NCBI GenBank assembly: GCA_016191845.1
Contig: JACPVF010000016.1
Coordinates: 62,001 to 126,000 of the forward strand
Length of the DNA stretch: 64,000 nt
Reading direction: 5' to 3'
From: Chloroflexota bacterium
GTDB taxonomy: Bacteria; Chloroflexota; Anaerolineae; Anaerolineales; Villigracilaceae
A model generated the notes under the pieces. The model worked only from the letters and a program-made list of their open reading frames with translations. It had not been told where the DNA came from and did not search any database. The translations under genes were made by a program, and so were the position numbers. Below are positions 1-64,000 of this stretch, one piece after another; within the stretch, counting starts at the first letter, position 1; each line of letters begins with the position of its first letter.

Positions 1-94
1 GACTGAAGCTGCGTGTGGCGGGCAGCACGTCGGCCAGGTAGTTGACCAGCCAGCCTGCCAGCAGTCCCAAGGGGAGAATGACCAGGATTGTCAT
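1..94 (-). CDS. Prepilin peptidase (A24 family), N-terminal fragment running off the window
   Basis: Minus-strand reading from ATG at 94: MTILVILPLGLLAGWLVNYLADVLPATRSFS, resembling the N-terminus of type IV prepilin peptidases; partial, not in ORF track. Confidence 0.6.
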   Translation of the reverse strand, partial: MTILVILPLGLLAGWLVNYLADVLPATRSFS

Positions 95-201
95 GCGGTT
101 ATTATAATCGAGGCGCTTGGCGGGCACGTACGCGCAAGTCAATTGCAATGTATAATGCCCACGATTATCCGCGTGACCATCAAAATCAATGAGGTGCCGA
201 C

Positions 202-1482
202 ATGGAAAAATTTTTGATCGAAGGTGGGGTGCCACTTAACGGCGAGATCATTCCTTCCGGGAACAAGAACGCCGCCCTGCCGTTGGTGGCGGCCTGCCTG
301 TTGAGCGAGGAACCTGTCACCCTGCGAAATGTGCCGCAGATCCGTGATGTGTTGGACATGCGCCGTCTGATCGAGAGTTTGGGCGCCACCGTTGAGGATG
401 TGGAACATAACACCTGGCGAATCACTTCGAAGAACATTTCCGCTTCGAGCCTGGACCCCGACCTGTGTCGTCGCATCCGTGCTTCGATCCTGCTGGCAGG
501 TCCTCTGCTGGCCCGTGCAGAAGGCATGCGCCTGCCGCCGCCTGGCGGGGATGTGATCGGCCGCCGCCGCCTGGATACGCATATCCTGGCCTTGCGTGCG
601 CTGGGCGCGACCATCGAGTATGACCGCGTCTTTGACATCAGTGCCCACCAGTTGTACGGAGCCGACATCCTGCTGGATGAAGCCAGTGTGACTGCCACCG
701 AGAACGCCATCATGGCCGCCGTCACAGCCAAGGGGACGACCACCCTCCACAACGCCGCCTCCGAGCCGCACGTGCAGGAACTCTGCCATTTTCTGAACGG
801 TTTGGGCGGACAGATCGAAAACATCGGCTCGAACACGCTCGTCATCCACGGCGTGGACAAATTGCACGGCGGCGAGTACACCATTGGCCCCGACTATCTT
901 GAAGTGATGAGTTATGTCGGCGCGGCGGCGGTCACCAAGGGGGAGGTGCGTGTCCGCTCGGCGGGTGCCCCGCATCTGCGCATGATCTCACAGGTCTTCC
1001 ACCGCCTGGGCGTAGCCTGGACTGTCGAAGGTGACGACCTGCTCGTCCACGGTGGCGAGAACCACCCGATCGTCTCCGATTTGGACGGAGCCGTGCCCGA
1101 GATCAAGACCAACATCTGGCCCGCTTTCCCCACCGACCTGACCAGCATCGCCATCACGGTCGCCACGCAAATGGAAGGTTCGGTGCTCTTCCATGACTGG
1201 ATGTTCTCGGGCCGCATGTATTTCACCGACAAATTGGTGGGCATGGGTGCGCGCATCATCCTATGTGATCCGTATCGCTGCCTTGTACAGGGACCGACCC
1301 GCCTATATGCGGAAAAGTTGGAGAGCCCCGACATCCGTGCAGGCATGGCGCTCCTGTTGGCGGCCCTGGCTGCCAAGGGGACGTCCACCATTCGCAATGT
1401 GGGGCAGATCGAGCGCGGTTATGAGCGCGTGGACGAGAAACTCCGCGCTTTGGGCGCGAAGATCGAACGGGTAAAAGAGTAG
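202..1482 (+). CDS. murA: UDP-N-acetylglucosamine 1-carboxyvinyltransferase
   Basis: Full-length ORF; GNKNAALPLVAACLL and PGGDVIGRRRLDTHILALRALGA motifs of MurA. Confidence 0.95.
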   Translation: MEKFLIEGGVPLNGEIIPSGNKNAALPLVAACLLSEEPVTLRNVPQIRDVLDMRRLIESLGATVEDVEHNTWRITSKNISASSLDPDLCRRIRASILLAGPLLARAEGMRLPPPGGDVIGRRRLDTHILALRALGATIEYDRVFDISAHQLYGADILLDEASVTATENAIMAAVTAKGTTTLHNAASEPHVQELCHFLNGLGGQIENIGSNTLVIHGVDKLHGGEYTIGPDYLEVMSYVGAAAVTKGEVRVRSAGAPHLRMISQVFHRLGVAWTVEGDDLLVHGGENHPIVSDLDGAVPEIKTNIWPAFPTDLTSIAITVATQMEGSVLFHDWMFSGRMYFTDKLVGMGARIILCDPYRCLVQGPTRLYAEKLESPDIRAGMALLLAALAAKGTSTIRNVGQIERGYERVDEKLRALGAKIERVKE

Positions 1483-1489
1483 AAGCAAC

Positions 1490-1521
1490 AAAAAAGCGCG
1501 GAGTATTCCGTGCTTTTTTTA
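1490..1521. terminator. Intrinsic, probably bidirectional terminator between convergent murA and lipoprotein gene
   Basis: AAAAAAGCGCGGA-GTAT-TCCGTGCTTTTTTT stem-loop flanked by A and T runs. Confidence 0.85.
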
Positions 1522-1532
1522 TTCGTTGTCAA

Positions 1533-2147
1533 CTATGGAGTGACGACCTTGACCTTGTCCATGGTCACGACCAGGTCCCACTTGTCATCGCCGTTGATGC
1601 AGGAGGCGGGGCCGTACACGTACTTGGAATTCTTCCCGCCCGGGTCGATGATGGCGGTAATCCAGTAGCACGGACCCTTGCCCGTGGTGGGTACATCCAC
1701 CTGGGTGGAGCCGTTCTTGCCAATAGCGCGTGAGATCATACCGCACTGGCCGAATGCATTGGGTTGCGACAGACCGATGGTCAAGGTGACGGGGTACTTG
1801 GTGTCATTCTTGAACATCACCGGGGTGGTTGCGCCCGAAGCGCCCACATCCAGCATGCCGTTACACTGATTGGCATTGTTGGCCGGGGGCTGGGTCGGCG
1901 GCAGGGTGGGGATCGACGAGGTCGGCGGAAGAACGAAGGTGGGGGTGGGAGGCGGCGTCTGGGTGGGGGTCTCCGTGGGCGGCACCTGGGTGGCGGTCGG
2001 GATGGCCGCCTGGGTCTGCGCGATCATGGTGGCGGCGGCCGCATTGGCCGTGGCCAGCACATCCGGGGTCGGCGTGGCAGGGGTCTGCGCGCCGCACGCG
2101 CTGAGCAGGACGACCAACAGCATGGATATGGCAATCAACTTTTTCAT
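1533..2147 (-). CDS. Putative lipoprotein with Thr/Pro-rich linker and C-terminal beta domain
   Basis: Signal peptide with lipobox (LLSACGAQ), TPTP linker; start taken at MKKLIAI rather than ORF start 2165. Confidence 0.7.
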   Translation of the reverse strand: MKKLIAISMLLVVLLSACGAQTPATPTPDVLATANAAAATMIAQTQAAIPTATQVPPTETPTQTPPPTPTFVLPPTSSIPTLPPTQPPANNANQCNGMLDVGASGATTPVMFKNDTKYPVTLTIGLSQPNAFGQCGMISRAIGKNGSTQVDVPTTGKGPCYWITAIIDPGGKNSKYVYGPASCINGDDKWDLVVTMDKVKVVTP

Positions 2148-2168
2148 CGTACTTATTCTCTCCATTTG

Positions 2169-2792
2169 TTACTTGATCTTGATACGGTTCTTGTATAACG
2201 TGATCGTGCGCTGGCCGCCGGTATCGAGCGAAAACTTGCCAGTGAACTGACGTCCACCCACCCAGGCCACGTAATCACACTTGCCAGAGGGGACCCTGAC
2301 TTCCGTGTATTTGCTTACGGGGAACTCCATGATGCTCAACGTGCCTTCTTTGTTGATGCACTGGAGCGAAATATAGGCCTGGGCATGCGACCGATTGGAA
2401 AGCATTATCTTTCCAGACGGTACAAGGGGCGGTAAAGTTCCATAAGATTGGAAACCCAGGGTGGCGGTGTAAGTCACCGGGGTATAAGTGAGCGATGGAG
2501 TCCCTGGGCCGAGTGTGGCGGTTGTGACAGTGCCGGTGGTGGTCGCTGTCAGTGGGACGGCCGTGGGGCTGGCTGTCGCTGTGGGCGGGAGCGGGGTGCT
2601 GGTCGGCTGGGGGGTATGGGTCGGAAGCGGGGTGGCCGACGGCAGGATCACGGGGGTCGATGACGCGGGGATCGCGGTGGGTGAAGCCGCCACCGCGGAA
2701 GGAGCGGGGTTCACGGTTTGCTCCAGGAACGCAGGCATGCATGCGTTCAAGAGGAGGGATAGACCCAAAACAGGCAGGAGCAATTTTTTCAT
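2169..2792 (-). CDS. Putative lipoprotein with Thr/Pro-rich linker
   Basis: MKKLLLPVLGLSLLLNAC lipobox, long TPTP linker; same architecture as neighbour. Confidence 0.7.
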   Translation of the reverse strand: MKKLLLPVLGLSLLLNACMPAFLEQTVNPAPSAVAASPTAIPASSTPVILPSATPLPTHTPQPTSTPLPPTATASPTAVPLTATTTGTVTTATLGPGTPSLTYTPVTYTATLGFQSYGTLPPLVPSGKIMLSNRSHAQAYISLQCINKEGTLSIMEFPVSKYTEVRVPSGKCDYVAWVGGRQFTGKFSLDTGGQRTITLYKNRIKIK

Positions 2793-2814
2793 GGCCCAAC
2801 TCCTTGAGGGAAAA

Positions 2815-3159
2815 TCAATTCTGCGCGGCGACTTCCATGAACTGGGTTACGATGTCGCGCAACATGCGCTCGGGCAGCGCGCCCACCTGGCGGTGGACGA
2901 TCTTGCCGTTCGCTACGAACAGCATGGTGGGGATGCCCTGGATGCCGTATTTTGTCATCCACTCGGGGTTTTCATCAGTGTTGACCTTGGCCACCACGAC
3001 TTTGTCAGCGTATTCGCTGGCGATCTTGTCGAGGATGGGTGCGACCATTTTGCACGGTCCGCACCACGGCGCCCAAAAATCGACGATCACGGGCACGGGC
3101 GACTGTAGAACGGTCTGCTCGAATTCGGCATCCGTGACGGGGATGGGTACTCCAGACAT
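2815..3159 (-). CDS. trxA: Thioredoxin
   Basis: VIVDFWAPWCGPCKMVAPILDKIA active site; start chosen at MSGVPIPV. Confidence 0.93.
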   Translation of the reverse strand: MSGVPIPVTDAEFEQTVLQSPVPVIVDFWAPWCGPCKMVAPILDKIASEYADKVVVAKVNTDENPEWMTKYGIQGIPTMLFVANGKIVHRQVGALPERMLRDIVTQFMEVAAQN

Positions 3160-3261
3160 ACGGTTATTATATTCCCTTTCTTGGCAGTTTTCGGCGGGTT
3201 GCTCTTGCCAAGTCACGGAGTATAACACAAAAAGATTTCTTCCCTGATATAATGGCGCGTC

Positions 3262-4176
3262 ATGACTGATTTCTTCAATCGCTGGCGTAATGGCCTTTCC
3301 AAGACCAGCAAGACCGCCTTCGGGCGCATTGCATCCCTGTTTGGAGCCACCGAGATCACTGACGAGACCTGGGATGAGCTGGAAACTCTGCTCATTCAGG
3401 CGGATCTGGGGGTGGAGACCGCCACCTCGGTGTTGGAGTCTCTCAAACGCACCGTGCGGACCGAAGGCCTGACCCGCTCCGAGGAACTTTCATCCGCGCT
3501 TCGGGCGGAACTTCGTGCCCGCCTCGATGTGCCTCCCACGCTGACATGGGCTAACAAGCCCAATGTAGTGATGGTGGTCGGCGTGAACGGCTCGGGCAAG
3601 ACCACCACGCTCGCCAAGCTCACGCAGCGCTACCAGCGCGAAGGCAAGTCGATCCTGCTCGGCGCGGCAGACACCTTCCGTGCAGCGGCGGTGGACCAAC
3701 TCCAGGTGTGGGGGAATCGGCTTGGGGTGGAAGTCATTGCTGGGGCGCCTGAATCAGACCCAGGGGCGGTGGCCTTTAACGCCGTCCAGGCGGGAGTCGC
3801 CCGAGGTGTGGACATTGTCTTCGTCGACACGGCAGGACGCCTGCACACGCGCTTCAATCTGATGGAAGAGCTTAAGAAGGTCCACCGCGTGGTCGGCAAG
3901 GCCCTGCCTGGCTCGCCGCATGCCGTCTGGCTGGTGTTGGACGCCACCACGGGACAGAACGCCCTGCAGCAGGCCAAGTCTTTCAAGCAGGCGGTCCATG
4001 TGACGGGAGTGATCCTTTCGAAGCTGGATTCCTCTGCGCGTGGCGGGATGGCCTTCGCCATTCAGCGTGAACTGGGATTGCCCATTTTATTTGCGGGTCT
4101 GGGTGAGAAGCCTGAAGACTTACAGCCCTTTGACCCTGATGCTTTTGTGGATGGAATTTTGGACTCCAAAGCCTAG
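3262..4176 (+). CDS. ftsY: Signal recognition particle receptor FtsY
   Basis: GVNGSGKTTTLAKL, DTFRAAAVDQL, DTAGRLH, SKLDSSARGG motifs. Confidence 0.95.
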   Translation: MTDFFNRWRNGLSKTSKTAFGRIASLFGATEITDETWDELETLLIQADLGVETATSVLESLKRTVRTEGLTRSEELSSALRAELRARLDVPPTLTWANKPNVVMVVGVNGSGKTTTLAKLTQRYQREGKSILLGAADTFRAAAVDQLQVWGNRLGVEVIAGAPESDPGAVAFNAVQAGVARGVDIVFVDTAGRLHTRFNLMEELKKVHRVVGKALPGSPHAVWLVLDATTGQNALQQAKSFKQAVHVTGVILSKLDSSARGGMAFAIQRELGLPILFAGLGEKPEDLQPFDPDAFVDGILDSKA

Positions 4177-4200
4177 CTTTGGAAATTATTTGGAGGAATG

Positions 4201-5284
4201 ATGCAAGATTTGCTCAATCGCTTGCAGGCCGCGCAGGACCTGACACAACAACTCCTGGTGCGCCTTTGACTTCCCTTCCAAGGAAGCTCAACTTTTCCAA
4301 TTAGAACGAGAAACCGAACAGCCTGAATTCTGGAATGACCCTGCCGCTGCCCAGCGCACGATGAAGACCGTATCGAGCCTGCGCGCGGATGTGGAGGGTT
4401 GGAACGCGCTTACCCGCCACCTGGCCGACCTGACCGATCTGGCGAAGCTCGATGACGAGTCGTTGCGTGCCGACCTGGAGTCCGAGGTCGCCAAGCTCGA
4501 AGCGGAACTCGACAAGCGTTCCTTTGCCGCCATGCTTTCAGGCAAATACGATGAAGACAGCGCGCTGCTGGCCATCCATGCAGGCGCGGGTGGCACCGAT
4601 TCGCAGGATTGGGCGGCCATGCTTCAGCGCATGTATCTGCGTTGGGCGGAAAGCCACAACTTCGAGACCGAGATCCTCGATTTCACTGACGGCGGCGAGG
4701 CGGGCACCAAGAGTGTGACCATCGCCGTCAACGGGCGTTACGCCTATGGGTATCTACGCTCCGAGAAGGGCGTGCATCGCCTGGTGCGACTCTCGCCCTT
4801 TGATGCGGCGCATCGTCGCCACACATCCTTTGCGCTGGTCGAAGTCCTGCCGCAGGACCCCATGGATGCGGCCGAGATCGAGATCAGCCCCAACGACGTC
4901 AAGATGGACGTCTTCCGCTCTTCGGGTGCAGGCGGACAGAACGTGCAGAAGAATGCCACCGCCGTGCGCCTGACGCACATCCCGACGGGGATTGTGGTTA
5001 CCTGTCAGAACGAGCGCTCGCAGTTGCAGAACCGCGAGAACGCCATGCGCGTCTTGCGTGCCCGTCTGCTCGAAATGAAGCAGGCTCAAAAGGATCAGGA
5101 GATCGCCGTCCTGCGCGGCGAATATACCAAGGCCGAGTGGGGCAGCCAGATCCGTTCGTACGTACTGCATCCCTACCAGATGGTCAAGGACCATCGTACC
5201 GACTATGAAACAGGCAACTCCCAGGCCGTCCTCGATGGTGACCTGGACGGGTTCATGGAAGCCTATCTAAAAAGCACAAACTAG
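4201..5284 (+). CDS. prfB: Peptide chain release factor 2, expressed via +1 programmed frameshift (CTT TGA C at 4264-4270)
   Basis: Short ORF MQDLLNRLQAAQDLTQQLLVRL ends at in-frame TGA 4267-4269; +1 shift gives DFPSKEAQLFQLERETEQPEFWNDPAAAQRT in frame with the downstream RF2 ORF (GAGGTDSQDWAAML, SSGAGGQNVQKNATAVRLTHIPTG). Alternative ATG at 4198. Confidence 0.93.
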
Positions 5285-5294
5285 GAGAACAACA

Positions 5295-5537
5295 ATGAGC
5301 GAACATATTGCCAAGCTGGAACAATTCATCGCTGCCAGGATCCTCAAGCAGCCCAACCGCAAGATTGGCGCCGACGAGGCCCTCATTTCGAGTGGTCTGG
5401 TCGACTCCTTCAGCCTGATGGACATCGCTCTGTTCGTCGAGGATACCTTCGGCGTCCGCATTGAAGACACCGAATTGAATGCCCAGACCTTTGATACGCT
5501 TAATCAACTATCCGCCTTGATCGATTCGCGTAAATAA
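5295..5537 (+). CDS. Acyl carrier protein-like
   Basis: LISSGLVDSFSLMDIALFVEDTFGVRI: phosphopantetheine-site-like DSF motif. Confidence 0.8.
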   Translation: MSEHIAKLEQFIAARILKQPNRKIGADEALISSGLVDSFSLMDIALFVEDTFGVRIEDTELNAQTFDTLNQLSALIDSRK

Positions 5538-7222
5538 TGACCACATTTCCCGAACGGCTGAAAAGCCTCTACACCCAAGACCCCGAGCGGGTTGCTATTC
5601 ATTTGCAGCAGGCGGGGCGTGACGACCTGCCCATCAGCTTTCACCAATTAATGTGCGGTGCGTCGGCCTATGCGCGCACCTATGCCCGCGAGGGACTTCA
5701 ACCTGGCGAAGTGGTGGTGCTGATCCTTCAGCATGGCGAGGATTTGATCTACGCTTTTTGGGGCGCCATCCTGCACGGCGCCATCCCCTCGATCATGCCT
5801 TTCCTGACCGAGAAGCTGTCGCCCGAGCGTTACCGCGCCGACCTGACCGCGCTGGTCTCGGTCACGCGCCCTGCGGGGATCGTGACCTATCCCGAGTTCG
5901 AGGATGAGGTCCATTCGGCGCTCAACGCGGATAGTTCGGTCCGCATCGTGGTGACCACCGACCGCCTGGAGCCTCAAGCGGATCCCGATTTCGCGGCGCT
6001 TTCTGGCTTCCAGCGCCAGCCCACCGATATTGTCCTGCTTCAGCATTCCTCTGGAACGACAGGCCTGCAAAAAGGTGTGGCGCTCGCGCATCAAGCGGTC
6101 TTCAATCAACTCAACGCCTACAGTGCCGCCCTGAGCCTCAACGCTGATGACGTGGTCGTCTCCTGGCTGCCGCTCTATCACGACATGGGACTGATCGCGG
6201 GCTTCCTGATGCCCATCCTTTCGGGTACCACGCTCGTGCTAAGTTCTCCGTTCGACTGGGTGCGTGCACCATACAAGCTGATGCACTCGGTGACGAAGTA
6301 CAAGGGCACGCTGTCCTGGCTGCCTAATTTTGCTTATAACTTCTGTGCGCAGAAGATCCGCGAGCGCAACCTCGAAGGCGTGGACCTCTCGACCTGGCGC
6401 GCCATCATCAACTGCTCTGAGCCTGTTCGCTGGGAGAGCCATCAGGCTTTCTACGAGAAATTCAAGGCCTATGGTCTGCGCCATGAGGCCTTACAGGCTT
6501 CCTACGCGATGGCGGAAAACGTCTTCGGCGTGACCCAATCGGATTTGTCGGAGCCGCCCATGGTCGAGGAGATCGACCGCGAAGCCTTCATGGTCGAGCG
6601 CGTGGCCAAAGCTCCCTTCGATGGCCGTCCTGCCATGAAGATGATGTCCTCAGGGAAACCGCTTTCCAATACACGCATCCGCGTGGTGAATGAAAAGGGC
6701 GAAGACCTGCCCGAGCGCATCATTGGCGAACTGGTCCTGCAAAGTGACTGTATGTTGACCGAGTATTACAATCGTCCCGATGCGACCGAAAAGGCGTTGA
6801 TCGGCGGTTGGTATTACACGGGTGATTATGGCTACGTCTCGCAGGGCGAAGTCTTCGTTTCGGGCCGCAAAAAGGACATGATCATTGTCGGCGGCAAGAA
6901 CGTGTATCCGCAGGATCTCGAGTCCCTCACATACGAGGTGCCTGGCGTCCATGCGGGGCGCTCGGTGGCCTTTGGTATGTTCGACGAAGAGGAGGGAACT
7001 GAGGAAGTGGTTATCATCGCCGAGGTTGACTCGGAGGATGAGGCCGAACGCCAGAAAGTGGCGGACGCCATCCGCCTGCATGTAACCAAGAATTCCGCCA
7101 TTGCATTGCGTCATGTCAAAGTGGTGGGCCCCAAGTGGATTGTCAAGACGTCCAGTGGAAAAACCGCCCGTTCCGCCAATAAAGAGAAGTTCCTTAAGGA
7201 ATTGGGACAACAAGGCGGCTAG
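5537..7222 (+). CDS. AMP-dependent synthetase / fatty acyl-AMP ligase family
   Basis: LQHSSGTTGLQKGVALAH, SWLPLYHDMGLIAGFL, YTGDYGYV, GRKKDMIIVGGKNVYPQDLE. Confidence 0.9.
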   Translation: MTTFPERLKSLYTQDPERVAIHLQQAGRDDLPISFHQLMCGASAYARTYAREGLQPGEVVVLILQHGEDLIYAFWGAILHGAIPSIMPFLTEKLSPERYRADLTALVSVTRPAGIVTYPEFEDEVHSALNADSSVRIVVTTDRLEPQADPDFAALSGFQRQPTDIVLLQHSSGTTGLQKGVALAHQAVFNQLNAYSAALSLNADDVVVSWLPLYHDMGLIAGFLMPILSGTTLVLSSPFDWVRAPYKLMHSVTKYKGTLSWLPNFAYNFCAQKIRERNLEGVDLSTWRAIINCSEPVRWESHQAFYEKFKAYGLRHEALQASYAMAENVFGVTQSDLSEPPMVEEIDREAFMVERVAKAPFDGRPAMKMMSSGKPLSNTRIRVVNEKGEDLPERIIGELVLQSDCMLTEYYNRPDATEKALIGGWYYTGDYGYVSQGEVFVSGRKKDMIIVGGKNVYPQDLESLTYEVPGVHAGRSVAFGMFDEEEGTEEVVIIAEVDSEDEAERQKVADAIRLHVTKNSAIALRHVKVVGPKWIVKTSSGKTARSANKEKFLKELGQQGG

Positions 7223-7229
7223 GAGCAAA

Positions 7230-8090
7230 ATGTCCTCAGCGGATCAACTTCGACAGGCAGTGGCACTGGCGCGCGCAGGACGCAAGGTGGAGGCGCGCGA
7301 CATCCTGCTGGCCCTGGTGGATGAGGATCCGCACAATGAGATGGCCTGGATATGGCTATCGGGTTTGGTGGATACGCTCGATGACAAGATCATCGCCTGC
7401 GAAAATATTCTGACCATCAACCCGTCTAATGACAGGGTTCGGGCCTATCTGTCTCAACTGCTGGAAGAACAGAATCAATTGACCCGCCTGGAGGCGGCAG
7501 CGCAGGTTGTTGCCCCGCAGGTGGATCCTGTTGTAGATACCTCGCTGCGCTCCGCTGACCCTGACCCGTCCGTGCCAAGCTGGGAACTGGCGAAACATCA
7601 GGAAATGGAGGGGCAGTTCACCCAGGCCTTGGAGACGTATCGCAACCTGGCCTCTCTGACCAAGGACTCGCGTCAGTTCGACCGTATCTACAAAGAGATC
7701 ACGCGCCTCGAAAGCCTGCAGAAGGAGCGCATCGCGTACGTCGCGCCATCTTCGTCCATTGTTCGCATGGCCTTCGGTTGGCCATTGCTGTACCTATCCT
7801 TGGTTGTGGTTCAGGTTGGGGGTAAGTTCTTTATGTACCCTGCTTGGTATCTATGGCTGGGGATTCCCTTTGTGGCCTTCGGGAGCTTTCTAATTGCCCT
7901 GTCGGAGGTCAATGCCCGCCACCCGATCTGGAAGGCCCTGTTCGAGGAGGAGAATTCCAAGGGGTCGGGCTTTGCCCGTTTCATGGCGGGACTGATGGGG
8001 TGGATGTTGGTCATCTTTCCACACTTGATGCTAATTGGTGACTCTGTCCTTCGCTTGCGAAACTTCCAGATTCCTCCCATACCCCTTTAG
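7230..8090 (+). CDS. TPR-like membrane protein
   Basis: N-terminal helical repeat region, C-terminal TM segments; start ATG 7230 chosen (ORF begins upstream, overlapping previous gene). Confidence 0.65.
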   Translation: MSSADQLRQAVALARAGRKVEARDILLALVDEDPHNEMAWIWLSGLVDTLDDKIIACENILTINPSNDRVRAYLSQLLEEQNQLTRLEAAAQVVAPQVDPVVDTSLRSADPDPSVPSWELAKHQEMEGQFTQALETYRNLASLTKDSRQFDRIYKEITRLESLQKERIAYVAPSSSIVRMAFGWPLLYLSLVVVQVGGKFFMYPAWYLWLGIPFVAFGSFLIALSEVNARHPIWKALFEEENSKGSGFARFMAGLMGWMLVIFPHLMLIGDSVLRLRNFQIPPIPL

Positions 8091-8099
8091 GGAATTCAT

Positions 8100-8786
8100 A
8101 TGCTGCCGCTCAGTGACACCGAGTCCAATCGCTACTCCTTCTTCCCGTTCATGACCTTTTTGCTCATTGCGGTCAACATCGGGATTCACCTGATCGTGAC
8201 CTTTACCCCGCAGCAGAACTTCTGGAAGTTCTTGATGTATTACGGCTTCACGCCGACCCTGATTGCGGGGGCGGTTGGCCCTGGCGTCATCTCCAATTTC
8301 ACATCCATCTTCTTGCACAGCGGCTGGACTCACCTGCTGGGCAACATGCTGCCGCTCTGGGTGTTTGGCCGCCGCGTGGAAGATGCCTGTGGCTCCTGGC
8401 GTTTTCTGGCTTTTTATCTTTTGGCGGGAACCTCGGCTAATCTGCTATTTGCCGTGATCCAACACGACTCGCCCATCCCGGGCATCGGGGCCAGTGGGGC
8501 CATCTTTGGGGTTATGGGCGCATATTTGTTGCTATATCCCACGGGGCGTATCCGTACACTGGTCTTCATCAGTTTTGTGCCGCTCTGGCCGCGTATTCGT
8601 GCCATTTGGATCGTGTTGTACTTTGTTGCGATCCAGATCATTCCCGCTGTCGACATTCTGCTCCACAAGGCGGATTACAGCGTGAATCACTGGGCCCACC
8701 TGGGCGGATTCTTTTCTGCGGTGTTCATCCTGCTCTTCATTCGCCCCGAAGCTTACGCCCGTTACGTGAGTGATACCCTCGTGTAG
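8100..8786 (+). CDS. Rhomboid family intramembrane serine protease
   Basis: GASGAIFGVMGAYLLLYP catalytic Ser and HWAHLGGFFSAVF catalytic His; multi-TM. Confidence 0.9.
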   Translation: MLPLSDTESNRYSFFPFMTFLLIAVNIGIHLIVTFTPQQNFWKFLMYYGFTPTLIAGAVGPGVISNFTSIFLHSGWTHLLGNMLPLWVFGRRVEDACGSWRFLAFYLLAGTSANLLFAVIQHDSPIPGIGASGAIFGVMGAYLLLYPTGRIRTLVFISFVPLWPRIRAIWIVLYFVAIQIIPAVDILLHKADYSVNHWAHLGGFFSAVFILLFIRPEAYARYVSDTLV

Positions 8787-8802
8787 TGGTCTCCGTTAAA
8801 CG

Positions 8803-8837
8803 AAAAGAGCGAGCCTTGACCAGAGGTTCGCTCTTTT
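8803..8837. terminator. Bidirectional intrinsic terminator between convergent genes
   Basis: AAAAGAGCGAgcc...TCGCTCTTTT inverted repeat. Confidence 0.8.
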
Positions 8838-8857
8838 GATTCTTGCCTTGATCGAGA

Positions 8858-9643
8858 TTAACCACCCGTGGGCAGACGCTTCTCGAGCGTGCGATTGAAG
8901 ATATCCTCGCTCTCCTGCGAAGCGCCAGACTTGCGTTTGGCCTTCTGCTGCTGATTGCGGGTCTTGGCGCGGCTCTGTGCCTGCATCCACGCGATTTGCA
9001 TGGCGGTCATCTCGGGCTCGCTGGAAACAGGCTCGGCTTCCATCTCGTAGACTTCATCCTGCTGTTTCTTGCCACGGCGTTTGCCGCCGCCACGTTCCTT
9101 GCGCTCTTCGCGTTCGGGCTTTTCCTCTTCCACGGCCTCGGGAAGCAGGGCTTTCATGCTCAAGCGGATCTGGCGCTTGCGGCGGTCAACTTCCAGCACT
9201 TTGGCTTCGACGTCATCGCCTTCCTTGACGACTTCGTTCGGGGTTTTGACGTAGCCACGGGTCAGTTCGCTGACATGGACCAGACCCGGGCGTTCCGCGC
9301 CAATGTCCACGAAGGCGCCGTAGGTTTCGATGCGCACGACCTTGCCCTTCACGACCATGTCGGGGTGGATTTCACGCCATTCGAGGCCGAGCGGCTCGAT
9401 CATGGTCAATTCGATGCGATCCTTCTTGACGCGGCGCACCCACACGTCAACGATCTGGCCTTCCTTGACCACGTCCTCGACCTTGTTGACGGCTTCCTTC
9501 TGCAGCTGCGAGATGTGGATCACGCCAGGCAAAACATTGCCGACGTCCACAAGAGCGCCGGCAAGGGTGGTCTTGACTACCTTTCCACTGAGTTTGGTCT
9601 TTGGTTCGAGCGCGCTCACGGGCGCGGTGTCAGTAGTAACCAT
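8858..9643 (-). CDS. S1 RNA-binding domain protein (ribosomal protein S1-like)
   Basis: Two S1 repeats: LVDVGNVLPGVIHISQL and AFVDIGAERPGLVHVSELTRGYV. Confidence 0.85.
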   Translation of the reverse strand: MVTTDTAPVSALEPKTKLSGKVVKTTLAGALVDVGNVLPGVIHISQLQKEAVNKVEDVVKEGQIVDVWVRRVKKDRIELTMIEPLGLEWREIHPDMVVKGKVVRIETYGAFVDIGAERPGLVHVSELTRGYVKTPNEVVKEGDDVEAKVLEVDRRKRQIRLSMKALLPEAVEEEKPEREERKERGGGKRRGKKQQDEVYEMEAEPVSSEPEMTAMQIAWMQAQSRAKTRNQQQKAKRKSGASQESEDIFNRTLEKRLPTGG

Positions 9644-9780
9644 TGTTTTCTCCTGCTTGTAGTTTTGTATAATGCCGAAAAACGATTATACCTGCACGGC
9701 AACATCCCGTCAATTGCATTGACAGGGAAATTGTCGTGCAGTGTAAACAGGTTGTAAGTTGATGGGGAGAAGAGGAGGCG

Positions 9781-10170
9781 TTAGCGCCAGAGATAATCCA
9801 TGTCCGATTTTTTGTTTTGGCCGTTCTTCTGTGTGCCGTAAACCTCGAACATGCGCACAAAGATATCCATGTCGCCGGGCGTCATCTCGAGGATCTGAAA
9901 ACCCACGTTGAACGAGGTCGGGTCGAAGCGGTCGGGCTCGCACCAACGGCTGATGGCCGAGAAGATCATGAACTGCTTGTCGGCGATCTCCGGGTTCAGG
10001 TCGATGCGCATGACGTAACGCGCATTCAGCGGTACGGCCTTCTGACAGTCGAGTTTGAAACCGCCCGTGCTGATGTCGGTCAGGTGACCCAGCAACTGAC
10101 CTGTCGATTCATCCGTGACGCGCATGTAATACGAAAATTGGCGACGGTCGAGGTGTCTTCGTTCAGCCAT
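9781..10170 (-). CDS. PilZ domain protein
   Basis: MAERRHLDRRQFSYYMRV...GHLTDISTGGFKLD pattern typical of PilZ (RxxxR, DxSxxG). Confidence 0.75.
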   Translation of the reverse strand: MAERRHLDRRQFSYYMRVTDESTGQLLGHLTDISTGGFKLDCQKAVPLNARYVMRIDLNPEIADKQFMIFSAISRWCEPDRFDPTSFNVGFQILEMTPGDMDIFVRMFEVYGTQKNGQNKKSDMDYLWR

Positions 10171-10283
10171 GTCAGCCTCCTTTCATTTTTGAAAGGCTGG
10201 TTAAAGTATAAATCATCCCTCTCAATCAGGCAACCGTTTTTACACGGCCTACAGGGTCGGACAAAAGTCCTAGCCCTTAATCG

Positions 10284-10316
10284 AAAAAGCCGCCATCCGA
10301 CACGGACGGCGGCTTT
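10284..10316 (-). terminator. Intrinsic terminator of thiolase gene
   Basis: AAAGCCGCCaTCCGacaCGGAcGGCGGCTTT with U-rich tail on the minus strand. Confidence 0.75.
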
Positions 10317-10319
10317 GAG

Positions 10320-11477
10320 TTAGCCTGCTTTCAGGATATGGGTCAGGATGGTGGCGCCCGACCCGCCAATATTCTGCGCCATGCCGATTTTTGCGTCGGC
10401 TACCTGGGTGGGACCACACTCGCCGCGTAATTGTTGTGCCACTTCGACGATCTGATACATGCCTGTCGCGCCGACGGGATGTCCGCGGGCCTTGAGTCCG
10501 CCTCGGGTGCAGACGGGAATCCGCCCTGTAGGGCCGATCTCGTTATCGAGGCCGAGGCGCACTCCCTGGCCTCTTTCCGCGAATCCACACGCCTCAAGCG
10601 AAAGCACCGCCATGATCGAGAACGCATCATGGATCTCGAACACGTCGATGTCCTCGGGGGCCACGCCTGCCATCTCGTAAGCGCGTTTGGCCGAGGAATA
10701 AGCCGCCTGCAGAAAGAGCGGATCGCGGCGGCTGTGGATGGCGATGGTGTCTGTTGCCGAAGCCGACCCCGCCACCTTTACACGCGGACGGTTGGGTAGG
10801 TGCGCCACCTTTTCAGCGGGCACGAGAATGGCAGCTGCTGCGCCATCCCCTGTGGGAGAAGCGTCCAGCAGGCTGATGGGCGTGGCTACCATGCTGGCCT
10901 TCTCGAATCTCTCGGGCGTGACCTTTTCATGCAGGCGTGCGTAGGGATTGTGCATGGCATTGGCATGTGCGTTGATCGGGAAGGGTCCAAAATCGGCGTG
11001 ATTCCAACCGTACTCATGCATGTAACGGCGCATGACCAATGCATTCAGGCCCACGAATGAGACGCCCTGTTCCACCTCGTAATCGGCGTCGGCAGCGGTG
11101 GCCAGGGCGGCGGTCACGTCGTGGCCTGCCTTGTCGCTCATTTTTTCGACACCCACCACCAGCGCGGACTCAACCTCTCCCGAGGCGACAGCCATCAGCC
11201 CCGAACGGAAGGCAGCCGCACCCGAACCGCAGGCGGCCTCCAATTTGACGGCTTCCTGCCCCCACAGCCCGATCCAATCCGAGAAGAACGTCCCCAATTG
11301 GTTTTGTCCATTGACAATGGGGGAAAGCATATTGCCCACGTAGAGCGCGTCCACCTGTTGGAGGCCTGCATCCTGCAGGGCGGCAAAAGCGGCCTCACCG
11401 CCGATCTCGCGCAGGGATTTCTCCCAATGCTCGTCCACAACGGTCTGACCGATTCCTAAAATAGCGACTTCTCGCAT
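10320..11477 (-). CDS. Thiolase family protein (acetyl-CoA acetyltransferase-like)
   Basis: LEAACGSGAAAFRSGLMAV, VFEIHDAFSIMAVLSLEACG, GGLKARGHPVGATGMYQIVE. Confidence 0.88.
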   Translation of the reverse strand: MREVAILGIGQTVVDEHWEKSLREIGGEAAFAALQDAGLQQVDALYVGNMLSPIVNGQNQLGTFFSDWIGLWGQEAVKLEAACGSGAAAFRSGLMAVASGEVESALVVGVEKMSDKAGHDVTAALATAADADYEVEQGVSFVGLNALVMRRYMHEYGWNHADFGPFPINAHANAMHNPYARLHEKVTPERFEKASMVATPISLLDASPTGDGAAAAILVPAEKVAHLPNRPRVKVAGSASATDTIAIHSRRDPLFLQAAYSSAKRAYEMAGVAPEDIDVFEIHDAFSIMAVLSLEACGFAERGQGVRLGLDNEIGPTGRIPVCTRGGLKARGHPVGATGMYQIVEVAQQLRGECGPTQVADAKIGMAQNIGGSGATILTHILKAG

Positions 11478-11610
11478 AAAAGGTTCCTCTTTTTCCTGTG
11501 TTGGGTAAAATTGTACCCGATTGGACTCTCAACTGCTATCCAAACTCCCGCGAACAAAACAGGTCGGAGATTCGTCCTGAATGGGAAGATACTTTTCGAA
11601 GGAGAATCAC

Positions 11611-12081
11611 ATGTCTCGTTGGATTTTGATCGGATTGCTCTTTGGCTTCTTGCTGGCGTCTTGCGCGCCGCTTACTCCTGCCATCTCTCAGGCGCCGCTG
11701 GCCACGCCCACCGCGGCTCCACTCGGTGACTGGTCCCTGCGTATGACCCAGACGGGCGGGATCATGGGCCTGCGCCGTTCCGTGGAAATTTCCAGCGACG
11801 GCCAGATGGCCGTGACGGACGAGCGCACGAAGAAGACTGTCACCGTGCAATTGAGTGACGACGACCTGTCCCGTCTGAAGGCCATGCTCTCGACGATGGC
11901 CTACACAGACTTCAAATCACCTGCTGTGTGCGCCGACTGCTTCGTCTACGACCTGTCGGTGGATCGCGGCAGCGGCAAGCCGTTGACCGTCACCCTCGAC
12001 GATATGAGCCTTGAAGGCTCGGGCCTGACCGACCTGATCAGCCTGATTCGCGGCCTGATGGATAAGGCGCTGAAACCCTGA
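11611..12081 (+). CDS. Putative lipoprotein
   Basis: MSRWILIGLLFGFLLASCAP signal/lipobox. Confidence 0.65.
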   Translation: MSRWILIGLLFGFLLASCAPLTPAISQAPLATPTAAPLGDWSLRMTQTGGIMGLRRSVEISSDGQMAVTDERTKKTVTVQLSDDDLSRLKAMLSTMAYTDFKSPAVCADCFVYDLSVDRGSGKPLTVTLDDMSLEGSGLTDLISLIRGLMDKALKP

Positions 12082-12083
12082 AC

Positions 12084-12620
12084 ATGACGCGCGAAGACTC
12101 TGCCCGCTGGCACGACTCCCTGCTGACGACTCTGGACGCGAGCGGTCTCGAAGGCCGTCTCGCCGCCGACTACCTCCGTGCACATCAGACCACGGTTTGG
12201 TTCCTCAAGCTGCGTCCTCACGTGGGTGCCTTCTGGACTCCGTGGAGGAGTGTCGGTTTGAACCAGACACATTTTACCCGCACCACGCCGCTGACGGATC
12301 CCAGCCTGCTGACTCTCGTCATTCACGAAGTATGTCACCTGCAACAAGGGATGTTGAATGCGCTCTCGGTTCGTGGGGAATTGGAAGCCTGGCAACTGCA
12401 GTTCCGCGAATACCAACGTTTGACTCGACCGTTGACGGATCCTGTTTTGCTGGAGCTTTTATCCCTGCCGTTGAATTGGGACCGCGCTGTTTTGAAGCGT
12501 GCGCGAGAGTTGATGCAGGCGTATGCGGGCAAAGCCTATCGTGCTGACTTGCTTCCTCTATATCCATTTCCTCACGAGTTTCGATATTGGATGACCCGCC
12601 GACCTCCAAGTGGCGTATAG
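12084..12620 (+). CDS. Hypothetical protein with HEXXH-type motif
   Basis: LVIHEVCHLQQGML contains HEVCH; immediately follows preceding gene. Confidence 0.55.
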   Translation: MTREDSARWHDSLLTTLDASGLEGRLAADYLRAHQTTVWFLKLRPHVGAFWTPWRSVGLNQTHFTRTTPLTDPSLLTLVIHEVCHLQQGMLNALSVRGELEAWQLQFREYQRLTRPLTDPVLLELLSLPLNWDRAVLKRARELMQAYAGKAYRADLLPLYPFPHEFRYWMTRRPPSGV

Positions 12621-12676
12621 CCATCTTCACAAAACTGTCAGTTCGTTTTAATGCAAGCCATATGATTTTGTACTAT

Positions 12677-12885
12677 GATGGATGCATAGGAAAGGAGGTC
12701 CCCAATCGATACACCGCCTGAATTCAAGTCCGAAGGGAAGACCGTGACGCCCTGATCTGGACAAGCAAGAGTGGCTTCCAGACGTTCGCCAAACGCAAAG
12801 AAGGCAACCGATCCGCTCTTTCCCTTCTACAACCAAATCTATTTGTACTTTGACGGATGGGTGCTCCCCATCCGTCTTTTTGTGT
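12677..12885 (+). ncRNA. Candidate small RNA / leader transcript ending in an intrinsic terminator
   Basis: -10-like TACTAT at 12671, AGGAAAGGAGGTCCCC motif, no ORF at or above the track size, perfect terminator at 12852-12881. Confidence 0.35.
12852..12881 (+). terminator. Intrinsic terminator
   Basis: GACGGATGGG-TGCTC-CCCATCCGTC-TTTTT perfect 10-bp stem. Confidence 0.85.
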
Positions 12886-12896
12886 TATGAGAAAGA

Positions 12897-12927
12897 AAAG
12901 AGGAAAGGTGTTGCCTTTCCTCTTTTT
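12897..12927. terminator. Bidirectional intrinsic terminator
   Basis: AAAGAGGAAAGG-TGTTG-CCTTTCCTCTTTTT. Confidence 0.85.
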
Positions 12928-12980
12928 GGTATGGTTTCGTCGACGTGTCGTTAAAAACGCGTATTTACTCTACTAACAGA

Positions 12981-14111
12981 TTACACGAGCTTGCTGACGA
13001 TCGCCAGCAGGATGCCGCCTGCCATCACCGAGCCAAGTTGACCCGCGGTATTGGCGCCCATGGCGTGCATCAGGATGAAGTTATCGGGATCCTCTTCGCT
13101 GGCCATCTTGGCGGCCAGACGTCCCGCCATGGGGAAGGCGGAGATGCCCGAGGCGCCGATGAGCGGATTGATCTTGCCGCCACTCAGGAAGCACATCAGC
13201 TTGCCGAAGAGCAGACCTGCCACGGTGTCGAGCGCGAAGGCCAACAGGCCCAGCAGCATGATCTGCAGGGTGGCCCAATTCAGGAAGGCGGAGGCGGTCA
13301 TGGTCGAGCCGACGGCCAGGCCGAGGAACAGGGTGGCGATGTTGATGATCTCGTTCTGTGCGGCCTTACTGAGGCGATCCACCACCCCCGAGACCTTGAG
13401 CAGGTTACCGAGCATCAGCATGGAGATGAGCGGAGTCGCCTCGGGGACCAGCAGGCCGACCGCCAGCGTGATGACGATGGGGAAGGCCACCAGCGTGGTC
13501 TGCGAGATGGGCTTGGGTGCATAGTCCATCTGGATCTGGCGCTCTTTCTTGGTGGTGAGCAGTTTCATCAGCGGCGGCTGGATGATGGGGATCAGGCTCA
13601 TGTATGAATAAGCCGCCACTGCGATGGGCGCTAGCAGCTCAGGTGCAAGCTTAGATGCCACGAAGATCGAGGTTGGGCCGTCGATGGCGCCGATCACGCC
13701 GATGGAGGCGGCCTGGTTGAGCGGGAAGCCGAGCAGGATGGCGAGGATCAACGTGCCGAAGATGCCGAATTGTCCCGCCGCACCGAGCAATACCATGCGT
13801 GGCTGCGAGAGCAGCGGACTGAAATCGATCATCGCGCCCACGCCGATGAAGATCAACAGCGGGAACAGCTCGGTTTTGATGCCTGCATCGTAGATGACCT
13901 TCATCATGCCGTCGGCATTGGCAGTCAGGCCCGAGAGCGGGATGTTTGCCAGAATGCAGCCGAAGCCGATGGGCAACAACAGGACGGGCTCATATTCCTT
14001 GGCCACAGCCAGATAGACCAGCACCAGGCCCGCGATGATCATCACCGCATTGCCAGGCGTAAAATTCATCAACCCTTTGGTGAGTTCGGGAAGTAGGACG
14101 CCTAGATCCAT
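12981..14111 (-). CDS. Na+-translocating decarboxylase beta subunit (OadB/MmdB/GcdB family)
   Basis: Multi-TM; GFGCILANIPLSGL, GAIDGPTSIFVASKLAPELLAPIAVAAYSYMSLIPIIQPP. Confidence 0.92.
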   Translation of the reverse strand: MDLGVLLPELTKGLMNFTPGNAVMIIAGLVLVYLAVAKEYEPVLLLPIGFGCILANIPLSGLTANADGMMKVIYDAGIKTELFPLLIFIGVGAMIDFSPLLSQPRMVLLGAAGQFGIFGTLILAILLGFPLNQAASIGVIGAIDGPTSIFVASKLAPELLAPIAVAAYSYMSLIPIIQPPLMKLLTTKKERQIQMDYAPKPISQTTLVAFPIVITLAVGLLVPEATPLISMLMLGNLLKVSGVVDRLSKAAQNEIINIATLFLGLAVGSTMTASAFLNWATLQIMLLGLLAFALDTVAGLLFGKLMCFLSGGKINPLIGASGISAFPMAGRLAAKMASEEDPDNFILMHAMGANTAGQLGSVMAGGILLAIVSKLV

Positions 14112-14539
14112 GCCGCCTCGCCTGCTTCGGCAAAGCGGATCAGCGCCTGTTTATGCGCCACGCTCTGCCCCGCGCTGACCAGCACCTCACCGACCACGCC
14201 CGAGCGCACGGTGCGGATGCTGTTCTTCATCTTCATGGCTTCGATGATCAACACGACGTGCCCCATCTCGATCTTTTCACCGGGTTTGACGAACACCTCG
14301 GTGACGGTGCCAGGCAGCGGCGCGACCAGGTCATTGCCATTCATGTGCTGACTGGCTGAACCGACGGGTAACGCCGCCACGGCGGGACGCGCGGCCTCTT
14401 TCTGGACCGTGGGCTGGGTCCCGTTTTCGGGCTGGATCTCGAAGGTCTGGCCGTCCACCCGCGCCACGACGGGCCGCGCGTTGATGTCCTCGATCTCCAC
14501 TTCGAACGTCTGGTTTTCAACTTTGACTTGATATTTCAT
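14102..14539 (-). CDS. Biotin carboxyl carrier protein / gamma-type biotin subunit
   Basis: VVLIIEAMKMKNSIRTVRSG biotinylation motif; LVAPLPGTVTEVFVKPGE. Confidence 0.92.
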   Translation of the reverse strand: MKYQVKVENQTFEVEIEDINARPVVARVDGQTFEIQPENGTQPTVQKEAARPAVAALPVGSASQHMNGNDLVAPLPGTVTEVFVKPGEKIEMGHVVLIIEAMKMKNSIRTVRSGVVGEVLVSAGQSVAHKQALIRFAEAGEAAWI

Positions 14540-14587
14540 GCTTCATACCTCTTTGCGGAACGCGGACCTGGGTCCGTGTCTGCCAAC

Positions 14588-14917
14588 TTAGCGGCGGCTG
14601 CCTTTTTGCACCAACTGGCGCGAGCGCAATCCCAACTGCCAGGCCGAGACCACCGAAGGAGTCGGCGGGGGAAGGGGATGCGCGGCGGAGAGTTCCTGCT
14701 CGGCCAGGGCCAGGGCCACAGCGACAGCCGCGGCGCGGGCCTGGAGTCCGCTGTCCACGCTGGGAGCAGCTTCGGGCGCGGACTCTTCGCCAGAGTCCTT
14801 TTCCTTGATGAGGCTCGTTATCAGCGACATGAGTCCCCACAGCACGATGATCGCTCCAAAGACCAGTCCCATCCCGACCGCGGTGATTTGTAAACTGAGA
14901 ATTATGTCATTAGCCAT
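14588..14917 (-). CDS. OadG/MmdD-like small membrane subunit
   Basis: ITAVGMGLVFGAIIVLWGLMSLITSLI single TM, position in operon. Confidence 0.8.
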   Translation of the reverse strand: MANDIILSLQITAVGMGLVFGAIIVLWGLMSLITSLIKEKDSGEESAPEAAPSVDSGLQARAAAVAVALALAEQELSAAHPLPPPTPSVVSAWQLGLRSRQLVQKGSRR

Positions 14918-14952
14918 AGTGCCTCTTTATATGACCGTGGATGGCCCATCGC

Positions 14953-16503
14953 CTATACAGGGATGTTCCCATGCTTGCGTGGCGGGGCGGGGGCGAACTT
15001 ATCGCGCAGGGCAGAGAGCGCGGCGATGATCTTGGGTCGGCTTTCGCGCGGCTCGATGATGTCATCCACGTCGCCTGTGCCCGCGGCGTAGTAGGGATTA
15101 TTGAAGCGCGCACGATAGTCGTCGGCCAGACGCTTGCGCTCGGCGGCAGGGTCGGCGGCGGCATCGATCTGTTTCTTGAACAGGATGTTGGCTGCGCCTT
15201 CCGCGCCCAACACGGCGATTTCAGCTGAGGGCCAGGCGTACGTCACATCGGTGCCCAGGTACTTGCTGGACATGACCACATACGCGCCGCCATAGGCCTT
15301 GCGCGTGATGATGGTGACCTTGGGTACGGTGGCCTCGGAATAGGCATACAACAGTTTTGCGCCGTGGCGGATGATGCCGCTGTGTTCCTGCGCCACGCCG
15401 GGCAGGAAGCCGGGCGAGTCGACGAAGGTGACCAGCGGCACGTTGAAGCAGTCGCACATGCGCACGAAGCGCGTCATCTTGTCGGAAGCGTCGATGTCGA
15501 TCACGCCCGCCATGACGGCGGGTTCCTGCGCGACCACGCCCACGCTATGTCCACCGATGCGCGCCAGACCCACGATGGCATTGCGCGCCCAGTTGGGCTG
15601 GATTTCGAGGAAGGAGCCCTTGTCCACGATGGACTCGATCACCTGATGCATGATGTAGGGTTCGGTGGGGTCGAGCGGGACGATGTGATTGAGGTGCTCG
15701 TCCATGCGCATCGGGTCGTCGGCCGGCGACACGAATTGCGGATTTTCCACATTGTTGGAGGGCAGATACGAGAGGAACTTGCGGACCAGGTCGAGCGCCT
15801 CGGCTTCAGAGTGAGCCGCCAGATGCGCCACGCCGCTGACCGACATGTGTACATCCGTGCCGCCCAGGGACTCGGCGTTGATGATTTCGCCAGTCACGGC
15901 CTTGATCACTTCAGGGCCTGTCAGGAACATGAAGGATTGCTTCTCGACCATGATGATCAGGTCCTGCAGGGCGGGGGAATAGGCTGCGCCGCCTGCACAG
16001 GGTCCAAGCATCACGCTGATCTGCGGCACGACGCCCGAGTACTGCGCGTTGCGGCGGAAGATTTCGGCATATGCGCCTAGGGCCTTGACGCCTTCCTGGA
16101 TGCGCGCGCCGCCCGAGTCGAGCAGGCCGATGCAGGGGACACCGTTGCGCATGGCCAGGTCCATCACGCGGCAGATCTTGTGCGATTGCATCTCGCTCAG
16201 GGTGCCGCCATAGATGGTAAAGTCTTGCGCGTAGACATAAACTGTGCGGCCGTCAATCTGGCCGTAGCCCGTCACCACGCCGTCGCCGAGGAAGGTCTCG
16301 GCGGCCAGCCCCAGTTCGTCCACCGGGCTGGTGATGAAGGGTTCGATCTCGTTGAAGGTGCCAGAGTCGAGCAACGCCAGGATACGCTCCCTGGCTGTCT
16401 GTTTGCCCTTGGCATGTTGCTTCTCGATGCGGTCCCTGCCCCCGCCTTCGAGGGCCTTGGCGCGCATCTTGCGCAGTTCAAGAATTCTGGGGTCTTCTTG
16501 CAT
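14953..16503 (-). CDS. mmdA: Acyl-CoA carboxyltransferase subunit (methylmalonyl-CoA decarboxylase alpha type)
   Basis: IGLLDSGGARIQEGVKAL, PCAGGAAYSPALQDLIIMV, FVDSPGFLPGVAQEHSGIIRHGAKLLYAYSEATVPKVTIITRKAYGGAYVVMSSK. Confidence 0.9.
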   Translation of the reverse strand: MQEDPRILELRKMRAKALEGGGRDRIEKQHAKGKQTARERILALLDSGTFNEIEPFITSPVDELGLAAETFLGDGVVTGYGQIDGRTVYVYAQDFTIYGGTLSEMQSHKICRVMDLAMRNGVPCIGLLDSGGARIQEGVKALGAYAEIFRRNAQYSGVVPQISVMLGPCAGGAAYSPALQDLIIMVEKQSFMFLTGPEVIKAVTGEIINAESLGGTDVHMSVSGVAHLAAHSEAEALDLVRKFLSYLPSNNVENPQFVSPADDPMRMDEHLNHIVPLDPTEPYIMHQVIESIVDKGSFLEIQPNWARNAIVGLARIGGHSVGVVAQEPAVMAGVIDIDASDKMTRFVRMCDCFNVPLVTFVDSPGFLPGVAQEHSGIIRHGAKLLYAYSEATVPKVTIITRKAYGGAYVVMSSKYLGTDVTYAWPSAEIAVLGAEGAANILFKKQIDAAADPAAERKRLADDYRARFNNPYYAAGTGDVDDIIEPRESRPKIIAALSALRDKFAPAPPRKHGNIPV

Positions 16504-16518
16504 AAAGTGCCTTCCTTT

Positions 16519-16536
16519 TTGTGATAATAGTCACAA
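16519..16536. promoter_or_regulatory. CRP/FNR-family-like operator palindrome upstream of decarboxylase operon
   Basis: TTGTGA-TAATAG-TCACAA, perfect inverted repeat matching TGTGA-N6-TCACA, 16 bp from mmdA start. Confidence 0.6.
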
Positions 16537-16672
16537 GAAAGAGTTTAACATAGCCTGTCTGACAAGCCAATGACGGAAGGCATACGGCAGGGGATGTATT
16601 AAGGCACTGAAAAGCGGGGAAGGCAGGAGCGGGAGAGGTGTTTGTCTCCGGGAACGAATAGGAACGAAGCAT

Positions 16673-17068
16673 TCATGCAGGCGGGACATTCAATTCCTCC
16701 ACGGGGTCCGGGGATTCTTGATCTGCTTGCGGAGCAGGCGGGTCGGAGTTCAGAAGGAGCTGAGTACGCACCAGGCGGGTGATGCTTTCAGCGGCCAGGC
16801 TGACCGCGCGCAGGGCTTGCAGGCGCGTCTCATAATCGATCTGGCCGGCTGCAAGGGTCTCGGCTTCGAGATAGCGGAGAATGTCCACCCGGATCAGCCC
16901 AATCTCGTTGGAGAGATCAGTGCCTTGAATACGGCTCAGGCGTTCCCTTTCGGCCTGTTTGAAATGGGCCGAATAGAGACCGTGCTTGAAGGCGTTGCGA
17001 TTTCCGAATTGCGCACCGCGTTTTCTTTTCATTTGTAGGGGGGCTCCTCCCCGCGCACGATTTTGCAC
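16673..17068 (-). CDS. Hypothetical helical protein with GNRNAFKHGLYS motif
   Basis: Complete ORF overlapping previous gene in same-strand operon. Confidence 0.65.
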   Translation of the reverse strand: MQNRARGGAPLQMKRKRGAQFGNRNAFKHGLYSAHFKQAERERLSRIQGTDLSNEIGLIRVDILRYLEAETLAAGQIDYETRLQALRAVSLAAESITRLVRTQLLLNSDPPAPQADQESPDPVEELNVPPA

Positions 17069-17463
17069 ATGGTTTCGAATTCGATATCATCCACCTTGTC
17101 CTCTCCCAGGACCAGGGCGGCAATCTCCAGGATGCGCCGATGGAGCTCCTCCATCTCCGCCTGGTGCGCGGCCTCCAATTGGGCCAGCGGTTCGAAGACC
17201 CTATGTTGGACCTCGACCAGGTGGGCGATCTTGCCGGCGGAATTCGTGATGGCCCGCAGTGTCTCCAAATGGTCATGGTAGGTGAGTCTTTTGCCCTCGG
17301 CCTTCATGCGCTTCAGGGTCAACAGGTTCATGTAGCGAATGAGCTCGATATCGTTGACGAGGTCGTCTGCGCCATACCGCTGGATGGTGCGCTTCAAGTC
17401 GCGGGCGTAGTAGACCTCATAGCCGGTGGGTGGCTGAGCGGTCTTTTTGGATGGCATCGTCAC
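17029..17463 (-). CDS. Hypothetical helical protein, paralogue-like to 16673..17068
   Basis: LVNDIELIRYMNLLTLKRM...LRAITNSAGKIAHLVEVQ aligns with LSNEIGLIRVDILRYLEAE...LRAVSLAAESITRLVRTQ. Confidence 0.65.
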   Translation of the reverse strand: MTMPSKKTAQPPTGYEVYYARDLKRTIQRYGADDLVNDIELIRYMNLLTLKRMKAEGKRLTYHDHLETLRAITNSAGKIAHLVEVQHRVFEPLAQLEAAHQAEMEELHRRILEIAALVLGEDKVDDIEFETMCKIVRGEEPPYK

Positions 17464-17846
17464 TCCTGCTCCCCAGTGGGGAGGGTGGAAGGGGATGTTT
17501 GCGTGGTTTCCATATTCCCCAGGGGCCCTTCCAAATCATCCTCCAGCCCATCGTCCGCAAAATTAAGGCCACGGATGGCGTCCCACATTAATTGTTGTAT
17601 CTGTTCGGCTGTATATTCAGCCCTGACCTGAGCGGCGATCAGCGTGGTGAAGAGGCTTTCGAGCGCGACCTGCGCAGATTCTTCGGGCGGTAGGCCCGCC
17701 AACCTGGCGCGGAGGGTGGCCAGCAGGGAGAGGCTTTTTTCGATCTGCGGGCGTTTTTTCACGCCCCTGAAACCCGAGAGATCCCCCAGATCGGCCTGGA
17801 AGAAGGGGGCATACAGCGAGGTGGGAGAGGAGGGAGGCCTGGTCAT
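17460..17846 (-). CDS. Hypothetical acidic protein
   Basis: ORF with start at MTRPPSSPTS; overlaps next gene by 4 nt. Confidence 0.55.
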   Translation of the reverse strand: MTRPPSSPTSLYAPFFQADLGDLSGFRGVKKRPQIEKSLSLLATLRARLAGLPPEESAQVALESLFTTLIAAQVRAEYTAEQIQQLMWDAIRGLNFADDGLEDDLEGPLGNMETTQTSPSTLPTGEQE

Positions 17847-17910
17847 GGAGGGGATGATAGCGGGCGGACCGTCCCTTTGGAAGAACCAGAGAGTATCTTT
17901 TGGTATCGTA

Positions 17911-18498
17911 TTATGGCGTTCTGCGCCGCTCCCTGACGTAGTTGGCGTGCAGCCTTTTGATGTGGGACAAGCTATGAGAGGTCTGCCGGGCAATTTCCGG
18001 CAGGGTGCATTTGTGACCGGCTTCCAACATGCTGTGATACCAATCGAACCAGAGGGTCAGGGCACTGCCCTTTTGGGGTCTGGACGGCATCTGGGGTTTA
18101 TCTGCAGGCAGGGGTGCGGACGGATGTGCCAGCCACCCTTGGGCTGCAAGTGAGGCCTCCACAGCCTGCCAGATGGAGAGGCAGGCACCGCCATGTTGTA
18201 CAAGGTAATTGACGTTCACTTCCACCAACAGTTTGACCCGATCCTCGCCCGGCAGGGTGCTGGCTTTGACGTGGAGGAGGAATTCCTGGTATTGATCCTC
18301 CCCAAAGGCGATCTCCACGACCTCGTAATAGGCGGGTTGATATTTTTCCAGGTCTCTCTTCCTCTGGTTGGGCGTGAGGAACTTGAAGGGTTCCCGCCCG
18401 TGGAGCGACGAGAGGCGCAGATATTCGGCATAGATCGCCTGGTAATACTGCACAAGCGTGCCGCGAAAGTACAGTTCCCTGGGTAGCACCGAGTTCAT
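17911..18498 (-). CDS. Hypothetical protein with C-terminal HTH-like segment
   Basis: CTLPEIARQTSHSLSHIKRLHANYVRERRR resembles HTH. Confidence 0.6.
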   Translation of the reverse strand: MNSVLPRELYFRGTLVQYYQAIYAEYLRLSSLHGREPFKFLTPNQRKRDLEKYQPAYYEVVEIAFGEDQYQEFLLHVKASTLPGEDRVKLLVEVNVNYLVQHGGACLSIWQAVEASLAAQGWLAHPSAPLPADKPQMPSRPQKGSALTLWFDWYHSMLEAGHKCTLPEIARQTSHSLSHIKRLHANYVRERRRTP

Positions 18499-19204
18499 TC
18501 TCCTTTTCCATCAGGGCTTGCGGGCATTAAATTAAAACAACCACTACCCGTAAAACGGGATGGGTCGTGGTTGCAGATGAATTTTAGAACAAACCTTCTG
18601 CTTTTGTCAAGGAACCATCAGAAGGTGGAGAAAGTGGGGAGGAGTAGGTGGAAAGGGGAAAGAAAAGGCGCTTGGAGTGGGAAGGGTAATTGATACAGAC
18701 GGGAAGTATGCGTAAGCAATTGAAATAAGTGACAGTCAAGGGCTGAAGAGACCTCCCTCCTGCTCCCTACTACAGGGGGGAGGAAAGGTACTATTGCTTG
18801 GGTCTGGGCCGACGATCTCCACGAAGCGAAGGTCACTGCGAAGGGGTTCCAAGTCTGCGTCTTGCCAGGTCCAGGCGGTGGCATCGGGCGGACTGGCGGA
18901 CCTGGAGCAGGCGGATGTGATTGCGCTGATCGAGGGCACCACCCTGAACGTGAAGTGTTCGATGCCTGGCTGTGGCTGCGCCCGCACCTGGTGGACGGGG
19001 GAGGATGCGCTGGAGCGGCTGATCGAGAGGCGCAGGTCTCACGACCTGCGCTCATTTTGCTTGCTGAAGTTCCTCGTGTTTTTCTGTTGATTTTGTGAAA
19101 AGAAAAAACTGACTCTTAAGTACTGTATAGACAAGTAAAAGACATGGTAGGATTCGCTCAGGAGTTGGTATCTCATCTTTCTACCCCAAAGGAGACAATC
19201 AAAT

Positions 19205-19600
19205 ATGAAGAAGATGACTGTAATCAAGCTGGCGATAGTCGTTGCCGTGCTAAGCATTGCGCTGGTGTCCTACAAATCTGTTCATGCCCTTATCATGTGC
19301 CAGGGTTGGGCGACTGCCAGCTACGGGGGCGGTTCAACGGGATCTGGAACGGGCCAGTGCAGCTATGGGTATACACCGATTCCCAATTCGAAAATCATCG
19401 TAGAGATGAGAAATTGTTCCACGAATGCGACTGTGGTTGGGACTGCAAAAACGACCTTCTGCACCGCTAAAACCTCATGCTCTGGCAGTTCCAACAGCTT
19501 CACGCGTGTCTCTGGCCAAAAATACTATTCGTATGTCACTTACACGCCAGACAGGAACTACCCCAACTACGCCTTTATCGATACGAGCGCCTGCAAATAG
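19205..19600 (+). CDS. Small secreted Cys-containing protein
   Basis: MKKMTVIKLAIVVAVLSIALVSYKSVHA signal peptide; multiple Cys in mature part. Confidence 0.65.
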   Translation: MKKMTVIKLAIVVAVLSIALVSYKSVHALIMCQGWATASYGGGSTGSGTGQCSYGYTPIPNSKIIVEMRNCSTNATVVGTAKTTFCTAKTSCSGSSNSFTRVSGQKYYSYVTYTPDRNYPNYAFIDTSACK

Positions 19601-19672
19601 CTAACTGAAGACAGCGAAGATACCAACTCCGATTTTTTGTTTCGATATGGTTACTGATTATTCACAAGGAGG

Positions 19673-19699
19673 CACCCACCAATTGGTGGGTGTTTTTAT
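19673..19699 (+). terminator. Intrinsic terminator
   Basis: CACCCACC-AATT-GGTGGGTG-TTTTTATT. Confidence 0.85.
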
Positions 19700-19970
19700 T
19701 GTGATATTGCCGAATTGACCATATTTATGAGTGGGTAATTTGGTTGCCGAGCACGGCCAGAGCCACTTTATACCCCTGCGAGAAGATCCTTCACCATGTT
19801 TCACTGTTGACAGTGAAATACTTGGTGTCAGGCTGTGGCTGCGCTGGAGCGGCTGATCGAGAGGCGCAGGTCGTGAGGCCTGCGCCAAAATGAAAAAATG
19901 TTGGGCACCTTTGTTGCCCTTAAAAGGGAATCGACTTATAATTTTATGCAAGCTAGATTGGCTCTGAGGC

Positions 19971-20519
19971 ATGGAAAACAAAACCGTGGCACATGATATT
20001 TTCAAGGACCCTGACCAGCTATTAAGTTACTACAATATTCAAGCTGCCGATTTTCGTATGCGGCATACCGCAATTTGGACAGAGGTGCAACACTATACTT
20101 GGGTCCTTTCGGTTGTTTTGGGCGCTGGACCATTATCCGCTGTAAGCCAGAAAAGCCTCACACCTGTACAACTTGGTTTTCTCCTGTTTCTGCCTCTCGT
20201 TGGCGTTGTGGTTTCCATCCTTGCCTTTTATATTATTCGACGTGACTTTGTTTATTACAGTCAAGCTGACTCTCGCCTCTTATATATTGAAAAACAGTTG
20301 GGGGTTGTCAAAAATAAAGGCTATGCGGACGAGCGATTACACAGAGCAGAGAAATCAAATTTTTCCGTCATTCAAGATGTAAAGCAACAAACTGTAATTG
20401 GCATGCGATCTGTCATAAAAGGCAGAATTCGCGCCTTAATTCTGACTACATTCATTGTTTATACCCTGGCTGGAATTGGAGAAGTTTCTTATTTTGCTTA
20501 CCTTCTCTTTCACAGATAA
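19971..20519 (+). CDS. Hypothetical membrane protein
   Basis: Three hydrophobic segments; no recognised family. Confidence 0.6.
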   Translation: MENKTVAHDIFKDPDQLLSYYNIQAADFRMRHTAIWTEVQHYTWVLSVVLGAGPLSAVSQKSLTPVQLGFLLFLPLVGVVVSILAFYIIRRDFVYYSQADSRLLYIEKQLGVVKNKGYADERLHRAEKSNFSVIQDVKQQTVIGMRSVIKGRIRALILTTFIVYTLAGIGEVSYFAYLLFHR

Positions 20520-20527
20520 ATACGGAC

Positions 20528-20621
20528 TCCTGCGCTGCATGGGTGGCCTTGTACCCAGCACCCGCCCACACGCAGGTATCCCACTCGCTCCGCTCGGGGA
20601 CGATGTCGCAAACCGTTAGGT
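20528..20621 (+). repeat. attC-like spacer candidate ending in GTTAGGT
   Basis: Inverted-repeat-rich sequence with TGCG...CGCAAACC-GTTAGGT (GTTRRRY core) between stop of one ORF and start of next. Confidence 0.4.
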
Positions 20622-20646
20622 TTTTTGTAACCTTGGAGAAATACTT

Positions 20647-21624
20647 ATGAAAGCGATTGTATACGAAAAATATGGGTCCCCTGATGTTATTCAATTCAAG
20701 GATATAGATAAACCCACGCCCAAGGATGATGAAGTCTTGATAAAAATTCATGCGGCAGCCGTAAATGCGTATGACTGGCATTTCCTGACTGCTGATATAT
20801 TCTTGATTCGATTCATGGGCGGAGGGCTTCTCAAACCCAAAAACACCAGACTAGGCGCCGACATGGCGGGACGGATTGAAGCAGTTGGCAAAAATGTCAA
20901 GCAGTTTCAGCCAGGTGATGAGGTGTTTGGGATGGTAAAAGGCAGTTTTGCCGAGTACACATGTGCTCCTGAAAACGCATTAGCATTGAAGCCAGTCCAT
21001 ACTTCGTTCAACGAAGCAGCAGCCATACCCATGGCGGCAATCACCGCTCTGCAAGGTCTGCGCGATGAAGGGCAGATTCGGGCAGGACAAAAGGTTTTAA
21101 TTAATGGCGCATCAGGTGGTGTGGGAACTTTTGCGGTGCAAATTGCCAAATCTTTCGGCGCTGAAGTGACCGCCGTGTGTAGCACCAGGAATTTGGAACA
21201 AGCACGCTCAATCGGGGCAGACCATGTTATTGATTACACCAAAGAGGACTTTACCCAAAATGGTCAACAGTATGATCTTGTTTTTGCGGCGAATGGTTAT
21301 CATTCGCTTTCAGCTTATAAACGCGCCTTAACTCCCAAGGGTATTTATATTATGGCTGGAGGTTCCATGGCGCAAATCTTCCAGTCCATGCTCATGGGGT
21401 CAATGATGTCAGAAACTGATGGCAGAAAAATGTCAGGCGTCAGCGCAAAACGAAGCCAAGATGACCTGGTTTTTATAAAAGAACTTTTTGAAGCAGGAAA
21501 AGTAAAATCCATTATTGATAGACAGTATCTGTTAAGTGAAACTGCTGAGGCGCTTCGGTATCTTGGAGCAGGACATGCCAGAGGAAAAATAGTAATATCT
21601 GTGGAAAGCAACAACAAAACCTAA
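20647..21624 (+). CDS. NAD(P)-dependent alcohol dehydrogenase / quinone oxidoreductase (MDR family)
   Basis: GADMAGRIEAVGKNVKQFQPGDEVFG, VLINGASGGVGTFAVQIAKSFGAEVTAVCST. Confidence 0.92.
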   Translation: MKAIVYEKYGSPDVIQFKDIDKPTPKDDEVLIKIHAAAVNAYDWHFLTADIFLIRFMGGGLLKPKNTRLGADMAGRIEAVGKNVKQFQPGDEVFGMVKGSFAEYTCAPENALALKPVHTSFNEAAAIPMAAITALQGLRDEGQIRAGQKVLINGASGGVGTFAVQIAKSFGAEVTAVCSTRNLEQARSIGADHVIDYTKEDFTQNGQQYDLVFAANGYHSLSAYKRALTPKGIYIMAGGSMAQIFQSMLMGSMMSETDGRKMSGVSAKRSQDDLVFIKELFEAGKVKSIIDRQYLLSETAEALRYLGAGHARGKIVISVESNNKT

Positions 21625-21774
21625 TATTGCGTGCACCCGACGCTAGGGAGCCTGGTGTAATCTCAAACAGTTTTCTACGTCTTATCATTTTTCACATCGG
21701 ATGGCGGGACGCCGTCCCAGCCCCAGCGCAAGCACTCCGCAGAGAGAACACGGGGCGTGTGCGGACTGTTAGTT
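21619..21774 (+). repeat. attC-like spacer candidate ending in GTTAGTT
   Basis: Begins ACCTAATATTGCGTGCACCCGACGC, ends GCGTGTGCGGACT-GTTAGTT; ~155 nt inverted-repeat-like spacer. Confidence 0.4.
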
Positions 21775-21808
21775 GCTCCCTTTACAAAAAGATGGATGAA
21801 AGTTTTCT

Positions 21809-22402
21809 ATGTTCAGCATAACAATGTTACGGTGGATTACGCTAAGCAGTTTTTTGTTCTGGTTTATTTGGTATTGGAAAGGCGGGAAAGAGATACTCGC
21901 TGACATTCAAAACTCATTGCATTCCAGCACCTCTAGCCTTGACACAATCCTATTGATCACCATTTCACTTTGCTCTGTCGGAATCGTAGGGACAGGAGTT
22001 CTTGCCAGTCTCAGACTATTGCCTATTGTCCTTTCGCAAAACGTAGCGATTACATTCATCGGCATGTTGCTCTCGGTTTCTGGCATTATGGGCATGTTTT
22101 ATTGCCGCCTCCATCTAGGCAGATTTTGGACAGCAGAAACGGATGTGGCGAACGACCATCAGGTAGTAGATACAGGACCTTATCGTTTCGCCCGACATCC
22201 AATCTACACATTTGCTATTATGATGTATATAGGTCTGAGCATGGTATTTCTGTGGCTATGGAATGTAGTATTGGCAGGCATCGTTATTGTGGCTTATATA
22301 CTCAAAGCAAGAGATGAAGATCGTTATCTGGAGCAAAACTTGGCAGGTTATCAAGAATACAAACAGCGTGTTCATTACTATTTATTGCCTGGTCTATGGT
22401 AG
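21809..22402 (+). CDS. Isoprenylcysteine carboxyl methyltransferase (ICMT/PEMT) family
   Basis: VDTGPYRFARHPIYTFAIMMYIG...EDRYLEQNLAGYQEYKQRVHYYLLPGLW. Confidence 0.88.
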   Translation: MFSITMLRWITLSSFLFWFIWYWKGGKEILADIQNSLHSSTSSLDTILLITISLCSVGIVGTGVLASLRLLPIVLSQNVAITFIGMLLSVSGIMGMFYCRLHLGRFWTAETDVANDHQVVDTGPYRFARHPIYTFAIMMYIGLSMVFLWLWNVVLAGIVIVAYILKARDEDRYLEQNLAGYQEYKQRVHYYLLPGLW

Positions 22403-22486
22403 GGCGGCCAGCAAGCGCAGATTTAGTGTTGGGGATTCTGACCCTTTCGCTTGGCGGCACCTCCTCACTATAATATCCAAATCATC

Positions 22487-22801
22487 ATGAGCCACGTCTT
22501 TGATAGTCCCTTCAATTACATTCCCGCCATCTTTATCTATATGACTTACAAATTCATGGTCATATTTTTTGGCATCAGGATGATGTTGACAGTGCATAAA
22601 ATCAAAAATATTGCCCTGGCGCTGGCGGGTTTCCTCAGCCCAACGTTGGTCACGTTTGCATGGCTGATCGACGTAGGTACTAAATTCGATATAAACTTCA
22701 CCTGGTTTATTTATTCCCCTGTTGCATTGCTGCTGGATTTTTCCATTGTAGGCTTGATCCGTGTGTTCTTGGAGCGTTCATCGTCGGATAAGACAGGTTG
22801 A
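22487..22801 (+). CDS. Hypothetical membrane protein
   Basis: Hydrophobic ORF; start at MSHVFDSPF. Confidence 0.5.
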   Translation: MSHVFDSPFNYIPAIFIYMTYKFMVIFFGIRMMLTVHKIKNIALALAGFLSPTLVTFAWLIDVGTKFDINFTWFIYSPVALLLDFSIVGLIRVFLERSSSDKTG

Positions 22802-22899
22802 TTTAACAACCACTGAAATTCTTGAAAAAATAGAACACGAGTTCTAAAATAAGATCAAACAGCCACATGCTGGCTGTTCGCCATTTAACGAGGTAACCA

Positions 22900-23070
22900 T
22901 GCCTCTTCCACAAATCACTTATCAGTTGCCGCTCGAACTGGACCTGCCCGCAGCTGAAGAAGAAGGCGGAGTCGGACAGGATGAAGCCCGCCAGCGAAGC
23001 GAAGTATTCTGCAAGGCCCTGGAGGCCATGTTTGGCAAGAGTGGTGAACGGGTGGCGATGGGATACTTCT
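22900..23070 (+). CDS. Small hypothetical ORF (56 aa)
   Basis: ATGCCTCTTCCACAAATC... MPLPQITYQLPLELDLPAAEEEGG...; below ORF-track size cutoff. Confidence 0.35.
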
Positions 23071-23229
23071 AGAATTATGATCCTGCCGACATCAGCGGCG
23101 TGACTTGCCCCCTTCAGGTTGCGCCTGTCTTAGGATAGCTCTCAGAAAAATGGGCTATGGTTGTAATCTGCAATTGGCAGACGTATAATCTTAACCAGAG
23201 TATGAGAGGGATTTTTTCGCGCAATCCAT

Positions 23230-23664
23230 TTGTGGAGGCCGAAGATGAGACAGATCCTTTGCGCCATGTTGGCAGTAGTCCTGGTGACCACTGCCTGTGC
23301 GTTTTTCGGGGGAAACCAACCGACCCAGCCCAAAGCAGGTCATTGGGAGGGAAGTGGTCCAACCATATCCTTCAATATCACAGAGGATGGGCAACTGACC
23401 AATCTTCAAATGACCGTTCCTTATGGAGGCACAACCTGTAAGCTCTATATTCCCTCGATAACGGTCCAGACGGATTACTCGTTCACCCTGGATTTCACAT
23501 CTGCAGAGACGCTTTCCATGGGGTACATTATGGGCGTATTTCACGGCACGAAGGCCTCGGGCAAGTACCTGATTAAGATGTGCGCACAAAGCATCAGTTT
23601 TGTCCCTGGGGAGGACAAGGACAGAGACTGGAGCGCCGAGTGGAAGAGCAATTCGACACCCTAG
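23230..23664 (+). CDS. Putative lipoprotein
   Basis: MRQILCAMLAVVLVTTACAFFGG lipobox; start probably at internal Met (23245). Confidence 0.65.
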   Translation: MWRPKMRQILCAMLAVVLVTTACAFFGGNQPTQPKAGHWEGSGPTISFNITEDGQLTNLQMTVPYGGTTCKLYIPSITVQTDYSFTLDFTSAETLSMGYIMGVFHGTKASGKYLIKMCAQSISFVPGEDKDRDWSAEWKSNSTP

Positions 23665-23710
23665 TTATGCGTGTGAGATAGGCTTGCGTCCGAAATCCAA
23701 CCCCCGTATC

Positions 23711-23931
23711 TATGAGCTCAGCGAAAACATGCGGACCACCCTTGCACAGCCCTCATAGGTGGACCTTGTGGATCCTGCCGCGCCCGAAGCGTGCTGGATG
23801 CTGCGCCAGCTGGAGACAGCGGGCCAGAGTCTGCGGCCTGGCCAGCATGTGAAGTGGATCTACACGTGTGGGAAGGTCCGCACGAAGTGGACCTGGAGCG
23901 GTATGCGAAACTGCTGTTGAGGCTGTGGTGA
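23711..23931 (+). pseudogene. Remnant of a larger protein C-terminus, possibly family-B DNA polymerase
   Basis: Broken frames: VDLVDPAAPEACWMLRQLETAGQSLRPGQHVKWIYT then shifted VWEGPHEVDLERYAKLLLRLW*. Confidence 0.35.
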
Positions 23932-24031
23932 GGAATTATCACAATTTGGAGAGGAGGTGACGTTTTCCTACTTGTTGCGCATGGAAACAGTTTCATATTT
24001 GTGTGTCTAAAGTAAAAAGGAGAAAGTCGCC

Positions 24032-24628
24032 ATGATTAAGAATCGTGGTTTATTGCGTGCCTTTGGAATACTGGCACTGACTGCGATCTACCTGGCAGCC
24101 TGTACAACAACACCATCGCCTTCAACACCATCTCCCATGGGGGACACTATAAATTTCGATGACCTGAGCCCGAATACGGTTTACCACGTCAACGACACCT
24201 TCACATCTGTAAATGCTACGTTATCCGTATTGCCTTTCTATTGGAGGGATAAAACCTCGCATAACGATGGCAGTGCAACAGTGATAGTTGCCGAGAAAGC
24301 TGGCGGTACGGGGAATGAGATCATGCTTAATAACGTTAATCTTGGCTTCGATGTCGGTTCTCTTGAGTGCATTACCCTCCGTTTTTTCAAGAGCGGAGGT
24401 AATGTAAATTTGGTTATCAATCAGGACAAGGGAAACTTCGACGAATTTCAAGATACCAACGTAGGCGGCGTCGACGTGTCTGTTGCCTATGATTCGAACA
24501 CCAATTACAAGGGCACCATCACATTACGCGGAAAGTTCGAGAAGTTCGTCTTTCAAGAAAAATGGTCGATCTCATTTGCCATCGGCGGGCAAGAGTTGTG
24601 GCTGGATGACATTGGGCCATGTCGTTGA
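24032..24628 (+). CDS. Putative lipoprotein
   Basis: ALTAIYLAACTTTPSPSTPSP lipobox and linker. Confidence 0.65.
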   Translation: MIKNRGLLRAFGILALTAIYLAACTTTPSPSTPSPMGDTINFDDLSPNTVYHVNDTFTSVNATLSVLPFYWRDKTSHNDGSATVIVAEKAGGTGNEIMLNNVNLGFDVGSLECITLRFFKSGGNVNLVINQDKGNFDEFQDTNVGGVDVSVAYDSNTNYKGTITLRGKFEKFVFQEKWSISFAIGGQELWLDDIGPCR

Positions 24629-24741
24629 GCGGGTACTTTATTAGAGGTATAAGGTTGTAGTTCGTCGAAGAGGGCGAGGCGCTGTCTCGCCCCTACGAAT
24701 CGCCTAGACGGGGGAGCATTTTGTATACAAAAGGAGTTCAG

Positions 24742-25200
24742 ATGAGGCCAAAAGGATTTTTGTATCAAGCAGCAGGCGTTGTGCTGATTGCCCTGTTCCT
24801 GGTCGGATGCGGTGCACTAACGGCGGGCACTTCGAATCCAAATGGACAGCCTGCTGCCGCCGATGAATATGTGCTTGCGCCTATTGATTGTATTGTTTCT
24901 CATTCCAGTTGGAGAGGGACCGTGGTCGCCCCAGGCGTCACCAAGCCTACCAGTGGTACCGTCACTGCCTTCGAGTGCAATGGGAAAGCTGTGGAACTTA
25001 CAAGCGATACGATCACCGATGGATATATCGAGACCAAGGATTTCGGAAAGATCGGCATCCGTTTTGCAAGTCAGGTCCAAACGATTGGGGCGGGCGAGTA
25101 CATGGACGTTGCAGAAGGGATCTCTTTGCCTGAGCCAGCCATTGAAGTCTATGTCCTGAGTTCCGTGTTGAAGGACTTTACAACTCAATATTCAAAGTGA
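24742..25200 (+). CDS. Putative lipoprotein
   Basis: GVVLIALFLVGCGALTAG lipobox; start at ATG 24742. Confidence 0.65.
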   Translation: MRPKGFLYQAAGVVLIALFLVGCGALTAGTSNPNGQPAAADEYVLAPIDCIVSHSSWRGTVVAPGVTKPTSGTVTAFECNGKAVELTSDTITDGYIETKDFGKIGIRFASQVQTIGAGEYMDVAEGISLPEPAIEVYVLSSVLKDFTTQYSK

Positions 25201-25259
25201 GAATTGGGGAATTAAGAGATTGCTTCCAACTGGGGCGAGGTGTCGCCTCGCCCCTACAG

Positions 25260-25283
25260 GCCCGCCTTTCGGCGGGCTTTTTT
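25260..25283 (+). terminator. Intrinsic terminator
   Basis: GCCCGCC-TTTC-GGCGGGC-TTTTTT. Confidence 0.85.
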
Positions 25284-25333
25284 AACTTTGTCTGCTTGTT
25301 TTAAAAACGGGTGAAGGTCGGTGCGGTGCAATG

Positions 25334-26524
25334 TCAGCGTTCGATCAACACGATCTCCGTCTGGCAACTGCCGAGGTATTCTGCGCCGCTCTCCGTAATA
25401 ACCACGTCCTCTTCCAGGCCGAGGTAACCGTAGCCGGGCACGGCCAGCCCGGGCTCGATGGTGAAGACCTGGCCGACTTCCAGTTTCAGGTTGGGGGAGT
25501 CGCCGTATTTCTCCCAGAGCGGGCCCAGCAGGGCACCGCCGTCGTGGGCTACGCGGCCAAGCTGATGGCCGAGGGCGTAGGGGTAGCTGGGATAACCCGC
25601 GCCCGTGACGATGTCGCGCGCGATGATGTCGATAGCGTTGCCTGTCACGCCTGCCTGCATGGCGGCGCGCGCCTTTTCGATGGCGGTGCGGATGGTCAGG
25701 AATCCGCGCTGGACCTCGATGGGTGCTTCCGTCTCGCCTTCACGCAGCAGGTAGGCCACGCGCTGGATGTCGGAGCAGTAGTCCTCGTATTTGACGCCGA
25801 AGTCGAAGTGCAGGAGATGTCCACGTTCGAGGCGGATGTCGGTGGGGCCGCTGTGGCCGACGGGGGAGTTGGGTCCGCTGTTGACGGCGGGGCAATTCTC
25901 GGCGGGCCAGGCCAGTTCTAATCCGCGCGTGCGGACTTGAGCCTGCATGAAGTCGGCCACCTCCAACTCGGTCATGCCGATTTGAAGGTAGTCGAAGGTC
26001 TGTTGGAAGATTTCGTCGGTGATGCGCACGGCCTCGCGGATGCGCGCCAATTCTTCGGGAGTCTTGCGTCCGCGCAGGGAGTTGATGATCGGCTCGGCGC
26101 TGACCAGTCGGTCGGCGTAGGGCGTGCCTGCCAGGTGCTCGCGCAATATCTCATACATGGCGTGGGTCAACCCGTCGGCATGGACGTTGTTGCGCGAGGT
26201 GTTGACGGCGATGGTTTGTGGGTCGAGGCGGACAATGGTGTCGCGCAGCAGGTCGCGTACGGCAGTGTCGTAGCCAAGGATGGGATCGTACACGCCCAGG
26301 CGTTCGAGCGACTCCTTTTCGAGGTTGCCGATGATGGCGAGCTTCCCGCCTTGACGGGTGAGCATCAGGGCGGAGGGCCAGGTCAAATCAGCGGGACCCA
26401 CCAACAGGTCCAGGGCGGGGTCGCGCACGCCGCTGGTTTCGCGGACGAAGGTCAGCCACAGATCGATCTTCTGTTGCTGGAGGATGTCGATGGCTTGCTG
26501 GACTTTTTCCTGAATGAGGGTCAT
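25334..26524 (-). CDS. M24 family metallopeptidase (Xaa-Pro peptidase-like)
   Basis: HFDFGVKYEDYCSDIQRVAYLL, GHQLGRVAHDGGALLG, FTIEPGLAVPGYGYLGLEEDVVIT. Confidence 0.88.
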   Translation of the reverse strand: MTLIQEKVQQAIDILQQQKIDLWLTFVRETSGVRDPALDLLVGPADLTWPSALMLTRQGGKLAIIGNLEKESLERLGVYDPILGYDTAVRDLLRDTIVRLDPQTIAVNTSRNNVHADGLTHAMYEILREHLAGTPYADRLVSAEPIINSLRGRKTPEELARIREAVRITDEIFQQTFDYLQIGMTELEVADFMQAQVRTRGLELAWPAENCPAVNSGPNSPVGHSGPTDIRLERGHLLHFDFGVKYEDYCSDIQRVAYLLREGETEAPIEVQRGFLTIRTAIEKARAAMQAGVTGNAIDIIARDIVTGAGYPSYPYALGHQLGRVAHDGGALLGPLWEKYGDSPNLKLEVGQVFTIEPGLAVPGYGYLGLEEDVVITESGAEYLGSCQTEIVLIER

Positions 26525-27786
26525 GGCTGCTCCTTGTGCAGTGTGCGCGGGTCTTTCACGAAGATTAACAGGATGGCGAACAATCCCACCGAAAGCGCGG
26601 CCGAGATGAAGAAAGTGGGCTGGAAGCCCGCCAGGTCGGCGATCCAGCCGCCAAGGATGGGAGCGAAGATGGTGGCGGGGGCGGTGAGGGTTTGCGAGAG
26701 GCCGATGTACATCGGGCGGTCGGCCTCGGTGCCGAAGTCGACGGTCATCGACAGGCTGTTGGTCCAGATGGCGACGTTGGCCAGGCCGGTCAACACGAAG
26801 ATGGGATAGAACCAGGTCAGGCTGGGGGCGTTCCAGGCCAGCACGGAACTGGCGAAGGCGGCCACGGCTCCCGCGATGAGCATGGCGCGGTGGCCGATGC
26901 GGTCGCCAAGCAGCCCCATGCCCGCGTTGGCCACCGTCTGCGAGAGAGTGAGCGTGGCGGTCAGGAAGCCCGCGGTGATGGGGTCCATGCTGAAACGGCG
27001 CAGGGCGTAGATGATGTAGAACGAGAAGCCCATCACAGCGAATTGCGAGAGGAAGCGCGCGCCGAGGAACCAGCGGAAGTTGACGTCGCGGGCGAGAACG
27101 GTGCGGGCCTCGTGCCAGAAGTGCGGCTGGGTCTCGGGGATGACCTTTTCGGTGTCCTCGGGTTCGCGGGTGAGTGAGAGTGCATACCAGGAGAGGAAGA
27201 AGAAGACAAAGGCGATCAGGAAGCAGGCCACGAAGTCGAGCGGGGAGTCAAAGGCGTTGAGCAGGTAGCCTGCCAGCACGGCGGCCCCGCTCAGGGTCAA
27301 GTTGGCGAGCGCGCTCTGGAAGCCGAAGAAGGTGCCGCGCGAGTCGGGCGGCATGATCTTGGAGATCATCGAGGTCCAGGTGTTGGCGGTGAAGCCGCCG
27401 CCCAGTCCCTGCCAGATGAGCAGCAGGAAGGTCAATACGAGGGCGGCCTGGATCCCGATGAACGGAATCAGCAGGGCGACCAGGGCCAGCCCCAGGAAGG
27501 GAAAACGTTCGTGGAGGGTGGTCAGCAGGACCGTGCGTTTGTACTTGCGCAATCGGGCGACGCGCTGGGCCATGAACAATTGTGGGAACTGCCAGCCGAC
27601 GGCATGGATGGCGGGTACCAGGCCGATCAACAGCGCGGAATCGGTCATCGTGGCGACGAAAAGGGGCAGGATGGTGCCGAAGGAGGCGAACCCAAGCGCC
27701 ACGCCGAACAGGCCGCCATCCCACAAATTGACGGTGAGGTTGTACTTGAGATTCTGCCTGACTTCTTTTTCAAGGTTGGTAAGCAT
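26521..27786 (-). CDS. MFS transporter
   Basis: 12-TM-like hydrophobic protein, GLLGDRIGHRAML motif; start at MLTNLEKEV. Confidence 0.85.
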   Translation of the reverse strand: MLTNLEKEVRQNLKYNLTVNLWDGGLFGVALGFASFGTILPLFVATMTDSALLIGLVPAIHAVGWQFPQLFMAQRVARLRKYKRTVLLTTLHERFPFLGLALVALLIPFIGIQAALVLTFLLLIWQGLGGGFTANTWTSMISKIMPPDSRGTFFGFQSALANLTLSGAAVLAGYLLNAFDSPLDFVACFLIAFVFFFLSWYALSLTREPEDTEKVIPETQPHFWHEARTVLARDVNFRWFLGARFLSQFAVMGFSFYIIYALRRFSMDPITAGFLTATLTLSQTVANAGMGLLGDRIGHRAMLIAGAVAAFASSVLAWNAPSLTWFYPIFVLTGLANVAIWTNSLSMTVDFGTEADRPMYIGLSQTLTAPATIFAPILGGWIADLAGFQPTFFISAALSVGLFAILLIFVKDPRTLHKEQP

Positions 27787-27840
27787 GGTCGGATTGTAAC
27801 TGAAAGCGCTCCCAACGTGAAAAAATGTCATGTTTTTGCC

Positions 27841-27885
27841 TTGACAAGGTGTACAAGTTGCGTAAAATAAAAACGAACGTTCGTT
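27841..27885 (+). promoter_or_regulatory. Promoter TTGACA-16-TAAAAT with TetR-type operator AACGAACGTTCGTT
   Basis: -35 TTGACA at 27841, -10 TAAAAT at 27863, perfect 14-bp palindrome 27872-27885 just upstream of tetR ATG. Confidence 0.75.
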
Positions 27886-27902
27886 CATTTTTAGGAGAAC
27901 TT

Positions 27903-28511
27903 ATGTCGGATGAAACCCTGAGCAAAGGCGAATTGACGCGGCAGACCATTGAGGATGCCGCCATTGAACTGTTCATGGAGCAGGGCTATCACGCCACCTC
28001 CATGCGGCAGATCGCAGAGCACGCGAACCTGGCCCTGGGGGGCATCTACAACCATTTCAAGAGCAAGGAAGACCTTTTTGAAGCCATCATCGTGGATAAG
28101 CATCCGTACAAACGCGTGCTTCCGCTGGTCCTCGAAGTGCAGGGCGCGACCACCGAGGAGTTCCTGAAGAATGCCATTCAGGTCGTTCTCACTGAGATGT
28201 CCAGGGAGCCCTATTATCTCAAGCTGATGATGATCGAGTTCGTTGAATTCGATGGCGGTCACGGAGCGATCATGTTGAAGGAAGTGGCGCCAAAGATCCT
28301 GCCCGTCTTCGAGCAGATCGTCGAGCGGCGCAAGGATTTACGTGTGACCAATCCCGTTGTGTTGATGCGTTCGTTTTTGGGGATGGTCATCTCTTACATC
28401 ATCACCGACATGATCATGTCCAATTCGGTGCTCAGCCCGCTGATCCCCAAGAACATGACAGACGCCTACGTGGATCTGTTCCTCCACGGCGTTCTGAAGG
28501 AGACCGCATGA
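27903..28511 (+). CDS. TetR family transcriptional regulator
   Basis: TRQTIEDAAIELFMEQGYHATSMRQIAEHANLALGGIYNHFKSKEDLF. Confidence 0.93.
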   Translation: MSDETLSKGELTRQTIEDAAIELFMEQGYHATSMRQIAEHANLALGGIYNHFKSKEDLFEAIIVDKHPYKRVLPLVLEVQGATTEEFLKNAIQVVLTEMSREPYYLKLMMIEFVEFDGGHGAIMLKEVAPKILPVFEQIVERRKDLRVTNPVVLMRSFLGMVISYIITDMIMSNSVLSPLIPKNMTDAYVDLFLHGVLKETA

Positions 28512-29635
28512 ATTCACGTTTAATGTCCATCATCCGCAAGGAATTCATCCAAATCTTCCGCGACACGCGCACGTTGATCATGGTGCTGATCATCCCGATC
28601 ATGCAGTTGTTCCTGCTGGGATATTCGGCCACCAACGACGTGCGCAACGTGCCGTTGGCCGTGCTCGACCAGAGCCGCAGTACGGAGTCGCGCGCCCTGC
28701 TGGATGCCTACCGCGCTGCGGATTACTTCCGCATCGCCTACTCGGTCGACTCACAAGCCGAGATCCAGGACCTGATCGAAGCAGGCAAGGCGCGGGCGGC
28801 GGTCATCATTCCGCCCGATTACGCCCAGCGCCTTAACGACGGCAACGCCACCGTGGCCTTCATCCTCGATGGCTCGGACCCCACCAGCGCGTCCACGGCG
28901 CTTTCGGCAGCCAAGCTCATCAGCCAGGCGCATGCCACCGGGATCCTGTCCGAGCGTTTCGCACGCACGGGTATGAACCTGCGGGTCCAGCCGCCTGTTG
29001 AGGTGCGGACTACCGTCTGGTACAACCCGGATCTCATTAGCGCCTACTTCATGATCCCAGGTGTGATCGGCATGATCTTGTACGCCATCGCCGCCATCCT
29101 CACCGCCACGTCAGTGGTGCGCGAGCGTGAGCGTGGCACCATCGAGCAGCTCATCGTTACGCCCATTCGCCCGTGGGAGTTGATCGTCGGCAAGTTGATG
29201 CCTTATGTCATCCTTGGCTTCTTCAACACGCTGGAGGTGCTGGCCGTTGGTCACTGGTGGTTTGGCATGCCCATCCGCGGTGACCTGGGACTGATCATCC
29301 TGCTCTCGATCGTTTTTCTGATCACGGGCTTGGGCATCGGTCTATTCGCCTCGACCATCGCCAACACCCAGCAGGAGGCCATGCTGACCGTGTGGATGAC
29401 CCTGCTGCCGAGCATCTTCCTTTCGGGTTTCTTCTTCCCCCTGGAAGCCATGCCCGCCGTCCTGCGCTGGATCTCGTACCTGATGCCGTTGCGCTATTAC
29501 CTGGTCATCATCCGTTCGTTGCTGCTCAAAGATGTCAGCCTGGCCATGATCCAGACGGATGTCATCGCCATGACCCTATTTGCGGTCGGCATCATGACTG
29601 CCGCCGCTCTCCGTTTCCACAAGAGACTCGATTAG
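28508..29635 (+). CDS. ABC-2 type transporter permease (YbhS/YbhR-like)
   Basis: RKEFIQIFRDTRTLIMVLIIPIMQLFLLGY; RERERGTIEQLIVTPIRPWELIVGKL. Confidence 0.93.
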   Translation: MNSRLMSIIRKEFIQIFRDTRTLIMVLIIPIMQLFLLGYSATNDVRNVPLAVLDQSRSTESRALLDAYRAADYFRIAYSVDSQAEIQDLIEAGKARAAVIIPPDYAQRLNDGNATVAFILDGSDPTSASTALSAAKLISQAHATGILSERFARTGMNLRVQPPVEVRTTVWYNPDLISAYFMIPGVIGMILYAIAAILTATSVVRERERGTIEQLIVTPIRPWELIVGKLMPYVILGFFNTLEVLAVGHWWFGMPIRGDLGLIILLSIVFLITGLGIGLFASTIANTQQEAMLTVWMTLLPSIFLSGFFFPLEAMPAVLRWISYLMPLRYYLVIIRSLLLKDVSLAMIQTDVIAMTLFAVGIMTAAALRFHKRLD

Positions 29636-29690
29636 CTTACCTCACCCCAGCCTCTCTTCTTACAGGAGAGGGGAGCCCAAGGAGTATTCC

Positions 29691-31124
29691 ATGAACCACA
29701 AACGTCCCCCGCTTCCCGCCATCATTGTCCTCGGCCTGCTGATCGTCATCGGCGGTTATTTCATCATCAGTCAGGTGCTTGGAAATAATAATGGATCCCT
29801 GACTGCCTCGGGCACCATCGAAGCCGTGCAGATCAACCTTGCCCCTGAGATGGCCGGCAAGGTGACCGAGGTACTGGTCGACGAAGGTCAATCTGTCAAG
29901 ACAGGCGATCCACTCCTCCACCTGGACCCGAGCCTGTTGACCGCGCAACGAGATGCCGCCGCCGCCGCGCTGACCACCGCCAACTCCGCCGCCCAGACTG
30001 CCCAGGCAGGTTATGAGGTGGCTCAGGCTCAATACGACGTGACCCTGACCAATGCACGTGCCGCAGGATCGAAATCGCGTCTTGCTGACTGGAGCGCCCG
30101 TACGCCGAACTATTTCGACCAGCCGCAGTGGTACTTCACCCGCGACGAGCAGATCGCCGCCGCCCAGGCGGGCATCCTCTCGGCCGCGCAGGAAGTGGAC
30201 GCCGCCCAGACCAATCTCGACACGGTGGTCAAGGACTTGAAGAATGCGGACTTCGTCCAGGCCGAGACGCGCCTCGCCAATGCCCGCATCGCCTTCCTCT
30301 CTGCGCTGGACGTGTACAGTCGTTCGCAGGCCAGCGGCGGCACCGTCGACCCGACCACCTTGCCGCTCTCATTGCCCGCTGCAGCCCCTGGCTATCGCAC
30401 TCGCGTTGGGATTGCCAAGCAACTCTCGGGTACCGATGACTTGATCAACGCGGCCGAGGATGTCTATGATGCTGCCAAAGCCGAACTCGACGATGCCCAG
30501 GCCGCCTATGACGACCTGCTCGACACCGACCAGGCGGATGCCGTTCTGCAGGCTCGCGCCGAACTTTCGGTGGCGCTGGAGCGGTATCAGGCTGCCCAGA
30601 ATCGCCTGTCCATGCTGGAGACGGGTGAGAACTCATTGGGCGTCAAGGTGGCACAAGCCGCTTTGGACCAGGCCAAGGCCGCCGTGGAACAGGCGTTGAA
30701 CGCTGCCAAACAGGCCGAGGCCAACCTGGCCCTGATCGACACCCAGATCTCCAAGCTGACCATCTCCGCCCCCACGGACGCCGTGGTGCTGACCCGCAAC
30801 ATCGAACCAGGGGAATTTGTCCAGCCGGGCGCGACGGCTTTCGTCCTCGGCAAACTGAGTGACCTGACCATTACGGTCTACATCCCCGAGGATCGCTACG
30901 GAGAGATCCGCCTTGGCCAGGAAGCCACCGTCACTGTAGACTCCTTCCCTGGCGTGACCTTCAAGGCCACCGTCATCCAGATCGCGGATCAGGCCGAGTT
31001 TACCCCGCGCAATGTCCAGACCATGGAAGGTCGTTCCAGCACTGTCTTTGCCATCAAACTTAGTGTGCAGGATCCCGATGGCAAATTGAAGATTGGCATG
31101 CCCGCGGATGTAGTCTTCAAGTAG
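29691..31124 (+). CDS. HlyD family efflux periplasmic adaptor
   Basis: N-terminal TM, biotinyl-lipoyl halves, long Ala-rich coiled coil, VLTRNIEPGEFVQPGATAFVLG. Confidence 0.9.
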   Translation: MNHKRPPLPAIIVLGLLIVIGGYFIISQVLGNNNGSLTASGTIEAVQINLAPEMAGKVTEVLVDEGQSVKTGDPLLHLDPSLLTAQRDAAAAALTTANSAAQTAQAGYEVAQAQYDVTLTNARAAGSKSRLADWSARTPNYFDQPQWYFTRDEQIAAAQAGILSAAQEVDAAQTNLDTVVKDLKNADFVQAETRLANARIAFLSALDVYSRSQASGGTVDPTTLPLSLPAAAPGYRTRVGIAKQLSGTDDLINAAEDVYDAAKAELDDAQAAYDDLLDTDQADAVLQARAELSVALERYQAAQNRLSMLETGENSLGVKVAQAALDQAKAAVEQALNAAKQAEANLALIDTQISKLTISAPTDAVVLTRNIEPGEFVQPGATAFVLGKLSDLTITVYIPEDRYGEIRLGQEATVTVDSFPGVTFKATVIQIADQAEFTPRNVQTMEGRSSTVFAIKLSVQDPDGKLKIGMPADVVFK

Positions 31125-31138
31125 AAACAAGGATTCTC

Positions 31139-31597
31139 ATGCCGCCGATTGACTGGACCCGAATCAAGACCATTCAAAAGATCCATCGTGTGCTGTATGC
31201 GATCGGGCTGGGACCCGTCATCGGCAGGTTCATCCTCCTGTTGACCACCATGGGACGCAAGTCTGGGTTGCCGCGGGTGACGCCGCTCCAATACGAAAAG
31301 ATCGGCGTGGACTACTACGTCGGTGCGGCACGCGGCCTCAAGGCAGATTGGGTGCGCAACCTCCAGTCGAATCCACATGTGGAAGTGCATGTGGGAGCCA
31401 GTCGTCTGCAAGCCACAGCAGAAGTCGTGACCGATCCAGCCCGCTTCGCCGATTTTCTGGAAGTCCGCCTCCAGCGACATCCGTTGATGATCGGGCTCAT
31501 CATGCAAAAAGCGCATGGACTTCCCCGCCGTCCCAGCCGTGCGCAGTTGGAAGAATTGGCGAAGTCTGAAGTCTTTGTGATCCTCCACCCCAATTAG
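31139..31597 (+). CDS. Nitroreductase / deazaflavin-dependent oxidoreductase (DDN-like) family
   Basis: LLTTMGRKSGLPRVTPLQYEKIGVDYYVGAARGLKADWVRNLQSNPHVEV. Confidence 0.85.
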   Translation: MPPIDWTRIKTIQKIHRVLYAIGLGPVIGRFILLLTTMGRKSGLPRVTPLQYEKIGVDYYVGAARGLKADWVRNLQSNPHVEVHVGASRLQATAEVVTDPARFADFLEVRLQRHPLMIGLIMQKAHGLPRRPSRAQLEELAKSEVFVILHPN

Positions 31598-31607
31598 GAT
31601 TTATCCT

Positions 31608-32642
31608 TTGCGAGAAACCATGACCGACCTTTTAGTGAATGCGACCAACCTGCACAAATCCTTCGGCGACAATCACGCCGTGGATGGAGTATCCCTGCAT
31701 GTCAAGCCGGGCGAGATCTACGGCCTGGTCGGCTCGGACGGCGCAGGCAAGACCACCACCATGCGCCTGCTGGTTGGTGCGCTGCGGCCAGATGAAGGCG
31801 AGATCAACGTGTGCGGCTTTGACGTTTCGAAACAGGTCGAGCAGGCGCGCTCGCAGGTCGGCTATCTCTCCCAGCGTTTTTCCCTTTATGAAGACCTGAC
31901 CGTGCTGGAGAACATCCGCTTCTTTGCCGAGGTGCGCGGACTGTCCCAAACCGAATGGCTGCCTCGCTCGCTGGAGATCCTCGAATTTGTAGGCCTGGGG
32001 AATTTCAAGGATCGTCGTGCGGGTCAACTGTCAGGTGGCATGAAGCAGAAGCTTGGCCTGGCCTCGGCGCTGGTCACCCGTCCGCGCCTGTTGCTGCTCG
32101 ATGAACCCACCACGGGCGTGGACCCCGTCACCCGTCAGGATTTCTGGCAGTTGGTGATCAAGCTGGTGTCGGCCCCCGCGCTGAGCGTAGTCGAAGCGCA
32201 GCGGGCAGACCATCCTTCGACTTCGGACTTCGCAAAGAGCGCTTCGTCCTCCGCTCAGGACGGAGTAAGCGTCATTATCTCCACCCCTTACATGGACGAG
32301 GCCTCGCGCTGCCATCGTGTAGGCTTCATGAAGCTTGGCCGCATCATTGCCGAGGACACGCCCTACAACCTGCGTTCCCGCCTGGCAGAGCGCGTGCTTG
32401 AATTGCGTGGCTCGCCCATCAACACCTTGCGTCATGTGGCGCATCATGATGAAGATGTGGAGGATGTGGCGGCCTTCGGCGACAAATTGCATCTGCGTGT
32501 CAAGGAGGGCCGCGCCCAGGCCGTCATCGAGCGCCTGCCTGCCGGGATCACTGCCCAGGGTGCGGAGTTGATCGAACTGCGATCCATCCCGCCCGCGCTT
32601 GAGGATGTCTTCATCGCCTTATCGGAGACCAACCATGACTGA
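31608..32642 (+). CDS. ABC transporter ATP-binding protein (carries an in-frame repeat insertion)
   Basis: GSDGAGKTTTMRLL Walker A, LSGGMKQKLGLASAL signature, LLLLDEPTTGVDPV Walker B. Confidence 0.93.
   Translation: MRETMTDLLVNATNLHKSFGDNHAVDGVSLHVKPGEIYGLVGSDGAGKTTTMRLLVGALRPDEGEINVCGFDVSKQVEQARSQVGYLSQRFSLYEDLTVLENIRFFAEVRGLSQTEWLPRSLEILEFVGLGNFKDRRAGQLSGGMKQKLGLASALVTRPRLLLLDEPTTGVDPVTRQDFWQLVIKLVSAPALSVVEAQRADHPSTSDFAKSASSSAQDGVSVIISTPYMDEASRCHRVGFMKLGRIIAEDTPYNLRSRLAERVLELRGSPINTLRHVAHHDEDVEDVAAFGDKLHLRVKEGRAQAVIERLPAGITAQGAELIELRSIPPALEDVFIALSETNHD
32178..32263. repeat. Palindromic repeat element inserted inside ABC ATPase gene
   Basis: CGCTGAGCGTAGTCGAAGCGC ... GCGCTTCGTCCTCCGCTCAG imperfect inverted arms; encodes APALSVVEAQRADHPSTSDFAKSASSSAQ with no counterpart in the sister ATPase. 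Confidence 0.7.
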
Positions 32643-33540
32643 GACCGTCATCTCTGTTCAAAACCTGACGCGCCGCTTCGGCGATTTCGTCGCCGTGGAT
32701 CACATTAACTTCGAGGTGCACACGGGCGAGATCGTCGGCTATCTTGGCCCAAACGGTTCAGGCAAAACCACCACCATCCGCATGCTGCTCGGGCTGCTGG
32801 CCCCCAGCGAAGGGCAGGCCACCGTTCTCGGTTACGACGTCTTCGCGCAGAGCGAGGAAGTCCGCTCGCGTGTCGGGTACATGTCGCAGAAGTTTGCCAT
32901 CTACGACGACCTGACCTCTCTGGAGAATTTGACCTTTTACGGGGGAGTGTACGGCATCACTGACAAAGCCCGCATCCAGCGGACCCTGGAGCTGGTCGGC
33001 CTCAAGGGGCATGAGTCCACGCTGACGAGGGACATGTCCACAGGCTGGCGGCAGCGTCTTTCGCTGGGGATTGCCCTGGTCCACGAACCGAAACTGCTCT
33101 TCCTCGACGAGCCTACCTCGGGCGTGGATCCCACTGCCCGCCGCGAGTTCTGGGACTTGATCTATGAGTTGGCAGAGGACGGCGTGACCATCCTGGTGAC
33201 CACCCACTATATGGATGAAGCCGAGTATTGCGAGCGCGTCGGCGTGATGCGGGCCGGCAAGCTCCTGGCGATGGATACCCCCACGGCGCTCAAGCGCAGT
33301 ATCATTCAGGGTGACGTGTGGGAGGTGTACGCCCAGCCGCTCGAGCGCGGGTTGGATCTGTTGTCCGCTGTGGAGGGTGTGGACCGCGTTGGGCTGGCGG
33401 GCGACCACTTGCGCGTGATCAGCTCCCAGGTCCAGAAGGAGACCATGCAGCGTCTGTTGACGGAAGCAGGTATAAGCGTGGAGAAGATCGAGCGCGGCGA
33501 AGCATCGCTCGAGGATGTATTCCTGTCCCTGGCACGCTAA
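32635..33540 (+). CDS. ABC transporter ATP-binding protein
   Basis: LGPNGSGKTTTIRMLLGLL, DEPTSGVDPTARREFWDLIYELAEDGVTILVTTHYMDEAEYC; start at ATG 32635. Confidence 0.93.
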   Translation: MTETVISVQNLTRRFGDFVAVDHINFEVHTGEIVGYLGPNGSGKTTTIRMLLGLLAPSEGQATVLGYDVFAQSEEVRSRVGYMSQKFAIYDDLTSLENLTFYGGVYGITDKARIQRTLELVGLKGHESTLTRDMSTGWRQRLSLGIALVHEPKLLFLDEPTSGVDPTARREFWDLIYELAEDGVTILVTTHYMDEAEYCERVGVMRAGKLLAMDTPTALKRSIIQGDVWEVYAQPLERGLDLLSAVEGVDRVGLAGDHLRVISSQVQKETMQRLLTEAGISVEKIERGEASLEDVFLSLAR

Positions 33541-33570
33541 TGCTTTGCCGTTCCGCGGCTCGCAATGGCA

Positions 33571-34782
33571 TCAGACTCTTGGTAATTTTTCCCGCAACTG
33601 CATGGCAGGCTTTTCGAGAAATGTATACAGCAGGGCGGAGATCAGCAGGCTGCTGACCAGATAGAAGGTCAGGAAGCCGAGGTTGGCCGCGCGCGACATG
33701 GGACCGATGGCTTCCATGAGATTGGTCAGCACCTGGACGAGCAGGAAGTTGCTCAGGTAGAGCGAATAGGACCATACCGCGATCAGTCGGGTGGAGGTGC
33801 TGGCGAAGGTTTCGCGGCGCGTTTCCCAGCTGTCACAGGCAGGCAGCATCAACGCGAAGCCAAGGGAGGTAAACGAGAAGAGCAGGGTGCGGTTGAAGAT
33901 ACTGGTGGTGAAATCTTGCGTGAAAGCATAACCCCAGACTGTGAACAACAGGAGGATGCCCGCGCCCAGTAGCGGGAAGCGCGCGCGTTTCCAAAGCGCG
34001 GAATATGTACGCTTTGTCCAGGCAGCCAGCACCCCGTACATGATGGCGTCCAGGCGCACGAACATCACCTTGCGAAATTGCTCGCTCCAATCACCCAGCC
34101 CCGCCGCGGCCCAACTGAAACGGATGGCGGTCGGCAGCAGGATGAACAGTCCCGCCGAAAGCAGGAAGGCCGCATTGAACGACTTGGTCAGGCGATAAAA
34201 GATGAAAAGGCTGATGGGAAAGAGCAGGTAGAACCATTCTTCCACGGCCAGGCTCCAGGCCTGATCGAAGAACTTCGGGTGGGGCCACAGCCAGTTTTGA
34301 GTGAAGGTTGCATATTCCAACAGGTTGGGCAAGGGTTTGGCGATGACCAGTGTTGCGGCAATGTAGAGCAGGAGAAAGAAATAATAATTGGGCAGGGTAC
34401 GGAACCAGCGCCGTTGCCAGAAATAGGGCAGGATTTGCAGGCGCTGGAATTTGGGTTCGAGGGAAAGCAGGATCGAACCGATCAGAAATCCGCTCAGTAC
34501 GAAGAACAATTCCACGCCCAGAGAGCCCGCCAGGCCTGTGACGGTGCTGAACCATCCGCGCTGGCCAAGCGACAAGATCAAGTCCCCGTGGGTGAGCAGG
34601 ACGGCCAGAATGGCTATTGCGCGCAGGAAATCCAGCCCGAAGACGCGTTTCTCTGGAGGCAGGGTAAAGATGCGGGCGAACAGGGCTTTCATGCAGTGGG
34701 CCTTCGGTCTTGGGATGTCATGGCCCCCGAATTGTACATGAAATTCGAGGGGATCCCCCGCTAAAAACAAACCAACCGCCAT
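33571..34782 (-). CDS. Acyltransferase family 3 (OafA/YrhL-like)
   Basis: FGLDFLRAIAILAVLLTHGDLI, SLGVELFFVLSGFLIGSILL, multi-TM. Confidence 0.88.
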   Translation of the reverse strand: MAVGLFLAGDPLEFHVQFGGHDIPRPKAHCMKALFARIFTLPPEKRVFGLDFLRAIAILAVLLTHGDLILSLGQRGWFSTVTGLAGSLGVELFFVLSGFLIGSILLSLEPKFQRLQILPYFWQRRWFRTLPNYYFFLLLYIAATLVIAKPLPNLLEYATFTQNWLWPHPKFFDQAWSLAVEEWFYLLFPISLFIFYRLTKSFNAAFLLSAGLFILLPTAIRFSWAAAGLGDWSEQFRKVMFVRLDAIMYGVLAAWTKRTYSALWKRARFPLLGAGILLLFTVWGYAFTQDFTTSIFNRTLLFSFTSLGFALMLPACDSWETRRETFASTSTRLIAVWSYSLYLSNFLLVQVLTNLMEAIGPMSRAANLGFLTFYLVSSLLISALLYTFLEKPAMQLREKLPRV

Positions 34783-34811
34783 TTCTGGCGGCTGGAAAGT
34801 TGGATTGGACC

Positions 34812-35021
34812 TTACTGCGGGAGGGTCTTTTCCAACGGGACGACGATGGCCATGATGAGATAGGCCAGGAAGATTCCAGGTCCCGTGAGGAAGAAACCGA
34901 GCACGAACAGCAGGCGCACGACGGTCGGGTCGATGTTAAGATAGTCGGCCAGGCCCGCGCATACGCCCGCGATCATGGTATTGCTGGCGCTGCGAGTCAG
35001 CGGTTTGTAGGTCTCGCTCAT
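34812..35021 (-). CDS. PspC domain protein
   Basis: KPLTRSASNTMIAGVCAGLADYLNIDPTVVRLLFVLGFFLTGPGIFLAYLIMAIVVP. Confidence 0.9.
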   Translation of the reverse strand: MSETYKPLTRSASNTMIAGVCAGLADYLNIDPTVVRLLFVLGFFLTGPGIFLAYLIMAIVVPLEKTLPQ

Positions 35022-35156
35022 GTTGAACTCCTTTCGTGATGTCTACCTTTTTATACGCCGTTGCGCGCCGTGGGTTTCATATTATCTGCCAGCTGGGGAT
35101 GAGGATTTTTTAATCTGAGCAGCGGGCGAATACCTTTTGATGGGGAACCCTATTTT

Positions 35157-35534
35157 CTATTTATGCTTCCTGCTTTCCAGATAATTTGCGATGGCTGCGT
35201 ACAGAAGGAAGGCGCCGATCAAGATGAAGAAGACCGCCTGTAAGCCGAGGAAACGCAACTGCATCCAGCCGAAGCCCGCAAACAGGACACCGACCAAACC
35301 GTAGAAGATGGCATTGCGCAAGTAGGCTGCCCCCATGCGCTGGGACTGGAACAGACTGCGCGCTGTCAGCTGCAGTTCCGCGCGGGCCTGCCCTTCGTGG
35401 CGATCTTTGCAGGCCAGCACATCCTCCACGAGGGCGGTGCATTCGGTGCATAATCCGCGCTGACAGTGTTTGCAGGATCCAACAGCGGGACGGTCGGGAT
35501 GGTAAAAGCAATTCAAGAGAGACTCCTTCCGCAC
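35157..35534 (-). CDS. B-box-type zinc-binding membrane protein
   Basis: CFYHPDRPAVGSCKHCQRGLCTEC...ACKDRH then two TM. Confidence 0.75.
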   Translation of the reverse strand: MRKESLLNCFYHPDRPAVGSCKHCQRGLCTECTALVEDVLACKDRHEGQARAELQLTARSLFQSQRMGAAYLRNAIFYGLVGVLFAGFGWMQLRFLGLQAVFFILIGAFLLYAAIANYLESRKHK

Positions 35535-35923
35535 TCGGAGCAGGTTTTGTTATGCAGGGAAACGGTCCCGCCGCACTCGGCGCAGGTCCATTGGGTTTGT
35601 TCCTCGCGCAAGTGTTGTTCCACACCCACGGCGCGGGCGCGTAATCCGTTCTCGATCAGGCTGATCTGGTAGCTGGTTCGGTAGCGTTTGTCGATGTGTT
35701 TGACCAGGGCGCAGGGGAAATCGGAACATTGGAAGCACAGGTCGATTCCGCGCCCGTCGGCACAATTCTTGATCTTGCAGCGGTCGCAATAGCCTGGCCT
35801 GCCCGCCTCTAGGCTGCGGCAGCCCGGGCAGGGATTCTTCTTGCGCACGTGGGCATAGCAGGCGGCGCAGGTGATTCCACAGGGAGCCATCATCAGAACA
35901 GGAATGGTTGTTGTGATCTTCAT
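35513..35923 (-). CDS. Cys-rich zinc-binding protein (DUF3795-like)
   Basis: APCGITCAACYAHVRKKNPCPGCRS...CFQCSDFPC. Confidence 0.7.
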   Translation of the reverse strand: MKITTTIPVLMMAPCGITCAACYAHVRKKNPCPGCRSLEAGRPGYCDRCKIKNCADGRGIDLCFQCSDFPCALVKHIDKRYRTSYQISLIENGLRARAVGVEQHLREEQTQWTCAECGGTVSLHNKTCSECGRSLS

Positions 35924-35929
35924 GGTGCC

Positions 35930-36478
35930 TCATCCTTTCTTGAATAAGGCTTCATATTGCCTCTGGTACTTTGGATTCTGCTCCAGGGCGATGAGCGCCC
36001 GTGCTTTGGTTAAGAGCGTGTCGTCGTCTTCTATTCTTGCAAGCGACAGCAAAGAATGGAGGATGTCCTGCCGCAGTAGATTATAGTGTTTTTCATCGAC
36101 GCACTCTGTAAAACGCAGTTCCAGGTGGGCCACGATCTTTTTGCGATTGGGCGGATTTGTCGCCGTTTTCCAGATATTTTGAAGGCACTGTCTCGAAACG
36201 ATGAACTTTTCATCTTTCGTGTGGCGGAGCAGGCGGTCCAGGATGCCGGCAAGACGATCTTCCGAGTCGCTTTTTGCCAGGTTGCACAAAAGTTGGATGC
36301 CTATCGAGCGTTGATAGGAATTCGCCTCATCCAGTTTTTCGAGCAGCGCATCCCAGGCTTCATAGACCCAATCCACTTGGGTTTCCGTGGCTTGCAGCAG
36401 GCTCTGCATCGCCTGCAAGCGTATCTTGTCATCGGTCGAGCCCAGGTCACGCATCAAGGTCTGAAAGGGCTGGTTCAT
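35930..36478 (-). CDS. HEAT-like repeat protein
   Basis: Helical repeat sequence LMRDLGSTDDKIRLQAMQSLLQAT...; no catalytic motif. Confidence 0.55.
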   Translation of the reverse strand: MNQPFQTLMRDLGSTDDKIRLQAMQSLLQATETQVDWVYEAWDALLEKLDEANSYQRSIGIQLLCNLAKSDSEDRLAGILDRLLRHTKDEKFIVSRQCLQNIWKTATNPPNRKKIVAHLELRFTECVDEKHYNLLRQDILHSLLSLARIEDDDTLLTKARALIALEQNPKYQRQYEALFKKG

Positions 36479-36487
36479 GGCTAATCC

Positions 36488-37132
36488 CTAGATCTTCTCG
36501 ATGGGATGCCGCAGCACGGTCTTCATTTTGGCGGGGTCCGCCTTGCGCGGGTCGCCCAGATAGATCTCGTGGTGTCTGCCGTTCGGGCCGACGCGGTCAC
36601 GATAGCCCTGCTCGGCAGCGAAGGCGCGCATCGACTCGATGGTGGCGGGTTCGGTGGCGTAGGGTCCAATGTGCATGACCTGCACGCACAACCCTTCCTC
36701 GAAATGCTCCAGCCGCACCCTGGACAGGGCGGGCGAGTCGCCTTTCTTTTTCTTCACCTGCTCGATGGCTTCCGTGAACAGGTCAGCGGTGACGACCTCG
36801 GGCTGGAGGATCATCAGGGTGTAGTTCCAGTTGTCCTTGACGGTGATGTCGAAGTGGCCGTCCGTCACCCCCCACAATCCCTCCAGCGCCATGACGGGGT
36901 AGTCGATGGGATCCTGTTTGCGTTTCTTGAGCGCGAACTTGAGCGTGTACGCAATCCCATATAGCGCCTGGGTGGCTTCTGCGAAGTCAGACGACAGGCC
37001 TGGTTCGCTGCCTTTCTCGATGGCACCGTCGATCATGGCGAATTGGAAGCGTGGCACCTGGAGGATCGTGGGCTTTTTGGCCGAGGGTTGGTAGTAGGCT
37101 TTGAGTTCTTTCTTGAGGTCGAGGGTCTTCAT
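36488..37132 (-). CDS. GyrI-like small-molecule-binding domain protein
   Basis: Pattern of C-terminal CVQVMHIGPYATEPATIESMRAFAAEQGYR ... GRHHEIYLGDPRKADPAKMKTVLRHPI. Confidence 0.82.
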   Translation of the reverse strand: MKTLDLKKELKAYYQPSAKKPTILQVPRFQFAMIDGAIEKGSEPGLSSDFAEATQALYGIAYTLKFALKKRKQDPIDYPVMALEGLWGVTDGHFDITVKDNWNYTLMILQPEVVTADLFTEAIEQVKKKKGDSPALSRVRLEHFEEGLCVQVMHIGPYATEPATIESMRAFAAEQGYRDRVGPNGRHHEIYLGDPRKADPAKMKTVLRHPIEKI

Positions 37133-37206
37133 GGAAATATCCTTTCTTTCGTGATGTCATTGCGAGTCTGCGAGAAGCAATTTCCTTATCACCAGCGAAT
37201 CTTCTT

Positions 37207-38163
37207 TTAGACTTTTGTTTTATCGAGGATGGCCTGCGCCCAGTCGCGGACCATCTCCTTTAGTTCTGGCGGTTCGAGCACGCTCACCCAGGCTGCAAAG
37301 CTCATCGTCATGGAAGCCAGCCAGGGCAGGTCGGGGGCGGAGAGGGTCACATCGGCGCTGCCGTCTTCGTTCTCGTGGACCGAGTCCCAGGTCGAACGGC
37401 TGCTTTGCACGAGGGCGGCGGCTTCGGGGGCGAAGCGCAGCCGCGCGCGGATCAGGGGCTGGTTCTTGAACTCATCTTCGAGGTAGGCGTGGACGTCGAA
37501 ATCGTCGGGCACCTCGAAGGTCGCGTCGAGCAGATTTAATTTCTGGATGCGGTCCACGCGGAAGGTGCGCAGGGCTGCGCGCAGGTGACAATAGCCGACC
37601 AGGTACCACCAGCCCGCGCGGAAGACCAGCGCATACGGGTCGATGCGGCGGCGGGTGGGCTCGGCGTCGACCTGGTTCTGGTACAGGGCCGAGATGCGCC
37701 GCTGTTCGTGGATTGCCGCGCGAAGTTGTTCCATCAAGGGCGGCAGGCTGGCCAGGTCGGGGCGGGTCAATTCCGTGCTGACGAGGGAGCGGCGCGCCCA
37801 GGTGATCTCTGCACGCTGGTCGTTGGGCAGAAGGTTCTCGATCTTGGCCAGCGCGCTTTGGGCTGCTTCGCGGTAGAGTTCGCCCCAGGCCTCGCGGATC
37901 AGGCTGGCGCCCATATAGACGGCCACCGCCTCTTCCATCGAGAAGACCAGCGGCGGGAGCTTGTATCCGCGCACCAGCGAGAAGCCGCCGTAGGGCCCGC
38001 GCTCGGCGTAGACGGGGATGCCCATCTCGTCCAGCATCTCGAAGTAGCGATGCAGCGTGCGCACCGAGACGCCCAGCCGTTCGGCCAGTTCACTGGCTTT
38101 TTGGTTGGGCTGGTTTTGCAGCAACAGGATCAAGGTGATCAGGCGGGTGGCGACGTTGGTCAT
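37207..38163 (-). CDS. YafY-type HTH/WYL domain transcriptional regulator
   Basis: KASELAERLGVSVRTLHRYFEML...GGFSLVRGYKLPPLVFSMEEA...DPYALVFRAGWWYLVGYCHLR. Confidence 0.92.
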   Translation of the reverse strand: MTNVATRLITLILLLQNQPNQKASELAERLGVSVRTLHRYFEMLDEMGIPVYAERGPYGGFSLVRGYKLPPLVFSMEEAVAVYMGASLIREAWGELYREAAQSALAKIENLLPNDQRAEITWARRSLVSTELTRPDLASLPPLMEQLRAAIHEQRRISALYQNQVDAEPTRRRIDPYALVFRAGWWYLVGYCHLRAALRTFRVDRIQKLNLLDATFEVPDDFDVHAYLEDEFKNQPLIRARLRFAPEAAALVQSSRSTWDSVHENEDGSADVTLSAPDLPWLASMTMSFAAWVSVLEPPELKEMVRDWAQAILDKTKV

Positions 38164-38187
38164 GGATTGTCTTTCGATGAAAGTATA

Positions 38188-38290
38188 AAGCGGATATATG
38201 TCAAATTATGACATATAATACCCACGGTCACAAATTTCACTTTCCACCACTACGTAGTGCAATTTGTGACCGAGTTCGGTATATCCGCTT
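38188..38290. repeat. Palindromic repeat copy A, with 11-bp terminal inverted repeats AAGCGGATATA/TATATCCGCTT
   Basis: Core ATACCCACGGTCACAAATTTCACTTT...AGTGCAATTTGTGACCGAGTTCGGTA; related copy at 44394-44495. Confidence 0.65.
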
Positions 38291-38328
38291 AGATTTGAGG
38301 ATGAGTTTTATGGGGTGAGTGGAGATGG

Positions 38329-38405
38329 GGGACGCGGGTCAGCTTCCAGGCGGAGGAGATGCTGAGCGCCTACAACACCTTCCGCGCGGTGAAATTGGCA
38401 GGGTG
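38329..38405 (+). repeat. Duplicated gene-end fragment copy 1
   Basis: GACGCGGGTCAGCTTCCAGGCGGAGGAGATG..GAGCGCCTACAACACCTTCCG shared with 42178-42257. Confidence 0.65.
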
Positions 38406-38608
38406 ATTTACACTGCCTGGCGCGTATAGATACCAAAGGTTATTTCTTAAAGCTTTAGCAAAATTGGCTCTAAAGTTACGCTTTTTGAAAAATAATTAGC
38501 GACGAAACCAAAAAAGCTTCGCTTGAGCCACGGATGAATACAAGATTGCCCAAAACTACCCTAGACTCGGTCTAAAAAGCTTAACTCACAACAAATTTCC
38601 GATTGTAA

Positions 38609-39010
38609 TTAACCTATCACAACTTCCTTATGACTTATCATGATGAGTAAAATCAAGATTCCCAGTGCAATAAAATAGACACCGCTTGCTAAAACAATAT
38701 AATTAAGAACCAATATATTTGAGCGGAATATTATCATTAATATTGCCAAACCAATACTAAATAATTTGGGGTAGTTTGTTGTTATGTATATGCCTTCATT
38801 GTTTTTTTGACGATATTTTCCATAATGAATTTGTTCTATTTTTAATGTACAAGCACTTAGTATCAATCCAAAAAGGATGGCAATAACTAGGTTAACAGGG
38901 CCTTGTTGGTTGTTTGTAATGATACTAATAAGAGAAACACTAATACCAAATAGCCCTAGTAATGTCGAAATAAAAAGTGAAATAATATTCGACAAACCCT
39001 TATTATTCAT
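38609..39010 (-). CDS. Hypothetical membrane protein
   Basis: About four hydrophobic segments. Confidence 0.5.
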   Translation of the reverse strand: MNNKGLSNIISLFISTLLGLFGISVSLISIITNNQQGPVNLVIAILFGLILSACTLKIEQIHYGKYRQKNNEGIYITTNYPKLFSIGLAILMIIFRSNILVLNYIVLASGVYFIALGILILLIMISHKEVVIG

Positions 39011-39254
39011 GGTGTGTCCTATCCACTGGAAAAAACGGTGGGTACCCCAGTTCAGCAGGGACGATCTGGCCTTCGAGATATTCCAACCATTCTGCCGCGT
39101 CGCGCTGGGCGCGCACCACGCCTTTGGGGGATTTGATGAAGACCATGACGCGGTTTTCCGAGACCGCTACATCTTCGACCACGCCATACCAGTGTTGTGC
39201 CTTGACCAATGCGCCTGGCTTGAGCCAGACAGGGGGATTAGTCTTCCCATCCAT
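39003..39254 (-). CDS. Hypothetical protein
   Basis: Intact ORF; overlaps 38609..39010. Confidence 0.5.
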   Translation of the reverse strand: MDGKTNPPVWLKPGALVKAQHWYGVVEDVAVSENRVMVFIKSPKGVVRAQRDAAEWLEYLEGQIVPAELGYPPFFPVDRTHHE

Positions 39255-39368
39255 TCAATAAAAGCCTTTCTGCCAGATCTATGACTTCGCGTTGCAACGT
39301 GGGATAAGTATCCCGCTGTAAATCATGTTATCAAAAATAGAATCAAATACCTACTTTTGGGGAGCAGG

Positions 39369-39926
39369 TTAATGCCACTTATTAAGCTTGATTTTTCTAC
39401 CAAAATAAATTAATAAGGATAAAAATACATTGGGTTTGATTCTATTTATTCCTTCCAATGACCAGTAGTATTTTTCATGATTCTTTTGTTTGTAATAAGC
39501 AGTTGATAAATTTCTATATATAGACAATTCATCGGGTTCTAGTAACACAGCTTTTTCTAATAGGCTAACACCTTCGTCTAAATTCCCTTGATGACATAAA
39601 ACGCTGCCCCACCAAAAAGTTGCTTCCCAATCCTGCGAGGAAATATTAAATGCAATTTGTGCTTCTTCTTTACATGCAGTAAAATTTTTTTGAATAAATA
39701 GAATATACGATTTGACAACATGGGGCCAGGCAGTATTTCCATTAATTGATAAGGCCTGATTGCATACATCTATTGCCTTATCAAATTTTCTCAGCCCGAA
39801 GTAGCTTTTGGAAATACCTTCCAGAGCCTCCATGCTATAAGGTTGCTGTTGATATAGTTCTGAAAATATTTCAAGAGATTCAGTAAATTTTTTCTTTTTC
39901 ATTGCGAGTTTAGCGTTTTCTAACAT
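39369..39926 (-). CDS. Tetratricopeptide repeat protein
   Basis: Repeats such as LEGISKSYFGLRKFDKAIDVCNQALSINGNTAWPHV. Confidence 0.75.
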   Translation of the reverse strand: MLENAKLAMKKKKFTESLEIFSELYQQQPYSMEALEGISKSYFGLRKFDKAIDVCNQALSINGNTAWPHVVKSYILFIQKNFTACKEEAQIAFNISSQDWEATFWWGSVLCHQGNLDEGVSLLEKAVLLEPDELSIYRNLSTAYYKQKNHEKYYWSLEGINRIKPNVFLSLLIYFGRKIKLNKWH

Positions 39927-40026
39927 TTTTCGACCTTCTTATTAGTGACATAAAATTGCCGGACAAGTTCCGCCAGAGGAGGCTTGTTGCACTACCAGCC
40001 CAAATGCAATTAACGCTGGGGCTGCT

Positions 40027-40668
40027 TTAATCGCTAATGCTGGCAAACCAACAGCAGCTGCCGCAGTTGTTAACTGTATCAGGTCTTGCTGAAAACCCCA
40101 TAGTAACACTGCCTTGAACGCCTACATTTCCTGAGGTTATTTGTGCGCGCGAAGTAGTTGACATATTCCATGGGGTAAAATCCCATCCAGTAAGAGAGCT
40201 TAGTTTAGTGCCTGTCAATGTTTTAGAATAGCCAAAATTGCCACGTGAAGTGTAGTTAGCTGCTAAGCCATTAGACAGAGTAATTTTATCCCTAATGCTT
40301 ATGCCATTTGGTCCAAGAGTATAAGTGAGCGGCGAACCGTTTGCGTCAATCACTCCGACTTGCCCACTTATTCTAATACCTCCATATATTTCGAAACCCA
40401 GGTTTTTATACAGGGTTACGTTCCCGGTCGCAACTCCATAGTTATATAATCCAGACCAATCTAGAAGGGCTAATGCAATTTCTAGGGCTTCATTTCTGCC
40501 GCCGCACCTTGTTCTGATGTCAAAACCACAACCATCATTAGGCCTCGGTTTTGTATTACCTCCAGTAAAACCAGCACCCCTTGTTCCATCATCATTTAAG
40601 CATTCGTCTGAATTACCTACACACTTATGGCCTGAAGGGTCGGATAATTTTATTGGATTGTTGCTCAC
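40027..40668 (-). CDS. RHS repeat-associated core C-terminal tip (truncated/orphan)
   Basis: Begins VSNNPIKLSDPSGHK, the conserved RHS-core junction, followed by a unique tip domain. Confidence 0.6.
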   Translation of the reverse strand: MSNNPIKLSDPSGHKCVGNSDECLNDDGTRGAGFTGGNTKPRPNDGCGFDIRTRCGGRNEALEIALALLDWSGLYNYGVATGNVTLYKNLGFEIYGGIRISGQVGVIDANGSPLTYTLGPNGISIRDKITLSNGLAANYTSRGNFGYSKTLTGTKLSSLTGWDFTPWNMSTTSRAQITSGNVGVQGSVTMGFSARPDTVNNCGSCCWFASISD

Positions 40669-40942
40669 ATACGCATAGCGATCATATCCCTGCGCTCCGC
40701 CAGGAACAATCGTATCCGCCTGGGCAAACCTGCCGAGGGCGGGTCATACCAACGGCGTTGTCCACTCGCCGCAAAGCGGCTCGGGATGCTTCGCGATAGA
40801 ACATCAGGCCAAAGCGATGTCTGAGCCTGTCGAAGGACCCTCGGTCACGCCGCTGGTGGTGGGGCGTCCATGTCCCCAAAGGGGATGCTATAGCAGTACT
40901 GTCCCGTAAAGGTGTTGCGGGGGGCAGGGTCATGCGGCGCAC
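40669..40942 (-). pseudogene. Frameshifted RHS core remnant
   Basis: HRFGLMFYREA... , RWYDPPSAG and QADTIVPGGAQGYDRYAYVSNNP pieces spread over different frames. Confidence 0.55.
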
Positions 40943-41024
40943 CTTGGATGAATATCCCTAATGCAGTTGAAGTGAAGATTGACAAATGACAAACTTTACG
41001 CGTCGGCTAAATTTGAAAAGGGAA

Positions 41025-41705
41025 TTATTCTTGGTAAGTTTCATATCCCTCCCATTTTCTGACCTCGAAACCTTGAAAAGGTACAATCTTCAAATAGTTG
41101 TCGATTCCAGGATTGAAAAATACCAACCCCTGTATTTCAGATGACTTGTCGATCTCTACTGTGTAGCCCATGGATGGCGACACAACCATTAATGCCAGAC
41201 CGGTCTCTGGATAAATCATGAATACATCGCAACCGCCATGAACACAATTGTTAGACTGAATATTTATGGGCTCGCCGAAAACGCCTAGAGCTTCTTCAAG
41301 GCTGATATTCTGATTGTGGTTAAATCTTATTGAGATAAACAGAATAATATTATTCCCAGCTTCAGTCTCTGCATATCCATTATATGATTGACTTCCTGCC
41401 CACTGCACGCCAGTTTTCGTCAGGCTCATGGTCTTGGCGCCCGGCAGCTTCGCGAGTATTTCCATTGTATCTTGCAATGAAGTTCGACCTGGTGTAATAC
41501 CTTCCCAACAAGGCGGCGTACAAGTAGCGTCATTCAGCCAGTTCGTTTTCCAATTATAGCGAAATGTTAAATCGGTTGAAGTGAGTGAGGGAAGTGGTAT
41601 TGGCGTGCTTTGGGTTATAGATGGATACGCATTGCACGAGACGAGTAATACAACATAAATAGCAAGCAAAAGTTTGCGCAGCATGGGATTGTTCATTGGA
41701 TGAAT
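41025..41705 (-). CDS. Putative lipoprotein with CxPPCWExITPGxTSLxDT motif
   Basis: LLLAIYVVLLVSCNAYPSITQSTP lipobox; start chosen at an internal Met (MNNPMLRKLLLAIY) near 41700; boundary approximate. Confidence 0.6.
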   Translation of the reverse strand: MHPMNNPMLRKLLLAIYVVLLVSCNAYPSITQSTPIPLPSLTSTDLTFRYNWKTNWLNDATCTPPCWEGITPGRTSLQDTMEILAKLPGAKTMSLTKTGVQWAGSQSYNGYAETEAGNNIILFISIRFNHNQNISLEEALGVFGEPINIQSNNCVHGGCDVFMIYPETGLALMVVSPSMGYTVEIDKSSEIQGLVFFNPGIDNYLKIVPFQGFEVRKWEGYETYQE

Positions 41706-42059
41706 CCTTTTTACTAGCGACCGTGAGCAAAGGAATGCGGATATCGATAATAAAAAATTGAACTGAGAATATACTACTGTCTTCTCTTCGGTATATACAT
41801 TGGCCCCGCCTATCCCAATATAATCGACAGTATACATAAAACTATCAGCAAAGCCCTCGTATGGATTTTTTCAGCGTATATTGTATGAGCTTCATTTTAA
41901 CTCTCCCGTTCACTACCTGTAGCCCTAGACTGCATATTTTGAACATAAATCGTAATAGATTTTTCCATGGCCATTACAATCGGTACCCTCGTCGTGATGA
42001 TAACTACCAGCTGTAGCTGAGGGTTACTCCCCCATCTATTTGCACTTGAGGCTTGCCAG

Positions 42060-42180
42060 GCATTGATTAGAGTCATTCTGCATTGATAGCCGCTCTGTCC
42101 ATCATGGCATTGTCCCTTTGCGGGATGCTCGCGATAGAACATGAGGCCGAAGTGATGCCCTGAGCCTGCGCCGTGAAGGG
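42060..42180 (-). pseudogene. Second RHS core remnant (HHFGLMFYREHP)
   Basis: Reverse strand TCACTTCGGCCTCATGTTCTATCGCGA similar to 40790-40830 remnant. Confidence 0.45.
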
Positions 42181-42257
42181 ACGCGGGTCAGCTTCCAGGC
42201 GGAGGAGATGGGGAGCGCCTACAACACCTTCCGTGCGGCGGTGGAGTTGGCGAGGTG
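42178..42257 (+). repeat. Duplicated gene-end fragment copy 2
   Basis: Same ~75-nt segment as 38329-38405; encodes RVSFQAEEMGSAYNTFRAAVELAR*. Confidence 0.65.
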
Positions 42258-42422
42258 AGTGCTGTGTGCTGTACAACCTGAACCATAAGCATGTACCTGG
42301 CGGCTCCTGGCATTGATGCTGGATGTGGTGTTGCAGAACAAGGCGCGGACATGTGTCCGAAAGGGTAAAAGCTCAAAATCTTTTGATGGCATAATAAACA
42401 AACTAGCGGCAGCAAGTTCTCC

Positions 42423-43041
42423 TCATCCATCAGAATAAACACCATAACCCGCCCATTTGTCTATTTTATAAGGAGCAGGAGGGAAGTTGTACCAATAGCT
42501 ATCCAATCCTGTTTCAATAAAATAAACCCTGAAGATGTTCGATTCTGGAGAGATTTCAGCGCTCCAGTTTTCCTGTTTATTTGTATCAGGGAGGTACAAG
42601 TTCATCACCATGCCTAACTTTTCATATATGACATGTGTTTCGCAGCCTGCACCAGGATCACATTTATACAACCTGACATAATCTGGTTGACCATATTTAT
42701 TGATAATTAACTTGGTTGGCACATGCTCATATGCCAGGTCTAGAGTGACACTTAATACTATAGAACTGTCCTTTTGTTTTTTTTAAATATACGCTTGGGT
42801 ATTTTTGTTGAAAGTTAGAAGTATCGTTTAAAGATGTGATACCAGGTGTTATCGATTCCCAGCATGGTGGTGAGCATGCTGGGTTTTCCAGCCACTGTAT
42901 GAACCATTCAGGAGGGACAGAAATGACTGTAGCTGCTGGAGTTGTAGTTGATGAATTGCTTTGGGGTGTGCAGGCTCCAGCCAAAATGATTATCCATATT
43001 GCCAGAACAAAACGGCCTTTTCTTTCAAATTTTGGATGCAT
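42423..43041 (-). pseudogene. Frameshifted paralogue of the 41025 lipoprotein
   Basis: ORFs 42727..43041 and 42423..42722 join by a 1-nt shift at an A8 run (42778-42785): ...YLKKTK / KDSSIVLSVTLDLAYEHVPTKLIINKYGQPDYV. Confidence 0.7.
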
Positions 43042-43214
43042 CTCAACTCCATTCTCTTAATGAATATCTTTTGATTGTATAGCGAAATCCAAATATTAGA
43101 ACGGCCACGAGACGCAGATTTCATCCTCACGTAGCACCCTCGAAGTGTAGTAGAGGGGAGCATGCCTTACAGCAAACTTCAAATACCATTTCCTGCCGCT
43201 AGATTCGGTCCGCT

Positions 43215-44390
43215 TCACGACTCCCCGCGATGGATGACTCCCTTGCCGTACTTCTCCTGCAACTGGTCCACCACCTCCTGCAGTTTGCGCGACTTCTCTG
43301 AGCCCCCGTCCCATAATCCCAGTTGACGGACGGGCGCGCCAAGTCCGCTGACGCCCACGCCGATCAGGCGCACGGCCTGGCGCGGCTTGCGCACGGTGTG
43401 CAGCAGTTTCAGCGCGGTCTTGACGATCTCCTCGTCGTTGTCGGTGGGTTGGGGCAGGGTGGTCTGGCGCGTCAGGGTGGTGAAGTCGGGCCAGCGGATC
43501 TTGATCTTGACCGTCTTGCCTGCCAGGTCGTTCCTGCGCAACGAACGGCCGACCTCCGCCGCCAGTTCGCGCAGGGTCCTTTCGAGGGTCTTGTCGTCCG
43601 AGACGTCGCGCGTAAAGGTCGTCTCCTGGCTGATGGACTTGGTCTCGTGTTCGGTCACGATGGGACGCTCGTCCTGTCCCCGCGCGTGGGCCGCCAGCTC
43701 GCGGCCGTTCTCGCCAAAACGGCGCACCAGGTCCGCTTCGGGCCAGGCGGCGATGTCGCCGATGGTGTGGAGTCCCAACTCGGCCAGCTTGGCCTCGGTC
43801 TTCGGGCCCACGCCCCACAGCATGTTTGCGGGCAGCGGCGCGAGGAAGGCCGCCTCCTGTCCCGCGGGGACGAGGGTCAGGCCGAAGGGCGGAGCTCCCT
43901 TCTTGGCGCCTTTCTTCCCGACCTCGGTGGCAATCTTGGCCATCAGTTTGTTCGACGCGATCCCCACTGAGCAGGGCAATCCCAATTCGTCGCGGATGCC
44001 CGCCTGCAGGTCCAGGGCGATCTGACGGGGGTCCTTGTCGCGCAGGTCCGAAAGGTCGAGGAAGGCTTCGTCGATGGAGATCTGCTCTACCAGCGGAGTC
44101 AGGTTCCGCAGGCGTTCCATCACCTGCTCCGAGACTTCGCCGTACAACCGATGCCGCGAGGGGACGATGATCAGATGGGGCACCAGCCGCACCGCACGCG
44201 ACATGGGCATGGCCGAGCGCACCCCGAACTGCCGCGCGGCGTACGAACAGGAGGCTACCACGCCGCGTTCATCGGGCTTGCCGCCCACGGCAAAGGGCTT
44301 CCCGCGCAGGTCGGGGTTGCGGGTTTCTTCCACAGAGCAGAAAAAAGCGTCCAGGTCGAGGTGCAGAATGGTGCGGGGCATCTTCCTCAT
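43215..44390 (-). CDS. dinB: DNA polymerase IV (Y-family)
   Basis: ILHLDLDAFFCSVEE, SYAARQFGVRSAMPMSRA, EQISIDEAFLDLSDL. Confidence 0.93.
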   Translation of the reverse strand: MRKMPRTILHLDLDAFFCSVEETRNPDLRGKPFAVGGKPDERGVVASCSYAARQFGVRSAMPMSRAVRLVPHLIIVPSRHRLYGEVSEQVMERLRNLTPLVEQISIDEAFLDLSDLRDKDPRQIALDLQAGIRDELGLPCSVGIASNKLMAKIATEVGKKGAKKGAPPFGLTLVPAGQEAAFLAPLPANMLWGVGPKTEAKLAELGLHTIGDIAAWPEADLVRRFGENGRELAAHARGQDERPIVTEHETKSISQETTFTRDVSDDKTLERTLRELAAEVGRSLRRNDLAGKTVKIKIRWPDFTTLTRQTTLPQPTDNDEEIVKTALKLLHTVRKPRQAVRLIGVGVSGLGAPVRQLGLWDGGSEKSRKLQEVVDQLQEKYGKGVIHRGES

Positions 44391-44393
44391 TAT

Positions 44394-44495
44394 AAAATAC
44401 CCACGGTCACAAATTGCGCTTTTTCAAAGGCGGGAAAGTGCAATTCCCTGGCACTGCCCGCCAGGGCAGGTATGTGGCCGAGTGCGGTAGATGAA
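44394..44495. repeat. Palindromic repeat copy B
   Basis: AAAATACCCACGGTCACAAATTGCGCTTT...AAAGTGCAATT...GTGGCCGAGTGCGGTA; related to copy A. Confidence 0.6.
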
Positions 44496-44640
44496 AAATT
44501 GGTAAGAATTGGCTACCCCTACATATTGAACATTTGTTAGAGAAAAGTTATACTTAGGCATGGCGTATAGTCAAATGTTGGAACTTTTTAACCTGTAATT
44601 CCGTCACAATGCAGGTAGTATGTAGAAGGAGAGAATCCCT

Positions 44641-46761
44641 ATGCGTTCCAAGTTGAAACTTTTTTCTTTTGTACTTTTGATGGCCATGTTGTTGTCGCTG
44701 GTTCCCGCGGCGGGATTGCCCACTCCCGCTTCCGCCGCCTCGACCTGCGACTGGGCCCAGTTCGTGGCCGACGTGACCGTGCCTGACGGCACCAGTTTTG
44801 CGCCCGGCGCGGCCTTCAAGAAGACCTGGCGCTTGAAGAACATCGGCTCCTGCACGTGGACCACGGGTTATTCGCTGGTCTTCGACAGTGGCGAGAAGTT
44901 CGGTGCGCCCAGTGCGGTCAACTTCCCGATCAACGTGGCCCCCGGCCAGACCGTGGACCTGTCGATTGACATGACCACGCCCAGCTCGGCCGGGCATTAC
45001 TTCAGTTACTGGAAGCTGCGCAATGCCTCGAACGTGATCTTTGGCATCGGCACCACCGCCAACAAAGCCTTCTGGGCCGAGATCAATGTGACCTCGACCT
45101 CGGGTGCGGGCTACGACTTCACCGCCAACGCGGCTTCGGCCACCTGGACCAGTGGTGCGGGCGCCCTCTCGTTCCCGGGCACCGACGGCTCGGCCAACGG
45201 CTTCGTGCTCAAGAAGGACAATCCCAAGTTCGAGACCGGCGTGACCTCGGCCCAGGCGGGTCTGTTGTTCAGCCCGAACAACCTGAACAACGGCTTCGTC
45301 CAGGGCATCTATCCCGCCTTCCGTGTCAACAGCGGCGACCGCTTCCAGGCCACCATCGGCTGTGAATACGGCGCGACCACCTGTTACGTCGAGTATCGCC
45401 TGCTGTACCAGATCGGTTCGGGCGCGGTCACCACGTACTGGACCTTCCGCGAGAAATACGAGGGCCTGACCTACAACGTCAACCTCGACCTGAGTCCGCT
45501 GGCGGGCCAGGATGTCAAGTTCATCCTGTATAACTTTGCCTACGGCTCTCCCTCGGGGGACCGTGCCCTGTGGGGCAACCCGATCATCGCTCGCGCGGGT
45601 GTTGTCACGCCTCCCACCATCACGCCGACCGTGACGGGCACGCCGCCCACGCCGACCCCCACCAAGATCGCCACCGTCCCGCCTGCTGCCTGTGACCGTG
45701 CCCAGTTCATCGCGGATGTCACCGTCCCCGACGGCACCGCCTTCGCGCCTGGCATCGCCTTCACTAAGACCTGGCGCCTGAAGAACATCGGCACCTGCAC
45801 CTGGACCACGGGCTACTCGCTCATGTTCGACAGCGGCGAGAAGATGGGCGGCCCCGATACGGCTGCCATGCCCACCAACGTGGCCCCCGGCCAGACCGTG
45901 GACATCACCATCAACCTGACCTCACCGACCACCGCGGGCAGTTACCGTGGCTACTGGAAGTTCAAGAACGCCAGTGGCGTGCCCTTCGGCATCGGCACGG
46001 GCGGCACCAAGTCCTGGTGGGTCGACATCAAGGTGTCGGGCACAGGCACGGTTCCGAACACACCCACTACGCCGTCCACTCCGTCCACCCCAGTGGCGGG
46101 CTCCTCGTTCGACTTCGCGGCCAACGCCTGCGCGGCGGTCTGGTACAGCGGCTCGGGCCAGCTGCCCTGCCCGGGCTCCGAGGGTGACACCCGCGGGTTC
46201 ATGATCAAGCAGACCGCTCCCAAGCTCGAGAACGGCACCACCGACTCGCGCGCAGCCTTGCTGACCGTCCCGCAGAACGTCAACAACGGGTACATCCAGG
46301 GCTTCTTCCCGCCCTATACCGTCAAGGCGGGCGACCGCTTCCGCGCTACCATCGGCTGTGAGAACGGCGCCTCCAACTGCTACGTCGTCTTCCGCCTCGA
46401 TTACCAGATCGGCAGCGGCAGCATCCAGACCCTGTGGGCCTTCGTGGAGAAGTATGAAGGCCAGGTCTACAACGCCGATGTGGACCTGACCCCGCTGGTT
46501 GGGCAGAACGTCAAGTTCATTCTGACCATCCTGGCCACGGGTTCGCCCGTGGGGGACCGCGCCCTGTGGACGGGCCCCATTATCTACAATCCGTCGGTTG
46601 CCACAGCGGTCCCGCCGACCGCCACGGCCACCCTGCCGTTGACGGGCACGCCCACCGCGACGACTGCGCCCGCGACGGCCACCAACACGACCGTCCCACC
46701 CACGGCGACCAATACCACGGTCCCGCCCTCGGAGACACCCACTCCCACGGCTACTCCGTAA
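44641..46761 (+). CDS. Secreted protein with two NBR1-like (four-Trp) Ig domains and two beta-sandwich units
   Basis: Tandem duplication: FxKTWRLKNIGxCTWTTGYSLxFDSGEKxG occurs twice; Thr/Pro linkers. Confidence 0.8.
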   Translation: MRSKLKLFSFVLLMAMLLSLVPAAGLPTPASAASTCDWAQFVADVTVPDGTSFAPGAAFKKTWRLKNIGSCTWTTGYSLVFDSGEKFGAPSAVNFPINVAPGQTVDLSIDMTTPSSAGHYFSYWKLRNASNVIFGIGTTANKAFWAEINVTSTSGAGYDFTANAASATWTSGAGALSFPGTDGSANGFVLKKDNPKFETGVTSAQAGLLFSPNNLNNGFVQGIYPAFRVNSGDRFQATIGCEYGATTCYVEYRLLYQIGSGAVTTYWTFREKYEGLTYNVNLDLSPLAGQDVKFILYNFAYGSPSGDRALWGNPIIARAGVVTPPTITPTVTGTPPTPTPTKIATVPPAACDRAQFIADVTVPDGTAFAPGIAFTKTWRLKNIGTCTWTTGYSLMFDSGEKMGGPDTAAMPTNVAPGQTVDITINLTSPTTAGSYRGYWKFKNASGVPFGIGTGGTKSWWVDIKVSGTGTVPNTPTTPSTPSTPVAGSSFDFAANACAAVWYSGSGQLPCPGSEGDTRGFMIKQTAPKLENGTTDSRAALLTVPQNVNNGYIQGFFPPYTVKAGDRFRATIGCENGASNCYVVFRLDYQIGSGSIQTLWAFVEKYEGQVYNADVDLTPLVGQNVKFILTILATGSPVGDRALWTGPIIYNPSVATAVPPTATATLPLTGTPTATTAPATATNTTVPPTATNTTVPPSETPTPTATP

Positions 46762-46782
46762 TTTCCCGATCTTTACTGGACG

Positions 46783-46811
46783 AAGGCCTGGTCCTCGTGA
46801 CCAGGCCTTTT
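46783..46811 (+). terminator. Intrinsic terminator
   Basis: AAGGCCTGGTC-CTCGT-GACCAGGCCTTTT. Confidence 0.75.
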
Positions 46812-46824
46812 CTCAACCCCTGCC

Positions 46825-47541
46825 ATGACCCACGAACGCCCCCTCCTGCTCCTCGCTGACGATGACCCGACCATCGCGGACAGCCTCGCCCCGTTCCTCG
46901 AACGCGCGGGCTTCCACGTATTGGTTGCTTCGGACGGTCTCTCGGCGCTGGAGAAGGCCCAGGCCCACCGCCCGGACATGATCATCCTGGATGTGCTCAT
47001 GCCGCGCATGGACGGCCGCGAGACCCTGCGCCGTCTGCGCCGCGCCAACGTCTGGACTCCCACCATCCTGTTGACCCAGGTGGGTGAATCCTCCGAGCGC
47101 GCCCTGGCCCTCGAAGAAGGCGCCGACGATTACATCAACAAGCCCTTCGATCCGCACGAACTGCTGGCGCGCGTGCGCGCCGTCTTGCGGCGTGCCAGGC
47201 CGGGCGAACGCTCCCTCTCCGCCGCGTGGACCCTGACTTCGGGCGACCTCACCCTCGACCGTCGCGCGCGCCGCGCCACGATCAAAGGCAAACAGCTCGA
47301 CCTGACGCCCAAGGCTCTCTCGGTGTTGGAATACTTGATGACCCATCCCGATGAGGCCGTCTCGCGCGAACGCCTGCTTGAGTCGGTCTGGGGCTGGGAG
47401 TACCCCGCGGGCACGCGCACCGTGGACACGCGCATGGCGGAGTTGCGCCGCGCGCTCGAAGACGACCCCGCCGAGCCGCGCTACATCGAGACCGTCCCTG
47501 CCGAAGGGTATCGTTTCATTGCGGATGTGAGAGGGGAATAA
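46825..47541 (+). CDS. OmpR-family response regulator
   Basis: LLADDDPTIADSLAPFL, DMIILDVLMPRMDG, KPFDPHELLARV, C-terminal winged helix. Confidence 0.93.
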   Translation: MTHERPLLLLADDDPTIADSLAPFLERAGFHVLVASDGLSALEKAQAHRPDMIILDVLMPRMDGRETLRRLRRANVWTPTILLTQVGESSERALALEEGADDYINKPFDPHELLARVRAVLRRARPGERSLSAAWTLTSGDLTLDRRARRATIKGKQLDLTPKALSVLEYLMTHPDEAVSRERLLESVWGWEYPAGTRTVDTRMAELRRALEDDPAEPRYIETVPAEGYRFIADVRGE

Positions 47542-47544
47542 CGC

Positions 47545-48465
47545 ATGAAACTCCGCGGTTGGTGGATCGCCGTCATCCCTGTCCTCATCGGTTTCCTGGC
47601 CTCCGTCATTGCGCAGGTCTTTTTCTCGCCTGTCCCCCTGTTGGTCTTCAAAATGGATGTTGGCATGGTGGCCTTCCTGGTCGGCTTCTTCCTTTCACTG
47701 CTGGTGGGCATGGCCCTGTTGGGCGCGGCCCGCGAACAGCGCGAAGCCGAGAAGTGGATGGACCAGGTGGATGTGATGAACCAGGAGAGCCGCCGTCAGT
47801 TCATCCGCCGCCTCGACCATGAGATCAAGAACCCGCTGACGGGGCTGCGCACGGCCCTGGTCAACCTGCGTGAGGCCCGCCTCGTGGAGGAGCGTGAGCG
47901 CGCCGCCGAGAATGCCTCCCGCGCCGCTGAGCGCCTCAGCCGCCTGCTGGCGGATTTGCGCAAGCTCTCCGACCTGGAGGAACGTCCGCTCGAACGCCTG
48001 CCCGTGGACATTCCGCTGCTGCTCGACGAAATGGTCGAGGCCGTGGCGCTGGTCCCTGCCTACGAGCATCGCAAAGTGGAGCTGCTCATCTCGCGTGTGC
48101 CCTGGCCCATGCCCACGTTGACGGGCGACCGCGACCTGCTCGGCCTGGGCGTGTACAACCTGCTCGATAACGCGCTCAAGTTCACGGCCGCCGAGGAATC
48201 GGTGGAACTGCGCGCGCGGGTGGAGGGACGCTCCATCGTCATCGAAGTGGCGGATTCGGGCATGGGCATCCTGCCCGAGGATTTGGGCAAGGTCTTCGAG
48301 GAGTTGTATCGCGGCACCAATGCGCGCGGCGTGGAAGGCAGCGGCCTGGGTCTGGCCCTGGTCCACCGCATCGTCACCCTGCACGGCGGCGACCTGACCG
48401 TCCGCAGCAGCCTCGACAATCCGCGCGGAACGGTCTTCACCATGCGGTTACCGATTAAGAAGTAG
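47545..48465 (+). CDS. Sensor histidine kinase
   Basis: RRLDHEIKNPLTGLRTALVNL H-box; VYNLLDNALKF N-box; GSGLGLALVHRIV G-box. Confidence 0.92.
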   Translation: MKLRGWWIAVIPVLIGFLASVIAQVFFSPVPLLVFKMDVGMVAFLVGFFLSLLVGMALLGAAREQREAEKWMDQVDVMNQESRRQFIRRLDHEIKNPLTGLRTALVNLREARLVEERERAAENASRAAERLSRLLADLRKLSDLEERPLERLPVDIPLLLDEMVEAVALVPAYEHRKVELLISRVPWPMPTLTGDRDLLGLGVYNLLDNALKFTAAEESVELRARVEGRSIVIEVADSGMGILPEDLGKVFEELYRGTNARGVEGSGLGLALVHRIVTLHGGDLTVRSSLDNPRGTVFTMRLPIKK

Positions 48466-48763
48466 AATAATTAACCTTCGTTTGAAGAATTGGGCGAAAA
48501 ACATTGAAAATGTCTCAATGACTTTGTTGGACCTCTTGTAAAAAAATAGCGACTCCAAGTACCCAGACAGTGCCTAGTGTGAAACTTTTTAGTGGATGTT
48601 CACAGTCATTGAAAAGGCTGCAAGACTTTGGGAGATTGCCAAAGCCGGGTTGAGTTAATCAATCATTACTGACTTTGGTATACTGACAAGAAGTAATTTA
48701 TAATTTTGATCTCACATCATTGCGACTTCTACAAGCGGTCTAAATATAGGAGGAAATATACCC

Positions 48764-50374
48764 ATGCACACACCGCCTTTGAAAACCATTCATACACAGC
48801 CATCGAAATTCCTGGAAATAGCCTGTTTGAGATTATTTGAGTATGTCAGAGGAAACCTACCATTGATCTCTGGCCTGGCCATACTTGCGGTCATGGCCTA
48901 CGGTTTCGAACTATTCAATTTCAATCTGACAATTGATGAGGAAATTCATTCCACTTATTCTGGTGCATTACTTGCATGGATTCAACAAGGTCGTTGGGGG
49001 ATTTATCTATTAAACGTCCTGGTAATGCCAAAGACAATCATCCCATTTGTTCCCCTGTTCGTGACCCTTGTGTTTCAAGTGGGCGCAATTCTGGTATTGC
49101 TGAATGCTTGGGGGGTTTATTCGAAATTTGAGCAGTTTATTGTTGGTGCGCTCTATATGACCTTCCCGATTATGGCATCTGTATATACCTTTTCCACTTT
49201 CAATTACGCCATCGGGATTGGACTTTTTTCCATATCCCTGGGTATATATATATTTGTCAAGGGTGGTTCGAAACGATGGTTCGCTGTTTTGCCCATCGCT
49301 TTTGCTCTTTCGATATATCAGGGGTTTCTCCCGGTTATTCTTAGCTCTTTCTTGGTGTACTTGTTGATCGTCTTGATGCGCGATCGCATCTTCCTTCTTA
49401 AGGATGGTTTTATTTTTGTCCTTGTCTTTCTAGTTGCCTATGTTGCTTATGACTTGATTTTGCAGATTTTTTTATTTCTATTGAAATTAAAGGTTGATCC
49501 CTATATTGCTGGTCAATTCGATCTGGTCTTCTTTCTGAAGCACCCATTGGACGCACTATTCCAGGTGCTCCATCACTTAATGCTACCAGTCTATTTCGGC
49601 GCAAAATCCTTATATACATTTGATATCTGGATCATGGGCATCTTATTATTGGTCTCGATTGCAAGCTTTTTCTTGGATATCTTGAGACTTACTCACGTTC
49701 AGAAGACGCTTGGATTTCTGCTTGCTTTTGGGATTTTGTTTCTACCTTTTGCTAGTGGATTGCTGATGAAAGGGCAAATGAGCATGCGTTTCTTATTGGC
49801 GGTCCCTATTGCTTTTTCTGGGAGCGTCTTGTTGGGAATGATGGGACGTTCAAATAACTATAGATTATTTGTTTCAGTTCTGTCAGGTATTTGTGTTTAC
49901 TATTTTGTGATATCCAATAATCAACTTTTTGCATCTTCCTATTTGGCTTTGCAGGAGGACCGTTCCTTTGCGACCCGTTTGATTGATGCCATTGAAACAA
50001 CACGCGTGAAAGCAGGTGTTCAGGAATTACACTATATTGAGGTGGTCGGATATTATGCGCGTCCGTCCATGCCGTCCATGCCAAAGATTGAGACCTTTGG
50101 TGCTTCGTTTTTTGAATGGGGAGGAGGAGATCCTGGCAGGGTGGCGGCCTTTTTGCAACTTATGGGATACCCGGCATTGCAGCCTCTACCCTTGCAAGAT
50201 AGGGCTGGGTTGATTCCTGTTTCCGCAGAGATGACAATTTGGCCTGCTGCTGGAAGCGTGAAGGTCATTGATGATGTGGTGGTGGTAAAGTTTGGGCCCT
50301 ATTCGGCTTCGCAAAGACAGGTTATTTGCATGGCCATTTCCCAGAGTAATTCTGCCTTCTGTGCTGTGCCATAA
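48764..50374 (+). CDS. GtrII-like glucosyltransferase-domain membrane protein
   Basis: Multi-TM; FNFNLTIDEEIHSTYSGALLAWIQQGRWGIYLLN pattern. Confidence 0.75.
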   Translation: MHTPPLKTIHTQPSKFLEIACLRLFEYVRGNLPLISGLAILAVMAYGFELFNFNLTIDEEIHSTYSGALLAWIQQGRWGIYLLNVLVMPKTIIPFVPLFVTLVFQVGAILVLLNAWGVYSKFEQFIVGALYMTFPIMASVYTFSTFNYAIGIGLFSISLGIYIFVKGGSKRWFAVLPIAFALSIYQGFLPVILSSFLVYLLIVLMRDRIFLLKDGFIFVLVFLVAYVAYDLILQIFLFLLKLKVDPYIAGQFDLVFFLKHPLDALFQVLHHLMLPVYFGAKSLYTFDIWIMGILLLVSIASFFLDILRLTHVQKTLGFLLAFGILFLPFASGLLMKGQMSMRFLLAVPIAFSGSVLLGMMGRSNNYRLFVSVLSGICVYYFVISNNQLFASSYLALQEDRSFATRLIDAIETTRVKAGVQELHYIEVVGYYARPSMPSMPKIETFGASFFEWGGGDPGRVAAFLQLMGYPALQPLPLQDRAGLIPVSAEMTIWPAAGSVKVIDDVVVVKFGPYSASQRQVICMAISQSNSAFCAVP

Positions 50375-51046
50375 AGGTTTTGGAATATAGCGAAAAGCCA
50401 CTAGCCGGGTTCTGAATTGCCTGACCTGCAGTGTAAAAACTGAGCAATAGATCTGGTCTTCATTGCCAACAAACAAAGTTGCGATTAAGCATCAAACGAG
50501 CATTGCCTAATGGGAAGGTCAGGCATTTTGAGAGGTTGGTGGATATTCCTGTGGCAATACCCCGTGCGAGTTGCTCTTCTGTAATAGTAGAGGACGGAGA
50601 TGGGCTCTGCCATCATGTCTTCCCAATGGCGGTCACTATAAGCTTTGTTTTTAGCGATCAAAGTGTCTTTTGACAGGCAAACTTGGTACACTTTCAAGAC
50701 TCGGGTAGCGTTTCAAGAACCTTGGGCCAGGAAGAACTTGGCTGGTTCCCCATATCCGGTAACATGAGATGGAGTTTCAAGTCATAAAAATCATTTCCTG
50801 CTGGCCTGATAACCACGCCAGGCCTCTCCATGATATCGTCGCGAACACGTAACCCAGAAGATACGGACTGTCACAGAAGAAATCTTTTGAAAATTCGTGT
50901 TTATCCGTGTCATCCGTCAAATCTGTGAACTTAAGAAAAGCAGACCCTCCTGGTGATATAACCGACTATGGAATGCAAATTACGGGGTTACAAAACTGTG
51001 ACATCCCTGCGACAGGCTTGTAACAGCTGAAAAGTATAAATAAGGC

Positions 51047-51673
51047 ATGGACGAACACTCGCTCATCCGTGCCGCAAGAGAAGGCGACCTCGACGCCTTC
51101 AACACCCTGGTCCTCCAGTATCAGGACTACCTCTTCAACGTGGCCCTGCATATGACCGCCGATGAAGACCTCTCGGCGGACGCGTTGCAGGAGGCGCTGC
51201 TCTCGGCCTTCCGCCACATCCGCGCCTTTCGCGGGGGCGGATTCCGCAGCTGGCTGACGCGCATCACCATCAACGCCTGCTACGACGAATTGCGCCGCAA
51301 ATCGCGCCGTCCCGCCCAGCCATTGGAGTGGATCGTCCGTGACGGCGGGGAGGTGGACTTGAACGACTGGCTGTACGACCCCGCGCCCGGCACCGAGTAC
51401 CAGGTCGAGACCTCGGAGCTGGAGACCGCCATCCACGCCGCCCTGCGCTCGCTATCCGCGCCCTACCGTGCCGCGGTGGTGCTGGTGGATATCCAGGGCT
51501 ATTCTTATGATGAGGCGGCGAAAATCCTGCGGGTGCCCGTCGGCACGGTCCGCAGCCGCCTGGCCCGCGCCCGCGCCAACCTGCGCTCCCTCCTTGGGGA
51601 TGTCGAGGACCTCATGCCCGTCCCGGTGTGGTTTAATATTGGGGCTGGTTCCTACCAGGTCCCGACGGCGTGA
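51047..51673 (+). CDS. ECF-type RNA polymerase sigma factor
   Basis: AAREGDLDAFNTLVLQYQDYLFNVAL; DEAAKILRVPVGTVRSRLARARANLRSLL. Confidence 0.93.
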   Translation: MDEHSLIRAAREGDLDAFNTLVLQYQDYLFNVALHMTADEDLSADALQEALLSAFRHIRAFRGGGFRSWLTRITINACYDELRRKSRRPAQPLEWIVRDGGEVDLNDWLYDPAPGTEYQVETSELETAIHAALRSLSAPYRAAVVLVDIQGYSYDEAAKILRVPVGTVRSRLARARANLRSLLGDVEDLMPVPVWFNIGAGSYQVPTA

Positions 51674-51717
51674 GATGAGAGGTTCGTCGGGGGGACCTGA
51701 CATTCTCGGAGACGCGC

Positions 51718-52347
51718 ATGAAGAAATCATTGTTGCTTTTGACCCTGGCCAGCCTCGCGCTGGCCTCGTGCGGTACGCTGGAGATCACCCTGGACGTCAC
51801 CTCCACGCCTACCGTGGTAGTGTCCACTGTCACGCCTCTGCCCGATACCCCTGCCCCGCCTCCTCCCCCTACATTCACGGCCATCCCCCGCTTGACCCTG
51901 GACGAACTGGCGAATGCCAAATTCCACAGTGTGAGCATCAAGGAAGACGAGGCGGATTTTCGCTTCGAGGACGGCCTGTATTTCCTGCCCGAGCAGGCTC
52001 AGGGCTGGGGCGGTGACTGGTACGTCCGCCTGTTGATGGACCGCATAGCCTTTGGCGACCTCGATGCCGATGGCATCGACGATGCGGCCGCCATCTTCGA
52101 GAGCAAGCGCGGCGGCAGCGGACTCTTCCGTGAGCTGGCCGTGGTTCTTAATCGGGGCGGGTCCCCCGTCAATGTGGCATCCGTCTATCTGGGTGACCGC
52201 GTGGGTATCCTCTCGATCAGCATCGACCACGGCGTCATCCTGCTGGACATGCTGGTGCACGGATCCTATGATCCCATGCTCGGCCCGAGCGTGGAGAAAC
52301 TCTTTCGATATCAATGGAATGGGACGGCCCTCGTTCCCTTGGATTAA
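51718..52347 (+). CDS. Putative lipoprotein
   Basis: MKKSLLLLTLASLALASCGTLEITLD lipobox. Confidence 0.75.
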   Translation: MKKSLLLLTLASLALASCGTLEITLDVTSTPTVVVSTVTPLPDTPAPPPPPTFTAIPRLTLDELANAKFHSVSIKEDEADFRFEDGLYFLPEQAQGWGGDWYVRLLMDRIAFGDLDADGIDDAAAIFESKRGGSGLFRELAVVLNRGGSPVNVASVYLGDRVGILSISIDHGVILLDMLVHGSYDPMLGPSVEKLFRYQWNGTALVPLD

Positions 52348-52357
52348 TGGACACCTT

Positions 52358-54256
52358 ATGAAAAAACAGTTTTCCCTCCTGCTTTTACTGACTCTGATCC
52401 TCACAGCTTGCGGTACCCTGGAAGTCAACCTGGAACCCACCAGCGTGGAGGCCCAGTCTGCCGCCAATCTGCCCACGCCCACACCTGCGGCGCCGACCCT
52501 CTCGATGGCTTCGACCTCGGAAGAGATCCAGCGTTTTATGCTGACCAGCGCCACCCGCTGGCAGACCCTCTTCATGGACGGCACGGTCTACAACTATGAC
52601 CGCGATTCCAACGTCATCTACTCGATGCGCCAGCAGGCCTGGATCGACCAGATGAGTGCACGCTTCCGCGTCCTCAGCGGACCCGTCGAGGGCGAGGCCG
52701 CCGTCTTCAAGGCCTCCGATGGCGAGAACATCCTCACCATCGACTTGAAGTCGGGTGCGACGGATACCAGCCAGATGTCCCCTGGCGCGAACCAGCCGCA
52801 ATACGTCCCGCCGCTTGAACCTGGCACAGCCTACCCGAATCCGCTCTGGGGGCAGATTGGCGAACCGCTGGCGCAACTGGCCTTCCCCTCGGACTTTGCC
52901 CAGAACCAGGGCACTTTCAAGCCCGTCGGCATGGAGACGCTGCTGGACCGTACTGTCATCGCTGTCGAGTGGACCTATGCCAACGCGCAGAATCCCAGCT
53001 TCCGCGCCTGGCTCGATCTGCAGACGGGCGTCATCTTGAAGATGCAGAATTACGGCAAGGAGGGCGGGACCCTGGTGGAGACCGAGCTGACCGTCAACCA
53101 GATCGCCTTCGACGTGGCGATGGACTCCGCCTTGTTCAGTGCACCCACCGGGGCGCCGCGCTTTGCCGACGTCAACGGGGCGGCGCTGACTCCTCTCGAA
53201 ACGGGACCCGCCGTCCCGTCGGGGCAGGATCCGCTGGGTGACCTGTACTTCTTCACGCTGCCGCATCAGGCGGGGCAGATGCCGCAACTGGTTCGCCTGC
53301 CCGGCTCCTGCGTGGTGGGATTGAATCCCTGCCCACAGGTGGAGACCATCCCGCTGCCCTTTGCGCTGAACTTCAACTTAAGTCCGTTGGTCTGGTCGCC
53401 TGATGGCAAGTACGCGGCCCTGTCCTATCCCGCCAATGGCAACGGCATGCCGCAAAACTTATATCTGTTCGACCCGACTGCCAACACCTGGACCGCACTG
53501 ACCCAGTTCCCGTACATCGACCCGCCCTTCTGGTCGCCCGATGGCACGTGGATCGCTTTCCGCACTCAGGATGGGCAGGGCGGCGAGGATGTTTTCGTTG
53601 TCCGTCGTGATGGTTCAGATCAGCGGAACCTGACGGCTTCGGGCAGCCTGCCCGCCAATGCCCGCCCTTACGTGATGGACGGCTGGTTGACCGAGAACAT
53701 CATCCTGCGCTCGGCCCTGCCTGGCAAGGAAGGCACAGTGTATCTTGTGCGCGCTTCGGATGGGGCGGTACGTCCGCTCTTCGAGACCCTGCTGACCAAG
53801 GCCAGTTTCTTTCCCGCTCCCGATGGGTCTGCGTTAGCCTTTGACGAATACGACTACGTCAGCCAGAAACACATCCTCATGGTCACGGAGCCCGACGGCG
53901 CCAACCTCGTGGACCTGGCGACGTTTTCGGGCGGCAGTCTGTATCCCATCGTCTGGTCACCCGATAAGACCCGTGTAGCCTTCGTCTACTATACGAGTTT
54001 TGCGAATGGCAATCCCACCGCCGATGTGTATATCGTCGGCCGCGATGGCCGCGGCCTGTCGCTGGTGTATAAAGGCGTTACGATTGGCCGCGTGCTGTTC
54101 TCTCCCGATGGAAATTATTTACTGGTTGAAGAGACCACCTCTCCCACTGGCGGACACTTGTTCGTGGTGAACCTGTCCACGCTGGCGAGTCACATGCTGC
54201 AAGCCCCAGGTCTCTCGCTCGACTCGGATTGGTACGCACCCTCCTGGCGGAAGTAG
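52358..54256 (+). CDS. Lipoprotein with TolB/WD-like beta-propeller repeats
   Basis: MKKQFSLLLLLTLILTACGTLEVNLEPT; repeated VWSPDGKYAALSY, FWSPDGTWIAFRT, VWSPDKTRVAFVY, LFSPDGNYLLVEE; start at 52358. Confidence 0.85.
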   Translation: MKKQFSLLLLLTLILTACGTLEVNLEPTSVEAQSAANLPTPTPAAPTLSMASTSEEIQRFMLTSATRWQTLFMDGTVYNYDRDSNVIYSMRQQAWIDQMSARFRVLSGPVEGEAAVFKASDGENILTIDLKSGATDTSQMSPGANQPQYVPPLEPGTAYPNPLWGQIGEPLAQLAFPSDFAQNQGTFKPVGMETLLDRTVIAVEWTYANAQNPSFRAWLDLQTGVILKMQNYGKEGGTLVETELTVNQIAFDVAMDSALFSAPTGAPRFADVNGAALTPLETGPAVPSGQDPLGDLYFFTLPHQAGQMPQLVRLPGSCVVGLNPCPQVETIPLPFALNFNLSPLVWSPDGKYAALSYPANGNGMPQNLYLFDPTANTWTALTQFPYIDPPFWSPDGTWIAFRTQDGQGGEDVFVVRRDGSDQRNLTASGSLPANARPYVMDGWLTENIILRSALPGKEGTVYLVRASDGAVRPLFETLLTKASFFPAPDGSALAFDEYDYVSQKHILMVTEPDGANLVDLATFSGGSLYPIVWSPDKTRVAFVYYTSFANGNPTADVYIVGRDGRGLSLVYKGVTIGRVLFSPDGNYLLVEETTSPTGGHLFVVNLSTLASHMLQAPGLSLDSDWYAPSWRK

Positions 54257-54342
54257 ACTCTTCACGCTGAGCGGAGGGACGATGTCCTTCGTCCCGAAGT
54301 CGAAGCGTCGTCTTCCTGATAAACATTGGATAACCGAGAATC

Positions 54343-54379
54343 AAAAAACAGGTCACTGCGCAAGCATGACCTGTTTTTT
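54343..54379. terminator. Bidirectional intrinsic terminator
   Basis: AAAAAACAGGTCA...TGACCTGTTTTTT. Confidence 0.85.
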
Positions 54380-54478
54380 AACTTTTCCGTTCTCATAAAT
54401 TTAAAAAAATTCGCGAGTCTCCGTGCAATCCGCAGCCCAGTGAAAGTAGGGTGGGCCTTGTAGGTCCACCTCTCTTTT

Positions 54479-55846
54479 TTATTCCCGTCTACCCTTGGTC
54501 ACGATGCGGATGGGCGTGCCGAGGAAGCTGTATTCCTCGCGGATCTTGTTCTCGATATAGCGGATATAACTAAAGTGGATCATCGTCGGGTCGTTGACGT
54601 AGATCATGAAGGTTGGCGGGTCGCTGCGCACCTGGGTGCCGTAATACATCTTCACCACGCGTCCCGCATGCGACGGGTGCGGGTGCAGGTCCTGCGCGTT
54701 GTGGATGATCTGGTTGATCTTCGAGGTGGTCAGACGCGCCAGGCGTTCCTCTTGTACGCGCAGCGCCATCGGCAGCACCTGATCCACGCGCTGGCCTGTC
54801 TTGGCCGAGATGAACAGGATCGGCACATAGTCCATGAAGTTCAGCTCGTTGCGGATCTTCTTGGTGTACTCCTCCATCGTGTAATTGTCTTTTTCGACCG
54901 CATCCCATTTGTTGACCAACACCACGCAGGACTTCCATTCTTCGAGGATGAAGCCTGCGATGTGCGCGTCCTGGGTGGTGATGCCCGTGGTCGCATCGAT
55001 CATCAGGATGGCGACGTCGGCCCGCTCGATGGATTTGAACGAGCGCAGCACGCTGAACTGTTCCACACCTGGCTCGATCTTTCCGCGCCGACGGATGCCT
55101 GCCGTGTCGATCAAGGTGATCTCCACCCCGTCGAATTCCAGCTTCGAGTCGATCGAGTCGCGCGTCGTGCCCGCGATCGGGCTGACGATGGCCCGCTCCT
55201 TGCCGACCAACTTGTTCAGCAGGCTCGATTTACCCGCGTTCGGCTTGCCCACGATGGCGATCTTGATCGAGTCATCTTCCTCTTCCTCCACCTGCGGCGG
55301 GAAGGATTCCACCATCGCATCCAGCAGGTCGCCCGTGCTCGTGCCGTGCAGCGCCGAAATGGGATACGGGTCGCCCAGGCCCAACTCATAGAACTCAGGC
55401 GCCTGCATGCGACGCTCTTCATTGTCACACTTGTTGACCACCACGAAGACGGGCGGCCAGAAGGTGCCGTCGGGGCGCTTCTTCTGATAGCGGCGCAGGA
55501 TCTCGGCCACCTCACGGTCAGGGGAGGTGACGCCGCTCTCGCCGTCGGCTAGCAGCAGCACGGCGTCGGCGTCTTCGAGCGCGGCCAAGGCCTGGGCGCG
55601 GATCTCCTGGATGAAGTCGGCGGAGCCCACGGAGAGCGGAGTCTTGCCGCCGTGGGTTGGGTCGATTCCGCCCGTGTCCACCACGGTGAAGGCTCGGCCG
55701 TTCCACTCCGAATCGCCGAACAGGCGGTCGCGCGTGGTACCGGGCGTGTCGTCCACGATGGCCATGCGCTCACCGACCAGGCGGTTGAACAGGGTGCTCT
55801 TTCCGACGTTGGGACGCCCGATCAGGGCGACGATGGGTTTGTTCAT
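54479..55846 (-). CDS. der: Ribosome biogenesis GTPase Der (EngA)
   Basis: Two G domains: GRPNVGKSTLFNRLVG and GKPNAGKSSLLNKLVG; DTAGIRRRGKI. Confidence 0.95.
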   Translation of the reverse strand: MNKPIVALIGRPNVGKSTLFNRLVGERMAIVDDTPGTTRDRLFGDSEWNGRAFTVVDTGGIDPTHGGKTPLSVGSADFIQEIRAQALAALEDADAVLLLADGESGVTSPDREVAEILRRYQKKRPDGTFWPPVFVVVNKCDNEERRMQAPEFYELGLGDPYPISALHGTSTGDLLDAMVESFPPQVEEEEDDSIKIAIVGKPNAGKSSLLNKLVGKERAIVSPIAGTTRDSIDSKLEFDGVEITLIDTAGIRRRGKIEPGVEQFSVLRSFKSIERADVAILMIDATTGITTQDAHIAGFILEEWKSCVVLVNKWDAVEKDNYTMEEYTKKIRNELNFMDYVPILFISAKTGQRVDQVLPMALRVQEERLARLTTSKINQIIHNAQDLHPHPSHAGRVVKMYYGTQVRSDPPTFMIYVNDPTMIHFSYIRYIENKIREEYSFLGTPIRIVTKGRRE

Positions 55847-55925
55847 GAAATCTCACTTCCTATAAATGCTGCGGCGGATTCTTCATCCGCCGCCTATTGT
55901 ATCGTATCCTATTGCTGCAAGACGA

Positions 55926-57191
55926 CTATTTTGGCGTGGGTGTTGGCGTGTGGGTCGGCAGCGGATAGGGCGTCCCGGATGGGACCAGCGTCACTTCCAC
56001 CGTGCCAGGCAGGATCGACTCGACCATCACGTCCGCGATCAGGATCTCGACCTTGGGGGTCAGTTGATGGGTGCCCGCTGTCAGTCCGGTCAGATCCACC
56101 GTCACGCGGATGTCCTGCCGTGTGAGCGTATCCAACAGGGGCAGGGGGCCCGAGAGGATTACGTCCACCGTGGCAGGCAGCACCTGGGCTGTCAGGCCTT
56201 CGGGCAGTCCTGTCACTTGCACCACCTCATTCGAGAGCGTGATGCTGCTCTCGATGGGCGAGATGCCCGCCTGAATCAACACGGTCTGTTCGCCCACCAC
56301 CGACACACCTTCAGGCAGGTTCAGGTCGAGGCGGGTGGTGATGTCTTCGTTGGCGTTTTGCAGGTCGAGCGGCTGGGTCTCCACCACACCGGGCAGGGTG
56401 CTGACCACATTCGGGTCCGAGGAAAAGACCGTCACCACGGGCGGAAAGACCGAGATGTCGGTCAGGCGGTAACCGCTGGCCACTTGTCCGCGCACCACCA
56501 CCTTGACGGCCAGGTCGCGGTATCCGCCGCGCTGGCTGACGGGTACTTCCACGTCCACGGTCTGTGGCGAGACGCTCAACCCGCTGAGCGCCCGCCCGTT
56601 GGCATCTAACACCTGCACCGTCAGCGACTTCTGCACGCTCTCACGGACCCCGTCCAGACTGAGCGTGACCGTCGCCTTGGTGGCCTGCTGCACCTGCGAC
56701 TCGGCTCCTGCCACCACCACCTGCAGCGGGGTCAGGCTTGGGTCTCCAGCCTGGTAACCGACAGCGGGTTGCCCCGCCAGGTTGAGGTCAATTGTCAGGT
56801 TGCGCGTAGCCAGTGGTTCGAGGGCTAGGTTCACAGTCATGGGGCTGACCGAGACCAGCCGGGCGGGGCGTTCGCTTACCTGCACCTGGATCCCCACACT
56901 GTGCTGCCCGCCGCCCAGTCCGGAGAGGTCGAGGATGGCACGTACGCTGGTGGGATCGCTGCTGATGCGTTCCCACACCGAGGTCGGTGCGCGCAGGGTG
57001 ACTTCCACCTGTTTCGGGTAATCAGTGCTGATCACCAGGCCCGGGTCCTGGCCCACCACTTCGACTGCAACCGGGGCAGGCAGGGTGCGCACCTCATCCG
57101 GGTCGGCGGCCGTGACGGCTGCCACCCAGACAGCGAGCGCAAGGATGAAGGCCCATAACAGGGTTCTCAGGTTCTTGCCTAAAGTACGCAT
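55926..57191 (-). CDS. cdaR: YbbR-like domain protein (CdaR)
   Basis: Repeated YbbR-like units, N-terminal TM, adjacent to cdaA. Confidence 0.88.
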   Translation of the reverse strand: MRTLGKNLRTLLWAFILALAVWVAAVTAADPDEVRTLPAPVAVEVVGQDPGLVISTDYPKQVEVTLRAPTSVWERISSDPTSVRAILDLSGLGGGQHSVGIQVQVSERPARLVSVSPMTVNLALEPLATRNLTIDLNLAGQPAVGYQAGDPSLTPLQVVVAGAESQVQQATKATVTLSLDGVRESVQKSLTVQVLDANGRALSGLSVSPQTVDVEVPVSQRGGYRDLAVKVVVRGQVASGYRLTDISVFPPVVTVFSSDPNVVSTLPGVVETQPLDLQNANEDITTRLDLNLPEGVSVVGEQTVLIQAGISPIESSITLSNEVVQVTGLPEGLTAQVLPATVDVILSGPLPLLDTLTRQDIRVTVDLTGLTAGTHQLTPKVEILIADVMVESILPGTVEVTLVPSGTPYPLPTHTPTPTPK

Positions 57192-57221
57192 CGGTTTCTC
57201 GAAGCAGCCCGTTGAGGGCTG

Positions 57222-58094
57222 TTACTCGTCCTTCTTTTTGGCAGGCAGGCTCGGGATGAAGCGCTCGAACCAACTGGCGGGACCCTCGGTGCGGTTCGGG
57301 CGGAAGAAGGCGATCAGAATGTTTTCCAACCGCTCGGGGTCGAGGCGGCGGATCATCCGCCCGGAGTGGGCCACGGCGATCGCGCCGGTCTCTTCCGAGA
57401 CGACCACCGCCACCGCGTCGCTGACCTCCGAGATGCCCAGCGCCGCGCGGTGACGGAGTCCCATCTGGCGCTCGGGGGTGCGGTTGAGGATGCCGCTCGA
57501 CGAGAGCGGCATCACACAGGCGGCCGCCACCAGTTTGCCCTCGGCGATGATGACCGCGCCGTCGTGCAGGGGGGTGTTGGGATAAAAGACTTGCAACAAC
57601 AGTTCTGGCGTGACCTGCGCGTTCAGTTTCACGCCCGTATTGACGTATTCCTCCAGGCTGTCGAGCCGCTGGAATACGATCAGCGCGCCATGCTGACGGG
57701 CTGAGAGGCGCGCCGAGGCGCTCACCACTGCGCGCACCACCTGTTCGCTTTCGAGCACATCGGCCTTGGCGGCCAGCGGCCAGATCGTTCCCGCGCGGCC
57801 CAATCGTTCCAATGTACGGCGGATCTCCGGGGCAAAGATGACGGGGATGGAAAGCAACAGGGCAGGCAGGGCGTTGGTCACCAGCCACGAGAAGGCGGGC
57901 AGGTCCACCAGTGAGGTGAACAGCACGATCAACACCACCAGCAGGATCATGCCGCGCAAAAGCACCATCGCCTGCGTATCGCGCAGGGAATAGAGCAGCC
58001 CGAAGAAGATGAGCGTCACCAACAGGATGTCGATGGCGCTCAGCCAGTTCAGGCGTTGAAAGATGAAGAGGAGGTTATTGAGGAGTTCGGTCAC
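57222..58094 (-). CDS. cdaA: Diadenylate cyclase CdaA
   Basis: NTPLHDGAVIIAEGKLVAAACVMPLSSS and GLRHRAALGISEVSDAVAVVVSEETG (DGA/RHR motifs). Confidence 0.95.
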   Translation of the reverse strand: MTELLNNLLFIFQRLNWLSAIDILLVTLIFFGLLYSLRDTQAMVLLRGMILLVVLIVLFTSLVDLPAFSWLVTNALPALLLSIPVIFAPEIRRTLERLGRAGTIWPLAAKADVLESEQVVRAVVSASARLSARQHGALIVFQRLDSLEEYVNTGVKLNAQVTPELLLQVFYPNTPLHDGAVIIAEGKLVAAACVMPLSSSGILNRTPERQMGLRHRAALGISEVSDAVAVVVSEETGAIAVAHSGRMIRRLDPERLENILIAFFRPNRTEGPASWFERFIPSLPAKKKDE

Positions 58095-58163
58095 GGTACC
58101 AGGGAGGGCGGGACTCCTGGGCCTGGCGCGCGGGAATTCCCGTTCCCTTGCCCGGTCCCAGCC

Positions 58164-59297
58164 TTAGATGGGCCGCAGGACTCGGTCCTGCCGCAATTGT
58201 TTGAAGAGGAGCGGGCTGGCGGCGTCGGGTCTTGATTCGAGCGCGGCGTCCTGCCAGGCCTGCACGCCCAGGGTTTCGGGGGCGCGGCGTTCGTAGCCCA
58301 GCTTCGTCCAGACTTCAGCCTGGGCGGCCAGCTCCTCGGAGGAGAAGATCAACGAGGCTTCGCATTGCAGGTCGCGCGAGGCGCGTTCCACCTCGGCGAT
58401 CAATCCTTCGAGACCCTGGGCCGGGTCGAAGCCTTCTTCCAGATAAACGTCGGTGGTGCGGGCCACCAGGTTCTCCACCTGCCAGCCGGCCACGCCGACC
58501 AATCGTCCGTTGCTGCGCAGCAACATGTAAGCCTTGTCGCCGAAGCCTTCCATCACATCTTCGGCGGTCATGGAGCGGGTGCCCTTGCTCAGGCGGGTGA
58601 CCAGCTCGGCGATGGACTTTGAGTCGCGCGGACGCCCGCGCTGGACCTCGAGTCGCCCGGCCTGGGTCTTCTGCACCACGGGGATGGTATCGCCGGTCGG
58701 TGAGATCTTCTTCCACTGCGCGGTGACCTGCTTCCACAGGTCCTCGTAGGAGCCCGTGTTGCGGATGACCACACTGGCGGCAGCCACCTTTTCCATCTGC
58801 GCCGACTGGGCCATGATGCGCTGCAGGGCCTCGTCGCGCGTCAACCCGCGCTTGCGGATCAAGCGCTCCACCTGCACTTCCTGCGGGGCATCGGTTACCC
58901 AGATGGCGTCGGCCAATTGACGCAGGTCACTTTCGAGCAGTTTGATGGCCTCCACCACGATGATCGGCTGGCGCGCGCGCTGGATCAACATGTCGGTGGC
59001 CTGCCGCACCAGCGGGTGGACGATGTCCTCCAGCTTGGCGAGCGCGTCCGGGTCGCTGAAGGCCAGCCGCCCCAATTTGGAGCGGTCGATCTCGCCTTCC
59101 TTGTCCAGCAGCCACTTGCCGAACTCGTTCAGCACGGGTTGGTAACCGGGCGCTCCCTTCGAAATGGCGCGATGGGAGAGGGCGTCCGCGTCGATGGTAT
59201 AGGCGCCCAGATGTTCGAGCATCCTGCGCACGACGCTTTTGCCGGTGGCGATGTTACCGGTCAGGCCGATGATGAATTTCCCGGGCAGATGGCTCAC
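58164..59297 (-). CDS. coaE: Dephospho-CoA kinase with C-terminal GNAT-like extension
   Basis: IIGLTGNIATGKSVVRRMLEHLGAYTIDADAL; C-terminal ~175 aa acetyltransferase-like YMLLRSNGRLVGVAGWQVENL. Confidence 0.9.
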   Translation of the reverse strand: MSHLPGKFIIGLTGNIATGKSVVRRMLEHLGAYTIDADALSHRAISKGAPGYQPVLNEFGKWLLDKEGEIDRSKLGRLAFSDPDALAKLEDIVHPLVRQATDMLIQRARQPIIVVEAIKLLESDLRQLADAIWVTDAPQEVQVERLIRKRGLTRDEALQRIMAQSAQMEKVAAASVVIRNTGSYEDLWKQVTAQWKKISPTGDTIPVVQKTQAGRLEVQRGRPRDSKSIAELVTRLSKGTRSMTAEDVMEGFGDKAYMLLRSNGRLVGVAGWQVENLVARTTDVYLEEGFDPAQGLEGLIAEVERASRDLQCEASLIFSSEELAAQAEVWTKLGYERRAPETLGVQAWQDAALESRPDAASPLLFKQLRQDRVLRPI

Positions 59298-59480
59298 AAC
59301 GACTCCTCGAGGATGGGGGATTCCCTCCTATTTTAATGTCATTTTGCCGATTTTCACAACGGACTTTTGCCCCAATTCCTTGATGTTTCCGTAAGGTTTG
59401 CCCCGAAAAATTTTGTGCCCTTCGCGGCGAATCCCGTCTCCCAGGTTGACGCCGCCGCCCCGGGCGGGTATGATGAAGTC

Positions 59481-59926
59481 GCCTCAGGTTGGTCGGGCAG
59501 TCGCGGCTCCGCGTTGACGGGGTCGAGGAAAGTCCGCACTCCATAGAGCACGGCGTCGGATAGCACCCGGGGCGGGAAAGCCGCCGAGAGGCGCGAACCT
59601 GCCGGAAAAGGGCCACAGAAACAAACAGCTATCTCACCCCTCGGGGAGAGGTAGTCATGGTGAAACGGTGGTGTAAGAGACCACCGGCGCGTGCAGTAAT
59701 GCGCGCGGCCAGGTAACCCCCGCCGGGAGCAAGGCCAAGCAGGAGCGAATTCGTCTGTGGACGATGGGAAACGGCTCGTTTCCACACGTGCCCTCCCCAA
59801 CCGTGGGGAAGGCCAGCTCCGGGTAGGCTGCATCGAGCGGCGCGGCGACGCACCGCCCAGAGAGATGACTGCACAGGCGGAAGCAATTCCGCTGGACAGA
59901 ATGCGGCTTATAGACCGGCCTGAGGC
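59481..59926 (+). ncRNA. rnpB: RNase P RNA (bacterial type A-like)
   Basis: GAGGAAAGTCCGCACTCC (CRI), ACAGAAACAAACAG, GTGCAGTAATGCGCG, AGAATGCGGCTTATAG; P1 arms GCCTCAGGTTGGTC / GACCGGCCTGAGGC. Confidence 0.95.
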
Positions 59927-60000
59927 AAACATTTTTGATTGTCTTGTTATCAAGTCTGTAAAGCATGTGAAGCGGGGAAACGATTAGAATCCGCTTAATC

Positions 60001-60090
60001 GAAAAAGGCAAACTCGGCGAAAGCCGGGGACGCAAAGCCAACGGGTCTACCGTCACATTCGTGACTACGATTGCCAGGCCGCCGAATGAC
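60001..60090 (+). promoter_or_regulatory. Cyclic di-GMP-I (GEMM) riboswitch aptamer
   Basis: GGCAAACTCGGCGAAAGCCGGGGACGCAAAGCCAACGGGTCTACC...ACGATTGCCAGGCC matches the GEMM-I consensus (GGCAAAC, GAAA tetraloop, GGGACGCAAAGCC). Confidence 0.9.
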
Positions 60091-60105
60091 GAACGCTATT
60101 TCGCG

Positions 60106-60140
60106 CGAGCCTGGGAATCTATCCCGGGCTCGTTTCATTT
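60106..60140 (+). terminator. Terminator-like hairpin, probable riboswitch expression platform
   Basis: CGAGCCTGGGA-ATCTA-TCCCGGGCTCG-TTTCATTT immediately after aptamer. Confidence 0.7.
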
Positions 60141-60155
60141 CATGGATAAACAGCG

Positions 60156-60572
60156 ATGTCAAACATAACCAACCTGCTGGTGATCGACGATGACCCTGCC
60201 CTGCTCACGGGATTGAAAGCCATCCTCAGTCGCGAAGGCTACTCGGTGTCCACGACCTGCTATGGCACGAACGGCATCACCCTCGCCCGCGAGACGGCCC
60301 CCGACCTGATTCTGTGTGACTTGATGATGCCGCCGCCGAATGGGTTTGACGTGTTGCATACCCTCTCGCGCGATCCACGCACCTCCCACATCCCCTTCAT
60401 CTTCCTGACTGCCCGCGCGTCCGAGATGGACAAGGTACGCGGGCTGCGCTCGGGTGCGGATGATTACATCGTCAAGCCCTTTTCGCGCGAGGAATTGCTG
60501 GCCCGCATCGACGCCGTGCTGCGCCGCAGCCGCCGCAAAACTGTGGCGGTCGAACCCGGGGCGCGGGAGTGA
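60156..60572 (+). CDS. Single-domain response regulator
   Basis: LLVIDDDPALLTGLKAIL; DLILCDLMMPPPNG; KPFSREELLARI. Confidence 0.9.
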   Translation: MSNITNLLVIDDDPALLTGLKAILSREGYSVSTTCYGTNGITLARETAPDLILCDLMMPPPNGFDVLHTLSRDPRTSHIPFIFLTARASEMDKVRGLRSGADDYIVKPFSREELLARIDAVLRRSRRKTVAVEPGARE

Positions 60573-60652
60573 GCATCCGTATGCTCAAAGAAATCACAAT
60601 GTTCTCGAAGGCCGTCACAGGCATTCATGGAACATCTGCACAAGGAGAGGAC

Positions 60653-61771
60653 ATGCTTGCTTCACCGAAGACCATCCTGATCATCGACGACGAGCCCAAC
60701 CTCTTGATGGGGGTGCGGGTCTTGTTGGAGCGTGCGGGATACCACACCTTGACCGCAACGGATGGGATGGCCGGGTTGCGTGCCGCGCGTGAAGCCAGCC
60801 CCGACCTGATCGTCTGCGATGTGATGATGCCCATCCTGGATGGCTTTGCCGTCCGCGAGCGTCTCGCAGGCGACTCGCAGACCTCGGAGATCCCCTTCCT
60901 CTTTCTGACCGCGCGTATCGGGCAGGCCGATAAATTGCGCGGCCTGCAGACCGGGGCCGACGATTACATCACCAAGCCTTTCGATCACCGCGAACTGCTG
61001 GCGCGCATCTCCGCCGTGCTCAAGCGGTACGACAGGGGCCAGGAGATCGTGCGTCGCGAGGTGGACCGCCAGATTTCCTGCTTCCAACAGGAGATATCGC
61101 ACAACATCAGTCACGAACTGCGCACCCCCATGACCCAGATCCTGCTCTCGTTGGAGATGGTCCTGCGCGACAGATACGATGACCCTGCCGAGTTGAAGCA
61201 GTTCATCGAAATTGCCTTATCCCAGTCGCAGCACCTGAACAGCCTGATCGATGACCTGGTCTTTCTGAGCAATGCAGACCGCGGTGCCGTCAACACCCTG
61301 CGCCAGAAGGTGGATGTCGAAATGGATTTCCTCATGCCCATCCGTGCCTGTCAGGAACGCTATGCCGAAAAGAACCTTCGGCTGCACCTGGACGTGGGTT
61401 CAGGGCTGAGCATCCATGCGCCGCGCAGGGAGTTCAAGCAGGCGGCCCTTCATCTGGTTGAGAATGCCTTCAAGTTCGCGCCGCCCCTGACGGGGGTGTG
61501 GATCGACCTCCAGCGCAACGGCGAAGGGGGCTGCACCCTTTTGGTGGCCGATTACGGCATGGGCATCCCGTTCGATCTGCGCGAGAAGGTCTTTGACCGC
61601 TATTTCCAGGTCAGTCAGGGCGACACCCGCGCCTATAACGGACTGGGAGTGGGCCTGACCATCGCGCGCATCGTTGCCCGCGGACTGGGCGGGGATGTGG
61701 TCGTCCTGCCTTCCAGCCAGGGATGTCGGGTTTCCATGACCGTCTCCCCGGGCGCGGCGGACCTGGCATAG
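60653..61771 (+). CDS. Receiver-histidine kinase hybrid
   Basis: ILIIDDEPNLLMGVRVLL receiver then HNISHELRTPMTQILLSLEMVL and GLGVGLTIARIVARGLGG; GGAGAGG RBS before ATG 60653. Confidence 0.88.
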   Translation: MLASPKTILIIDDEPNLLMGVRVLLERAGYHTLTATDGMAGLRAAREASPDLIVCDVMMPILDGFAVRERLAGDSQTSEIPFLFLTARIGQADKLRGLQTGADDYITKPFDHRELLARISAVLKRYDRGQEIVRREVDRQISCFQQEISHNISHELRTPMTQILLSLEMVLRDRYDDPAELKQFIEIALSQSQHLNSLIDDLVFLSNADRGAVNTLRQKVDVEMDFLMPIRACQERYAEKNLRLHLDVGSGLSIHAPRREFKQAALHLVENAFKFAPPLTGVWIDLQRNGEGGCTLLVADYGMGIPFDLREKVFDRYFQVSQGDTRAYNGLGVGLTIARIVARGLGGDVVVLPSSQGCRVSMTVSPGAADLA

Positions 61772-61787
61772 CTCCAAGGGATCCCCT

Positions 61788-61937
61788 ATGAGACAAATCC
61801 CCGTCTTTCCCCGCCTCCTCCTGGTCCTTCTGTTGGCCCTCGTATCGACGGGCGGATGTGCCCCAAAGCAGCCCATCCGCATTGCCATCTCGGCCTGGGC
61901 GGGCGTGGAACCTGCCGAACTGGCCGCCCAGCCGTAA
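61788..61937 (+). pseudogene. Truncated lipoprotein / ABC substrate-binding-protein N-terminus (49 aa)
   Basis: MRQIPVFPRLLLVLLLALVSTGGCAPKQPIRIAISAWAGVEPAELAAQP*: lipobox plus IRIAISAWAGVEP start of SBP fold, then stop. Confidence 0.6.
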
Positions 61938-61941
61938 CCCG

Positions 61942-64000
61942 ATGAATGTGTTGGGAATGAACTCTTTGCGGGTCAAGCTTCCCCTCGTTCAGGGCATGTT
62001 GGGGTTGATTGGCATCGTGCTGGTCTTCCTGGTCAGTTGGCTGGGCTCTCAAGCGCGCGTCCTCAGCAACTCCATTTCCGAAGCCAGGAACCTCTCCGAC
62101 CAGATCGATTACAGCATCGCCATCCTGGTCTCCCAGGCGGGGGAGGATAGCCCCTTTTCCTATCAGCGCCTGATCGAGAAATTTGCCACCCTCGATAACG
62201 TGATCGCCATCCACATCGTGGATGATCGGGGCGTGATCATCGCCGATAACGACCAGGCTCGCATCGGGGAATCCTTTGCCGACCCCATGATCGTCGATGC
62301 CCTCGCGAACGAACACAACAGTCAGCAGGTGATCGGGCGCACGATCGTCTTCGTGCGCCCCCTGCATGGGCAGGCCTACACCTCGTCGATGCACGACGTG
62401 CTGGGCGTTTTGTGGCTCGAGATGGACATGACCCCCTCCTATCAGCGCGCCCAGGGCGATATCCTCCTGACCCTGCTGATCGGCCTGGCGGGCTTTGCCC
62501 TCATCTTCTATTGGTATTACCGCGTCACACAGGACGGCCTGATCGACCGCCTGCTCGTGGTCGAAGACGGCCTGCGTCAGGTGGAGAAGGGCGACCTCTA
62601 CCGCCATATCGAGATCGGCACTCTCTTCGGCAGCCCCGACGAGATCAACGGGCTGGCTGACCGCTTCAATCGCATGCTCACCAGCCTGCGCCGTCAGCGC
62701 GGTTTCGAGGAACTGACCTCCCGCCTGGCCGCCCGTTTCATGAACGCGCCCACCGACGAGATGGACCTGGAGATTCGCGATGCCCTGCGTCAGCTGGGGA
62801 AACTCTTCCAGGCCGACCGCAGCTACATCTTCGAGTTTTCGCGGGATGAGCGGGTGATGAATAACACCTACGAATGGTGCGCCCTGGGCATCGAGCCGCA
62901 GATCGCAAACCTGCAGAATGTGCCCGTGGATTCCTTCCCCTGGTGGATGCAGACCCTCCATCGCCTTGAGGTCATCAGCGTGCCGCGCGTCAGTGCCATG
63001 CCGCCCCAGGCGGCCAGCGAACAGGCCATCCTGGCGGAGCAGGGCATCCAGTCGGTGCTGGTCGCGCCCATGCTGTCTGATGCGGGCTTGTTCGGTTTCA
63101 TCGGCTTCGACTCCGTCCATGCCGAGCGGGCCTGGGCGGGCGAGGAGATCCACCTGTTGAGCGTGGTGACGGGCATCATCGCCAATACCATCGTCCGCCA
63201 GCGCTCCCAGCAGGAATTGCAGAACCAGCGCGACTTCGCCCTGCAGGTCATGAATACCGTGCGCCAGGGGCTCACCGTCACCGACCTCGAAGGCAGGTAC
63301 GAATACGTCAACCCGGCCTTCGCACAGATGCTCAAGCGCATCCCCCGCGAGTTGATCGGCCAGCGCGAGCAGGACGTGTTCCACCCCGACGACTGGCAGC
63401 GCATCATCGACCTGCAGAAGGGGACGGGCGCCCGCGCGGTCACCGCCACCGCCCGTCTGTTCGCCGCCGATGGGACGGTCGTCCACTCGCTGGTCAGCCG
63501 TTCGCCCCGCATCCGCGATGGACAGGGCATCGGCAACATTGCCGCCGTCGTGGACCTGACCGAGCAGCTCGCCGCCGAGGAACGCCTGCGCCAGTCCGAG
63601 GCGCGCAACCGTGCCTTCCTCAACGCCATCCCCGACCTCATCCTCCGCCTCGACCGCAACGGCACCTTCCTCGATTTCAAGACGGGCGACGACCGCCAGT
63701 TGGTCACCTCTCCTTCGGAGATCCTGGGCAGGCCCATCACCACTTTACTGCCTGCCGGCGTGGCGGGCCAGGCAGCCCAGGCCATTCAGCAGGCTTTGCA
63801 GACCTCCACCCCGCAGGTCTTTGAATACAGCCTGGGGCACGAGTCGGGTTCGAACCAGCACACCTATGAGGCCCGCCTGGTGGCCAGTGGCGAGGACGAG
63901 GTCATTGCCGTCATCCACGATATCAGCGAGCGCGCCCGCCTCGAACAGATGAAGACCGATTTCATCAACCGCGCCTCGCACGAACTGCGCACCCCGCTCA
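61942..64000 (+). CDS. Sensor histidine kinase with TM sensor, HAMP-, GAF- and PAS-like domains (3' end outside window)
   Basis: Open frame from ATG 61942 to window end, absent from ORF track: MNVLGMNSLRVKLPLVQGMLGLIGIVLVFLVSW...ALQVMNTVRQGLTVTDLEGRYEYVNPAFAQML...MKTDFINRASHELRTPL. Confidence 0.88.
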   Translation, partial: MNVLGMNSLRVKLPLVQGMLGLIGIVLVFLVSWLGSQARVLSNSISEARNLSDQIDYSIAILVSQAGEDSPFSYQRLIEKFATLDNVIAIHIVDDRGVIIADNDQARIGESFADPMIVDALANEHNSQQVIGRTIVFVRPLHGQAYTSSMHDVLGVLWLEMDMTPSYQRAQGDILLTLLIGLAGFALIFYWYYRVTQDGLIDRLLVVEDGLRQVEKGDLYRHIEIGTLFGSPDEINGLADRFNRMLTSLRRQRGFEELTSRLAARFMNAPTDEMDLEIRDALRQLGKLFQADRSYIFEFSRDERVMNNTYEWCALGIEPQIANLQNVPVDSFPWWMQTLHRLEVISVPRVSAMPPQAASEQAILAEQGIQSVLVAPMLSDAGLFGFIGFDSVHAERAWAGEEIHLLSVVTGIIANTIVRQRSQQELQNQRDFALQVMNTVRQGLTVTDLEGRYEYVNPAFAQMLKRIPRELIGQREQDVFHPDDWQRIIDLQKGTGARAVTATARLFAADGTVVHSLVSRSPRIRDGQGIGNIAAVVDLTEQLAAEERLRQSEARNRAFLNAIPDLILRLDRNGTFLDFKTGDDRQLVTSPSEILGRPITTLLPAGVAGQAAQAIQQALQTSTPQVFEYSLGHESGSNQHTYEARLVASGEDEVIAVIHDISERARLEQMKTDFINRASHELRTPL

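Follow-up and report, generated by a model that had tools for sequence, protein, structure and literature searches.

Unrelated repeat families recur in frame in one loop of an ABC exporter ATPase of Anaerolineales

An exporter operon and the insert in its first ATPase

The DNA analysed here (the window) is a stretch of 64,000 nucleotides from a 4.63-Mb genome in 18 contigs. It carries, at 28508-33540, an exporter operon made up of an ABC-2 permease (28508-29635, plus strand; Pfam), a HlyD-family membrane fusion protein (29691-31124, plus strand; Pfam), a small ORF that we take to be DUF385-like, a label given by our own reading with no database match behind it, and two tandem ABC ATPases, referred to as NBD1 and NBD2. 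An ORF at 27903-28511 with the appearance of a TetR-type regulator lies directly upstream of the permease and overlaps its start codon. The NBD1 gene (31620-32642, plus strand) begins with an ATG at 31620, a TTG at 31608 being possible further upstream, and its end is overlapped by the start of the NBD2 gene (32635-33540, plus strand), both genes being taken from the ORF list and recognized by Pfam. NBD1 matched the Pfam family ABC_tran (2.4e-34) with 119 bits against a cut-off of 25, and its Walker A, signature and Walker B motifs are present and invariant. The H-loop histidine is replaced by proline in NBD1 and in all its aligned orthologues, leaving a degenerate switch (STPYMDEA), and NBD2 retains the histidine (TTHYMDEA). 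The STPYMDEA form of the first ATPase is kept across many phyla (outgroups L098-L172). Judged from the proline found at this position across many phyla, NBD1 would be an old degenerate ATPase. The best NCBIfam match of both ATPases was the RbbA model, but with 246 bits against a cut-off of 1050. The operon is like the YbhF/RbbA-type systems in its combination of HlyD, tandem NBDs and ABC-2 permease and in the degenerate switch of the first NBD; it is unlike them in having its two NBDs as separate ORFs and in the loop inserts, a peculiarity of this clade.

An earlier note on this DNA had claimed that about 30 extra residues lie in frame between Walker B and the switch of the first ATPase, encoded by an imperfect palindrome and missing from the sister ATPase. 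We located 29 extra codons (APALSVVEAQRADHPSTSDFAKSASSSAQ) at 32172-32258 on the plus strand, through which the ORF (31608 or 31620 to 32642) stays open without a stop. Solved ABC ATPases are homologous to NBD1 up to residue 184 and again from residue 214, so that the extra piece corresponds to residues 185-213, and the loop of NBD2 is shorter by the same 29 codons (87 nt). The palindrome was also recovered, with outer arms (32176-32190 and 32249-32263) that are 80% complementary and inner arms (32192-32199 and 32239-32246) that are 100% complementary. Folded as a single RNA hairpin, the insert was not exceptional (z = -1.45), and we therefore do not argue for an RNA function. It is better described as two inverted REP units around a spacer: a short-form REP, GCGCTGAGCGTAGTCGAAGCGC, at 32178-32199 (plus strand), a 13-nt spacer at 32200-32212, most of which differs in the sister species G001, where the REP units are nearly identical, and a long-form REP in inverted orientation (TCCTTCGACTTCGG...CCTCCGCTCAGGACGGA) at 32213-32264 (minus strand), both units being defined by genome copies, which for the long form are 75-88% identical. 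The end of the long-form unit also encodes the loop-closing Asp-Gly of NBD1.

An AlphaFold model of NBD1 built on 47 orthologues had a mean pLDDT of 92, with a core above 90 and values below 50 for residues 198-212. This low-confidence segment is the loop between the helix at 169-184 and the strand at 217-222, and in the model the insert is thus a disordered surface loop. The closest fold to the model was that of the Thermotoga ATPase 4yer. 

A dispersed repeat, and a loop occupied by many families

The insert had been likened to an intergenic-type REP, and counting the genomic copies bore this out: we obtained 44 exact matches to the GAGCGNAGTCGAAG core against 1 for the reversed control, and the whole insert segment gave 45 BLAST matches at E<=10, many of which span the long-form REP. 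The repeat is therefore present well beyond this gene, even though its core occurs only once within the window. The core reads GCGNAGTCG, N being variable, and the element has the makeup of a REP/REPIN, namely a palindromic unit of 20-40 nt in many copies. Units arranged head to head around a spacer are seen in the insert itself, in a second pair at L010 and in the spacer change between the window's species (G000) and G001. By eye, the aligned copies have no constant GTAG or CGTC tag at the stem ends, and neither of the two Y1_Tnp loci of the genome has a core copy within about 1.5 kb that would link the REP to a RAYT. Most copies lie outside any convincing ORF. A crude codon-usage score combined with Pfam placed about nine elements in frame within eight genes, among them an APH(6)-like kinase, a 4-hydroxyproline epimerase, glycosyltransferases and a capsule gene. 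One membrane protein gene (L044:624-2333, minus strand; L045:52-1761, minus strand) holds two separate in-frame REP cores.

We surveyed the NBD1 loop in 127 orthologues from 119 Anaerolineales genomes, nearly all belonging to one family and two to a second family of the order. The loop ranged from 48 to 225 nt and exceeded 63 nt in 84 orthologues, and all 127 have a loop length divisible by three and no stop codon. None had the canonical 45-nt loop, the "empty" ones measuring 48-63 nt. Alignment of orthologues had been proposed beforehand as the way to tell an insertion from an ancestral loop carried by all; the relatives have other repeats or none at this place, and short loops in many orthologues and in outgroups point to a clean insertion.

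The inserts belong to at least eight unrelated repeat families. Beside the REP type of the window there are other hairpins (CCCCCCAAATTCGG..GGGGGG, GGGAGAGGGG and TTCACCGCGAAG), CCGGTTATCC types, AATTCGCAA-like and TACAGGTAGACA tandem types, and CGCTAAGAGCGC types. Among the matches listed, most of the inserts searched recurred in their own genomes, with identities of 97% in G034, 95% in G024 and G031, and 92% in G056; for G016 and G003 dozens of copies at least were found, and for G014, G032, G035, G007, G026 and G012 the matches listed included no clear copy of the exact insert. The left boundary is identical in most cases. Inserts are also present in the single-contig genomes G009, G161 and G066, which makes assembly error unlikely, and we rejected an assembly artefact as their source. 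The NBD1 loop is therefore a recurrent landing site of at least eight unrelated repeat families, which goes beyond what the earlier note had seen. In one orthologue (L080:1489-2484, plus strand) a second insert of nine residues (VVPVPARGE) was observed in the C-terminal domain.

Turnover between species and reading frame

The history of the inserts was followed on a tree of NBD1 without its loop plus NBD2 (127 rows), on which the insert label took ten states including empty, the repeat-family labels having been corrected by hand before changes were counted. The label required at least 62 changes, against a mean of 72 for shuffled labels. Restricted to the 81 inserted rows, it required 40 changes, shuffled labels giving 43 with a range that reaches down to 37, so repeat family has essentially no phylogenetic signal among inserted orthologues, and insert turnover outpaces speciation. 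A single ancestral insertion inherited vertically was rejected on this ground as a general explanation, and some sister pairs do share their insert by descent (L263/L264 and L191/L193). Unrelated inserts were found in sister species whose ATPase genes are 84-88% identical at the DNA level (L063/L176/L191, L255/L203/L260 and L262/L264). In the congener G001, whose gene is about 82% identical to that of the window's species, the REP arms are the same apart from the variable core position, and the spacer is largely different; from the sequences, another REP copy seems either to have replaced the earlier one or to have inserted independently.

In some cases the insert differs less between species than the host gene does at its silent sites. 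Recombination or gene conversion was considered as the source of such sharing and set aside, since the flanks of shared inserts showed no wider plateau of identity that would mark a tract; between G000 and G001, complete identity ahead of the insert is limited to the last 30 nt. A near-identical insert, far better conserved than silent sites, was also observed in three species (L189, L192 and L197) whose genes are only 82-86% identical, again with no recombination tract.

The frame in which the inserts are read was compared with random frames by permutation on 62 non-redundant inserts. The frame used had less arginine (5.5% versus 11%), fewer Phe, Trp, Tyr and Cys residues taken together (2.4% versus 8%) and a higher disorder propensity (p<1e-4 for each). 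Stops interrupt the remaining two forward frames in 19 and 39 of the 62 inserts, and the gene is highly conserved on either side of the insert. The frame bias and the stops in the other frames indicate that the inserts have been read as protein over evolutionary time; on this sequence evidence, the insert is probably translated in the cell.

Tolerance, targeting and relation to known elements

The reading we prefer, to which we give a probability of roughly 0.68, is that a permissive surface loop of NBD1 took up a REP doublet (REPIN-like) in frame, and that repeats are recurrently captured at tolerant loops. Many dispersed palindromic repeat families would keep inserting into the genes of this clade, presumably by way of an insertion machinery, and purifying selection would remove the insertions that break frame or fold, so that the survivors would be in-frame insertions at a few tolerant loops. 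Such loops would gain a repeat, lose it and take up a different one at a pace exceeding that of species divergence, the inserts being close to neutral. The insert of the window would be translated and form a disordered linker in NBD1, the catalytically degenerate member of the ATPase pair in this YbhF/RbbA-like exporter. Tolerance together with a high insertion flux accounts for most of the data.

Other loops of this kind exist, as we found among relatives for two further REP-bearing genes of the window's genome that served as a check of generality. In the APH(6)-like kinase (L006:793-1764, minus strand; relatives L273-L294 and L309-L333), a second landing loop was observed in the N-lobe hairpin (AFA..VVLKIG), where about 16 of 45 relatives carry differing in-frame repeat inserts, including the REP type and the GGGAGAGGGG type. 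In the 4-hydroxyproline epimerase (L020:842-1804, plus strand; relatives L295-L308), one loop has repeat inserts in 4 of 12 relatives, one of them (L306) with three units in tandem, and the REP (PASTALS) of the window's genome sits in another loop of the protein. NBD1 is thus not the only protein with a recurrent landing loop.

The neighbouring sequences behave differently from the NBD1 loop. The paralogous loop of NBD2 from the same loci was 45 nt in 121 of 122 cases and 48 nt in the remaining one, and in NBD1 proteins of other phyla the loop is constant. Alignments of the permease (83), the DUF385-like protein (47) and HlyD (116) contained no repeat-derived insert site, that of HlyD having one ordinary variable segment. 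A minor REP-derived site was observed near the C terminus of NBD2 in four genomes (L190, L175, L258 and L270), with the octapeptides ARTEQSRS, ARTERSRS, LALSTVEG and PVLSRVEG. In a BLAST census, chosen because a core-pattern search recovered only 45 of 83 inserts, the inserts matched only 47 places in 1.6 Mb around the gene, against about 66% of loops occupied, which by our own arithmetic is a per-kb excess of about 200-fold in the loop. Given this excess, an equivalent NBD2 loop that was never hit, the lack of any 45-nt NBD1 loop in the survey and inserts more alike than silent sites of the host gene, tolerance alone may not suffice; part of the occupancy could come from targeting or from selection that favours an extended loop.

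Targeting alone would mean a hot spot at the DNA level, where local sequence or structure, or a resident palindrome, is the preferred target and protein tolerance is irrelevant. The enrichment and the common left boundary would fit such a hot spot, as would inserts that across genera are more alike than the host gene and in the same register, and there is a precedent in REPs at about the same recB site of two Xanthomonas species (PMC3733652). We nevertheless consider it unlikely, because a single targeting rule fits poorly with many unrelated families sharing the site, tandem-type and non-REP-like ones included, because all inserts are in frame, and because recurrent loops are also found in two other proteins, where the DNA sequence is unrelated. 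Selection for an extended loop, useful for instance in NBD asymmetry or assembly, with repeats as the handiest in-frame filler, would explain why even "empty" loops exceed the canonical length, why occupancy is high and why disordered, low-Arg and low-aromatic frames are so strongly favoured. This too we regard as improbable: no more than 1-6 residues are added in about one third of the orthologues, no pattern is seen in length or composition, and the similar inserts in the unrelated kinase and epimerase argue for general tolerance. That the insert is not translated as such (a pseudogene, RNA-level removal or ribosomal bypassing) is very improbable, for although palindromic inserts could form mRNA hairpins and bypassing of the T4 gene 60 type exists, every loop is in frame and stop-free where the alternative frames often hold stops, NBD1 is highly conserved on both sides, and the folding of the insert is not exceptional. 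A more ambitious reading, which we find rather doubtful, is that these are dedicated landing loops where repeats are captured, translated and swapped continually above the neutral rate, through DNA targeting or a favoured disordered extension; if true, the clade would have a permanent means of turning repeat DNA into new protein sequence.

The resemblance to protein-coding palindromic elements (RPEs) that the earlier note had drawn is supported as an analogy. RPEs are known in Rickettsia and Wolbachia (Ogata 2000, 2002, 2005; reviewed in PMC10969869 and PMC2229807), and the Rickettsia guanylate kinase is reported to be translated and active with its RPE insert (PMC2229807). As with RPEs, the repeats here are palindromic and dispersed, mostly intergenic, found in frame within several unrelated conserved protein genes and missing from the segment's place in relatives, with several families per genome; RPEs are translated as surface segments, to which the surface-loop insert may be likened. 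By analogy, the NBD1 insert would work like an RPE. Unlike RPEs, it belongs to a presumably free-living Chloroflexota clade, its units are shorter REP-type doublets and other repeats, and, most strikingly, one and the same loop in orthologous proteins is shared by many unrelated families, whose turnover is visible even between closely related species. Intragenic GTAG/CGTC REPs are small, often dimeric elements encoding 20-30 residues inside ORFs, and GTAG REPs have been reported in Chloroflexi, the Xanthomonas recB case being the one same-site example (PMC3733652); the present elements differ in having neither tag nor an adjoining RAYT, and in a same-site recurrence that covers about 119 genomes and at least eight families instead of two species. 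REPINs and BIMEs (PMC3116915, PMC2817692) share the two inverted REPs around a variable spacer, with arms conserved and spacer changed between sister species, whereas here the doublet is inside a gene and predicted to be translated, and no cognate RAYT was identified.

Set against the open-access literature, the scale appears to be new, with dozens of events from at least eight families at a single loop, a paralogue that serves as a clean control, and landing loops in other genes besides. The case for mobile repeats as a source of new bacterial protein sequence has so far been made mainly in Rickettsia, plus scattered examples. The NBD1 loop offers a natural experiment in more than 100 orthologues, with many independent events at one site, a paralogue never hit, sister species that differ and two further genes, from which it becomes possible to measure rates, the choice of frame, targeting and the effect on fitness. 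It is also a warning that, in genomes of this kind, a loop of variable length may consist of repeat DNA captured not long ago. In these Anaerolineales, genomic junk would repeatedly be turned into protein at fixed landing spots.
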